64,000 nt of DNA, taken from NCBI GenBank assembly GCA_025201365.1, contig JAIXMF010000001.1:1612001-1676000 (forward strand). Reading direction: 5' to 3'. A program made the translations under genes and the position numbers. This DNA comes from Syncephalis plumigaleata (Eukaryota; Zoopagomycota; Zoopagomycetes; Zoopagales; Piptocephalidaceae). This document shows positions 1-64,000 of the stretch, in pieces (positions within the stretch are counted from its first letter, which is position 1; each line of letters opens with the position of its first letter). Below the pieces are notes generated by a model. That model had not been told where the DNA came from. It worked only from the letters and a program-made list of their open reading frames with translations, and searched no databases.

Positions 1-118
1 TAGGATGTATAAACACTTCAAGTAGCGAACAGACAATTTAAGAAGGCATTATTCACTAAATAATCGATTGCTATTGATGGGTAATTAGTCGTAAACGCTA
101 TTAAGTAAAGATGGCTAC

Positions 119-781
119 ATGGTCATTCTAGATATTCCGGCCAGTTTTACCGAATGGTTCGTCAAACATCTTCAATCAAATGATACCGATCAATCGACCC
201 GTACACCATCACCTACCCTCACATTCCTATACAATAGTGGCCATCATCAACTGCTGGATACATTACTAAGGGAATCGATACAAACATCGATCCAGCAGCT
301 TAATAGTCAATTGAGACTACTATTCCATGAAGATACCGCTTTAATGAAGTCGATCTCGACAACCATTTCATCTATTGCTTGGACATTACCCGTAGATCTG
401 ACGACCATATCACGCCACTCAGTGGAACACACCGGTCAATACGCAGCCATTTATCTGCAAGTAATAGGTGTTTATGTTGCCTGTATCGCCATCATTTGCC
501 ATTTGAATACTTGGCTATCTGTGTCAACCATTAACCACGATCAATACCATCATCATCTTACCGTAAATCAATCAACGTCTCATTCACATCACTTAGTAAT
601 GAATTATAAGCGTCATCAATTAGCACTGTTATCACGTACACTCGCTTACACTCTACTGAAATTCATCGGTATTCTAATCGTTATATCTACATTACTACAG
701 AGTTTCTCTAATCAATTAACACTGCTGGCCTATAACTTTTGCTGTTTATTAATAAATAATCTTGTACAATTGTTAGCATGA
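119..781 (+). CDS. hypothetical membrane protein, possibly 3' part of a gene entering from the left
   Basis: An open frame of 220 residues. I do not recognise the family. It has a soluble N-terminal half rich in Thr, Ser and Leu, then a hydrophobic segment near residues 108-133 (YLQVIGVYVACIAIICHL), a His-rich polar loop (about 138-163) and a second hydrophobic stretch near 178-197 (LLKFIGILIVISTLLQSF). This suggests two membrane spans near the C-terminus. Another ATG lies 8 bp upstream in a different frame and closes after six codons. Because nearly every neighbour is spliced and the frame starts 119 bp from the window edge, an upstream exon outside the window cannot be excluded. The stop is about 105 bp before the SPC25 start, so the two genes are tightly spaced on one strand. 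Confidence 0.45.
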   Translation: MVILDIPASFTEWFVKHLQSNDTDQSTRTPSPTLTFLYNSGHHQLLDTLLRESIQTSIQQLNSQLRLLFHEDTALMKSISTTISSIAWTLPVDLTTISRHSVEHTGQYAAIYLQVIGVYVACIAIICHLNTWLSVSTINHDQYHHHLTVNQSTSHSHHLVMNYKRHQLALLSRTLAYTLLKFIGILIVISTLLQSFSNQLTLLAYNFCCLLINNLVQLLA

Positions 782-886
782 TTATTAATTCATAATGAGA
801 GCAGAAACGTGATTGTTTGTTTACCTTTTCTCCCTCCTCCTTTCTTCTTCTCGATATATTGACTATTCCAACTAGTTCACCTTATT

Positions 887-1987
887 ATGGATAGGAGTAC
901 GCGTTATTCAGACTTTTCCTCGACTACGCTAGTGCGTAACAACGATCCACGTCGTTCCTCTACCATAGGTAATCATGGAGCAATAGGCATGGCCTCTATG
1001 GCCCTACCTAATATAAACGCGTCGTCACAATCATCGTCTACGGTGACGGCTCCCGAGATTATATGCGATGATCTACGCGAACAGCTGAAGCAATTTACCG
1101 CGCAATTAGACCAATATGTAATGCATTGCACGACGAGTTTGCAAACACGTCAAGATCACTGGCAAACTACGTTAAATGAGCAGCGTCAGCGTATTAATCA
1201 ATTGGATCAAGAAGTGAAGGTGCAAATGGAACAACATGATAAGATGACACAAGGTAATTGACACCATATGCATTGACGCGAGTATGATGATTAATAATAG
1301 ATGCGATATAGCATTGATCAAGGAACAGAATGAAGTGCAAATGATGCAATCGGCTGTACAGCAACTGGAGCAACGACAACTCAACGAATCCGAGCGTAAT
1401 AATCAGCTTAACGCGACCATTGAAGCAACCGAGCGACTAGTGCAACAGAAACGACAATGTAAGTCATTGACAATGAATGAATGCATTCTATAATCTAATC
1501 TAACCTAATCTAATATATATATATATAAATGTGAATCATAGGGCTTGCGGATCAACAGCGTATTATGGAGATACAACGAGAAAAGAATAAACTAGAGCAG
1601 TCATGCTATGAAACGATGCTCGGTCTACGTATTCGTAGTGTAAAAGGTAGGTATACTCTACAGGAACATACACTAGAATAGAATGGCAGTATTATTGACT
1701 ACTCATATGTCATAGTGGACACTATCGAGTTTATATTCAATTTAATTGATGCACAACAACCAGAACGTTGCTTCCAATTTACACTCTCTGTAGCCAATCA
1801 AGTATATGCTGGTAAGTGATATAAAGTATATAAATATATGTGCGTATACTCATATCAATTATTAGTTACTGCTTGTGAGCCGTCTCTTTCCACGATGGAG
1901 ACAATGGTGCAAGTGCTTAATGAACATCGTCAATTCTATACATTCCTTAAACAAGTACGATTGGCATTTGTACGCAGTATTCAATAG
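887..1987 (+). CDS. SPC25: kinetochore protein Spc25
   Basis: Subunit of the Ndc80 complex, which ties kinetochores to spindle microtubules. Five exons can be read: 887-1253, 1312-1458, 1542-1646, 1716-1811 and 1866-1987, all joining in frame to give 278 residues. The N-terminus is a Ser/Asn-rich tail. Residues about 60-190 form a long Gln/Glu-rich coiled coil. The C-terminal 90 residues (GLRIRSV, then VDTIEFIFNLIDAQQPERCF and FTLSVANQVYAV) match the small globular RWD-type domain that pairs with Spc24. Length and layout suit fungal Spc25, which is usually 220-280 residues. The assignment rests on the globular domain and the coiled coil before it; no rival family fits as well. Confidence 0.8.
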
Positions 1988-2018
1988 GCATTGATACGAG
2001 TGACGTATTTACACCTAA

Positions 2019-2020
<2 letters not shown>

Positions 2021-2051
<31 letters not shown>

Positions 2052-2052
2052 C
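2021..2052. repeat. (TCTA)n microsatellite
   Basis: About eight uninterrupted TCTA units just downstream of the SPC25 stop codon, in its presumed 3' untranslated region. Confidence 0.9.
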
Positions 2053-2163
2053 TACATTGTGTTATTAATAATAGTAATAATAAACTAGGAATCATTATGA
2101 TTTATTTATAATGTATAATTATGTCCAATAAATACGATTAATATTGCTGTTCATCCCAAATGA

Positions 2164-2593
2164 TTAGACTGTATCTGTTGTATCCTCCGTGTCAATAAGT
2201 GTCAATTGTTCATTATAGCCTAGTTTACGTAGATCTTTCCATGTTTCCTCTGGTTCCGAGGTTGTTTGTAGCGTGTACATTTCAAGAAATCCACGTAATG
2301 TCAAATCATTCTGATCATTAACATCAAATGACTCTTTGATTTCATCGAGTGTCTCCTCCGTAAACTAGAATATCAAGTAGGAATGAGTAAGAATAGACAT
2401 ATTTATATAGAATGAATACAGGTTCTTTTGTACATACTGCTTCTCCATTCGTAGCCTCGGCAAATGCATTCAGTTCCTCAAGTGATAATGCGCCATCGTT
2501 ATCCTTATCAAATCGTTTGAAGATTTCAGTCAAGGCTGATTCACAAGCTGGTGTAAAGAAATCTTCCTCGAAATCGTATAAAGCTACCGTCAT
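2164..2593 (-). CDS. small Miro-like EF-hand calcium-binding protein
   Basis: Two exons on the minus strand (2438-2593, then 2164-2364) join in phase 0 to give 118 residues. Residues about 37-48 form one canonical EF-hand loop, DKDNDGALSLEE, with acidic ligands at positions 1, 3, 5 and 12. The second half (LTLRGFLEMYTLQTT and EETWKDLRKLGY) resembles the EF-hand-associated segment of the mitochondrial Rho GTPase Miro, here without any GTPase domain. Small free-standing proteins of this kind occur in early-diverging fungi. The likely role is calcium binding; the partner is unknown. The Met that opens MTVALYDFEEDF is chosen over one 11 codons upstream because the upstream extension is hydrophobic and looks like leader DNA. 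The gene lies about 190 bp from the transposon end. Confidence 0.7.
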
Positions 2594-2779
2594 TGTACTA
2601 ATAGTAATGAGTAAAAACCTTGACAAATAAACAAGAATGCAAGAGTGAAGAGGAAGAGTGAAGAATACCTAAAGAAAATAAAAAACTAAAAAAGGATCAC
2701 ATTGACTTCAAAATACAAAATTAATATAGTAATAAACACATGGTGCTCCTATAATTGTTCATAATGCTATTACAGACCA

Positions 2780-2808
2780 TTTCCATCCAATTTGCGCAGT
2801 TAGCCTTT
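2780..2808 (+). repeat. left terminal inverted repeat of the Fanzor element
   Basis: Matches the reverse complement of 6742-6770 at 27 of 29 positions; the outer 19 bases are identical. It lies 89 bp beyond the Fanzor stop codon, where guide-RNA ends map in studied Fanzor and TnpB systems. Confidence 0.8.
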
Positions 2809-2896
2809 TGTCTTTACGAATAATTATGATGTTAACACTTACAATTATTTTAGTAATCCCAGCACGGAGACTGGCGTGGCAGCGATAACGCCACGG
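2809..2896 (-). ncRNA. candidate omega-RNA-like segment downstream of Fanzor, with a hairpin
   Basis: In TnpB and Fanzor systems the guide RNA comes from the 3' end of the gene and the adjoining transposon end. Here the 88 bp between the stop codon and the left inverted repeat hold a perfect 6-bp stem (TGGCGT at 2872-2877 pairing with ACGCCA at 2888-2893, 10-base loop) only four bases past the stop. Position and hairpin are seen directly; the RNA function is inference. Confidence 0.3.
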
Positions 2897-5105
2897 TTAA
2901 TTTGTTTTTTGTTGTTTGGACCCCCGTTGTCCTTGTCCCCCTCTCTTTGAACGTTTAGAAGGAACAGCACCTCGTTGGAATTGTGTTGGAATACGACCAT
3001 CAGCACGATGACTGCGGATAATTTGAATGAAATTCAGACATGCCGCCATATCCCGATTCCATAAGCGGTGTTCGAATTCGCCTTCCTTCCAAATCCTTTT
3101 AGCCTTCTTGTTCTTCTTGTCCTCTTTGTCCTTCTCGGCCTTGATATTCCTCATGGCCTCTTTACAAGTTTGATTTGTGCATCTAATAAAATAATTAATT
3201 AATATATTGTAATAAATTGCAAAGTGTAATAAATTGTACTTACCTTAAGAGACCATGTCGAATGACATCAGAATATCGTTTTCGTTGACCGGGTCGAGGA
3301 TTTCTGACCCACTTGAACGTCTCGAGTGTGGGTTCGTTGCAGGTTGGGCAACACTTACTGGTCATATACTTATCAATTAGGAAGACTTTGAAATGTCGTT
3401 GCAAAAGTCTCCTAAAGCCAATACCACGTGTGGGCTCGTGATATTTGGCATGAGGAGCGGACCAGTCGCCCATTACAAAAACCGCATCCTTCTTGAACTT
3501 CTTGGTCAGCTTTTTTATCAGTTTGTGGTCACTCTTTTGCTTGTTGATATAAGCTGAGAGCCTTAACTTTCTAAAAAGAGGCTGAAAGGTAGGATCGGCG
3601 GTAGGATCGGTGGTAGAACGGGCGGTAGAACGGGCGTCGGGATGAATGGTGAGAGTATCCCGATAGAAGCTGGTAAGAACATCTGAGTGCTTTGATCGAC
3701 ACTTCAGATATCCTTCGTAATCCTTCGCAGATAGAGTACGGCTCCGGGTCCTTGAAAGAGCGCGCTCGGCATCCTGCACCGCCTTGTTCCCCTCCTTGCA
3801 GTCATCGCGAATCTGACGATATTTCCCCCTCTTCTGCGTCTTGTTTTGACATGATTTTGTGTACCGATATTTTCTTGGCTCATCTGGTGTCGAGTTTTCG
3901 TGTACACAAAATAGCAAATCTCTTCTTCCCGGGTCCACGGTCACGCATTTGCCTTTGATTGCCCTGCGCTCCTCATCATCTAACTTGGTGATATATCTCA
4001 TCGACTCCTTTGCTGCTTTCTTTGCTGCTGACCTCGCTCCCCGTCCCTCTTCGATCTTCTTGATGACCGTGACACCAACGCCATCGGTCTCAATTGAACC
4101 CAAAAACTTGAGCTTGCCACCCATTTGCTTTCTAAGTGGCTTTGACTTAAGGTCCACAGCTTCGTCCCAATATTCATCCATATGATCTTTACCCTTGAAC
4201 TCGCGTCCTAATATGTTTTGGCAAAGTATTTCAGTATCGATATGGATGTAGCATGGCGAGAAGGAACGGCGCAGGGGGAAGCAGTTGAAAGGCTTCAAGC
4301 CGATGCGAGGGAACAGGCGCGCAAGCTCAAAGAACGCCTTAAAGTGCTTCACCGGGCGCGCTACACAGTCGTAATAAATGTTTTTTTCAAACGTGTAGCC
4401 ATCAGGGTAAGCACTTAAAACATTCTTGAATCTGTTGAAGGCCTTAGCAGACATAGGGTCTTTTTTAAATGTCGTCCTACGCACACCTCGCTGTGCTATC
4501 GCAAGTTTGAATCTTCTCGCTGGATCAGTGATAGCACTGGTTTTCTTGTGAAGCTCATCAGCATTTGCTTTCTTGCGTAACCTTCCCCTCATATCCTTTA
4601 ACTTCTTCTTAACATCGAAAACTTTGTTAATAGCCCGTCGAAGAAACTCGCCAAAGCGTAATCGGACGTTGTTGGTGTAAGCGACGTACATCTTCTTTGC
4701 CTCATAGGTTGCTGACTGGTCGGCATAGGCTAACACCGGCAGTTGATAGCGAGCAATCTTAAGGTAATCGCCCAAATAGTTGCCGATGAACGCGCGAAGC
4801 TGAATTGTTTTTTCTTTAGGGTAACCTTCTTGTGTACGTTTGACTAAGGAGAGCCAAACTTGTCTGAAGAACTTTTCATCAATATAATCCTCCAAGTGAA
4901 AATGCGGGTTATGCTGCTCTTTAAGGAATATATATTTCGCTAAGGCATAAGCATGGAAGGTCGTGGTGTGTACGATGTCTACAAAATCGCGCAACTCATC
5001 GTAATGCCTCTTCCAACCAATGCCGGAAAGCGAGGACTTCACAGCCAGAACTCGTCCACTGTCGGCAGAAGTAGACGAGCCATTAGTGTCTGGCTGTGAC
5101 GCCAT
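2897..5105 (-). CDS. Fanzor (eukaryotic TnpB-like) RNA-guided nuclease homologue
   Basis: Fanzor proteins are eukaryotic relatives of TnpB and Cas12 that use a transposon-end RNA to direct DNA cleavage. Two exons (3244-5105 and 2897-3182) join across a 61-bp intron to give 715 residues, within the family range. The N-terminal half is basic and helical. RuvC-I is VTVDPGRRDLLF with Asp391. The RuvC-II region is VFVMGDWSAP with Asp547. Then come IDKYMTSKCCPTC, a zinc ribbon completed across the intron (Cys586, Cys589, Cys622, Cys627), and RuvC-III NRDMAACLNF with Asp665. This order (DPG, TS-xx, four-Cys ribbon, RD) is the published Fanzor signature. The start is the Met of MASQPD; a frame-open Met 17 codons upstream precedes a less plausible leader. 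Odd: the usual Glu before the TS motif is Lys579. The last residues sit in a G- and A-rich tract whose frame differs from that of the remnant at 25.2 kb. Confidence 0.88.
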
Positions 5106-6741
5106 GGATGAAATGGAATAGTATTCAATGGAGTAGCAGTATGTTAAAACGAGCACAGTTACAATATGAAGGGTTAATTAATATTTTATTGTAGTGTAGT
5201 ATAGACGCTTCTTTATATATGTGGAGTGTTAGTAGTATTAACTGCATCAATCTATTGTACAGGGGCAAAACGCCCTGCAGACACATACAGGAAGGGTGAA
5301 TCTATTATGGTAAGTAGTATCATTTACAGCGCAACACAGTAAGACTCGTATCATCTAGTGTCATTGTAGCAATGGTATAACGCCGCTTATAATTTAGCAA
5401 TCAGTAAGTACTAATGAACTTGTTAACACTTTATTAATGAAAGATTCGCTATTAATAAATGAGCAGAGTCTTGTAATGGATGTTAATATATTCATTTGCA
5501 TTCTATTAATGCTTCCGTTAGCAACTTCTCCTTATCTGTTTGTTAACACTTTACTAGCTGTTGTTAATGGTCTATCAATCCACTCCAAGTATCCATCTCA
5601 TCGTTGCTTCTCTATCCCTTTTCCCTTTACTTCATTATCTACATTATTTCCTCCTCCTTTACTTCATTACCAATTCTAATATATTTCCATTCCTCATTAT
5701 CGACTGATGTATAAATTGTTAATTTTCTTTATTAGTCAATAAAAGCATTCTTTCTCTTTCTCTTTACTAATGCTGTCTTCTTCGTACTAATCTCTTTTCC
5801 CTTGTCAATCAATAACACACTTATTTGTGTCAACTACATTCCACTTGTCAGTAAACAACACGCGTCTACTTCCTCTTCTCTATATGCTAGTTATTCCTTT
5901 TACTTTCTCAGTAATACGCGTCTTCTTCGTGTCATTCGCATTCCACTAACTCCCTCTTTCACTTTAGCATACACATTCTCAATAGCAGCTATTCTGTCAT
6001 ACTATCTCTATGCCGTTTATTTATCTCTTTGTTCTCTTCCTCTTCCTCTAAACTATCTACATGCTCACTTGTCATTATTATTACTATACCAATAAGCATT
6101 GTTTATTGTTCGTTCTAGTCCTTTGTGTTCTATCACTGTCCTGCTTATTTATCAATGTTCAAGTGTTTACTGCTCTCGTTGTAATATGTACCTTTTACTT
6201 TTACCACTCTTTTCCGTCATCTGTTTGTATGCCACCCTTACGTCATGCTTTTATTTGTATTTTTATTAGTTTACTGCCATCTACATACTCTATTCACCTA
6301 CGAACATACACTGCTTCTTCGAATAAACTGGCATACGTGTTCATGCACCCTTCCTTGCTCATTCCTTGCTTATTCCTTGCTCGTTCGTGACAAGTCAGTC
6401 ATTCTACTAGTTGCTATTTATTTATTACATTGTTTATCGTGTATTCTATTTGTTCACTCGTTGCTACCTCTATGCAATTAATCGTAAGCATTATCATCAT
6501 AACTTATCTATCATACTAGTTTATTACTACTTGTAAGTACATGACATGACAATATTCAACTATACTAGTACACTTGTATCATCTACCGTATAGAATTAAT
6601 GATGATAGTTATCGCTATCAATAAATAATCCATTACTAAACATGGATTGTTATTATTATCATGCTGTGTCAATTGGCATTTCTATGGTAATAATGATGTT
6701 AACAATTGTGTTAATCTGTTTATTAATAAACTGCAAATGTT
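5106..6741. other. low-complexity T/C-rich interior of the Fanzor element, no gene seen
   Basis: Long pyrimidine-rich plus-strand tracts give short hydrophobic open frames with no start context, splice logic or family resemblance, so I treat them as non-coding. A GC-rich hairpin lies at about 5258-5277, upstream of the Fanzor start and possibly in its leader. The motif TTGTTAACACTTTA appears at about 5420 and 5540. Confidence 0.6.
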
Positions 6742-6770
6742 AAAGGATAAATGCGCAAATTGGATGGAAA
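6742..6770 (-). repeat. right terminal inverted repeat of the Fanzor element
   Basis: Inverted partner of 2780-2808. The sequence just inside it (GTTAACAATTGTG and TTATTAATAAA) recurs at 27.70-27.74 kb, marking a second relic end of the same family. Confidence 0.8.
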
Positions 6771-6895
6771 AGCCATATAGCTAACTTGCTACATTCCTCG
6801 CTAGTCATAACTCTTTCTCTTTTCATTACTTTTTAGATATCCGATTGTTACGAATGCTACATATACGTTTCCGTGGATAGTTTATTATTACTATA

Positions 6896-8075
6896 ATGCA
6901 TTTAAGAGTACAGCTTAGTTCATTTATTGCCACTACCATTCTATTGTTGGGAATAGTTGCATCCACCAGAGCAGGTAATATCCATACTATCATGTTATTC
7001 AATGAGCAGTACAACTGCATGATAGTATCACTTTTTACCGACAATCATATCTAGAAATAAGCCTGGATAAACTGAAGAACAAAGATAATGCATTTGGCAT
7101 TCAAGGACTCAAAATATCTCATACGGAATTGAATAGCCAAGGGGCTGAAATTGGTTATGGATCCTATAAACCCGAGCCAAAAGTTGATTATAAGGCCATT
7201 GTAACTTGTGCACCGGCAAATTCGATGGATGGCACATTTAAAATAACCAAGGTAAGCCATTTCTAATATTCAATTTGCAATCACTAATATATATGTAACA
7301 CAATGCTTAGATGATAAGCCTTATTACCGATAATGATCCGAATGCATCTATTAAAGATCATTTCCCAAAGACGTTAGCTGTTCGTTTTCTGGACACGAAA
7401 CCTTGCTTCATCAATTATTATGAATGTAATAAAGTACCACTAGTTAATGAACGTGGCATCATATCACTCAAACCAAATGTTGCGGAAACTATCTTTGAAC
7501 AAGTAGTTAAAGGTAGGTGCTCTGTCTTCAGCTAGATGTACATCATATATATTGATACATGTCTAATCATTGATGCTTAGTAACGGACTATATGCAAGCT
7601 CGTGGCTGGCTTATACATGGCGCAGTACCCGATGGTAGGTCGCATGATTTACGATAAATAATACTCAAAAAATACTAATCAAAGACATCTAGTATGCTAC
7701 ACTAATGGCAAGGTGATTTTCCACAACTTAGCCAAGGCAGATACTAAAGACTTTTACCACTTGCAAGAATATGGAGAATCACTTATGCAATCAACCGCCG
7801 ATCAATTCAATACTACTCTTTTCTATCGATTAAAGTTACTCTATAAAGTAGCCTATGGCGTAACTTACGGAGAAGCTTATACTGATATAGAGAGGAAGTA
7901 CAACAAGCTTAGAATAAGGCTAGATTTATCGGATGGACTGCCGAATTACAGCGGTTCTCATCAAGACACATTGTTGGAAAGAAGTGTTGGTGCACCACAT
8001 GAATCACGTCGCCCAGGTTCACCTACGCATGCACCACCGCAATATTCCCGTCCAGGTTCACCGTCTTTCCAATAG
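6896..8075 (+). CDS. predicted secreted protein, family not recognised
   Basis: Five exons (6896-6974, 7055-7251, 7311-7512, 7581-7634, 7693-8075) join cleanly to give 304 residues. The first exon encodes a clear signal peptide (MHLRVQ, then a hydrophobic core ending VASTRAG), and the first intron falls just after it. The mature part is mixed alpha/beta-like with scattered Cys (VTCAP, KPCFINYYEC, VCYTNG). The C-terminus carries an imperfect repeat, SRRPGSPTH and YSRPGSPSF, which looks like a flexible Pro/Ser tail. I do not recognise a family. It begins only 126 bp from the right end of the Fanzor element, so the transposon may have landed in its promoter. Secretion is well supported; function is unknown. 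Confidence 0.7.
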
Positions 8076-8410
8076 ATTATCAATAGAATGATGCTATCAT
8101 TTAATAAACAATTGATCAATTAGTTCATGTTCATTCTAATGCAGATTATAATAATAGTTACGGAATAAAACCATTTTACCTACTACAATGGACTCATGCT
8201 TTTTATTATTTTATTGACAGTATATGTTAGATGATTAGTTGTGACAAGAAAAGGAGAGGATGACAAAAGTGAAAGTGAACGTGGAATGACGCGTTTTATT
8301 TTTATATGTTGACATGATTTTTCCAATCACTTGTGTGATAAACGCGTCTCTTTTCCTTTTCTCGTTTTCTACATTGAATAACAAGAATATTGTACTATCG
8401 TATTGATATC
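8076..8410. other. intergenic, no gene seen
   Basis: A 335-bp spacer between the secreted-protein stop and the SMC3 start. It is AT-rich, with ACGCGT at 8289 and near 8341. It presumably holds the 3' end of one gene and the promoter of the next. No open frame or RNA gene is visible. Confidence 0.5.
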
Positions 8411-13795
<5,385 letters not shown>

Positions 13796-13884
13796 ATGAT
13801 TATTCGGTTAAATAAAGTTTAATAGTAATGCTAATAGAGCGATGATAAAGAGTATGTCACGTGTGTGTCGAGACATTAGACGAG

Positions 13885-14884
13885 TCAATTTAGTTTTAAT
13901 ACTAGTAAGCATGGTAAGAGATGGAGTAATAGCAACCATGCAATTGGACTTGCATCCATGTAAAGATTATAGGAATGATATCCATATCCACTCGAGTCGA
14001 ATGTGCTATTCGTTCGATGTTGCACACTGCCCGTAGGCATGGCGTACACCGTTGTCACGGGAGTGATGATCTCCAGAGTAGCCGTAGCCTGTGATTGACG
14101 TATAAATTGCGTGGTAGTACCACGATTAGGTATGGCAGATGCACCATTGGGAGTATGATTCGTGGGACCAGATGCAGGATTGCTAAACATGTAGATTAGT
14201 AAATAGTATACGATCAATAGTGCGACTACTACTTACGCATTTGATCCTCCATTGGTTGGAGTGGAAGCTGCATTTGTAGCTGCACCTGCTACGTTATTAC
14301 CATTACTATGATTGCTGCTGTTGTTGTTGTTAATGGGAGCAGATGCTACGGCAGCTGGTGAAGATGCTGATGCAGGTGTTGATGCTATTAATGTTAAGGA
14401 ATAGAGGATCTAGTAAGTATAAGGATAGACAAAAGTAATATCACTTACCATGCGTGGATGGAGTGGCGGCATTTACGGTAGCAGTGGCTGCATTAGTCGC
14501 GGCGGGTGTTGGTGCAGCTGCTACCGATGCTGGTGTCACATTCGATACTGGAGCAGGAGCAGCAGGAGCAGCAGCAGCCGTAGCCATTGGTGCCACGATA
14601 GGTTTAGCAGGTATGGCAGGTGTAGGATTAGCGTGTTGATTAGTGGCAGCCACCGGTGGATTTACCGCAGCACCAACTACTGCATTAGCTAGTGTTGATG
14701 GTGTAGTAGCAACCGCAGCATGCAATGATGGATCTACCATTGTAATAACAAGTAGCCAAAACATTGTCAACCATAAGCAGGATGATGTTGCACGACGATG
14801 ACGACGATGTCGAAGATGTAGACGACGTTGTTGATGCTCATGATGATGCTGATGATTCGGTAGCGTAGGTGGTAGACGATCCAT
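13885..14884 (-). CDS. Ala/Thr/Pro/Asn-rich surface protein with predicted GPI anchor
   Basis: Three exons (14449-14884, 14237-14384, 13885-14182) join in frame to give 293 residues. The N-terminus is a His/Arg-rich cytosolic stretch followed by a hydrophobic core (CLWLTMFWLLVITMV), read as a signal peptide or signal anchor. Residues about 60-230 are low-complexity Ala, Pro, Thr, Asn and Ser, typical of O-glycosylated fungal wall proteins. The C-terminus ends in a hydrophobic tail (IAWLLLLHLLPCLLVLKLN) after a small-residue region, the pattern of a GPI-attachment signal. No enzymatic domain is visible. The likely role is a wall or plasma-membrane surface protein. The start may be a later Met nearer the hydrophobic core, which would give a more ordinary signal peptide. 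Confidence 0.65.
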
Positions 14885-15726
14885 ATCGACGATTATAATA
14901 GACTAATAAGTAGCGTGAGTATTCGTGTGCGTGTGCTTGTATATCCTCGATACTTTAACTAGAGATAGACTAGACTAGAATAGATGTATCCTATCAATGA
15001 ATGAAAGAGAATTTTATTAGTGTTATTTTTATTGAAATGTCACCTTCTAATAGAAGCGATATGACATTTATTTCTCTTATCGAATTGGATTTGATATGAT
15101 TTCAGGAGTGCGTCTCCTCATCCAGAGGAAGGAGATAACATAAACAAATATCAGTATGCTTGTCTGTTAACAATTATAGAAATAAATCATGTATACACAA
15201 ATCTCCTGGACTCCTTTAATTTGACGTCATCTCATCCCTTTTTCCAAATGGTTAAGTAAGCAGGTAGAAGAGAAAGAAGAAGAAGAAAAGAAATATCTGT
15301 TATTCATCGAGTGATTATATAATTTACATGGCTATAGAAGCAAGATCTATGGAATGGATACTTGATCATATCACTTTCTACCTGTTGCTACTTTATTCAT
15401 TCTTTGTATAGTCTTGTAGTATCCTATTACATTACTATTAGTATGCCATGCCAGTATTGCTAAACTACCACTCACAAATAATGACTAAGAAATGTACATT
15501 AAACAATTAGAGTTACGCGAACTTGATCATGATGTATTTTCACATGTAATCAATGACTTATAACTGTATCTCCGATGAAATTACATTTTTACATCTCTCG
15601 ATGAACGATGTGACAGCAGATCATAACTTTACCGCTTTGTTCAGTTTCTCATTCCTTCTACTATTATCGGTAACAATCGGTTACGCTTTCTGTATTGCTC
15701 TTCGCCTAGCTGTCCACTTCTTCAAT
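14885..15726. other. divergent promoter region between the surface protein and TRP1
   Basis: An 840-bp spacer serving genes transcribed away from each other. It is AT-rich, with a purine-rich AGAAGAAGAA tract near 15270. The TRP1 frame stays open upstream to 15553, but that part encodes a hydrophobic stretch not known in the family, so I place it in the leader. Confidence 0.5.
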
Positions 15727-18180
15727 ATGGTGCTTGTTCTCATTGATAATTACGATAGTTTCACCTGGAATATCTATCAGTATTTGTGCTCGCTAGGAGC
15801 TGATGTACGAGTTTTCCGCAATGATAAAACTACCGTGGACGAGGTAGCTTCCTTGAACCCGACGCATGTAGTTATCTCGCCAGGCCCTGGTCATCCCTCC
15901 ACGGATGCCGGTATCTCTAAAACGGTTATCGCACACTTTGCGGGCAAGATTCCCGTGTTGGGCGTTTGTTTAGGCCATCAGTGCATTTATGAAATGTACG
16001 GCGGTGTTGTTAACGCCACGGGCGAGATCGTTCACGGCAAGACGTCGGCACTCGTTCACGACGGTAAAGGCTTATTCCTAGGCGTGCCACAAGGCGTCGA
16101 GGTGACGCGATACCATTCGTTGGCGGGTGACCCCTCCACCCTTCCGGCGGACTTGATGGTGACGGCACGTACTGCTGACGGCGTCATCGAGGGCGTACGT
16201 CATCGTTCCTTGTGCATTGTAGGTGTGCAATTCCACCCGGAAAGTATACTTAGCGGATATGGTATGGAAATGCTTGCGTCATTCCTTCGTATGCACGCGG
16301 GTACCTGGGCTGAACAGCAAGAGTTCAATGTGGCATGCAGCACGGATGATCCAGCAGTGACCATCAATGGAACAACAAATGGAGCAACCACTGCTGTCAC
16401 TATTACTACTACCACTACTACAGCAGGAACAGGAGCGCCAACTATTTTAGAGCGTATACAGGCACAGCGTAAACTGGATGTAGCTGCTGCTAAAGCACAA
16501 CCTGGACAGTCGGAGGAACAGCTACGTGCGTTAGTGGAAGCGAATGCCAATGAACCAGCCATCGACTTGTATCGACGACTTCAAGCATCGGCGGCACCTG
16601 GCCAGCCAGCGGTGATGGCCGAGATTAAACGCGCATCGCCAAGTAAGGGTATTATCGATATCAGTATCAATGCAGGTCTACAAGCGCGTAAATATGCCGA
16701 AGCAGGTGCGGCGGTCATTTCCGTACTTACCGAACCCACTTGGTTCCGCGGTAATCTCGAGGATTTACGCCAAGCACGTAGTGCAGTGTCGCATCTCCCC
16801 TATCGACCGGCCATTCTACGTAAGGATTTCATTGTGGACGCATATCAGATTTACGAGGCGAGACTCGCCGGTGCCGATACCGTCCTATTGATTGTGGCCA
16901 TACTCACTGACGTGGAACTTGCCGAGTTGATGCAAGTATCAAGGTCGATTGGTATGGAACCCTTGGTGGAAGTCAATAATCAGGAGGAAATGCAACGAGC
17001 CCTAAAGGCTGGAGCGCGAGTTATCGGTGTTAACAACCGGAATCTACATACGTTCGACGTGGATCCAACGACCACGACACAACTGGCGCATCAAGTGCCA
17101 TCCGACGTTATACTGGCTGCGTTAAGTGGTATCATGAAGCGTGCCGACGTTGAACCGTATCTAGTGGCAGGAGCTAGTGCCATTCTAGTTGGTGAAGCAC
17201 TAATGCGTTCGTCGGATCCAGCTGCTTGTATTCGTGAATTACGCGCGGTAACCTCGCCTAATGTCGACATTGATGCCATTGATACTAGTACGCATAATGG
17301 TGGTCGTACACCACCTCATGTAAAAATATGCGGTATACGCACGGTAGAAGCAGCGCTTGCAGCATCCGAAGCAGGTGCACGCTTCCTTGGTATGATATTT
17401 GCACCGACACGTCGTCGAGTGACCATTGGCCAGGCACGCGCCATTGCCGAGTCTGTACGTGCAGCATATGCACCAAACTCACGTGTAGTGAATAACGGCA
17501 CTAATGGCACTACGACGATGAAGCATATTGATGTTAATGTTGATGACGATGATGACGTGACAGGTGGCACGCCTCGTTTAAATGGCAGTATAGCTGATGC
17601 AGCTAGTCTAAATTGGTTCGAACATCAAGCTAAGCAAATAGCCAAATCATCACGCCCTCTATTAGTGGGTGTATTCCAGAATCAATCGCTCGAGTATATG
17701 ACACATGTAGCGCGTGAGGTTGGTCTAGACTATATTCAATTACACGGACAAGAACCAACGGAAATAAGCGCGTTCCTACCAGTACCCACTATACGTGCAT
17801 TCCACCTGAAATCAGATAATAGCAGTAATGATAATGAGATAAACCGGATAAAATGTGAAATAATTCGTGAAGGTTATCACGCGTTACCATTGCTAGACGC
17901 ATATGTTGCAAATGCACCACATCAAGGTGGACAAGGTGTAGCTATCAATGCGAAGACGGTGACGCAAGTAACCACATCGATAGCCGGTGGCAACCAGAAA
18001 GCACTACCGGTGATACTTGCTGGCGGTTTAAATCCACAGAACGTTGCACAGATAACACGACAAATGACGCCATGGGCAGTGGATGTTTCTAGCGGCGTGG
18101 AAACAGATGGCGTGCAGGATGTCACGAAGATTCGTGCGTTTATTCATGCTGTACAGCATTCGCAGTCAGGCTTGGCATAA
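15727..18180 (+). CDS. TRP1: trifunctional tryptophan enzyme: glutamine amidotransferase / IGPS / PRAI
   Basis: One 817-residue chain with three activities of tryptophan synthesis. Residues 1-200 are the class I glutamine amidotransferase that feeds ammonia to anthranilate synthase: LIDNYDSF, the nucleophile elbow GVCLGHQ and the catalytic GVQFHPES. Residues about 240-520 are indole-3-glycerol-phosphate synthase: AEIKRASPSKG, LRKDFIVDAYQI, GVNNRNLHTF and LVGEALMR. Residues about 530-815 are phosphoribosylanthranilate isomerase: VKICGIRTVEAAL, YIQLHGQE, VILAGGLNP and VDVSSGVE. This fusion order is the standard fungal one. The start is the Met of MVLVLIDNYDSF, which matches family starts. The gene has no introns and is richer in GC than its neighbours. 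Confidence 0.95.
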   Translation: MVLVLIDNYDSFTWNIYQYLCSLGADVRVFRNDKTTVDEVASLNPTHVVISPGPGHPSTDAGISKTVIAHFAGKIPVLGVCLGHQCIYEMYGGVVNATGEIVHGKTSALVHDGKGLFLGVPQGVEVTRYHSLAGDPSTLPADLMVTARTADGVIEGVRHRSLCIVGVQFHPESILSGYGMEMLASFLRMHAGTWAEQQEFNVACSTDDPAVTINGTTNGATTAVTITTTTTTAGTGAPTILERIQAQRKLDVAAAKAQPGQSEEQLRALVEANANEPAIDLYRRLQASAAPGQPAVMAEIKRASPSKGIIDISINAGLQARKYAEAGAAVISVLTEPTWFRGNLEDLRQARSAVSHLPYRPAILRKDFIVDAYQIYEARLAGADTVLLIVAILTDVELAELMQVSRSIGMEPLVEVNNQEEMQRALKAGARVIGVNNRNLHTFDVDPTTTTQLAHQVPSDVILAALSGIMKRADVEPYLVAGASAILVGEALMRSSDPAACIRELRAVTSPNVDIDAIDTSTHNGGRTPPHVKICGIRTVEAALAASEAGARFLGMIFAPTRRRVTIGQARAIAESVRAAYAPNSRVVNNGTNGTTTMKHIDVNVDDDDDVTGGTPRLNGSIADAASLNWFEHQAKQIAKSSRPLLVGVFQNQSLEYMTHVAREVGLDYIQLHGQEPTEISAFLPVPTIRAFHLKSDNSSNDNEINRIKCEIIREGYHALPLLDAYVANAPHQGGQGVAINAKTVTQVTTSIAGGNQKALPVILAGGLNPQNVAQITRQMTPWAVDVSSGVETDGVQDVTKIRAFIHAVQHSQSGLA

Positions 18181-19011
18181 TGTGGTGACAACACACCTTA
18201 TACAAGACATTCATCGATACAAATAAACGATGACAAATTACATTTTATTACATTTTATAGCTAGTTAGTTGGTTGCTTATGTATACAAATACACAAACAA
18301 TGCTTGCCGTAAAGTAGCAAGTAATGAACAATGATAGAAGCTTCGTTACCTATTTGCCTGACGCGTGATATCGAGACAGGTAGATGAGTTGCATGGCATG
18401 CGCCACCACTACACAATCAAATTGTGCCCGGACTTACATGCCAAACTCGGTCATATGCACATTTATATGCTCGCTTCCATTGTTATTGTATTGTATTTTA
18501 CTTCTTATTGACGCATCCGAGATTGTTACACAAGCATACAAACAAAGAATGGCAATGCAGTTACCGTGCGTGTCATGCACATTACATGGTGCTAGTACCA
18601 GCAATGACAATGACAATGACAACATGCGTGTGACTAGATAATCGCGCTAATTATTGGCTAGAATGTAGCTATATACTATGATGACATTTTTGTCGGTATC
18701 CATCTGATGCTTGTGGACTTGTACATTACAAGTTATCGTTATTGTAATCATTGTTCTAACTTGTATCTCACCTTTTCTAATTATTTAATAAGCAATCCCT
18801 GTCTTATCATCTGCTTGCTTGTTGTCTCCAATTGCGTTGTACCGACCTTACCTTACCTTACCATTGTTGTATTTGTTTTGTCTTATCTTTGTCTATTTAT
18901 CTCTATTTATCTCTATTTATCTAATTTAGTTTAATTTGATTTAATTTGTTGTGTGTTAGTATATATACACAAAAGTATATATACAAGTAGATCGGCGTGC
19001 GTACACAAGTA
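18181..19011. other. intergenic, no gene seen
   Basis: Short open frames on both strands here have no splice partners or family resemblance. The right end carries TATATATACAC and GTATATATAC (about 18960-18984), a likely TATA region for the damaged membrane-protein gene that follows. Confidence 0.45.
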
Positions 19012-19954
19012 ATGTATGATACATGGCCGGTTGTTCCAGTATGATACCGTTTAATCCATTGGTGAACTATCACCGTTAGATTTCACGGCTCAAGCCACGG
19101 ATTTTGAAGATGCTCGTAGACGAGCACACGGCGTAATCGTTCAAATGAATATGAACGTCTTTCTTACCGCTATCTTTGCAAGGAACACGATACGAGCTGC
19201 CCGCCTAGTCTACGGCCAATGGCGAAATGTGGCGAGTTGGTGCTGTCTCGTACAATCGGCGATGGGATTCGTATTCGGGATGGGCACGCTGGTCTCGGCC
19301 GTTTCCAGTTATCCCTCCTGCGTGTCAATGTATGGATTGGCGCACTCGGCATTACCGTATCTAGCGTGTGCACCGGCCTATTCCTACTCGTGAAAGCCTA
19401 CGCCGTGCGGATGCATGACCGTCGCCTGCTTTGGCTAGCCATTCCGCTAGTGCTACCGCAAGCATTTACAGTGTGGGCTGCCTGGGTAGAAAGTGACATC
19501 ATGAATACCCTCGATTCGGGCTGTGTCGTCTTCCTGCCAAGCTACTATCCCTGGGTCAAGTCTATTGTCGAGATTGCCATGAACTTGGTGTACTCGTGTA
19601 TATTCATCAAGGCGGCATTCGAACAGTACCGCACGTTTGGCAGTCGTGGATGGCGGAAACTAGGTGTCGATAACTTGCTCTATTTGATCTTCGTTGTGAT
19701 CTCCAGTATTATAGCGGCATTCCTAGCGATGTTTCTAAATCATGGCATGTTGAGCGAAATGATATACCTAGGAGAATGTAAGTAGAGTACATACAGGTAC
19801 ATGCTGATAATGAAATAATAATCACTATTGTTATTATTATTATTTAGGGCTAGTCGTGTGTTGTCTATTAATTCATCAGCATGAACGGCTACAAGAGGAT
19901 TTCACGCCACGTAAAGATCGTCGTTCAATCCGTCATTTCCGTGTATTGCCGTAA
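19012..19954 (+). pseudogene. decaying copy of the multi-span membrane protein at 21.4 kb
   Basis: Conceptual translation tracks the intact paralogue along its length: the start context before DTWP, ISPLDF, WCCLVQS, VSSVC, KAYAVR, FTVWAAWVES, FEQYRTFGSRGWRKL and, after an intron at 19779-19848, WLVVCCLLIHQHERL, ending at a stop at 19952-19954. Two single-base frame breaks are visible by comparison, one near 19053 (just before ISPLDF) and one near 19320 (in the short loop before a membrane segment), and the text between the start and ISPLDF is scrambled. It therefore looks like a host pseudogene. Assembly error is possible but less likely, since the N-terminal damage is more than one base. Confidence 0.6.
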
Positions 19955-21229
19955 ACAAGCAGTAGTAGTAATTGAAGTGCAAATAAATACACGATTAAAT
20001 ATAAACATTAAGGTAATCTTTTTGCTATTATTAACGAGCCAACTAAAAATACTGCTACTATTATTGCTAGCCATTTATTATACACAAGTACATCGGTGCT
20101 ACCACATTCCAATGAGTTACGTGCTTCAGAATATTCATTTATCCATGCTAGCTAACCACTTCAGTGCCCTAGTACATATCATGTGTTCCAGAAATTGCAC
20201 TACTATGGGCTTGTAGCCATAGGGTTGCTCAAAGATGTGTATAACAAGAGAAGGAAAGAGAGAGAGAGAGCGGATAGATGAAGGATAACCATGAACTAGT
20301 ACGCAGTATAGCCACTAAAGGCGACCACTTTTCACGGCAGTAGAATGCATTTGGGTCCTCATTCTTCTCATCCCTTTCATTCCTCGCCACTTGATCATCA
20401 TGCCACTAACCGTACATCAGTTTATCCATTCTTAGCGTGGCAAAACCTTACACACTGTGCATGGCCTTAGTTGTAATGAGGCTATTCGTACTAGTAGCGG
20501 TAGTAAAATGGTGATGCGGGGCGCATGATGTCTCGGGTCCACACCGCGAAGTAAATTAACATGAAACAGTAGCCATCCGTTGTCATCTTGTTCATGTGCC
20601 ACAACCGACGAAATTGAACGAGCCCCTCATCATCGAGCCATAAAATCAATGTAGAAGCACAAATACTATTTGTCATTTACTTTGAGAGACATTCGTGTTA
20701 TTCCTGTTTTTTCATAACCACATACTGGTATTGCATTATATAGGATAAATAAATAAATGGTGATGATGAAGGGGTTACATTGTCATAGCCATAGCCATAA
20801 CCATTATTGCTATGACTGTTACTATTATTATCATCTCGATCAATGCTAAGCAATAACGAAACATGCTCATTAGGTATACACATTTGCAGTAAATTCCATA
20901 GAGATTATGGCGTGCACCAGCTATATTGCACTTATCACCCGATTGTGGATAATAAAAAACGATTGTGTACATCTGGAAATGGGCCAACTGCAACTAAAAC
21001 GGTTCGACATCCATCAATTTACATTTGACACCTTGAAGGCTGGGGAGCAGGAATGAAGGGGGGGGACGAGTCGGAGAGAGAGAAAGAACGAGAAAGCGAG
21101 AGAGGATGGTAGCACACGCGGCCTTTTCTGTTCTTGGGAAACAAATTGCGCATTGTTACACGATAGATTTCGTATACACGATATGCCGTCTCCTTAGCGG
21201 GTCTTTTTTCTTTCATCGTGTCTGTGCAA
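19955..21229. other. intergenic, no convincing gene
   Basis: Holds a GA-rich run near 20250, a purine-rich AGAGAGAGAAAG run near 21075, and short minus-strand frames (20491-20676 and about 20880-20990) that look weakly coding but do not splice together in frame. No RNA gene seen. Confidence 0.4.
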
Positions 21230-21238
21230 TATATAAAA
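21230..21238 (+). promoter_or_regulatory. TATA box of the membrane-protein gene
   Basis: TATATAAAA lies 36 bp before one in-frame Met (21266) and about 156 bp before the start I prefer (21386). It suggests transcription starts around 21260. Confidence 0.55.
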
Positions 21239-21385
21239 CTATGGCGACTAGCTGGCTTACCGACCATGACAAGTTTTAACGTTTACACGCTCACCTCCTC
21301 AATCTTGCTCCGTCCATCTACTAAAGCAACAAAAGCCACACACCACCACACATCATTTCTTTATTCTACGACAACACCGTTCATA

Positions 21386-22291
21386 ATGCTCAAGAACGAT
21401 ACATGGCCAAAAGTGGCCGGTTTTATTGTGGTGCATCCACTAGGTGAGATATCGCCGCTAGATTTTATGTCTCGCACCACCAACATGAAAGATGCTCGTA
21501 TGGCCTTGCATAGTAACTTTATCCAGGGCACGATGAACGCCATTTTGTTCTGCATCTTCTTGAGGAACATGTACCGCTCGCTATGGATGCTCTACCATCG
21601 TCCGCGCGGTATCGCCAATTGGTGTTGCTTCCTACAATCGGGAGCGGGTGTGGCACTCGGTGTGGTGACGCTCACCTCCATCACCACAAGTTTCTCCACT
21701 TGTCGTCATATCGGTTGGGTGGCCGCGTTCGGTCTGGTGGTATCGGCTGTCTGCGTGAATATTTGTCTGCTGCTCCGAGCGTACGCCGTGCAAAAGCGCA
21801 GTAAACTACTGCTGGCTCTTGGTATATTGCTTATCTTGCCGAATGGCGTCACCATTTGGGTTGCCTGGTTCGAAAGTCCAGTGTTCAACACGATTGATCA
21901 TGCATGTATCATGATCTTCCCCGAGTTCTTCCCAATATTCAAGGCTGCCCTCGACATCTTCACGAATATTCTCTTCTCCACCATTTTCCTACGTGTGGTC
22001 TTCAGACAGTACCGTACATTCGGTAGCAAGTGCTGGAAACGACTAAGTGCCGACGGTCTACTCCATCTTATCTGCGTGGCAATGTCGAATCTCCTTACCG
22101 GTGTCTTTACTACAATCTCCCTTTTCGGTCCATTGAGAGAAATGGTCTTTATCGTTGACTGGGTGCTCACCTCATGCCTACTGGTCTATCAGTATGAACA
22201 GCTAATTAAGAATGGCGCGCCAAAGTCATCCCACTCAGCAAAACGCAGATCTATTAAGCCACAATACTCGAAAATGCGTACCATAGCATAA
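21386..22291 (+). CDS. multi-span (about seven-helix) membrane protein, family unknown
   Basis: A single-exon gene of 301 residues from the chosen Met (MLKNDTWPK). The frame is open upstream, and a Met at 21266 would add 40 residues; I prefer 21386 because similarity to the 19-kb copy begins there. Hydrophobic segments follow one another: AILFCIFL, ALGVVTLTSI, AAFGLVVSAVCVNICLLL, LLLALGILLILP, FTNILFSTIFL, LLHLICVAMSNLL and VDWVLTSCLLVY. Short basic loops (YRTFGSKCWKRL) and a basic Ser-rich tail complete it. The layout suggests six to seven spans. I see no GPCR signature I can name, so receptor function is only a possibility. It may be a lineage-specific family, since a broken tandem copy lies beside it. 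Confidence 0.65.
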   Translation: MLKNDTWPKVAGFIVVHPLGEISPLDFMSRTTNMKDARMALHSNFIQGTMNAILFCIFLRNMYRSLWMLYHRPRGIANWCCFLQSGAGVALGVVTLTSITTSFSTCRHIGWVAAFGLVVSAVCVNICLLLRAYAVQKRSKLLLALGILLILPNGVTIWVAWFESPVFNTIDHACIMIFPEFFPIFKAALDIFTNILFSTIFLRVVFRQYRTFGSKCWKRLSADGLLHLICVAMSNLLTGVFTTISLFGPLREMVFIVDWVLTSCLLVYQYEQLIKNGAPKSSHSAKRRSIKPQYSKMRTIA

Positions 22292-22428
22292 ATTTGATGA
22301 TTCGGCCCTACATTATTAATTATAAAAGCAAAGCATAGACGAAGCTAATGATGATAGTTTTTTTTGCTTTTATATTTTGTTACGCGCTGTTAAACAATTA
22401 TATAAATTGATTGTCCCTGTTAATAATA

Positions 22429-22450
22429 CATACATACATACATACATACA
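22429..22450. repeat. (CATA)n microsatellite
   Basis: Five to six CATA units downstream of the membrane-protein stop. Confidence 0.85.
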
Positions 22451-22559
22451 TGTATTTGTACTACTTTTTTAATGACTTGCTTCAAATTAGCAATAGCAAT
22501 AGTTGGTTAAATATCATAGTCAATGTTATTCACTGTTTAGCATAATATATATGACAACT

Positions 22560-24058
22560 TTAGTCCTTTTGACCAGCAGCAATCTCTGGATACACCGGTA
22601 CAATATCGTTAATGGCCAATTGGATATCCTTCTTCAGCTGGTCGACAGCTTGATCTTGCAACCTTGTCGACAATGTCTCGGTATTCCTGTCGACGGCAGT
22701 CTTTATCGGTCCCTCGATCGACTCCCACATTGATTGAAATACACCGTTAATCTTGTCGCACTTTGAGTTAAGGCTGGCTAAGTGAGAGAGGTTGCCTTCA
22801 ACGGTTACACTAGGGACTGTCGATACGTCATTCTTCAATGACAAGGACAACTCGCTAATGTCCATCTTATCGGAGATGGTGGCATCCTTTGACTGGCCAT
22901 TCTCCACGTTATTAGCGATTGCCTGGTTGTCATGCTTGACATTGTTGAGCATGTTGTCCGTAATAGTCTTGGTCTGGTTCGACGAATGCTTCAACCAGGC
23001 AATGAGCGAATCGGTGGAGAAGATAACCCATTTACGCGCGGATTCGCCTACTTTCTTCGCAGTATTCACGGCAGAATCAATGGCATTCAGTCCCAATTGA
23101 GCAGGGCCCACTACAACCTTACAGGCACGTACCAAACCATGTAACGCCAAAATAAATGTTTTATAAATAGTGTGATGAATCAATCCGGTGGATAGCTTGA
23201 CGGATTGATCAACAGCAAGGCGAAGTGGCTTGGTTAGACTGCGCATGATTAGGCCAACGGCCACTGAATCGGAGATCTTACGAATCACGCCTAGCACGCC
23301 CGTGGTTGGTTTGGCCGGTGGCGCTGACGATAATGATGTAGTAGTTGAGGGCGTAGACACCGCAGCGGGAATGGGCTTGCAAGCCACTGCACCATCCGGC
23401 AGTTTAGTATCATTGTTTGCACTGAGCATCACCACGCCATTCGTCGAGTTGTCGCTTAAGCAATTGGTCGAGCTGACTGCCGATGGGACCGGTTCCGTAC
23501 CCTTCCAGTAGAGTTGCTTACGCAGTAAGAATCGAGTTTTCTCGGCAATGAAGTTGGCCACAAAGTCCTGATACTCCTTGCTGAACCAGTCGCGCACTCT
23601 AATGATAGCACTCGCTAGCGTGTCACGTATATCCTCCACTAGTTCCTTGAGTATTCGGGTATTTTCGGTAGTATACTATTGTTGAAGGTCGATTTAACAG
23701 TATCTACCAACAGGTCACGTAGCGTGTTAAGGTCAATTTCCAGCTCGTTATACACGATAAAACGAAAGGCGCCGGCAATCCTATCGGTGACCTTGTCGAT
23801 AACATTGTTGTAGATCTTTTTCGGTGATGGTAACTCGAGTTTTCGACGTTCAATTCGTCGATGATGATCACGATCGTCACGATGAATCACGTTTAATGTG
23901 ACATCCAACGGTACTGACGAGTATCTTGACTGAGCTGGCACCCATAGCTGACTAACATCATGAGCTGCGGTTGTCCTGGTAGGGACACTAGCAGCATGAA
24001 TGTGATGAGTACTCACTGCCACTTGACAAAGTAGCACGACAATTGGTGCAATACGCAT
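22560..24058 (-). CDS. predicted secreted protein, two overlapping frames
   Basis: The upstream frame (24058 to 23639) begins with a signal peptide (MRIAPIVVLLCQVAVS, then HAASV) and runs through a basic region (RRIERRKLELPSPKK) and helices. The downstream frame (to 22560) continues with helical text (ELVEDIRDTLASAIIRVRDWF), a Ser/Thr/Pro/Ala linker and further helices to LAINDIVPVYPEIAAGQKD. The frames overlap near 23640-23690. Either a very short intron (GTAGAT to ATAG, about 32 bp) or a one-base break would connect them; the intron would be well under the usual size here. Total length is close to 490 residues. No family recognised. Paired helices and charged linkers could suit a lipid- or pore-associated secreted protein, but that is a guess. 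Confidence 0.55.
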
Positions 24059-25208
24059 GGTCGATAATTTGTAAAAGCCAATACAATTTCGTTATGGAAT
24101 ATGCCTACACTATGACTATTAATTAGAATAATTGTTATGTTGTGGCGGAATTAAAGGGAAGCATTTAGCGATACGAGATGAATAATTCTATCCTACTCTA
24201 CTTACATATATGTGTGTATATTTATAGCGTATCCTTTTCTCTGCTTCTTCTTCTCTTCTTTGTCTAATCAATAGGCGACATTTCAATGCTAGTCAGTAGG
24301 CATCTAATAATTTCTCTACTCGATTGTAAGTTTACGCCTTGTCCTACCAGTCTAGAGACTAGAATCGCGTAGCACGAAATAGGTGACTACCAGAAACATC
24401 AGCACGTTCCCTACACGTGTAGTATAAATTGATTTACAGAGGAAGTTTGCAGGTATTATCGTGGAACAAGATGGTACTTTCACTTCTTCTATGCCCCGGA
24501 TTATTGCATAACAACGTGTTCATGCCAGTTATTTATTTATTTATCATTTCACGCATTCTTTGCAATATACGGAAGTGATGTTACATATCAAACTCAAAAT
24601 AAATAGAGTATGTCGTCAATATTGAAAACAACTCACAATAAGGTCTATGGTAATAGAAATGATTGATTGATTGATTGAATGTCTTTACGAATGAACAGGC
24701 ATTGACATTAGGGAACGTACAAGTTATCCTTACTATGATCGATGCTCGCAACTAGTCCATCATAAACGATATGGCCAATGCTTCTAGTTATCGTATCTTT
24801 CGTGTATTCGCAACAACTATGATGTTTCAATGTTCTAGCATCATTACTGAAACCAATAGGCCTTGAATAAGCATAGGCTCTATTCTAGACGTCGTGCTAG
24901 CCAACGGATTAACGTTGCCGACACAGCTAATGATGCTTTCTTTGTTCAACTTAGCTCCCTCTCTACTAATGAGTTAGTCAACAACTGGTAGTTCATTTTA
25001 GATGCTAACTCTAATGACAAAATGAGCTCATTTGAAACCTGTATTAACATCAGGCATATCAGTTATTTATACTCATTTGTACGCCCATCATTCTCTACCT
25101 GTGTACCATTTAGATGATATCACTCAAGTATAAACCTGGCCTGTTGTTATGGTGTGCAGTATCTACGAGGATAAATAAATAATAGTAGTGATAATATAAC
25201 TTACGTAT
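24059..25208. other. intergenic, no gene seen
   Basis: An AT-rich spacer of 1.15 kb with a short TGATTGAT run near 24662. No start-to-stop frame, tRNA or repeat family recognised. The left end of the second Fanzor element should lie near 25.1 kb by comparison with the first, but I found no matching inverted repeat. Confidence 0.45.
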
Positions 25209-25565
25209 TTAGATGTGAGTAGCAATAACATCACGGATAAGTTGTTTGTTGTTTGGTTCTTCATTTCTTGAACGTTTAGAAGTAATGGCACTTTGATGTA
25301 GTTGTGTTGGAACACCATTTCCATTGCGAACACTGAGAATAATCTGAATAAAGGTCAGACATGCTGCCATATCCCGATTCCATACACGATACTCGAATCC
25401 TTTACCTTTCATGTCATCTTTACAATTATGATGTGTGCATCTAATAGAATAATGAAGTAGTATATTGTTATAGATTGTACTCATCTTAAGAAGACATGAC
25501 AAGTGACAGTAGGATATCTCGTCAATTAGAAAGACTTGAACACCATGTTTCATTGTTATCCACAC
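25209..25565 (-). pseudogene. C-terminal remnant of a second Fanzor copy
   Basis: The translation (VFLIDE, then RCTHHNCKDDMKG, FEYRVWNRDMAACLTFIQII and KRSRNEEPNNKQ) aligns with the last fifth of the Fanzor at 2.9-5.1 kb, including the second zinc-ribbon pair and the RuvC-III Asp. The N-terminal three quarters and the first CPxC knuckle are gone. The intron seen in the intact copy is still present as DNA, with its donor changed from GTAAGT to ATGAGT and its ATTAG acceptor kept, so this was a DNA-level copy and not a retrocopy. It is a plain transposon fossil. Note that it keeps Glu in IDE, where the intact copy has Lys. Confidence 0.8.
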
Positions 25566-25652
25566 TTGCGTATGCTTTATTTGTGTGTTCTTGATTAAAA
25601 TAACGTCATCGTATTTCTCTACCCCATATCGCCTTTCTTATTCCACTCCACT

Positions 25653-27275
25653 ATGTCTACTATTACTACTGAAATATCGAGTAATTCCAACTCGTCTTGT
25701 AGATTACTAGACTGTCTGAATAGTCTTCCATTTCATGACCAGCGTGTCTTCCGTAGTCTACTTGGTCATATCGAATTATTGCGTTTATCAGCGTGTTCTC
25801 GCTCGTTAAGAAGCAGTATACGAAATGATCAATTATTATGGCAAGCACTATATCATAGGGATTTCCTATGGGGAGCCTATTACGTCAAAGAAATGGATTT
25901 CGTATTATGGTGTGTACGTACGGATGTCAACAATCCATGTACATCGGATAAACGAGCCGATCTACTAGAGAATGTGGACTGGTACAACACATATCGTCGA
26001 CGAGTGAGCACCGAGAATAATTGGCGATATGGACTATGCGATACCACGCATATCGATATGAAATCTGACAACGATGGAATATATTATCGTAAAGAAAATA
26101 TTGATAATGGTACAATCATGACGCAATATGATCTCTTAGAGGGGGAATCAAGTCATAGTTATACTTTAGAATGTTTGCCGCACTCAAATCTTAGATCCGA
26201 CAACAATACTGTGTATGACAGTACGTTCTCTACATCGCCAAACGTTCTTTCACTAGATACTGGTAATGAAGCCAAGTACACTTATGTCCTGAGTGATCAT
26301 TACATAGCCGTATCTCCTAAGGCAATTAGAAACGATACCAACTATAATGTAAAAATACTTTCGCGCAGACATGGTGGTGTTTTCACTACATTTGACGTTC
26401 CAGCACCATATAAAGTGGATAAAGTTGAGGGGAAATGGATATTGCTAGTGAACAAAGCACAAGAGTCATCCAAGAGATGGCAAATTTGTAAGCATAGTAA
26501 TTGTACAATGATGCCATATAACTAGTACTAATAATCAATGAATTTAGTAAGTGCAATGGTATTCGATATAGATAATAGTGTTATGTGTCCAGGAAGCATA
26601 GATGATACATGGAGCGTGGCATGTTTCCATAAAACAACCAACAATACAGCAATAGTATACACGGCACGAATAGTCAAAGACGGTGATGTGGATCGTATTG
26701 AATGGGCATTACACCAGATCTCAAGCAATAATCCCGTTGTACAACTGCGAAATGGCTGGTTTCGACTACCTGAGAGGATGTCGTATGAGTGGCTAAATGC
26801 ATATAGTTTATACGACTCTTGTATGACTATCAAATTACATAACTATCCTGATTGTGATTCATGTATAATACATAGCGTAGCATCCAGTGGTCAAAGCCAT
26901 ACTCCACGTAATTGCCACACTATGTCTGACCAACATATACCTACCCCATTGTTTAGGGCTGGATGTGCTCTTTTTAAACTTGATCCCGAGCCAACAAAAG
27001 TATGGACAGACTTATTCTACAATGACGACCAAGTCTTACAAATACCGGGTACAGCTATCATCAGACATGTTATTGGAGATCTGCATGCTTTTTATGTAAT
27101 AGAGCATAATCGTATAACACGTCAATTGCTTGTAGATATCAATACAAAGGAAACAATGCGTGAATTGGAATTACCTAACGGGCAATGGAGATTGCCTAAT
27201 TACGCAATGGCTGGCATGATATGTAGTTCTCGTGACAACAAAGTGGAAATAATACAAGAATATGGCGAACTATAA
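25653..27275 (+). CDS. F-box protein
   Basis: Two exons (25653-26487 and 26548-27275) join across a 60-bp intron with a textbook branch site (TACTAAT) to give 520 residues. Residues about 20-70 form an F-box: LNSLPFHDQRVFRSLLGHIE followed by LLRLSACSRSLRSSIRNDQL and LWQALYHRDF. F-boxes bind Skp1 in SCF ubiquitin ligases; the rest would choose the substrate. The remainder is beta-rich with repeated short strands (KWILLVNKA, YTYVLSDHYIAV, LHAFYVIEHN), perhaps a degenerate beta-propeller; no repeat class is clear. It lies between the Fanzor remnant and a relic end of that transposon family (27.70-27.76 kb), so it may be cargo or an ordinary gene the element landed beside. Confidence 0.75.
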
Positions 27276-27915
27276 CAAACATCAATAAATCATACTATAT
27301 TAGTTGCTAAGAGCAATGTTTATACATCATTAAACCACAGGACATGCTAATACTTTCTATAGACTAGATGGTTAATTGAGTAAATCAACTATAGTAGCAA
27401 TTGAGACATCAAGCTGTACAAACTGATGAATGCTTCTCAATGCATAGAAGATGTTGCTCGATAGCACATGTACTACAACATCATTTCATTCTGCTTGATT
27501 GAAGATTGCTGTATGAATCATCTCGAATGCCATTATAACAATGCATTGAATAAACAAGCATCCATGTTGTCCTTTACTAAATGTTCCTGTTAATTCATCA
27601 TAGCTTGTTAAAACTATTGTAATATATGATATCGCGATCATTAACATCTCTCTCAACTGCTAGAGCAATGACAGCTACTCAACAATAATAGCAATGCGAT
27701 AATGGTGTTAACAATTGTGCAAATTTAGTTATTAATAAAGAAAGACTAACTGCGTTAATTAATTGTAAAAACCCTGTATATTATAACACACATACACACA
27801 TATTATAGATAGATAGATTATTGTTCGTATATCATTCTTGATCAATTATCGTTTCCGATCTATGGCAGCATTCAATATTAGCACTACTACTACTACAACA
27901 ACTATTACTGAGTAT
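27276..27915. other. intergenic with a relic end of the Fanzor transposon family
   Basis: At 27699-27765 the sequence (GTGTTAACAATTGTG, TTATTAATAAAG, then GACTAACTGCG) parallels the sequence just inside the right end of the element at 6.7 kb and the inner part of its left repeat. The outermost bases have diverged. The rest is AT-rich, with a short GATA run near 27808. No gene seen. Confidence 0.55.
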
Positions 27916-30189
27916 CTATTTACCTCGTCTATGATGACCACCATGTTCGGCATCTTCTGTTGCTCGTCGTTTCGTACCACCACTACCTTGATGTTTCTGC
28001 GAATGATGATGACTATGATGATGTTGCTGTGATCGGTAGGATGAGTCTCTGTATTATCCAATATATTAGTACACACACACATATATATATATATCATGAA
28101 CTTGCCTATGATTAGTATGATGTCGTGATTTTGTATGAGTAGATGACGATGATGTAGATGATGTCGATTTCATATCATCCTTTTTTTGATTACTGTTTTG
28201 ATTATTATTATTATTATAGTGATGATACTGATGATGATGGTTATTTTGAAAAGAGCGATGATTCGATCTTGTATCTAATAAGGATGACATTAGTCAATTA
28301 TTACATCTTCTAATTATTCGTTAATAGATCAGCTTACTTGATTGATTAGAATTAACATGTTGCTGTGTAGATGATGTGTTCATTTTATTACCACGCTGTG
28401 TATGTTGATTAGCTGTATTCATAGATGTAGTAGCATTAGCATTAGAAGCATTTACATTAATATTTGCATTGGGTGTAACATTAGTAGATGCATTGGCATT
28501 GGGTGTCGTCGTACTTGTTACTGGTGATATACCACTACTCATCCATGCATGAGGTGAAGTAGATGACGGTGGTTGTATGGGTTGATTAGTAGCAACAGAA
28601 GCTGCTGCTGCAACAGCTGCCGCAAATTGTTGTGCACCCATCATCATTTGTGATTGAGCAAAATAGTTTGCCTGATTAACGTAGGCTGCTGCTAGTGGAT
28701 TAGCGGGTAGACCAGATCCAATAGTAGGTGCTGTGTTACTAGTATTACTAGTAGGATTATTACTAGCAGTATTGACAGCATTACTATTACCACTACCACT
28801 ATTACCACCAGTACCCATTGATCTTGAATTATGAGCCATACGGAAATTGGGCATTGTATTATGATGGTGTGAGTGATGCAATGAGGTGGGCATAGACAAT
28901 CCCATAGTATTACCGCCATGTCGTTGTCCTAGATACATTTAGTATTTAGTATTTAGTATTTAGTATTTGAAAGTATCACACTTGTAACTATACAATCATT
29001 CTACATACCTTTATTAGTCTTGTTACCACCACGGAATGGATTACCTGTATAGGTAGTTAGTACCACAGATGGTTGAGTTCCTTCAATTTGTCTATAAACA
29101 AACATATAATCATTATCAGTATGTTTCTTGATTATCATCATTATTACTTACGATGTTTCCAGTGCAGTCTTCATATTCTTTGCTGCCTCTGTCGTGGTCA
29201 ATTGTATATAGGCAACTCTGTTTCATTCCATTAGAACTATTAAAGTGCATATATCCAGTAGTAATTACCCTTTAGATTTGCCATTATTACGATGCTCTTG
29301 AAAGATAACATCCTTAATGTCTTCCTCTTTAACACCAACTTGTTCGGCTATTTTACGTAGTTGCTCTTCGCTTGTCCACTAGAGTTTACAATAGATTAAC
29401 ACTAATCATCGCTAGACATTCATTCCACTTACCCAGGCGAGATCACCTACGTATAATGCAACGGCATTCGTTGTAGACATTGAAGGAGATGACATGGCAT
29501 TTGAGAATGATGTAATACTACCAGGTAAGGAGAGTAGTGCCATACTACTTTCCGACAAGGGTACGACAGCTAGCATCATCATTGTTATTTATATGATCTC
29601 AAATAGAATACGCATATAATAAACTTACCAGATGATGTATTAGCAAGTCGATCTCGTTCCATGACTAATCCCAATCCTAATCAATCAATCAGTCCATATT
29701 ATCTAGTTATTAATGCAATCAATGCTTACCTTTCTCATTTTGAGATAGATGTGATTTATTATTCATATTACTCGATGACTTGACCTCTAATAGACCTTCC
29801 TGAACCTATATATATATATATATATATATATATCATATATATCATTTATCATATAGCATCTATCATTACTGATATTACCTTGTTAGTAGTGGCAGTGGTA
29901 GGTTCAAGCCCACCAAAATCATCAAACATATCATCCTCGGTGGGATTAGTAGTATCAGTTGCTGCACTTTTGTTTGTATTTGCCCCGCTTGCCGTCACTG
30001 CCTCTTCTTGACCCATCATATCAAATGGATCATCTAGTACATTATCATCGGCATTGTTGGTCAGTGTGGTAGGATGATCCTGAGCAGTTGTGATACAATC
30101 GAGTTATTACAGTGTGCGGTATACGTATATCATATACTTACGTCGTCTCCAAAGGCATCGTCATATATATCAAATAGGTCATCAGCCAT
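27916..30189 (-). CDS. CPSF6-like subunit of cleavage factor Im (RRM protein)
   Basis: CFIm subunits of the CPSF6/CPSF7 type bind the CFIm25 subunit and RNA and help choose poly(A) sites. I trace 11 exons from 30142-30189 (MADDLFDIYDDAFGDD, like the CPSF6 start) to 27916-28048, all in phase, giving 553 residues. An acidic N-terminal region is followed by an RRM at about residues 155-235: RNP2 ALYVGDLAWWTSEEQL and RNP1-like GKSKGVAYIQL. ALYVGDLxWWT is close to the CPSF6 text. Then come low-complexity Gly, Asn, Ser and Ala stretches and a His/Arg/Ser-rich tail in place of the RS domain (SYRSQQHHHSHHHS, TKRRATEDAEH). The last intron (28049-28105) has a GC donor (GCAAGT) with a TACTAAT branch site. 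The fungal assignment is by motif, not by alignment. Confidence 0.8.
29806..29832. repeat. (TA)n microsatellite inside a CPSF6-like intron
   Basis: About thirteen TA units beside the acceptor of the intron 29806-29878; read on the minus strand it is part of the acceptor tract. Confidence 0.8.
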
Positions 30190-31218
30190 AGTAATGCTAC
30201 GGTAGGTTACAATCGTATTTAGACTTGAAGAGCGTAGATTAGATAGCTAATAGTAGCCGCAGCAGCAGTAATAGTAGTAGTAGCAATATACTTGTGAATG
30301 ATCTTTCTCTCTATTCACAAAATATCAATAGACTAGCTAGCTAGATAGACTGTAGATTAGACTAGACTAGTAATAACCATAAGATCCGTACTATATGTCA
30401 CAGAACAATACGTGAATAGTTCTACGAAACTATAGATAATAGAACGGGAAAGAGTGTGTCGCGTGATGTGTAATGGAATTAACAAACGACTTTAAAGAAA
30501 CAATCTTTTCTTCACTCGAAACTTATTCTGTGGAGTATCCATTTATTACTACTCCTAACAATGGATGCTCGTCTTGTTTGATGCTTGCTAGATCTTTTCT
30601 AGTCTACTCGTGTTTATTCAGTTAGCCTTGACTTGCTATTCATTCCTCTATTTGATCAATGTAATCAATAGATTCATATCATCTATTCTACTAGTAGACC
30701 GCATAGACTCATGTTACAAGTTGGTTTGGCGGTAGTTTGACCATATTAATACTACTACTACTCCTTCCCTCTTTTCCTTCTTGCTTTCTTTCCTTCTCCT
30801 TACATATCAAAGGGGCGAGTTGGGTTGCATCAGTACCATTTAGGCTACATTCATATCCAAAATAGTGCATCCTCCTCACTATATGAGGGTAAGATGATTA
30901 TGATGATTACAAGTCAGATCATTCCTTTACAAGAAGGTAATCATCAGCATCCTAGAGTAGATCCAGTGACTCGTCACCTTTTTCCCTTTACTTTCCCTTT
31001 CTCTTGCCATCGCGCGTTCAAGCACAGACACGCTCTTACACGGCACTCGTTTGAGCTTTCTCTTTCTTCGTATAAAACAACAACAACAGACATTGCTACT
31101 CCTTCTTCTCCTCTTTATTCTTTTCTTTGATAATACTTGAGTGTTCCTTATTGTATACATTTACCTACTGCTACTATCTCACGCTGGTTTCGGGTTTATC
31201 ACTTTCATTCCACCTTTA
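30190..31218. other. divergent promoter region of the CPSF6-like gene and RIC8
   Basis: A spacer of about 1 kb between start codons facing away from each other. It contains CT-rich tracts at about 30760-30800 and 31000-31130. The frame before the RIC8 Met is open but hydrophobic and unlike the family. No separate gene seen. Confidence 0.5.
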
Positions 31219-33957
31219 ATGGAGCGCTATTTGGCAACGGATGATGGAAGGATTGGCGGTAGTCTCGGTGATGCAGCCGCAGTACTTTCTCTATTGACAG
31301 ATATTGAACAAGCTGCTCTACAACAAGCTAACTTGCCCAGTAAGTATACTATGTTTCAATAAATATGCATATATGCCTATATAGAAATCGCTAATAATAG
31401 GGAATAGACAAAAGCTATGCTAATCTTACCGAGCGACAAAAGTTCACCGAGCGTCTATTGTTGGATATAGAGCGTGCGGCAGTATGGTCCACGTGGACAC
31501 CGCCAGGTACGTGTGGACTATGATCCTATTCAATGTGTGTGCAAACATTTACTAAATGCTACTCGTTATTTTAGTGCGGCTGGCCGCACTTCGTGTACTA
31601 AAGATACAATGTCGTGATCGTATGGTGGCCGGTCCTTTATTCAAGTCTGAGGTACACTTGTCTTATAGATGCATCTAATGATGCATACATCGTATACTAA
31701 TGCTTGCGTATGTATGTACATATCTATGTAGGGATTTAATATTCTGCTACATCTTAGTGGTTTATTACCGAATCAACCTGATCAATCACCTACCAAGACA
31801 CCTCCAGTATCCAATTCATCAACTACTAGTAGTGAGCATAGAGAATCACCTACAGAACCTCAATCATTTGGTGATTCTGAATGGGAACGAGAGGCACTAA
31901 AATGCGTAGCAAATGCTATGTTATTGGAAGAATCCACTCGTGATTTATTTATAGAAGCAAAAGCATCAGATGCAGCCTGTCAATTATTACAGGTAAATCT
32001 ATCATCATCATTACTACTACTAATACTAATAGACTAGCTGTATTGTATTGAATAGCATCCACACGTTCATCCTGAATGTTATTTTATATTACTGCGCCTA
32101 CTATTTCTAGTGACTGTGGCACATGTTGAACATTGTCGCTATTTAGTGGATCAATTATCCATTGCCACTATACTTGCTCGAGTAAGTGTCGCTAGATTAC
32201 ATTCATATCACTATATTAATACATTACTACTATTAGTTCTTACAACCTAATTACACCGATGCAATGGATATGATGACAACAAGTGAATGCTTGAAACTAC
32301 TTTATAATCTTTGTATGCATCTACCGAAAACAGAGGACACTCTAAGCAACAACACCACTACTGACTATATATCGCCCACTCTATCGGAGCGTAGTCATAG
32401 TGGATCAAGTTCGCAAGATGGTAGTAATGGTAATGTGCAAACAGTGGCACGATCTGATGATATACTACCTCCATCATCATCATCTGCTACTACTACCGCT
32501 ACTAGTAATATAGCAGCATCTGTGTCACCTTCATCGCCATTAAGTAAATCGATTCAAAGTTCACGAAATGCACTGGTTAAGTTACAACAACGCTTTCGTC
32601 GATCACCCATTGGTGGTGGTGGCAGAAAACGTTCCAGCAGTGCTGCCAGTTCCGATAGTCGTGCCTCGTCATTCCATCGACGTGATTCACCGAATAGATC
32701 GGAAGATATCAGTGAAGAAGAAAGGAAGCGGCTATCACTCGAGTTTGTACAACGTAAGGTAGCATTACGATTTGAATGGTAAGTCTCTACTATTATCTAT
32801 CTATAGTTGATTAACTAATCTACTACTACTACTATTGCTATATAATGATTGCATTTAGTTTATTATCGCCTATACTTGATATGCTATTGAAATGGCGTCC
32901 TGTCACTAATGGTAATCCATTGGTGCCTCCTTATTCTCATGCTGTGCATGCATTGTTACACTTTCCTGCCAATGAACCACTACTTAAATCAATCTGGTTC
33001 CCTGTAGCTACATCACAACCTTATGCCATCGTTGATAAACTGATCTACATCACCAATTTAACGATATCCGAGCGTAATCTAGATGGCGGTGCCAATGAAC
33101 GTCAAATCGACGAGGAACTACTACCCTTACTCACGCTACTCGTATCCTTAGCACGTAGCGATGAAGAGGTTAAACTTCGATTGAAGGAAGCATTTATACC
33201 GGAAATTATGTAAGTGTCCTCATTCATACTATTATCAATATACTATTTGCTAATAATGATGAGTAGTGATCGTAGTAAACCTGTACATCAAGGTGACACA
33301 CTATCAGCTAGAATTATTCGAGCAATGACGGCACCCTTCCTCACTCGATCACGTAATATGGTTAGCGAATTTCTGTACATATTACACGATGAGAATCGTA
33401 AGTAACACATACTACACAATATTGATGATATCATTGACACCATTACTAATATTACCTCCTTACTTGCTTGTTTAGCTGATGCATTGGTGGAGCGTGTAGG
33501 ATTCGGTAATGTAGCTGGCTTCTTTGTCATGCGTGGTATTCAATTCAAACCACCCACTCAATCGTCCATGGTCGACACGGCCACCGGTCAAGCGATTAAC
33601 CCGATTACTGGACAGCGTGTAGATGCACAATCACGTATGTCTAACGCGAAATCATCCGGTAAAGGCATCGTAGAAATGACACAAGAAGAAAAGGAACGTG
33701 AAGCCGAACGACTATTTGTGCTATTCGATCGACTTAATCGTACCGGTGTAGTGAAAGCGGTGAATCCATTGGCTGAAGCAGTGAAATCAGGTCGATTTGA
33801 AGAGTTGGATGACGACGACGATGATGATGACGATGATGACTTACCATCAGATGGTGAAGGAGTAGACACCGATATTGAAGGTGAAAATAGTGACAATGAT
33901 GACACTAGTAGTAATGTTATAGAAGATGACAAAAAGACAGCGGCAACACATGAATAG
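31219..33957 (+). CDS. RIC8: RIC8/synembryn, G-alpha chaperone and exchange factor
   Basis: RIC8 folds heterotrimeric G-protein alpha subunits and promotes GDP/GTP exchange on them. Nine exons (31219-31339, 31408-31506, 31575-31651, 31735-31992, 32056-32181, 32237-32778, 32859-33209, 33267-33397, 33476-33957) give 728 residues with no break. The text is an armadillo-like helical solenoid: LRVLKIQCRDR, EALKCVANAMLLEE, ECLKLLYNLCMHLP, NPLVPPYSHAVHALLHFP, and near the end MVSEFLYILHDENPDALVER and VGFGNVAGFFVMRGI, which parallels the RIC8 text ending in NAAGLLAARG. A Ser-rich insert lies at residues about 240-350. The C-terminus is a ten-Asp run and an acidic tail. Its presence implies classical G-protein signalling in this fungus; no G-alpha gene is in the window. 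Confidence 0.8.
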
Positions 33958-34781
33958 TATCGACTATATTGTGTATTTATTATTATTATTATTATTACAT
34001 TAACATCTACGGATATAAAACTATTAATGCCCATCTAGGTAGATAATAACCAATCGGCATATACTCATAAATATATATATATATAAATGATGGAGATGTT
34101 GTAGCATCTACTTCTTTATTAATCATTGACACTTGTTGAATGAGACAACATCTACTATTAAAATAACCATTTTAAAATAAACTAATTCTTTATCATATAT
34201 ACTTTGTAAATACAATGAAACTTGCATTTGTATTAACACAATACTAGTAGTAATGATGATGATGATGGTGTAGCGGTAAGTATAGAATGAATAGATACAT
34301 AGATATTCTATAACATGATTATGCAAGTTAATCATTCAATGAGATAGTAATAATAGTAATAAAGATACTAAATAGAACTGAAAGGGAAGACAGTAGATAT
34401 ATATATATAGATATATGTATGTATGTATGAATCACATAACGTGCTTGTATGTATGTATGTATTATAATGGAAGACGTAAAGGAAGCAATAAGAGAAATCA
34501 TGTAATAATATACGAATGATTTTAACATATTAATAAGCGTTCCATATCATCATCATCATCAATTAAATACAAAAAAGTAATTACGTAGATGAATGAATGA
34601 TATACGTAAATAGGCATGCATACTAGAGGAGAGAAATAGTGAGAGGGAGAGTATCTTGAATATCCTTTACACACGTTGTAATCTCATATGTATATATGTA
34701 TATATGTATATATAGGGAATAATGCGTGGTATTGCGATAGAGTAGCAAATAACAATAGTAATAATAATAATAACGAAAATT
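33958..34781. other. intergenic between convergent genes, microsatellite-rich
   Basis: AT-rich DNA with short TATA, GTAT, GATGAT and TTA runs (33980, 34065, 34254, 34405, 34545, 34690, 34758). RIC8 and eIF4G converge here, so it holds two 3' ends. No gene seen. Confidence 0.5.
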
Positions 34782-37700
34782 CTAGAGGGTAGACGATGCT
34801 AACCAGGTCTCCACTTCACGTAGAGCCGATGATTTGGTGTCTTTTTCATGTTGCGTGTCGTTCTTCCACGCCTTCAATACTTCCGCGGATATAATCTGGT
34901 TCGCTAGTAGCCATTTGAACATGCGTAGTGTCCAGTCTTGCGGGAAGGACAGGGTAGATGCCACCTGTTGAGCAGCGAATAGTGTTCTAGTCAATGCATT
35001 CGTGCTACGTCCTTGTGTATACTTGACGAGTAATGGCTTCAACGATTGCAGCAACTCCTCTTCTTTAGTTTCAATCTCGGGTGTAGGTGCAACCGGTTGA
35101 CGTACACCATTGGCCATGATGGTCTGGCTAATCACGTAGCGGTAGATGGCACCCGATACTACTTGGAGGAATTCGTCCGATTGACGTACACTATCATCGA
35201 CTTCATTCTCGCATAGTTTGATTAGATCATCGGTCGAGTCGCGTCCAATGGCGCGTTTTAATGCTTTGGCTACTTTAAGGGCCGGTGCCAATACGAGTAG
35301 ATTCTGCATGTCCAAATAGTCGGCCAACGTATCGTCACCCTGCTTCGCTACGGGGAATAATGGACGGAAGTCAACACCGGCTGAACGTGCTTGTTTCAAC
35401 ATAGCTTCTTCGCCCTTTTTTGTTGTTGATGACGATGCAATAATGTTAGCAATATGTAAATAAATATACATATCCTCTATTTGATACTTACCTCAGAGTC
35501 ACGTAGTGCTTTTAGATATTCGGCCAGGAATTTAGGAGCAGGTGGACTAAGTGAGCCCGAGTTCTGCAATGGCTTCAATACGTTCATTGCAGTAGATGCC
35601 GTGACATTAGCGCCAACCATTAGAATACTGGTGAACTTATACACGGACGGTACATCGATGGCCATGTCTTCAATGTCATTAGCGAATTCCGTGAATGCCG
35701 CGGTAACTGTAGCGGTGGATATCGTGTTCTTGTTGAGCAACTTCTTGAATAAAGATGCTACACGATTAACATCGTCCACTTTACGTTCTAGCACATAATT
35801 GACGAATGCTAGTATCACATCCTTGTGGTATTCCGTGCTACCCAATTCCTTGATACATTCGATGACCTCATCCGGCTCGTTGACTTGCAAGAATTCCTTG
35901 ACCATGTTATCCACCTTTAACTTGGCTTGCTGCTTGGTTAACTTGACTGTTGTCGTTGATGCAGCTGTATCAGCAGCAGCGGCGGTAGTTGAGCCTGCCT
36001 CTGCTTCTTCCTCATTGTCAACGGTCTTGGTACGTGGTAGCAGTTTAAGCTTTGGTCGTTCGCTGGATGCTGATTTACCACTCATACTACCAGATGTAAT
36101 GGCATCCTTAAGGTTGGAAGTGGGAGGTGATGCACCCATTAATGCACTAATTGATTAACATTAGTACTTATTAATGTAATTTGATCTTATTATTATTACA
36201 CTTACCTGAACATGTTACCAGTACCAATGATGCTAGAACGATTGCTACCCGGTTTACCCTCTTCCTTTTCTTTACCAGCTGGCTCAGCCTTGCCACCACG
36301 AGCACCGCCACCAAGTGCGCCGAATACATTGCCACCTGGTCCTAGACTCATACTAGTGGCCGTCTTGCTACGTGTAAGATTACCGAAACTGGATAGATCA
36401 TTGATTTTACGCGCTGCACTACCACCAACTGTACTCCAGCCATCACCGCCACGATTGGCATTACCGCCGCTACCACCACGCGAGTCGGATCGATTAAGAT
36501 GCTGTCCCATGGGTGTAGTGGCACCACCGCCACCACGATTACTACCGCTCTTGGCGCGACGCATTGCTTCGGCTTCTTGTTTCTGCTTAAGAGCTTCCTC
36601 GTGAATCTGAGCAATAGTCTTGGGACCGGCAGCTGTGTGGCGTGGAATCCATTTGTCATTACGTAGTTCGATCAAATCAAGCAGCATGAATCGAATACGG
36701 CTGCTTAATTTCTGATTCACCGACAATTCCTGAATACGATGGAAGTAGGCATTGAGGTAGTTACGTGCTTCACGATGGTCAAGCATTTTACCGATGGTGG
36801 ACATGAGTTTGGCCATCGATTCGGTTTCCTCTTCCTCGGGATCTTGCACGTTCGACAACAAACGGCGTACACACTCGTGCATGATCTTCTCGGTCAACAT
36901 GCCAAGCTTGAATAGTTCACCGATAAACTCGACTAGACCAAGACCGCGACGCTTCGCTTTAGCTGCCGTGTAGTACTCGTCCGACATGAGGTAGTCCTCG
37001 GTGGGATTCTTCGGGATCTCGACCTTCCAGCCCTTCTCGAATTCCTCTTGACAACGATTCAATAGATATTTACGGAATAGAACACCGCCGCACATTGGTA
37101 CGCCCTCGCGCGTCAATACCGATTTGTCCTCAACTTCCGTGCTAATGTTGGCCAACATCTTATTGGCCAATTGGGCCCACATAGAACTGAAGTTGGGCTC
37201 GTCGGTCGCCTTCTCGAATAGCAATTGAATGACCAACTTCAATGTAGCACCATCCGGTTCATCCTCGGAATAGTTGGCGATCTCGACGATTTTCGCGCTA
37301 ACACTATCAAAGTTCTCGAGGGTCAACTTGTTGAGCAATGACTTGATCTTACGCGTGACCATCTCCGGGCTACGCTCGTTGATTTCCTTCTTGTCGCGGG
37401 ACATTGGTTTCCAGCCTGACTCGGAAACGTTCAATGGTTTGACGTCGGCCAATGGCATGGCGAGTGCTTGGTCAATGGCAGCTGCTCCACCTCCACCTCT
37501 ACCGCCACGATTACCGCGATTACCACGGTTGTTGTTGTTATTGTTGCGTGCATTAGGCTTAGCGGCAAGACCAGGTGGTGCACCACGCATACTACCACCT
37601 AATGGACGATTCATCGGTACGGCGAATGATCCGGTAACAGGGTTCTGTCCAAGTCCAAGGGTGGCTTGCTTGAAGCGAGCCTCGCTATCCTTACCAACAG

Positions 37701-40700
37701 CACGGTCACCCGGTGTCTTTATACCTGGAGGTGCAGCGGAACCGCCACCACCACCACCTGGTCCATTGCGACGATTGCGTTGCGAGCCGCCACGTTGATT
37801 GCCACCACGCTCGCTTGCCGTCAGGTTGTCTAGAGTCGGCATGCCTGTAGGCTTATCCGTGCACACTTGCTTGAATTGCAGCAAAAAGGAGCGATCGTAT
37901 TTGAATTTCGCTGCTGCTTGTGGATCGCCCAAGAATGGCGACTTGATACCAGGTGGATAGGCGAATGCCTCCAATGCTTGTGGATTACGCACGGCGGTGG
38001 GTGTCGTATTACCGCTTGTATTCGCTACCATAGACTCGGAGTTGCTACGTCCCATGACTAGACCGGGTGGTGGTCGCATCATCTTACCGGGAGTTGCTGC
38101 GGCTACACCACCGAGACCGGGTGGCGCAGCAGGACGACGACTAGCAGCGTCAGAAGATTGACCTGTAGTGGGCGAAGTCGGCATAGAAGCAGCAGCAGGT
38201 TCTTCTGGAGATTTGACAGCAGCAGCGGTAGCTTCTTCTGCTTCCTTACGCTTTCGCTCAGCTTCTTCGGCCTCCTTGCGTTTACGCTCAGTTTCTTCTG
38301 CTTCTTTACGCTTGCGTTCTGCTTCCTCTGCTTCCTTACGTTTACGCTCGGTCTCCTCCTCTTCCTTGCGCTTGCGTTCAGCCTCCTCAGCCTCTTTACG
38401 TTTACGTTCGGCTTCTTCTTCCTTACGCTTACGCTCAATCTCTTCTTCCTCTTTGCGTTTACGCTCGGCTTCTTCGGCCTCCTTACGTTTGCGTTCTGCT
38501 TCCTCTTCTTCTTTACGTTTGCGCTCAGCTTCTTCCTCTTCCTTACGCTTGCGCTCGGCCTCTTCTTCTTCCTTGCGTTTACGTTCAGCTTCTTCCTCTG
38601 CTTTACGCTTAAGTTCAGCCTCTTCTTCCTTACGTTTACGCTCGGCTTCCTCCTCTTCCTTGCGTTTACGTTCAGCCTCTTCCTCCTCCTTACGCTTGGC
38701 CTCCTCTTCAGCCTTGAGCACTTCCGCTGGTTTCACGATAGGAATTGCTCGTGATCCAGGAGCAGGCGAGCCAGTTGGTTTCACTGTATTATTGTTACTG
38801 TTATTATTGTTATTATTGTCGTTCGCCTTGTTTAGATCGGAAATGACCATGCCTGTGCTTGGGTCGACGATCTTGATGGCCTGACTCTTGGCCGGTGGAA
38901 CGTACGGTTGTGTCGCGTAAGGCATGCGTGGTGATCCAGTTGCACCTGGTGGACCTGGTGGCATAGGTGGACGCATTTGCTGCGCATTAGCCGGATTCTG
39001 ATTAATATAACTGGCAGGATACGCCATCTGCTGATGATAAGCAGCAGTTGGATAGAACATTGGCTGTGCTTGCTCATAGGAAGGATTGTAACCGTATTGC
39101 TAGCAATAACGAATTAATAAAGATATATAAAAAGCATGATAACACTAGTAACTTACCGCATATTGATTCCAACCCTGTGGTATCATTGCGCCTGGTGGCA
39201 TGGCCATAGCCATAGCCGGTGAGGCTGGCATTTGACGAGGTGACATGGATGCCTGCGCTTGATTATGCTTTTGCGGACCACGCTGATACGGATGCGACAT
39301 GGGATGAGGCATAACGGGAACAGCATACGCCATACCTGGACTACCGGCCATGGGTGGCACTTGCATTACCATTTGCGGTTGTTGTTGCATCTTTTGATGT
39401 GGTCCAGCTCTATTATGCGGATGCATATACGGTTGTGGCGGTGTCATGGCTGGTGCACCAGATTGTGGATGTACAGGTACCATGTGCATCTGACCGGGTG
39501 CCATTTGCCTTGGTGCGCATGTGGGTGTGCCATTGGTTGCATTTGTGGTTGCATCTGCTGTGGCATTGACACTTGTCCTTGTTGCGACATTTGTGCGTGT
39601 GCTTGCTGCTGCTGCTGCTGGTGATGATGCTGTTGTGCCTGCTGTTGTGCATGTTGTTGTGCTTGCTGTTGCTGTTGCTGTTGGTGCTGTTGCTGTTGTG
39701 CATGTTGTGTGCGTGTTGTTGCGCTTGCTGTTGTGTTGTTGTTGTTGCTGTTGAGCTGAACGAGCAACATTGGATGCTGCAGCGGCGGCAGCGGCAGCGA
39801 AGCTTTGCTGACTATTAGGTGTAACATTAGCAGCAGGCTTATTTGTATTATCAGCAGATGGTGCAGCTTGTGCCTGTGCCTGTGGCTGTTGTGGTTGCTG
39901 TTGCTGTTGTTGAGCAGGTGCAGGCTGTGCTTGAGCTGCGGCAGCTTGCGTCGCTGGCTGCGCTTGCGATGGTTGACCACGAGGTGCATTAGCGGCAGTT
40001 GGACTAGTCAACGGCGAATTGCTCGCATCTTGGGCCAATTTACTCTTAATAGAAGGCCTGTTTTGCCAGACATTACCTGGTGGCAACGTTTTAACTGGCT
40101 GCTGCGTCTTCTGCTGTTGGTCCAACTCGGGTGGTGCCGACATGGTACGCGGAATATCGGGTACTCTAGCACCAGAACGACCGGTAATTGCTTGGCTACC
40201 CTTTGTGGGAGCAGGACTAGCTTGCATCTAATAGAATGGATTAGTCAATCTGTCACATGCTCACACCATCGTACTAGCTGTTGTTGTTGTTGTTGTTGTT
40301 GTTGTTATTACTTACTGGCTTGCGTTGACCTGTGGCATTGGTTGCCGTGGCTGTTGCCGCACCACCAGTTGAGGCTCCAGATGATGCTGGCTGCTGAGCT
40401 GTTCCACTAGCGGTCGCAGCTGAGGTACCAGCCGTATTAATAGAGCCAAACTGAATATTAGCTTTTGAATCCAAATAATACACATATACATATATATAAC
40501 CAGCGTAAGCACTCCGTTTTAAATACCCAATATAATATTATACTATTCCACAGTATTGCAGTAGACACATGCAACGCTCATCTATGTCTCAATATATATT
40601 TAACGAAACTTACCATTGGCGCCACTAGTGGCTGGATTGCGCCCGCGCGGTGTACCCGATTGAGCATTAGCTGCATTATTTTGTGTGGCCGGATTAGCTG

Positions 40701-41521
40701 GCGCGTTAGATGCTCCCTGTGCAGGTGATGCTTGTGCCTGCTTTGCATTCGAGGCTAATACCTGCGAATTTCGCTTAACCGCATTGGCGAAATTAGGAGT
40801 ATTGCTGTTGGACTTTGTAGATGAACGTGATCCAGATCGTGATATTGGTGTACTAAGCGGAAATCATGATTAATAATCATCATTAGTAATAGTAGTATTA
40901 CTATTGCTTACCTTTCTGTATTGGATCCTCGTTGCGACTGTTGTCCCTGAGATGATGCAGCACCTTTATTGGCAGCAGCAGCAGGATTATTATTATTAGG
41001 TGCTGATGCTGTAGCAGCGGCCGCGGCCGCGTACGTGCAGGACTAGCTGCTTGTACAGGTGGAGCCTTAGCAACAACATTTGCAAAGTTCATACGCGGTC
41101 CATTGGTCTTGGCCGATGCCGATCCTGAAGCAGAAGCTTTCGCATTAGCAGTACCGCGTGTCTGTACATTCGTTGGCGTGCTGCCACTTGCGGCGTTAGC
41201 TGTTGTGGCTGCAGCATTATTAGATGCTTGTGCTTCCGTAGTAGTAGTGGAAGAAGAAGCAGCATGTGATGTAGAATTCTTACGGGAACGTCCGTTCACC
41301 GCTGCGGCAGGCGAATTATTGGCAGCATTATTGGTGGTGGTACCCTTCGCACTGCCGGCACTAGGGGTAGCTGTCGTAGGTATCGTGGCGTTCGGCTGCT
41401 GCTGTTGCTGTTGCTGCTGTGTTTGCGGTTGAGGTTGAGCGGGCGGTGAGGGTGCTGGCTTTTGCGCAGCGAGCTGCGCGTAGGTAAACTGCGACGGTGT
41501 ATTGCTAGCGCGGCGACTCAT
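34782..41521 (-). CDS. EIF4G: translation initiation factor eIF4G with MIF4G, MA3 and W2 domains
   Basis: eIF4G is the scaffold joining eIF4E at the mRNA cap, eIF4A and eIF3. Seven exons: 40912-41521, 40614-40852, 40316-40461, 39157-40227, 36206-39099, 35492-36146 and 34782-35414, about 2,080 residues. Order: Asn/Gln/Ala-rich N-terminus starting MSRRASNTPSQFTYAQLA; a charged EEAERKRKEE repeat; the eIF4E-binding motif YDRSFLLQFKQ; Gly/Arg-rich linkers; MIF4G (VTRKIKSLLNKLTLENFDSV to LVEFIGELFKLGMLTEKI); MA3 (KVDNMVKEFLQVNEPDEVI); and a C-terminal W2 domain (SFPQDWTLRMFKWLLANQ). Yeast eIF4G lacks MA3 and W2; animal eIF4GI has all three. Near 41020-41035, in a GCGGCCGCGGCCGC tract of the first exon, the frame slips by one base; in so central a gene I suspect an assembly error. 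Confidence 0.9.
38236..38712 (-). repeat. tandem coding repeat of EEAERKRKEE type in eIF4G
   Basis: Roughly 160 residues built from a 7-11-residue unit of Glu, Ala, Arg and Lys, about 16-18 copies, near-perfect at the protein level with scattered synonymous change. It should form a long single alpha-helix ahead of the eIF4E-binding motif. The opposite strand gives long Ser/Leu/Phe frames that are shadows of it. Confidence 0.9.
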
Positions 41522-43237
41522 GAACGGTGGCGACGCAGCAAACGCGGCGATATTCTTGTAAGCGAGCGGGTGATCGAGAGATCTCGAACGAGTGTGGTTG
41601 GGTGGATGAGTATAGACGGATGCTTTAGCAGATAGGTCGTTCGTATTTGAGCAAGACCGGGTCGTGCGGACTGGCTGGCTCTATGACGTACGAGTCGATC
41701 GACGACCGTGATATGGTGCAGATAAACAAAGAAAGGCGTAATATGCTAGAAAAAACACAAACGCAAGATATTCTAGTATTAGAGAGTTCAGATGAGTAAG
41801 AAGATCAATAATACAAGCTTAGATGATCAAGTACGATTTAACAAAAAGCGTAAGTTGCATTTAGGCACTTGCCCATTGTCAAATAATCTTATATGCACAC
41901 ACACAAACGCACATCACATATATCACACACACATATATCACATACACTTTAGGCTCAGATACTTGAATAGCATCCACAATCATCCCACACACACACACAC
42001 GCACACACAAGCACGCATGATACGTTCATTGTGACATGCATGCAAGCTTGCTATGTGTTGATATATGACTGCACAGAGAATAAGCAGTAGTCAAAAAGCG
42101 TGAATAACGCGAGTAATAGTAGCAAGTAGTAGTTCCGTTGCCGTCATTATGACGCAGCTTGTACGCCGTTGTCTACGCAACTCCATTAACGCTGTTTGCT
42201 TTATGCACACACCCATGCGCACATACCTACAAGCAAGTATCTAGTATACAAAAACATGGATCCTAATCCTGTTTACTACTATTACTGCTTATGCATACAA
42301 TTACTATCACTAATCCCTCTTTCTCTCTCTCTCCCAATAGACTAGATACTTACATACGCGATTGAAAGTAGTAGTAGAAGACTAGTTAAATCAACAACTC
42401 AAATAAGCTACGCTCTCCTCTCTTTTTTTCGTTCCTTTTTCCGAAAGATGACAATGCAACGGTTCGTAAGTTTTAGTTAACGAATCACTGCAATCGTACA
42501 CTGTAGTAGTAAAACCAAAACGGAGTAAAAGGAATACGATAAAGAAGAAAGTATAAGGGAAGCGTAGAGAAGAAAGGATGTACCGAATTTCCCCAAGCGA
42601 ACAGTATTGAGAAATCCTGTACAGAGGAGAAGGAAAGAAGAGTCGGTATACTAGGAGGGAGTACCATTAATATAAGATGTAGGGTGCAAGCAAGGCGCGC
42701 GTGATTATAACTTCTCTGCCTCTCTCTCTCTCTCTTCTCTCTGTTTGTCTATCTATCTATCTTATGTGAGTCAATGGTCACTGACAACCCTTTTGTTCCC
42801 TTGACATTATATTCATCTTGTACATGCATTAATCATATGTCTACTAGCTTGTATAGTTTTATTGATCATCCACAGTTAAGAGCATCAACATACAACATTA
42901 ATGGCTGTGTCTATACCATTTACTTATTCGGTGACTATGATACACGAGTAAGATAGTCATAACAAATGAGCATCTGCCATTTAGGGCAATAGTTGATGTT
43001 GTGAAGGAAAAAAGTGTAAAAATAAAAATAAAAACTAGCAATAGTTAAAACTGCAGACTTTTTCCATTGTCATAACTATAGTTAGTTTAATGAAGAGTAA
43101 ATGTTTACAAAAACAACAGCTAATTATATATATATATGTGTATGTGTGTATAGATAGGAAATAAACGCGCACTGGCTACTACTATAAGTTGAAAGCAAAT
43201 AAATGATCAATGCGTATAAATGGCTGGAATGATTAGA
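41522..43237. other. upstream region of eIF4G and 3' flank of the phosphatase, no gene seen
   Basis: A 1.7-kb stretch with (CA)n at 41985-42008, further CA-rich DNA from about 41895, a (TC)n tract near 42720 and an AT run near 43125. It must include the eIF4G promoter and probably a long leader. No credible coding frame. Confidence 0.5.
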
Positions 43238-45630
43238 TTAAAGTGACACTGAACGATTTCGTTGTAGCATCGTAAGGATTCTTCGCAATACTGCAACATA
43301 GCAGAACCAATACTGTTGTGATGTTTGCACCATCGTGCATCGTTGTGTTCGGAAGTGCCGTGTCAATTGATGCACTAGATCTACGGAACCATCACGAGTT
43401 GCCGTGAGGATAGCGATGGCAGAGTCGATAACACAGAATGTACCCGTACGACCGCATCCAGCACTGCAATGGACAACTACGGGGCCTGACGAGTCGCTGG
43501 CACCTTGTCGCGATTAACGAGACGTACTAGTCGTAGAACACCGTCCGGTTGTTCGGGTACACCATGATCTGGCCAGCCTAAGAAATGGATTTGTGTAATG
43601 ATAGCACGTTGTACGGCTGGTTCATCGCCAAGATGCTCGTCGAGTGACATGGCCAGTGCACCCATATTGTCGTGTCCGTGATATTCACCCGATGCTAGTG
43701 CGGCGGTTGCCTCCAACGCAGCAGTAGGATCTTGATCGTGTACAATCATGGGACTAAGCATACTTGGATCAGGTTTATCGTCGTGTACAGCTGCACTGGC
43801 AGGTGGCGGACTCATCAACACATCGTCGTCATCATCACGCGTGAATACCGATGAAAAGTCGGGTAATGGTGCCGAGGCAGGTGGTGCACTCATTCTATTA
43901 CGCGCTTGACTTGCCGTAAGTTGAACCGGCTTAATAGATGATTCTGTTCTAGTATTGCCGCTACCCAGTTTGGATTTACCAGAACCATGATTGCTATTGT
44001 TGTCTGCACTGGATGTCGTCATATGCTTCTGATCAGGATTATTATTGCTGCTGCTGTTGATATTATTCGTAGCTATTCCAGTCGATAAATCCTGATGAAC
44101 ATTGTTATTGCATGGTACATTTCCTGCAGGCAACGATGATGATCTTTCTATCGCAGGTTGTGTCAACATCGATGCTGTTGATGTAGAATGATGAGTGCCA
44201 TCTAATTTAGTACTATCATGCTGTCCTTGTGCATTATTGACACGCGTCAACCAAGTAAACCAATCGCCAATACCGCGGAATAAATTGGCAGCCGCTTGTG
44301 TTTTATTCGGTTTAGCGTTTGCGGCTATATTCTCCATTGATTTTGCCGTACTCAATGTGTTTGTTGTTGTTACAGGTTCAGGTGCTGATCCACTTTTAAG
44401 CTTACTAAATGGACTTAATCTAACATTGGTGGCAGTGTTAATATTGGTATTGATGGATGGTAATGTGATGTTCTTATTTTGTAATGAATTATCCGCCTTA
44501 TCAATATGTGTATTAGCACAGCAGTAGTAATATTAGCAGCATTAGTATTAGCAGTAGTATTGACTGTGTTTAAGGTAAGGTTTTTGTTCGCCTTCATTTT
44601 ACGTGGCAGTGGTGGTTTGGCTAACATGAAATTAGCTGGCGGTGCTGTTGGTGCCGATCCTGACAATCCCATGACTTGTTGATGCCCGAGTTAATACGCT
44701 TATTAGGTATGTCCATGGCCTCCGTTAATCCAGCGGTAGTGGGTGGCTGTTGATCCGACAATTGAAGATGAGCACCTAAACGAGCTGGTGGTGCGCGTGG
44801 TGGTGGCGGTGCAAGTCGTATGGCCGGTGCGCGTAGATCTTTTAGTAGTATACTGCTTTGATCCGGTGGACCTAGATCTTTAGAACGACGAGGAGGACGT
44901 GTAGCTCGATTGCTGTCCTCATCGATCTAACTGGACTTGTTAGGAGGATATTCCACTGGATTTACCGATACTACCACTACTACTACTACTGTGGTATTCA
45001 GTATAGGTGGACGACGAGTAATCTCCATTCGACGAAGAACTGCCTCTCCGTTTAGCGCCTTCTCCTCGCTAAGCACTTAATCTGCAGACCTGCCGTGTCG
45101 TATGAAATCACATCGCCAACCCGTTCCGGCCAGTAAACATTACACTTGACTTTACCGCGTTCATAGACATCGGTCAGCATGACAAGTACGCGTACTTTCT
45201 CCTGCCAGACCATACGCCAAAAGTCGACGATCGTTCGTTTTAGAGGGCCTTGTGTCGCGATATAACTACGTATACCACCGGGTGGTCGTACCCAACTGGC
45301 ATTGATGTAGTCGCCGTGAATAATCGCACCGGTATCTGGATCGCGTATAGGCGCTAAAAGTACGCGTGTTTGATTGTAGGGTAGAATGTTGGAGTATCGA
45401 TTCAGCTCGCGGTTGTCCGGTTCCTCGGCCACCGACCAACTGTAGGGATGTTCCCCTGTGGGGTCATCCATGGCGTTGTCTTGATTACGATCCTCATTGT
45501 CTTGCAGCTCGTCAAATGCCGCTAAAACCTTGTCCTGTCCGTTGGGCGAGTTGTTGCCCGCGTATACCGCTCTTAGAAACTCGGGTACATTCTCCCGCTT
45601 TCCAGATGGTGCCGCTCGATTCCGACTCAT
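43238..45630 (-). CDS. protein tyrosine phosphatase with a long insert in the catalytic domain; several frame breaks
   Basis: A classical PTP (Cys-dependent phosphotyrosine hydrolase). Starting at MSRNRAAPSGKRENVPEF, the text reads NRYSNILPYNQTRV, GDYINASWV, YIATQGPL, VDFWRMVWQEKVRVLVMLT, KCNVYWPE and LSEEKALNGEAVLRRMEITR, all hallmarks of the N-terminal half of the domain. After about 430 residues of Asn/Ser/Pro/Ala-rich low complexity it resumes with FLGWPDHGVPEQPDGVLRLV (WPD loop), VVVHCSAGCGRTGTF (the HCx5R nucleophile loop) and TMVQTSQQYWFCYVAVL. Single-base frame breaks lie near 43490 (just before the catalytic loop), 44520, 44680 and 45065, and a stop or short intron near 44935. Catalytic residues are all present in one frame or another, so I suspect assembly indels in a real gene, but cannot exclude decay. 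Confidence 0.72.
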
Positions 45631-46939
45631 AACGGTAAAGTGACGAGACCACACACACGTACACACACATACACGGACGCACGCACGTCTAATAATGAAA
45701 GACGTCTAGAGGAATGGCTACGTAGACTAAATATACGCCACTTTTTATCTCTACTGTAACGGGATGTTCAACGATAATAACGACAGGGATGAAAGATGAA
45801 GTCTAGGAAACAAAAAAGTGTTAGAAACAAGTTGGTAACCATACCACCAGCACTACCAGTAACAGCAACAGTCGTCAACCACCATATGCCTTTCATTCAG
45901 TGCTAAGCCCCACACTATCAAGGGCCATTGCCACCACAATTGCTCAGCCGACTATTATTTTTGCGTATTTATGCATTGTATTAACTTACAGTTAACGAGA
46001 TAGCACAGCTACAAATAAGTATCGGCTATACATATAGACGCTTAGTGAAGTAATACACTATTGGTATAAAGGGAGACAGACAGACAGACAGACACACTTG
46101 CGAGTAAACGGGATTGAAGCATAAAAGTGAAAGTCAAGGCAAACGAGGTGTGTGTGTGGTTTACTATTAAGAAAAAGCGGTAGTTGAATTTTAAAGGGGG
46201 ATCAACTGAATCGTATTCAGTAATGTCTTCTTTCGAATTGTTTAAATGCCAAATAAGAAACGGTTAACGTATATCATTCACTTCTTGATCTCAGTTGACT
46301 GTATCATCATAAATGAGTAAATAAATATGATATGATCAACATGAGAATTAGATGTTCAATATCATTTTTAATGTATTTGCCTGTAGAATTGACTAGGAAT
46401 TATTGAATACAATGGTGCAATGCTTGCTTATTATTTATTACATAATGCAATGTAATTGATATGAGTTGGCTAGTGTTACTACTAAGATTGAACAACTTTG
46501 CCAGTAATAGCACATTACTTCTTACGTCATGTGCTACTATTAATGATAAACAGTAGAACTTATCAGCGAACATTAGCGACTTGCTAAACGAAGCCTTTCA
46601 TATATATATAATCGTCAGACACATGTACTTCTTGCTTATTCTGTATTCTATTGCTCGATCCAATGCAATATTATTAAGTTTGGCAAACATTCATGAAATC
46701 AAACTAAGCGATTACAAACATACATCCCGTCATGCTACAACGAATGCGCCATAAACAGAAGTAGTAATGAACGAATCACATGATGAGCCAGGCCTCATCT
46801 GTCTAATTTGAGGCTGGGAAATAAGTGTTTATACTCAATGAGTTAAAAAGTCGCCGTCTTGTTTCGTAACTGACCGCGCTAACCGCACTTTCCTCCTTCT
46901 TTTATCCTACTCTAGTTCAACGTAATATTTATCAACGAC
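45631..46939. other. divergent promoter region, no gene seen
   Basis: A 1.3-kb spacer between the phosphatase and the left fungalysin. It holds an ACAGACAGACAG run near 46075, a CA-rich run near 45655 and AT-rich DNA. No credible open frame. Confidence 0.5.
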
Positions 46940-48935
46940 ATGAAACCTACCGCTTCTATTTCTACTTTAATTGCTAGTCTACACGTTATTCTAGCGGTAT
47001 CTCATGCACTGGATGTCGGAAATACCCTAAATATTTTTAATTCTGGACCACGCCCCATATCTAGACTGTTCACCGAGGTGCAAGATGGATATCTTCATGT
47101 GAACCTAGGACATGCCAGCAAACTATTAAATAATCTAGTGCATATTGGTGACGGTAATAATGGATCCAAATCTTCATTTCAGTTGGCTTTGGACTTTGCA
47201 AATAGTAAATTTCAACTTTCGACGAGTGACTACTTGGTTAAAGACAATTATCGCAGTGGCGATACTGGACTCACCCACGTTTACCTGCAACAAATTGCCG
47301 ATGGTGTCGAGGTGACGAATGGTCGTATCAACATCAGTATTAATGATGAGGGTCGTGTCGTTGCTTATAGCAAGGTTTCGTGCAACCGAAATACGCTGAT
47401 GCTGGGAAATGGGACACATCGGACAAAGGGTTGATCGGTGCCAAACAAGCATTAGAAATATTCGCACGTCGTATCGGCGAATCGATCAACATCAATGATG
47501 TCGGTGAAAGCTCTACAGTTACTAATCAACAGGAGAGGATAATACTGGATAATGTTCCATTTGCACGTAAGCACATTGTTGCTACTCGTCGCTACCTCCG
47601 TCTAGATGATAATACGATGGTACCGACGTGGAATCTACAAGTAGCCATGCCTACTAATCATTTTGATGTCGAGATTGCCGCCAATGGATCTAGCATTTAT
47701 CAATTACTCGATTACACCTCCAATGCTAGTTATCGTGTGGTGCCAATGGGCAATAACAATCCAATGGAGACGGAACGCGAGTTGCTTGTCGATCCACAGG
47801 ACGTAAAAGCATCGCCTAATGGTTGGCTCGATACTAGTCAGGCATCCAACGGTGTTACCAAAGGAAATAACGCCATTGCCTGTGTAGCCAGTTATGAAAA
47901 GCTACCCAACCATCGACAGAAACTCATCTGTAATCCTATCCCAAGCAGTGGCAACCAAGTATTCGACTATCCGCTTGACTTGACTAAAGAAGCGGCACAA
48001 TACACGAATGCATCGGTGGTTAATCTATTCTACATGGTCAACTCATTGCACGATTTCTTCTATGCTTACGGATTCGATGAGATATCCGGCAATTTCCAAA
48101 TGGATAACTTCGGGAAAGGAGGCAAGGGAAATGATCCGATCATTGCAGTGACGCAAGACACTCTTAACATCAATAATTCGTTCTACTTGCCAACAATGGA
48201 TGGCGAATCACCTGAATCCATTTATACCGATATAACACGACCTCGCCATCACGCGATGCAGCCTTCGATAACGCGGTCGTCACCCATGAGTATACACACG
48301 GAGTGACAGATCGTCTAGTGGGTGGACCAAGCAGTGGCGGTTGTCTAGCATTACTTGGTCCCGCTGGTATCGGCGAAGGAAGCAGCGACTTTGTAGCCAT
48401 GTGGCTGGAATTAAAACCTACTGACAAGCGTGACAGAGCGTACGAATATGAAAAGTACGTCTATGGCGTAAGAGCACGTACGTATCCATACTCGACGGAC
48501 ATGAAGGTTAATCCCACGACGTACGCCTTGTTCAACAACGATACATGGGCCGAGTCACATAAATTGGGTGAGATATGGGCATCTACCCTATACGATATGC
48601 ATTGGAATCTTGTCGACAAGCTTGGATTCGATCCAATATTCGATCTGCCAATCTTAATCGAGGCAACACGCTATCGATGAAGTTATTTATTAACGCGCTT
48701 AAACTAATGAATGCAGCCATCGTTCATTGATGCTCGCGATGCCATACTACAAGCGGAAAAGACATTGACGAAAGGCGCGCATAACTGTGAGTTATGGAAA
48801 GCATTCGCTAAGCGTGGACTCGGGCATGGTGCCATGCTCAATGGTACACGAGATGTAGTAGTTGCCGGCACTGATATGCTTACATTTATCGATAATGTCA
48901 TTGAAGATTTCAAAGTTCCAGATAATTGCCGATAA
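46940..48935 (+). pseudogene. broken fungalysin (M36) metallopeptidase copy
   Basis: Fungalysins are secreted zinc endopeptidases made with an N-terminal propeptide. This copy starts with a signal peptide (MKPTASISTLIASLHVILAVSHA) and propeptide text (HVYLQQIADGVEVTNGRINI). It carries ASVVNLFYMVNSLHDFFYAY, the zinc motif HEYTH (48285-48299) with GIGEGSSDFVAMW supplying the third ligand, and the tail [20 protein letters not shown]. At least four single-base frame breaks, near 47375, 48200-48260, 48630 and 48700, split it into pieces in different frames. The copy at 49.2-51.1 kb, facing it, is much better kept through the catalytic part. With this many breaks I call it a host pseudogene, though indel errors may add to the count. 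Confidence 0.7.
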
Positions 48936-49158
48936 TTAGATTGATAATACAGCTTGCATGTTCATAGCTCGGATTGCGTTAGGTGATCAGTTGATGCACT
49001 TGCATGGAATACACGCTCACTATCTATCCTGTTTCCATCGACAGTATTTAATAATAAACATGAAATAATTTAATTATAATAAACTACTAATGAATGATAT
49101 ATGATAACGTAAATGGTTTATTTAGAATAATAATTATATTATAGTTGACTACTTTTCA

Positions 49159-51125
49159 TTAAGCCTTAATCGCTGTATTGCATATCGGTGGTAATTCATG
49201 ACTTTCAACGACATTATCGATATATGTTGGTAGATTAGTACCAGTAATGGTTACATTACGCGTACCATTAAGCATGGCGCCATGTCCGAGTCCACGCTTA
49301 GCGAATGCCTTCCATAACTCACAGTTATGCGCGCCTTTCGTCAATGTCTTTTCCGCTTGTAGTATGGCATCGCGAGCATCAATGAACGATGGCTGACACT
49401 TCATTAGTTTAAGCGCGTTAATAAATAACTTCATCGATAGCGTGTTGCCTCGATTAAGATTGGCAGATCGAATATTGGGATCGAATCCAAGCTTGTCGAC
49501 AAGATTCCAATGCATATCGTATAGGGTAGATGCCCATATCTCACCCAATTTATGTGACTCGGCCCATGTATCGTTGTTGAACAAGGCGTACGTCGTGGGA
49601 TTGACCTTCATGTCCGTCGAGTATGGATACGTACGTGGATTGACACCGAACGCATATTTACCAAGCTCAAATTGACGTGTACGTCGATCGGAATGCTTCA
49701 ACTCGAACCACATGGCAACAAAATCGCCACTACCCTCTCCAATGCCGGAGGACCCTAGCATACCGAGACAACTACCAGCACTGGGACCGCCCACTAAACG
49801 GAATGTAACACCATGCGTGTACTCGTGAGCTAACACGCTATTATCAAAGGTGGCATCATGTCGTGGATTAGAGTTGTCATAACGGTAAATGTGTAACTCG
49901 GGCGATTCCCCTTCTGGTGCGGGAATGAACGCGGAATTGTTCGTCTCGCTATCATCGAGTGTCATGGCGATGACCGGGTCATTTCCCTTGCCTCCTTTCC
50001 CGAAGTTATCCATTTGGAAATTGCCGGATATCTCATCGAATCCGTAAGCATAAAAGAAATCGTGCAATGAGTTGACCATGTAGAATAGATTAACCACCGA
50101 CGCATTGGCACTAGCTTCAGGTGACTGTGACAAATCAAGTGGATAGTCAAAGGTTTGATTGGCACTACTGGCAATTGGCGTGCAAATGGGACGGCTATTA
50201 AGTCCTTCGTATTTTGGAACACAAGCAATGACATTGTTACCACTGGTAAACATGGTGCCATTCTGCGATTTATCTTCCGTTAACCAACCGGCAGGTGATG
50301 CACTAACATCTTGCGGATCAACCATAGTTGACGCGGTGTATCCACTGGATTATTATGACCAAGCGGTACAACGCGATAACTCGCATGGCCCGTCCAATCC
50401 ATAAGTCGATGTATGGCAGTGCCATCCGCGGCCACATCAGCTTCAAAGTATTCTGTGGCATGGCGATACGTAAATTCCACACAGGCACTAGTGTACCTCG
50501 TCTAAGCGTAGATATCGTCGAGCTGCGACAACATCGCGGCGTGCGAATGAAACACCATGTAGTACAATGCGTAGTCCACCCGGGGCAGGAGGCAAGTAGG
50601 GATGCTCGGTGATCTTACTCGCGTCTATCGTTTCGTTAAGATAGTTGGCCACTACCACGAGTGCATCCTTACTGCTGACCATCGGTTTGGCCAATGCTAG
50701 CCAGCTTCCCAAGTCACCGTACTGCGGCGTGCAGAACCCGTTACTATAAGCGATCACGCGTCCTTCATCGTGGACATTGATGTTTAACCGGGCATTGGTC
50801 ACCTCGATATTGTCGACCAGTTGTTGCAAGTACACATGTGTCGTTTGCGAGTCTTGACTATAGTACTTGTCCTTAATCGTGTAGTTGTCCGAGGGAATGC
50901 CCAATCCATGTTGAGCAAATGTCAACCCGATCTCTAATGGATTATTCGTAGCATTATCCATGCTTTGATTGGGATAAGCGAAAATGCCATCACGTACTTC
51001 GGTCAAGAGTGAAGCTATTGGTTTGGACCGAAATTAGCAATACGCATGTAATTCTTTAATTTTAAGGCGACAGACACATTAAGCAGTGCTATAAGCACGA
51101 CAAACACATAAGCAGCAATGATCAT
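49159..51125 (-). CDS. fungalysin (M36) secreted zinc metallopeptidase, catalytic half intact
   Basis: Paralogue of the copy on its left, in opposite orientation, with the stops about 220 bp apart. Signal peptide from 51125 (MIIAAYVFVVLIALLNVSVAL), propeptide (YLQQLVDNIEVTNARLNINV), then an uninterrupted 388-residue frame covering the peptidase domain: VNLFYMVNSLHDFFYAYGFD, HEYTH zinc motif (49813-49827), GIGEGSGDFVAMWFEL, NNDTWAESHKLGEIW and [19 protein letters not shown]. Fungalysins degrade proteins outside the cell. Three or four single-base breaks interrupt the signal/propeptide part (near 51015, 50500, 50430 and 50330), so it is either a recently damaged gene or a gene with assembly errors. 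No introns seen. Confidence 0.7.
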
Positions 51126-51625
51126 GATGTTGCTCTAGATTATAGATATACGTAAATAAATAATTATAAATAATAAATGGAATCCGTTAACGTTAGGTAG
51201 AACAAGGAAAGAGACAGACATCAATAGGAAGCATCTACTGAAAGAGAAAGCGAGAGAGAGAGAGAGTTATATATCTTTATCATGGCTCAAGAAGTAGGGA
51301 CACATGGAACGTGCCAATATCAAACAACACGTGTGGTATATGTTTAAATGGAAGAAACCCTCCATGATGTTATCTTGCACTCCTTACTCCTGCCAATCAT
51401 GGAAGGATAGATCGTGGCAACTTGTCGTTAACGGTCGCCGAAATGCTCTAGCTATTGTTTATCAATTAATCTACAGTTTATTCGCCACACGATAGAAAGT
51501 GCTAGTAGTACGCATGTCAGGCGAGGCACTAAATATAGACGTTTATAATTTCTAACCATAAATGATCAATTATAATGTTCTAGCGTTAGTATTCAAGCGG
51601 TTTTTAATGATCAGAATACGACATA
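51126..51625. other. intergenic, no gene seen
   Basis: Leader and promoter DNA of the fungalysin (GAGAGAGAG run near 51250) and the downstream flank of the microexon gene. The short plus-strand frame 51304-51495 has no supporting context. Confidence 0.45.
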
Positions 51626-51631
51626 TTTATT
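51626..51631 (-). terminator. poly(A) signal of the microexon gene
   Basis: AATAAA on the minus strand. The same signal, in the context CATTTATTGAATAAATATGTC (broken here by reading direction only), recurs at the relics at 53.1 and 62.9 kb, so it belongs to a shared 3' untranslated region. Confidence 0.6.
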
Positions 51632-51759
51632 CAATAAATGATTGAATGATCTTGTAGATATACTTGTTGTTGTTGTACCAAGGAATAATGACTTGAATGG
51701 CATGGACACTAAAGGGTCTTGTAGTATCGATACATTCTTGACTTGAATACCTATAATAT

Positions 51760-52651
51760 CTACTTGATGATGCCCTTGTCTTGTCTGTAATCATAATGGA
51801 TTAGTATGGGTATGATTATCTGTTGGATTATCACTTACTGCTTATTCCTATCATTTAATTAACGTATATCGTATTGTGATTAGCACGTCGTAAATGACGA
51901 TTGAAATGATAACTTACGTCCTGTCATACAAGGACATATGAATTGGCGCCATAATTAGTACAGTCATATGTTGCAGTCAGAATAATGACTTACAGCCTGG
52001 TATGCAAACATACGTGGATCATATGCCATATGGTGCTTAGTATGTCAGGTATTGTAGTCAGAATTGTAACTTACGACCTATCATAACGAAATCATGTGCC
52101 ACGTTATAATTAGTATTTCATTCATTACGGTCAAATGAAGACTTACCCACTATCATACAAAAACATATGTCAATCATATACCATGCTGTAATTAGTACAT
52201 CCATGCATAATAGCCAGAACGGTAACTTACGCCCTATCGTACAAATATATGAATTATGTGCCATAATGTGATTAGCGTATTTTATAATATAATCAGAATG
52301 GTAACTTACAGACACTTGAAAATGTAATCACATATGATATTGATTCGTATTACAATTAACATAGTACTTGTTATGATTAATAGAAGAGCTTACTGCGTGG
52401 GACTAACAAATGAATAGGTAGAATAACATTATGATGTGATTAGCACGTCAAAACAACCATTAATATACATGAACTTACGATCTATCGGTAATCACCGGTG
52501 GACAATGAAACAATAGGCTACGATTAGTACATCAATTGATAGGGTCATGGCCGACATACCACGACGATCCAGGCAGGTGCTGCTTCGACGAGGTCAGACT
52601 GGTGACAGCGACAATGGCGACGGCAATAGCGATAACGGCAGAGAACTTCAT
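51760..52651 (-). CDS. small secreted peptide gene built from microexons (3, 5 and 9 nt)
   Basis: Exon 1 (52560-52651) gives a signal peptide, MKFSAVIAIAVAIVAVTSL, shared with the gene at 63.9 kb. Exon 2 is 52479-52517 (39 nt). After it come exons of 9 nt (52394-52402), 5 nt (52310-52314), five of 3 nt (52231-52233, 52147-52149, 52075-52077, 51994-51996, 51918-51920; GGC, TGG, GTC, GCT, GAC) and 9 nt (51839-51847), then a last exon from 51784 ending at a TAG at 51760-51762. Every junction has GTRWGY-type donors, a CTAAY-like branch site and AG. All exons but the 5-nt one keep the frame; leaving it out gives about 60 residues ending NKQQDKGIIK. The relic at 53.2 kb has the last two exon sequences fused in the same frame. 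Exon use is my reading; transcripts are needed. Function unknown; likely a secreted peptide or effector. Confidence 0.5.
51838..52314 (-). repeat. tandem array of about 72-84-bp intron-plus-microexon units
   Basis: Read on the minus strand, diverged units follow one another. Each runs GTAAGT, a TTACCATTCTGA-like stretch, TACTAAT or GCTAATCAC, a CATATGATT-like stretch, and YYATGATAG or a similar acceptor, then three bases, then the next GTAAGT. Implied intron lengths are 76, 81, 69, 78, 73 and 70 bp, then a last one of 54 bp. Units are clearly related but only partly identical, so the duplication is old while the splice signals are preserved. Confidence 0.8.
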
Positions 52652-53085
52652 GTTGATGTTGGCCTGTGGAATGGATAGACAGATAAGTTGACTAGAACAA
52701 GAGTAGAAAGTAGTGAGAGAGTAGAGTAGAGTAGATAGTAGCTAGAGTAGAATAGAGTAGAAGAGTGAGTATGAAGATGGCAAGTCGAGTGTGTCAAAAG
52801 TGCTTGATTTATAGTCGAGATGATGATGGTGGATATTGGTATAGCCGAGTTGTCAATCCATTGCTTGTAGGTAGTACACCGAACAGATGGTACCAATTAG
52901 ATGAACGGTGGTTGTCTGTCATGTCGTGTAACCGCATGATCTATCAATTGTCCGAATCTACACATCATCATTATTATATCAAAATACTCTATCAATAATA
53001 ACGCGTACACTTGCTATAACCATCATGACTGGTTATATTCTATTGAAATGATTGTATTGCAGATCATGTGTATGAATATAGATTG
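52652..53085. other. promoter region of the microexon gene, no gene seen
   Basis: Contains a GTAGAGTAGA-like run near 52720 and the string ATGAAGATGGCAAGTC at 52769, which recurs with one change near 63981 upstream of the related gene, so the two upstream regions share ancestry. Confidence 0.5.
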
Positions 53086-53241
53086 ACATATTTATTCAAT
53101 AAATGACTGAATGATCTTGTAGATATATTTCTTGATCCAAGGAATAATGACTTGAATACCTATATATCTACTTGATGATGTCTTGTCTTGTCAGCTTATT
53201 GAATTCTTTCAAAAAGTTGCTTAAGCTGGTCAAGAAGCTGT
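53086..53241 (-). pseudogene. 3' exon and untranslated-region relic of the secreted peptide family
   Basis: From an acceptor at 53242-53245 the minus strand reads DSFLTSLSNFLKEFNKLTRQ and then DIIK with a TAG at 53168-53170, followed by the family's 3' untranslated sequence and AATAAA signal. The text AATAAGC..ACAAGACAAG..ATCATCAAG matches the last two exons of the microexon gene joined together. No signal peptide lies upstream, so this is a 5'-truncated relic or the last exon of a gene I cannot complete. Confidence 0.5.
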
Positions 53242-53439
53242 CTAGTAGTATTGTTTATTCAAGAAATAAATGATTACAACTTGATGTGATTAAAGCAATG
53301 ATAGACCGCTATTCTTCTATAATGAATGGAAGCAGTCTAATGGTGTAGTCCGTATGCTTCTGTACACCATCCCAGATTACATCATGCGACAGGTGTTCAA
53401 CGCCCGCTTCCAAGATCAATTAAGTAGCGGTTTACACGG

Positions 53440-53553
53440 CTACTTAGGCAATGTTATAATCTGACCAGACCGACAAAGCAATTGTCCATTTGGCTCGTTC
53501 CACATTGTACATTTCATTTCAAAGCCACACTTGCTGTTCATTGGATTCAAGCA
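53440..53553 (-). other. Cys-containing exon-like frame, possible relic
   Basis: After an ACATTACAG acceptor, the minus strand encodes 37 residues beginning CLNPMNSKCGFEMKCTMWNE and carrying four Cys (positions 1, 9, 15, 27), ending at a TAG. On the other strand, 53303-53463 encodes a coding-like stretch (FFYNEWKQSNGVVRMLLYTI and MRQVFNARFQDQLSSG) preceded by a TGATAG acceptor. Neither connects to a start. They may be fragments left by recombination at this locus. Confidence 0.3.
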
Positions 53554-53678
53554 CTGTAATGTGTAGAATGGGAAGGGTAAAGCAAGGCAGGTACAATCTC
53601 AAATTAATACAATAAAAAAGAAAAAAATAAGAAAAATATTATTTCCTCCTCTCTTTTATTTGTTAGTAGTTAAAGATT

Positions 53679-56600
53679 ATGGCCAAGCACAGCAATCGAC
53701 GTGGTAGACGTGGACAAAAGAAGAAGGACGAGGAGAAGCGAGCAGAGAACCGTGAACTTGAAGCTCGCTATGAACCAGAGCAACGAGAGAAGCGTCGACT
53801 TGAAATATTTGTTGACACCGCTGGTCAACCGGAATCAGCGGTAGAAACGACTACACCCACCTATAATGAAGAGGAGGAGAAGGAGGAAGTCGTTCCAGCA
53901 ACAAAGGAGCCAACTAAAATCACTGCACCTACTGTTCAGACGAGGGTCATACCAACACGTAGAGGGAATGAAGCGTCGAGAGAAACTGCACCACAGGTTA
54001 ACTTTGGTTTAATTAGCGAAGCACTACAGGAGTATTTGAATGGTGTTCATGATGTCATTGATAGTGAACAACTACAAAGCGATGAAGGTAAGTTAGCGAG
54101 TTATCCTATCGAGTATATACTAATCGTGTATATCGATGATGTAGAGCGTCAAGTATTCCTACAAAACGTATACAATGAAGTGGCAGGTCATGAACTCAAA
54201 CTGCTCGGTGATCCCAATTGCTCTGTCACCTTAGAGAAACTATTCATCATGTCGAATGCATCACAAATCCTTGCCCTATTGCATATTATTCAAGAGCGGT
54301 AAGTGTAGCAGTATTAATGGTTCACTATGCATAGATGTATTAATTGTATACTAGTCTAATCGATGTTGTATCCCATCGATTTGCATCTCATGGCTGTCAA
54401 ACCCTACTTAAACAAGCGGCACTAATGGTCGATAAGGTATGAACGAGCGTCAGATCACAAGTATTGATTATTTACTTATCTTCTGTTCAATAATAACAAT
54501 AATAATAACTAGGAATTACGCCAAGATGAATCTATGATGGATTCACCATCTGATATGATGACATGCTTGTTGGAGATTCAACAACAGTTGACACCACATG
54601 TTGTACCATTAATGATGGACGTGTTCGGTTCACATATTATTCGCTCATTGCTATTTATATTTACGGGAAAACCTATGGAGGATGAGGCTACAACGCAGAC
54701 ATCCAATAAAGGAGGAATACGCAGTAAACGTTCTGCTCAATTCTCTACGCATCACATAAAAGAAGGAACAAAGGTAATGTGACTAGGCAATCTATAATGA
54801 TCATTTACAAATAACGATTCATTTCTATTGATAGCATACATCCATGGACATACTTAAAGTGCCTCATCAATTTATCGATGCGAACAATAAGCTTGTAATG
54901 CAAATCATTAATGGATTGAATGTGGCGAAACTACGCGATCTCTCCTTTGATGCTATGGCCAATCCGGTATTCCAGGTAAGTTGCTAGCATTGCAAGTTGA
55001 TTGTAACTATATCAATCACTAATGAATGACACGCATATGTACATGTATATGTATATAGTTGTTATTGGAATTAGAGAAAAGTAAACATATTCAATTGGAT
55101 AGTAGTTCATTCCTAGATCGTTTTCTACTTGGATTAGATCAGGGTAAGTGTTTAAATAAATATATACACTTGTAATAATAATAATGCTGTTACTAATCAA
55201 ATGATTAGATGAGCAATCCGAGCATTATCGTGATAGTATTCGTTATTTGTCAGCATTAGCACGAGATCGAGTTGGCTCTCATTTATTGGAACGATTTATT
55301 GCGGTAATAACTAGTGATACCAGTAATATTATTAGTAGTAGTAATAATAACAATAATGATCATATTAGTCTGCCTCTCCTCAAGTATTTACTCGACTATT
55401 CAATGGAATATTCCGAGGAAAACTACGTGAACTCTGTCAGGATCCAGTGGCTAATTTTGTTGTACAACGCTTGATGCCTGCGTGTAATGGTCCTCAGCAA
55501 TTGGAACTTGTATTGGCAGAGATTGTCCCCCTATTCCCTGATCTGTACAAAACACGGCCTGGTGTATTGCGTAGTGCTGTGGATGCTTGTAACAAGTTGA
55601 ACTGCGGCTATAAAGGTGTAGTTAAAGGATTGAAAGATGCGGTGAAGATGCAGTCGCGTGATGATGATCCACTATTTGGTTCGGTATATATTCGATTGCA
55701 AACACTAGAGGTAAATAATAATAGTGATAGTAATAATAATGATTCATCTACTCAATACTATGAATAGGAGTACAAATCGTATGCAATTTCACGTTTCCAT
55801 GTACAAGGCTCGCTTATTCTACAGTCATTATTGAGGTTCCCCGAAGAACGTAATCGAATTGTGATTAATAGGTTAGTAATGATGATCTATTTAGTTCCTT
55901 TCTAATCTAATGAAATGTATACACTAGTTTATTGGGACTCAATAAGCAAGAGTTAATGAAATGGTCGTGTAATGCCATTTCTTCCCGTGTACTCGAGTCA
56001 TTCTTTACAGTGGATGCAGTATCCGTAAAGACAAAGCGTAAACTAGCAGAACAATGGACGGGCAGTTTCCATCAATTGGCATTGGATCGATATGGCGGTC
56101 ATGTACTTGATCGTTACTGGATTGTCGCTGATCTAGCTCATAAGGTAATGAATGAATGAATAATTAGTTACATAATGATCCATAGTGTTATTTACTAATA
56201 GATGACATGATATATATATAGGAAACTATCGCGCAAGAATTACTCGCTCATGAACAGACACTTTACGCATCCATGCATGGCAAGTTTATTCTACGTAATT
56301 GTCGTATTGATCAGTTTAAACGAAGACGCGAACAATGGCGACAACAACAACAAGGACAATCAAAGAAGCAGATGCTATTTGCAGATATCATTCAATCCTC
56401 TTCAGGAAAGGTAAGTCATCATGTTCATATACATAATCATTCTTTATTAATAGTCATTATTATTTGTTATAGGAAAATAAGCCCATGTCAACATCATTTA
56501 CAATGGCAACACCCAATACCACTATAACCACAAAGGAGGTATCACTTGATACTAGCAAGAAAGATAAGCGTAAACGATCATTGAATGATGATGATGATGA

Positions 56601-56784
56601 TGCCACTATCAATGATGAACATAAAGAATCGACAAGCAATGCCATAGAAAAGAAGAAGAAAAAGAAGAAGAAAGAAGACAAGAAAGCAGATCAAGATCTT
56701 TCTATGGTGTTGGATGCCATTAAAGCAACAACAAAGACAACAAGTAAAAAGTCAAAGAAATCTAAATCTTCCTCAAAAGCATAA
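53679..56784 (+). CDS. NOP9: nucleolar Pumilio-repeat protein Nop9
   Basis: Nop9 binds pre-18S rRNA through Pumilio repeats and is needed for small ribosomal subunit maturation. Eleven exons: 53679-54087, 54145-54298, 54355-54436, 54513-54773, 54835-54975, 55059-55143, 55209-55710, 55768-55871, 55928-56144, 56222-56410 and 56473-56784; about 818 residues. The basic N-terminus (RRGRRGQKKKDEEKR) is followed by Pumilio-type text: SHRFASHGCQTLLKQ, VFGSHIIRSLL, DRVGSHLLERFI, DPVANFVVQRLM, SSRVLESFF, RYGGHVLDRYW and HGKFILRN. The C-terminus is Lys-rich (KKKKKKKEDKK), a nucleolar signal. One base is missing near 55420, between MEYS and GKLRELCQDPVANF; given the intact flanks I suspect an assembly error. 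Confidence 0.88.
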
Positions 56785-57214
56785 TCATAAGAGTTATTAT
56801 TCATTAATAAACGCTAGACTTTGTCATATTCCTGTTAGTGTTATTAGTTAGATATGTTTACAAGTAAGTTGTCATCAGATTGGTAAGGAGTAATCAGGCA
56901 ATGTCGATTATAATACACAGAATATTATCGACGCCAGACAATCCAGCTATCTGATTGTGTTCATTCTTACTGATCCATGTAGAAGACATGCTCTATGAAT
57001 AAATAAAGGAAGAGTACGCTTACAATAATTGGTCAGGTTGAGTACAAAGAGAAATAGTTCGAGTAGTCGCGCAAGTCGTGTAGAGCGTGATCACACTAAA
57101 CACGATAATGATTATGGGATAAATAATGAAAGATTATTTCATTCATCATACAAAAGCGTTTTTTGTTGTTTTGTTGTTGCTGTTGTTACCTTAGTATTTA
57201 CTCATCTTCTCGTC
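56785..57214. other. intergenic between NOP9 and ISY1, no gene seen
   Basis: Holds the NOP9 3' end (TTAATAAACG at 56802) and the ISY1 leader. The frame at 57029-57289 overlaps the ISY1 start region and has no other support. Confidence 0.5.
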
Positions 57215-58436
57215 ATGGTAAGCACTTTTATATTATACACGAGTGTATTAGCTAACAATATACATGTTAACTATATGCTACATCTATGATAATGTATAGG
57301 CACGTAATCAGGAAAAAGCACAGTAAGTAGCGTGATAAAGGTATGCGCGTTTCAATCAGATCAGTTGTAGTAATGACTCTGCTTGATAGATCGATGCTAC
57401 ATCGTTTCCGCCAAATACAAGCGGCGGAAGCAGGTGTTATTAGTGTGACGGGTCGTCGTCCACCACGAGCCAGCACTTGTACGAATGTCAATGAAGTCGA
57501 ACAATGGAGACACTATTTTATACAAGAGATTTCGCGTAAAGTATCACAGATACAAAATGGTAGGTGTGATACAATGCAATGACTACGATCGATACTGATA
57601 TATATATATGTGTGTGTGTCTATCTAGTTGGATTGCCAGAATCACAGATTCGCGAACTTAACGATGAAATCAATCGATTAATGCGTGTAAAACGAGCCTG
57701 GGAGCATCGACTTAAAGATTTAGGCGGTGCTGACTATACGGTAATCTAGAAGTATTTATAAACAAGCCATTTCAATAGTAATCATGATCATTTATTAGCG
57801 AGTGGCATCACGTATGCTTGACGCGGAAGGACGAGAGATTCCCGGTACTAGAGGTTACAAGTAAGTCTAGTGATGCATGGATGATTTGCTCATCTGCTCA
57901 TGAATTTGGATATGAATAGATACTTTGGACGAGCAAAAGAATTACCAGGTGTACGTGAACTACTCGAAACACAAGGTAAATAGCATGGCAAAAGTGACTA
58001 TGGTTGATGCTAATACTCGAGCTCATCTACTATTTATTTAGCATTGGAACCGACACCCAAATTGGAATCTGATTTGCATAAACGTGTTGATGCCGATTAC
58101 TACGGCTATCGAGACGAAGAAGATGGTCAGCTATTAGCGTATGAAAAGGAACAAGCCGATGAAGGTAGAGGCAATAGTTGCACAATGTGTTCACTCTACG
58201 TGCTATAGACTAACCTTGATCATTGTCTAGTATGGAAGCAGCTGAACGAGCAATTCGATAGTAACATGGAAGTGACGAGCAATGAGAATGCTGCATCAGA
58301 TATAGTTACCGAACTGATTAATGGTAAAGAAGGATTTCGTGTTCATGTTAATGTACCCACTGCATCCGATGTAGAAGCTTACCTTGTACGACGACGTAAG
58401 CAAGAGTTAATGGATCGATATGCGACAGAAGATTAG
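57215..58436 (+). CDS. ISY1: spliceosome factor Isy1
   Basis: Isy1 belongs to the NineTeen complex and tunes the first catalytic step of splicing. Eight exons: 57215-57217, 57300-57322, 57390-57559, 57628-57740, 57799-57860, 57920-57975, 58042-58164 and 58231-58436; 251 residues, in frame throughout. The first coding exon is just the ATG, the second 23 nt; together they give [20 protein letters not shown], the highly conserved Isy1 N-terminus. Further family text: [52 protein letters not shown] and the C-terminal [20 protein letters not shown]. The match to the family N-terminus is what fixes the tiny first exons. Confidence 0.92.
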
Positions 58437-59090
58437 AGCTACTGATTTCCTATAATAAATTGTGTTTATTTATACGTGTATCTATTTGATAGTTATGACA
58501 AAAACTATTATTATTACTAGTTTTGCGGGCTTATTTGTATGGTTACACCTTTGATTTTTCTTTTAACAGCGCCCACGTCCCCACTGTCACTATAATTAGT
58601 CGTCTTCTTTCGTTTTCCTACGTTATCTCGCGTGCACTGTTAATCCTTCGCTTACTCTCTCTCATTCATTCGCTCACTCATTCGCTCATTCTTCCATTCT
58701 TCACATTGAGCTATTCCTACTCGTACGAGCCTACTATCGAAGGAGGTGTACCGTTCTATCGTGGCTATTGCTTCTGTAACTAGTTAAACGTAAGTAGACT
58801 GAATGCATATAATCACCATGCATATATACGTATGTATATACATACGTACATCCACTATAGACTGTGCATTATAGCACCGTTGTGGTTAGTCTAGTTGTAG
58901 TAAGCTACAAGATTGGTGAAATCATTTGATTCTCTAGTTAAAAGTGGAGGGGATTGAGATTAGTAACGCAGCACAGATGATGATAGAAGAGTTTAATCGC
59001 CGCTAATCTATTGATTCTATATAACTGACTATTATTCTTTTGCTCGTACTATCTGTATGCGTGTAGGTAGTGTACATCTGGAATTCCACC
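58437..59090. other. intergenic between ISY1 and transportin, no gene seen
   Basis: Pyrimidine-rich DNA (CTCACTCATTCGCTC-like tracts near 58670) and a leader-like stretch before the transportin ATG. The short frame 58523-58783 looks like low complexity only. Confidence 0.5.
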
Positions 59091-62000
59091 ATGGATTGGG
59101 TACCACAGCAGGAGGGTATGCAACAGTTGTTGCGACTCCTTCACGATTCCATTTCACCGGATAATAAGGTTCAAACTGCAGTTCAAGAGGTAAGCATACT
59201 TGTTAGTGATGATGATGACGATGATGATTACGTATTAATGGCTGCTTGACATGTGACATACCATTCGATGATCACTCTTGATTGATTGATTAATAGCAAT
59301 TAAAGTCGTTTAATGCCATTCCCGACTACAACAACTATTTGGTCTATATATTGTCGCAAATGCCACAAGAGGATGTCTCGATACGCGCCATTGCCGGTCT
59401 AGTATTAAAGAATAACGTTCGATCACATTATGAGCAAATTCAACCGGTGGTATTGGAGTATGTCAAGCATCATTGCTTGCAATCAATTAGTGACGTCGAC
59501 CCGATGGTACGATCTACCGCGGGTATTGTCGTGACAACTATTTTAGCGCGAGCCGGTTTGACAACATGGCCACAAGTGTTGCCAAAACTAATGGAATTGT
59601 TGGATAGTCCACAGGTGGAAGCAGTTGAGGTAAGGTTTTTTATAAAGAGAAGAAAATACATTTATTGACATTTATCAATATATATAAATGTATAATAGGG
59701 TGCATTCAGTGCATTAGAAAAGATTTGTGAGGATTCCACTCGTGAGTTGGAAGATAACATTCAAGGATTCCAACCATCGAGTGTTATGGTGCCTAAATTC
59801 ATCGGCTTCCTTCGCAATGAAAATTCCAAACTACGTGTCTACGCGTTATTGTGCTTGAAGCAATTTACCTTCATTCACTCGACGGCACTATTCGCTCATG
59901 TGGACGAGTATCTATCGGCGTTATTCATGCTAGCTACCGATTCGCAATCGGATGTACGCAAGAATGTCTGCCATACGTTGGTGACATTGTTGGAAGTGCG
60001 TCCCGACACGTTGTCGCCGCATATCAACAATATCGTCGATTATATGTTGCATAGTACGCAGGAGGAGGATGAGGCGGTCGCCCTCGAGGCCTGCGAGTTC
60101 TGGCTTAGTTTCGCGGAGCAGGACATGTTACGCGACCAGTTGCTACCCTACCTGCCACGCGTCATTCCCGTACTACTTAAATGTATGGTCTACAGTGACG
60201 TGGATATTATGAACTTACTCGATGAGGAAGACGGCAATGTACCGGATCGTGAAGAGGATGTTAAACCACGTCATTATCACGCGAAACAACATGAACACGC
60301 GCAAGCTGGTGGTGATTCGAGCAATCGAACTAATGGTCAAGCAGAGAATGCGCCAACTCAAAATGACATCGATAATGACGACGAGGATGGTGATGACGAC
60401 GACGATGACTTTGACGACGATGACGATGATATGATGGGCGAGTGGAATCTACGCAAATGTTCCGCTGCTGCCATCGATATCATGTCCAATGTATTTGAAA
60501 ATGAAATTCTCGAAGTGTTGCTACCACCCATTAAAGAGAAGATCTACAGTCAAGATTGGAAAGAACGGGAAAGTGGTATATTGGCGCTTGGTGCTATTGC
60601 TGAAGGTAAGATTGGAAGAGATAGATTGTCATTATATATTGTTACTTATTCATTATGACATTGTTGCTGTTGTTATTAGGTTGTATTGAAGGCATGTATG
60701 AACATTTGCCTAGTGTCGTTCCTTTCCTACTACAAGCATTGAATGATGCCAATGTAAGTGATGACAAAATGATAAATAATAAACTAATGCTTAACAATTA
60801 CTACTATTCTCTAGCCGTTGGTTCGTTCAATTACCTGTTGGACACTAAGTCGCTACTCGGGATGGATTGTATCCATACAAGATCAAAATGAAAGGCATAA
60901 TCTAATTGGTGCAGTAGTTGAAGGAGTAAGTCAATGCTAGAATTATATATGTGTGTGTGTGATATTAACAATGCTATATGCTTAGTTGATGCGTATGATG
61001 TTGGACAACAACAAGCGTGTTCAAGGTGCCGGTTGCAGTGCATTGGCCACATTCGAGGAGGAAGCCACCGAAGAGTTGATCCCCTTCCTCGAGGCGATTA
61101 TTCGTAATTTTGCATTTGCATTCAGTAAATATCAGCGTAAAAATCTACTCACCCTCTTGGATGCCATTGGCACACTTGCCGATTCCGTGGGCAGTGAATT
61201 GAATCGACCGGAATTCATCGAAGGACTAATGCCATTGATACTGAAGAAATGGCAAACCTTACCAGATGATGATCGTGACTTGTTTGCACTATTAGAGGTA
61301 AATATAAAATAGAACATGATATATATATATGGCTTATATGTATATTGTGATTAACACACACATACACATTCCATCTATAGTCGCTTGCCTCGATTGCCGT
61401 TGCATTGGGTGCTCACTTCCAACCATTCGCCGGTCCTATCTGGGAGAGGTCCGTGCGTATTATTAGTCAACAGTTGATGCAAGCACAAGCCTGCACTCAA
61501 GATCCAACTCTCGAACCACCCGATAAAGACTTTTTAATTGTATCACTTGATCTGCTAAGTGGTCTAGTTCAAGGATTGGGTCAACTCTCGGAGCCATTCA
61601 TCATGGCAAGCGATCCACCTATCCTTACCTTGATGGGTATGAGTATGCAGGTAAGTAGTTGTTTGTCTCGTTTCACTGATGTTTCAATACCATTAGTGTG
61701 TAGTATACTAATATTCTATCAATTAGGATCCATCGAATGAAGTACGTCAATCGGCCTACGCTCTCCTCGGTGACATGACCGTTTGCTGTTTCGAGCATAT
61801 TAAACCGCATTTACAGCAAATCATGCCTATTGTCATTCAAGAGATCGATCCTAAAGCGGAACATGTTGGTGTTTGCAACAATGCTTCCTGGTCGGTCGGC
61901 GAGATTGCCATTCGTGCCGGTGCCGACATTCAGGAATGGATCAACCCGCTACTCGAACGACTCATTCCCCTAGTGGTGCGTAGCAACATTCCACGCTCAT

Positions 62001-62501
62001 TACACGAGAACTCTGCGGTGGCTATCGGTCGACTTGGCGGAGTGAATCCTGCACTTGTAGCACCACACCTCGCGACATTTGCCAAATCATGGTGTGATGC
62101 ATTACAAACGATGCAAGATGATCGCGAGAAAGAATCGGCCTTCCGTGGCATGTGCCAAGTGATCCAGGTCAATCCTAATGGCATGATAGAGGTAAATGAA
62201 AATGGAATGAAATGCGATTATCGAATAGTGCCATACTAATTGCTCATGACTCCATAGTGTTTCCAAGACTATTGCGAAGCAATTCTCGTATGGGATTCAC
62301 CATCTGTGGAACTTAACGAAGTGTTTGGTAAAGTAAGTCATGATGATTATCTCATACTTTGTATATAATTAGTTTATTAACCTATTTGTCATTTAGATTA
62401 TGCATGCTTATAAGGGCTTATTCGGTGCCGAGTGGGATAACTTGATGGGTCGATTCCCGCCTCAGTTACGACAATTGTTACAGGAACGTTACAGCGTGTA
62501 A
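59091..62501 (+). CDS. KAP104: transportin / karyopherin beta-2 (Kap104-type nuclear import receptor)
   Basis: Imports PY-NLS cargoes such as hnRNPs and is released by RanGTP. Ten exons (59091-59189, 59297-59629, 59699-60605, 60680-60753, 60815-60925, 60986-61297, 61381-61650, 61727-62191, 62258-62332, 62397-62501) join without a break to give 916 residues, a typical length. HEAT-repeat text runs throughout: [55 protein letters not shown], an acidic H8 loop ([20 protein letters not shown]), then [42 protein letters not shown] and the end [16 protein letters not shown]. The acidic loop is the element that couples Ran binding to cargo release in this family. Confidence 0.95.
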
Positions 62502-62882
62502 TTGCACCATTGAAAACGGAGATATGAACAGAAACAGCTTGGTCAAAATATATTACATCTTTTATTTCGCGTATAAATGTTGCTATTGATATATATATTC
62601 ATGATTGGAACAAATGTTATTACGCCTATTCTCCTTGTTAAGCCATTCCAATTACGGATAGAGTCTATTGTGAGCTATAACAAATTCGATGGTAAATTAT
62701 AGCGAAATAAATAGGATATATCCTATGAGTGAATGTAAACGGAAGCGAGTAGTTTTATTTTTGGTTTAACTATGCTATGAATTGAATGATGTATGTCATT
62801 ATTATTTGCTTCTTTCCTGTTTAATCGAGATTGCTTATGAAGCACTTATGTAGCCACCATATCAACATCGATTAGTGTAATG
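62502..62882. other. intergenic, no gene seen
   Basis: The 3' flank of transportin; AT-rich, nothing recognised. Confidence 0.5.
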
Positions 62883-62980
62883 ATTAGGATACGACATATT
62901 TATTCAATAAATGATTGATTGATCTTATAGATATACTTGTTGGTCCAAGGAATAATGACTTGAATGGCATGGACACTAAA
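62883..62980 (-). repeat. 3' untranslated relic of the secreted peptide family
   Basis: Nearly identical to 51611-51711 (ACGACATATTTATTCAATAA, GACTTGAATGGCATGGACAC) but ending abruptly at 62980, where unrelated plus-strand sequence begins. A broken duplicate of the 3' end only. Confidence 0.7.
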
Positions 62981-63293
62981 AAGTGCATTAGCACTATGGC
63001 AAGTATATAGAGCGCATGCGGAAGCGTCGTTAAATGATTCGGTGGTTGATAGCTTATCGATGTACGCGAGATGGATAAGTGAGGTACAAAAGCGAATCAA
63101 AGCCGATCTATATCATTCAAAGTTACTTAACAACATGAAGAGGTTCGAGAAGTCGTGGACACGGATAAAGTGTCAATGGTTTGTTTTCGAGTCAGGTGGA
63201 AATGCTTATAACGGTAGAGTGTTATTCAATAATACACTACCAGCAGCATTAAACACGCAACATAATAATACACGGCCTAACGACTCTCGATAA
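62964..63293 (+). CDS. hypothetical frame, coding-like, possible gene fragment
   Basis: An open frame whose central part (SALALWQVYRAHAEASLND, SVVDSLSMYARWISEVQKRI, FEKSWTRIKCQWFVFESGG) has even amino-acid use and helical character, unlike the low-complexity shadows elsewhere. It follows directly on the family relic at 62980, so its first codons are repeat-derived and the real start is probably lost. I do not recognise it; a fragment of a duplicated gene is likeliest. Confidence 0.3.
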   Translation: MAWTLKSALALWQVYRAHAEASLNDSVVDSLSMYARWISEVQKRIKADLYHSKLLNNMKRFEKSWTRIKCQWFVFESGGNAYNGRVLFNNTLPAALNTQHNNTRPNDSR

Positions 63294-63662
63294 CCACTCA
63301 CTTCAATAACCCAAACGATCATATCCCTGTATTCTATTTTATCTCATATGATCATTCATTTGAATGTTGTCAATTAGGTTTATTATAATAAAATAAGCTA
63401 CGGCAATGTTAAAAGAAAGATGAAATTACTATGTATTTATTCAATATGAACTAGAATGCTTGATTGGGGACAACAGCATTAGATACATGTTGATATTTAC
63501 GTAATGAACAATGGAATAGCGACTTGAGTAACATGGACATCGATGGACCTTGCATCTTCTTAAGCATAGACTTCAGTTACTATTATTAGAATTACCACCA
63601 TTAACAGCAACGTTTGCGGTCGCTCCAATCGCAACATATCCATACTTTTCAGCTTGACTTCC

Positions 63663-63866
63663 CTAACGATCGACTTGCGCAGTTTTCGCGACAGTCTCGG
63701 AATTGGTATTGGCTTGACTCTCTTCGCTAGGATTGGGATTGGGATTAGGTGAACGACGTGCGACAACAGCACGACGCATCCTATTGGGCTTGGCTTCGAC
63801 GACGACGACCATGTTGGCGACAGCGACAACGGCGACGGCAATAGCGATAATGGCAGAGAACTTCAT
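63663..63866 (-). CDS. small secreted peptide, same signal-peptide family as the microexon gene
   Basis: A 67-residue frame starting with MKFSAIIAIAVAVVAVANM, nearly the same signal peptide as the microexon gene at 52.65 kb, followed by a basic stretch with dibasic and RRS-type sites (MRRAVVARRS) that could be processing points, an NPNPNPSEES repeat and a polar tail ending AQVDR. The stop is TAG; the same frame stays open after it for about 29 more residues (GSQAEKYGYVAIGATANVAV) to a TGA at 63573-63575. The 3' flank shares sequence with the other family members. No microexon array here. Function unknown; probably a secreted peptide. Confidence 0.6.
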   Translation of the reverse strand: MKFSAIIAIAVAVVAVANMVVVVEAKPNRMRRAVVARRSPNPNPNPSEESQANTNSETVAKTAQVDR

Positions 63867-64000
63867 GTTGATATTGGCCTAGTGGAATGAATGGTCAGTA
63901 ATAAACACAGTGAAATGGATGAATACAAGTGATCGTAGCAACAGAGCGTAGTAAACGTGAAATGAAACAGCGAATGAATATGAAGATGACAAGTCAAGCT
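63867..64000 (-). promoter_or_regulatory. upstream region shared with the microexon gene
   Basis: The GGCCTAGTGGAATG-type leader and ATGAAGATGACAAGTC near 63981 correspond to GGCCTGTGGAATG and ATGAAGATGGCAAGTC upstream of the gene at 52.65 kb, so promoter and leader were duplicated with the gene. Confidence 0.5.

Follow-up and report, generated by a model that had tools for sequence, protein, structure and literature searches.

The locus at 51751..52651 (minus strand) of the window, i.e. the whole 64,000-nucleotide stretch of Syncephalis plumigaleata DNA analysed here, carries a tandem array of tiny exons and is a short member (five array codons) of a large genome-wide family of genes for small, putatively secreted propeptides. 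S. plumigaleata is a parasite of other fungi. For the family as a whole, we consider it highly probable that secreted propeptides are encoded through one-codon exons, that the introns are removed singly and that the arrays evolve by units.

Structure of the window locus

Ten GT...AG introns follow one another in series (52559-51785, minus strand; 78, 76, 79, 76, 81, 69, 78, 73, 70 and 54 nt), with exons of 3, 9, 5, 3, 3, 3, 3, 3 and 9 nt between them. CTAA is present in nine of the ten introns, the exception being that at 52393-52315. The features are:

52560..52651, minus: exon 1, 92 nt, ATG at 52651; starts with MKFSAVIAIAVAIVAV and is signal-peptide-like by eye
52482..52559, minus: intron 1, 78 nt, donor GTATGT, differing from the array kind
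52479..52481, minus: exon ATC, 3 nt
52403..52478, minus: intron 2, 76 nt, GTAAGT
52394..52402, minus: exon TCCCACGCA, 9 nt (most relatives: 9 or 3 nt)
52315..52393, minus: intron 3, 79 nt, GTAAGC, without CTAA (GTTAATT instead)
52310..52314, minus: exon TGTCT, 5 nt (most relatives: 5 or 2 nt)
51848..52309, minus: array of six homologous introns (76, 81, 69, 78, 73 and 70 nt) and five single-codon exons
52231..52233, minus: single-codon exon GGC
52147..52149, minus: single-codon exon TGG
52075..52077, minus: single-codon exon GTC
51994..51996, minus: single-codon exon GCT
51918..51920, minus: single-codon exon GAC
51839..51847, minus: stop exon GAATAAGCA, 9 nt, TAA in the frame of the array codons
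51785..51838, minus: last intron, 54 nt, of the ordinary kind, branch ~17 nt before the AG, without homology to the array introns
51751..51784, minus: first part of the last exon, ACAAGACAAGGGCATCATCAAGTAGATATTATAG, probably 3' UTR

The five trinucleotides (GGC, TGG, GTC, GCT and GAC) and the neighbouring 5- and 9-nt exons given in a preliminary description of this DNA are all present, and the microexon array that it proposed is genuine: the best splice chain through the ten consecutive introns has six 3-nt exons and a score of 68.3, whereas 100 first-order Markov shuffles of the array stretch gave at most one such exon and scores of at most 7.9, never matching the chain in either respect. A minisatellite or chance origin of the array is rejected on the basis of these shuffles together with the reversed-pattern controls given below. 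No known RNA family was found in the window at the gathering threshold.

Exon 1 is 92 nt long in the window copy as against 94 nt in intact family members, so that this copy, as assembled, is frame-broken, and in its joined frame a stop appears close to where that exon ends. Because of this interruption, the evidence for a coding array is taken from the relatives. An initial reading in which the window frame ran on into the last exon was dropped, since intact relatives are in phase 0 and have their TAA in the penultimate exon.

Other features of the window

Two M36 fungalysin genes adjoin the array:

46916-48680, plus: M36 fungalysin gene, in tandem and head to head with the gene at 51033-49159
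51033-49159, minus: M36 fungalysin gene, head to head with the gene at 46916-48680

The M36 open reading frames (ORFs) are in different, overlapping frames, and non-consensus introns are used in the models deposited for them, which suggests assembly indels here. The two models look like indel artefacts and are a poor guide to ordinary introns of this genome. The M36 ORF beside the array shares 99% identity with an S. plumigaleata protein. Elsewhere in the window, a 645-aa ORF (3243-5177, minus) is without a Pfam match; by eye, its C-terminal part, which has a CPTCN motif, recalls TnpB/Fanzor-type nucleases. A tryptophan-pathway fusion ORF at 15550-18177 (plus) combines glutamine amidotransferase, IGPS and PRAI domains in a single uninterrupted frame.

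A family across the genome

The window gene has at least 172 matches in the assembly (among the best 40 of 235 candidates scored), a 30-nt exon-1 motif occurs 180 times and a 35-nt last-exon motif 151 times (both with up to three mismatches, the reversed controls giving 0); these figures include duplicate contigs and are therefore not gene counts, as some contigs look like duplicates of one locus (e.g. the C186/C362 and C263/C2 matches). Apparently 3' UTR, the last exon belongs to the best-kept parts, with at least 64 exact 35-mer copies among the matches listed.

We read 38 array loci besides that of the window (L021-L058). Exon 1 of intact members comprises 94 nt, i.e. MKFSAVIAIAVAVVALTSLVAVEASPVLERR plus one base; its leader (MKFSAVIAIAVAVVALTSLVAVEA) is hydrophobic by eye, and RR ends this signal-peptide-like exon. 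There follow exons of 3, then 9 or 3, then 5 or 2 nt; with these phase 0 is reached, and the array begins. As a rule in the family, the array is closed by an exon of whole codons plus TAAGC[AG], which one further intron, short and of the ordinary kind, separates from the last exon. The three longest uninterrupted runs of 3-nt exons number 45 (L039), 31 (L037) and 27 (L033), and L039 spreads 252 coding nt over 4182 bp with 50 introns.

A Pfam search with 12 spliced family proteins gave nothing convincing (best E 0.06), and a PDB sequence search with the L037 product found no relative (best E 0.49). A second related lineage with the same leader family appears among metagenome proteins (P0139-P0143 and P0145-P0179 in part), 12 of which end in an apparent read-through of intron 1 (RRG-TSGHGHIN type), while others continue as RRAPQ. 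No Syncephalis fuscata protein was found among the protein matches listed (one listing covering 8000 scored candidates).

Exon length and splice signals

The exon length is set with great precision. The pattern TATGATAG-N-GTAAGT, a test independent of gene models in which copies on duplicate contigs are included, is present genome-wide at 726 places when N=3 (reversed control 0), but at six when N=0-2 (control 4) and at 20 when N=4-15 (control 33). In a splice-chain search that gave no bonus for length 3, exactly 3 nt was the length of 485 of the 498 array exons in 27 loci. These 27, also used for the stop counts below, come from the 36 loci then decoded. In the counts on matched units and on cysteine splice sites given below, L023, L028, L034, L049, L050, L051 and L055 were left out as near-identical, and L029 and L036 as incomplete (their chains did not reach the last exon). 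The search returned odd 14-nt exons in L026, L031, L038, L049 and L053, and it placed a few 2-nt exons wrongly.

Array introns are more variable in length (59-89 nt) and uniform in their signals: 457 of 525 start with GTAAGT, 463 of 525 contain CTRAY, and the distance between donor and branch A is 37.2 (sd 1.8) nt, that between branch A and acceptor 41.5 (sd 4.3) nt. GTA, GTG and CAG are absent from the 485 array codons of L021-L055 (CAA 9, GTC 8 and GTT 10), as if codons that create rival splice sites were avoided.

Codon reading and decoded peptides

Read in the array frame, none of the 485 codons is a stop, where three composition models lead to expectations of 11, 23 and 34; the other two frames of the joined series have 3/458 and 49/458 stops. 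Two 6-nt exons TAACTC (L027 and L045) hold an in-frame stop and are read as terminal, at the peptide end. From the ATG, 24 of 36 decoded chains are open to the terminal stop; eight are frame-interrupted (the window copy among them), two fall short of the last exon and two are open but without a terminal stop in the chosen chain.

The peptide pattern C-x-CC-x-C appears in 12 of 32 non-redundant loci (9/29, plus L056-L058). Examples of decoded peptides are ...CIKISNRCCYENSDKPGTLFCDDR (L021), CEWDYNGYCCHSTPGGGFSCWD (L024), CEDGFVRMPEFRNKCCKIMEGHNARSTVCAAEE (L037), CDDQICCKVINGETTGYCRDRH (L057) and the cysteine-free GPISSTPQPHPTITPEEALRLQAEKEAKEANERAQKP (L054). The products are probably small peptides, rich in cysteine or in glycine/lysine. 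A role at the interface with the host fungus is suggested by the leader, the cysteines, the family size and its diversification.

Conservation of array units

Pairing units between genes by their introns alone gave 81 reciprocal-best pairs, 13 of which involve cysteine, and in all 13 a cysteine is matched by a cysteine. When codon change is followed by class of intron divergence, the pairs per class are few (16, 14, 43 and 8). Cysteine exons also differ from others in their splice sites: a CAG acceptor precedes 44 of 46 cysteine exons versus 116 of 452 other exons, and the donor GTAGGT follows Cys1 and Cys3 in eight of nine cases each, but Cys2 and Cys4 in none of nine. This distinct pattern implies that each cysteine unit has its own lineage.

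Substitutions in closely related genes point to selection on the splice signals and to a less uniform history of the exons. In the near-identical pairs L021/L023 and L054/L055, none of 220 exon positions has changed as against 152 of 4162 intron positions (~8 exon changes expected at the intron rate; p 0.0003). Over eight close pairs pooled, splice signals have changed at 15 of 2252 positions versus 476 of 10008 in introns, while exons, with changes at 37 of 562 positions, show no greater conservation than introns. L024/L040 stands out with 16 of 77 exon positions changed versus 141 of 1716 in introns, the exon changes being mostly amino-acid replacements. We read the exon pattern as constraint mixed with diversification.

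Array-less paralogs and deposited models

The window contains a second family member, without an array:

63663..63866, minus: uninterrupted 67-aa ORF, array-less, bearing the family leader and two RR sites

This ORF has an NPNPNP stretch, and a similar one is found in the metagenome protein P0177. The protein P0127 likewise matches the genome uninterrupted (C360 and C223, 100%, open frame of 80 aa).

Two array-less paralog loci (L059 and L061) were read, and their ends are fused as the exon structure of the array genes predicts. At the 5' end both have CGTCGTG+CYC+CTCAA (in L061, ...CGTCGTGCTCCTCAATTTG... corresponds to CGTCGTG/CTC/CTCAACTTG of array genes), and at the 3' end TAAGCA is joined to the last exon (...TAAGCAAACAAGACAAGGACAT... 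corresponding to TAAGC[AG]/intron/AACAAGACAAGGACAT). Judged from genomic DNA, these paralogs support the junctions of exons 1, 2 and 3 and that of the stop exon with the last exon, i.e. they bear on the ends of the array, not on its middle. The 300 nt upstream of L059 and L061 are only 0.51-0.63 identical to those of array genes (shuffled ~0.46), so that shared promoters are not clear for these two. Another array-less locus (C223:1533788-1534009) adjoins a 90% match (C223:1534055-1534396) to the upstream region of L037.

Deposited S. plumigaleata models hold most of the decoded array residues in order, 38 of 43 in P0122 and 40 of 45 in P0126, the latter compared with L039 (C186), a near-copy of the P0126 locus. 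P0126 runs on into intron 2 and omits five array exons, all with non-GTAAGT donors (GTAGGT, GTAAAT or GTAGAT), and P0122 leaves out an exon with a GTAAGT donor and retains one with GTAGGC. The omitted exons and the reading of intron 2 by P0126 suggest that these models may come from ab initio prediction and not from transcripts.

Homology among array introns

Across genes, array introns share a mean identity of 0.615 (shuffled 0.434), and when they are compared with introns 1, 2, 3 and the last the values are 0.483, 0.454, 0.480 and 0.389 (shuffled 0.433, 0.439, 0.439 and 0.363); all are obtained with strict gap costs, looser costs giving no separation (0.732 versus 0.716 shuffled). Intron 1 has a mean identity of 0.919 with intron 1 of other genes. 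Since the array introns are homologous to one another and hardly to the flanking introns, the arrays probably grew by the copying of intron-plus-codon units, which would be the simplest account.

Proposed splicing and alternative explanations

We propose that exon 1 (94 nt) would encode a signal peptide and a short propeptide up to the dibasic RR site, after which three small exons, the first of 3, the second of 9 (or 3) and the third of 5 (or 2) nt, would set the reading frame to phase 0. Every later residue of the peptide would then come from its own 3-nt exon, with up to 45 such exons in series between homologous introns of ~80 nt, until a short exon supplies the stop codon and is followed by the last intron and the conserved 3' exon. 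Most likely, the spliceosome would recognize each intron as a unit (intron definition) by its near-perfect GTAAGT donor, a CTAAY branch ~37 nt on and an AG ~41 nt beyond. The introns would have to be removed successively, since the 3-nt spacing of the sites precludes their simultaneous occupation throughout, and one codon would be gained per step, with constitutive inclusion of the array exons. The peptide would be secreted and, as the motif suggests, perhaps cleaved after RR. On an evolutionary scale, arrays would gain and lose intron-plus-codon units, with four cysteine units staying fixed in many members, so that peptides could lengthen, shorten or change by single residues.

The preliminary description had left two possibilities, i.e. 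single-residue exons strung together or the stepwise removal of one long intron. In the latter case every AG-NNN-GT would be a recursive splice point and the trinucleotides would never enter the mRNA. Each acceptor does adjoin a donor, as would be the case at ratchet points, and with frame-neutral units complete removal would be harmless; yet a noncoding array would have no reason to avoid stops in a single frame (0/485), to have cysteine matched by cysteine in 13 of 13 unit pairs, to hold its exons at exactly 3 nt while its introns range over 59-89 nt, or to spell C-x-CC-x-C peptides with a frame-matched terminal TAA. Ratchet points keep no exon sequence at AG/GT, while the coding constraint on the trinucleotides suggests that it is kept here; recursive splicing without retained codons is thus rejected by this constraint, and we regard stepwise removal as very improbable. 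The same lack of stops, the C-x-CC-x-C pattern, the 13 cysteine pairs and the fused end junctions of the two array-less paralogs favour the single-residue exons. Combinatorial splicing, also raised in the preliminary description, in which these exons would be optional and one pre-mRNA would give many peptides differing by single residues, fits with the frame-neutrality of all array exons, the omission of some of them from deposited models (the five with non-GTAAGT donors in P0126) and the recurrence of weak GTAGGT donors at Cys1 and Cys3. The P0122 pattern (a GTAAGT exon out, a GTAGGC exon in), however, suggests that omission may be a gene-caller effect, and skipping of cysteines would spoil a conserved framework, so that we think this reading unlikely. 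A bolder extension, to which we likewise give little credence, is a splicing alphabet of interchangeable intron-plus-codon modules, by which peptides might evolve, and perhaps diversify per cell, residue by residue. As the splice sites of cysteine modules are distinctive (CAG acceptors, with GTAGGT donors at Cys1 and Cys3), splicing could then switch the disulfide framework, and the parasite would own a splice-based generator of peptide variety.

As to how the arrays arose, introner-like elements could have been inserted between the codons of an array-less gene, instead of units being copied. The array introns are indeed one homologous family distinct from other introns, and array-less paralogs exist; but the units carry their own codons, in that for 102 of 485 units the codon is shared with the nearest unit of another gene, as found by the upstream intron, versus 3.7% at random. 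Two whole units make the difference between L034 and L035, and AAG and GCC units alternate in L048. We find insertion doubtful and keep unit copying as the preferred origin. A further alternative concerns one copy only, not the family, and we put its chances at about even: the window array itself may be without function as a decaying repeat or pseudogene, or be broken only by assembly indels. This agrees with its exon 1 of 92 instead of 94 nt and the frame stopping near its end, with the open 94-nt exon 1 of the closest copy among the matches listed (C130, 96% identity, query 1-455) and with the overlapping frames and non-consensus introns of the adjoining M36 genes, which indels predict. Against this alternative, no donor or acceptor of the window array is damaged, and the TAA of its stop exon keeps the register of the array codons.

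Implications

If transcripts confirm the single-codon reading, this would be, to our knowledge, the most finely divided gene architecture, with ~50 introns per 83-residue product (L039). It would offer a test of how, and in which order, the spliceosome handles dozens of adjacent introns one codon apart, and intron gain and protein lengthening would be a single event, introns and residues being added together. Such genes would also be missed or garbled by gene callers and short-read aligners. Given the frame-neutrality of the array exons, residue-level change would be possible in apparent host-interaction peptides, and natural variation across the family is ready for selection tests.

Comparison with known systems

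The preliminary description knew of no fungal gene with an array of 3-nt microexons; in agreement with this, we found no published account of single-codon exon arrays in the open-licence literature, and one may exist elsewhere. Introners, or introner-like elements, are many homologous introns in one genome. The array introns resemble them in being numerous and mutually homologous (0.615 versus 0.434 shuffled), but differ in lying head to tail, exactly 3 nt apart, in the one gene family examined.

Arabidopsis APC11 has a single-nucleotide exon that is constitutively spliced although far below the spliceosome footprint. The authors of that study would explain it by recursive splicing together with intron definition, the combination also proposed here; it is one isolated tiny exon of a conserved gene, as opposed to the tandem array here (PMC4674806). 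Fusarium CYP621A has a one-nucleotide exon backed by an intronless relative and by reads, also an ultra-small exon in a fungal gene, but a single one and in an enzyme gene (PMC12940212). Trichoderma Xlr2 is reported as a case of a functional microexon in a filamentous fungus; unlike the array, it is one regulated microexon in a transcription factor gene (PMC11121469).

Schistosome micro-exon genes (MEGs) and aphid bicycle genes are nearest in logic, not in structure. MEGs comprise 35 genes with 10-20 exons, mostly of 15 bp (range 6-81 bp, or 3-81 in the abstract), and introns of 0.1-5 kb (PMC10526429). MEGs are further marked by an N-terminal signal peptide, for which the hydrophobic leader is a candidate counterpart here, and by isoforms that arise when central exons are alternatively spliced. 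What the two have in common is fast-evolving parasite proteins, secreted in MEGs and putatively so here, encoded by many short exons, mainly multiples of three, and as in MEGs most coding sequence of the present family lies in very short symmetric exons (485 of 498 array exons are 3 nt). The sizes differ: here exons of one codon stand up to 45 in a row, in a fungus, and the array introns, unlike those of MEGs, are ~80 nt long (59-89) and mutually homologous. Aphid bicycle/megacycle genes have ~17 exons on average, with internal exons nearly all of phase 2 (PMC9168663). By layout they can be likened to the present genes as a large, rapidly evolving family of putative effectors with many microexons, whereas the array exons described here are in phase 0 and consist of exactly one codon.
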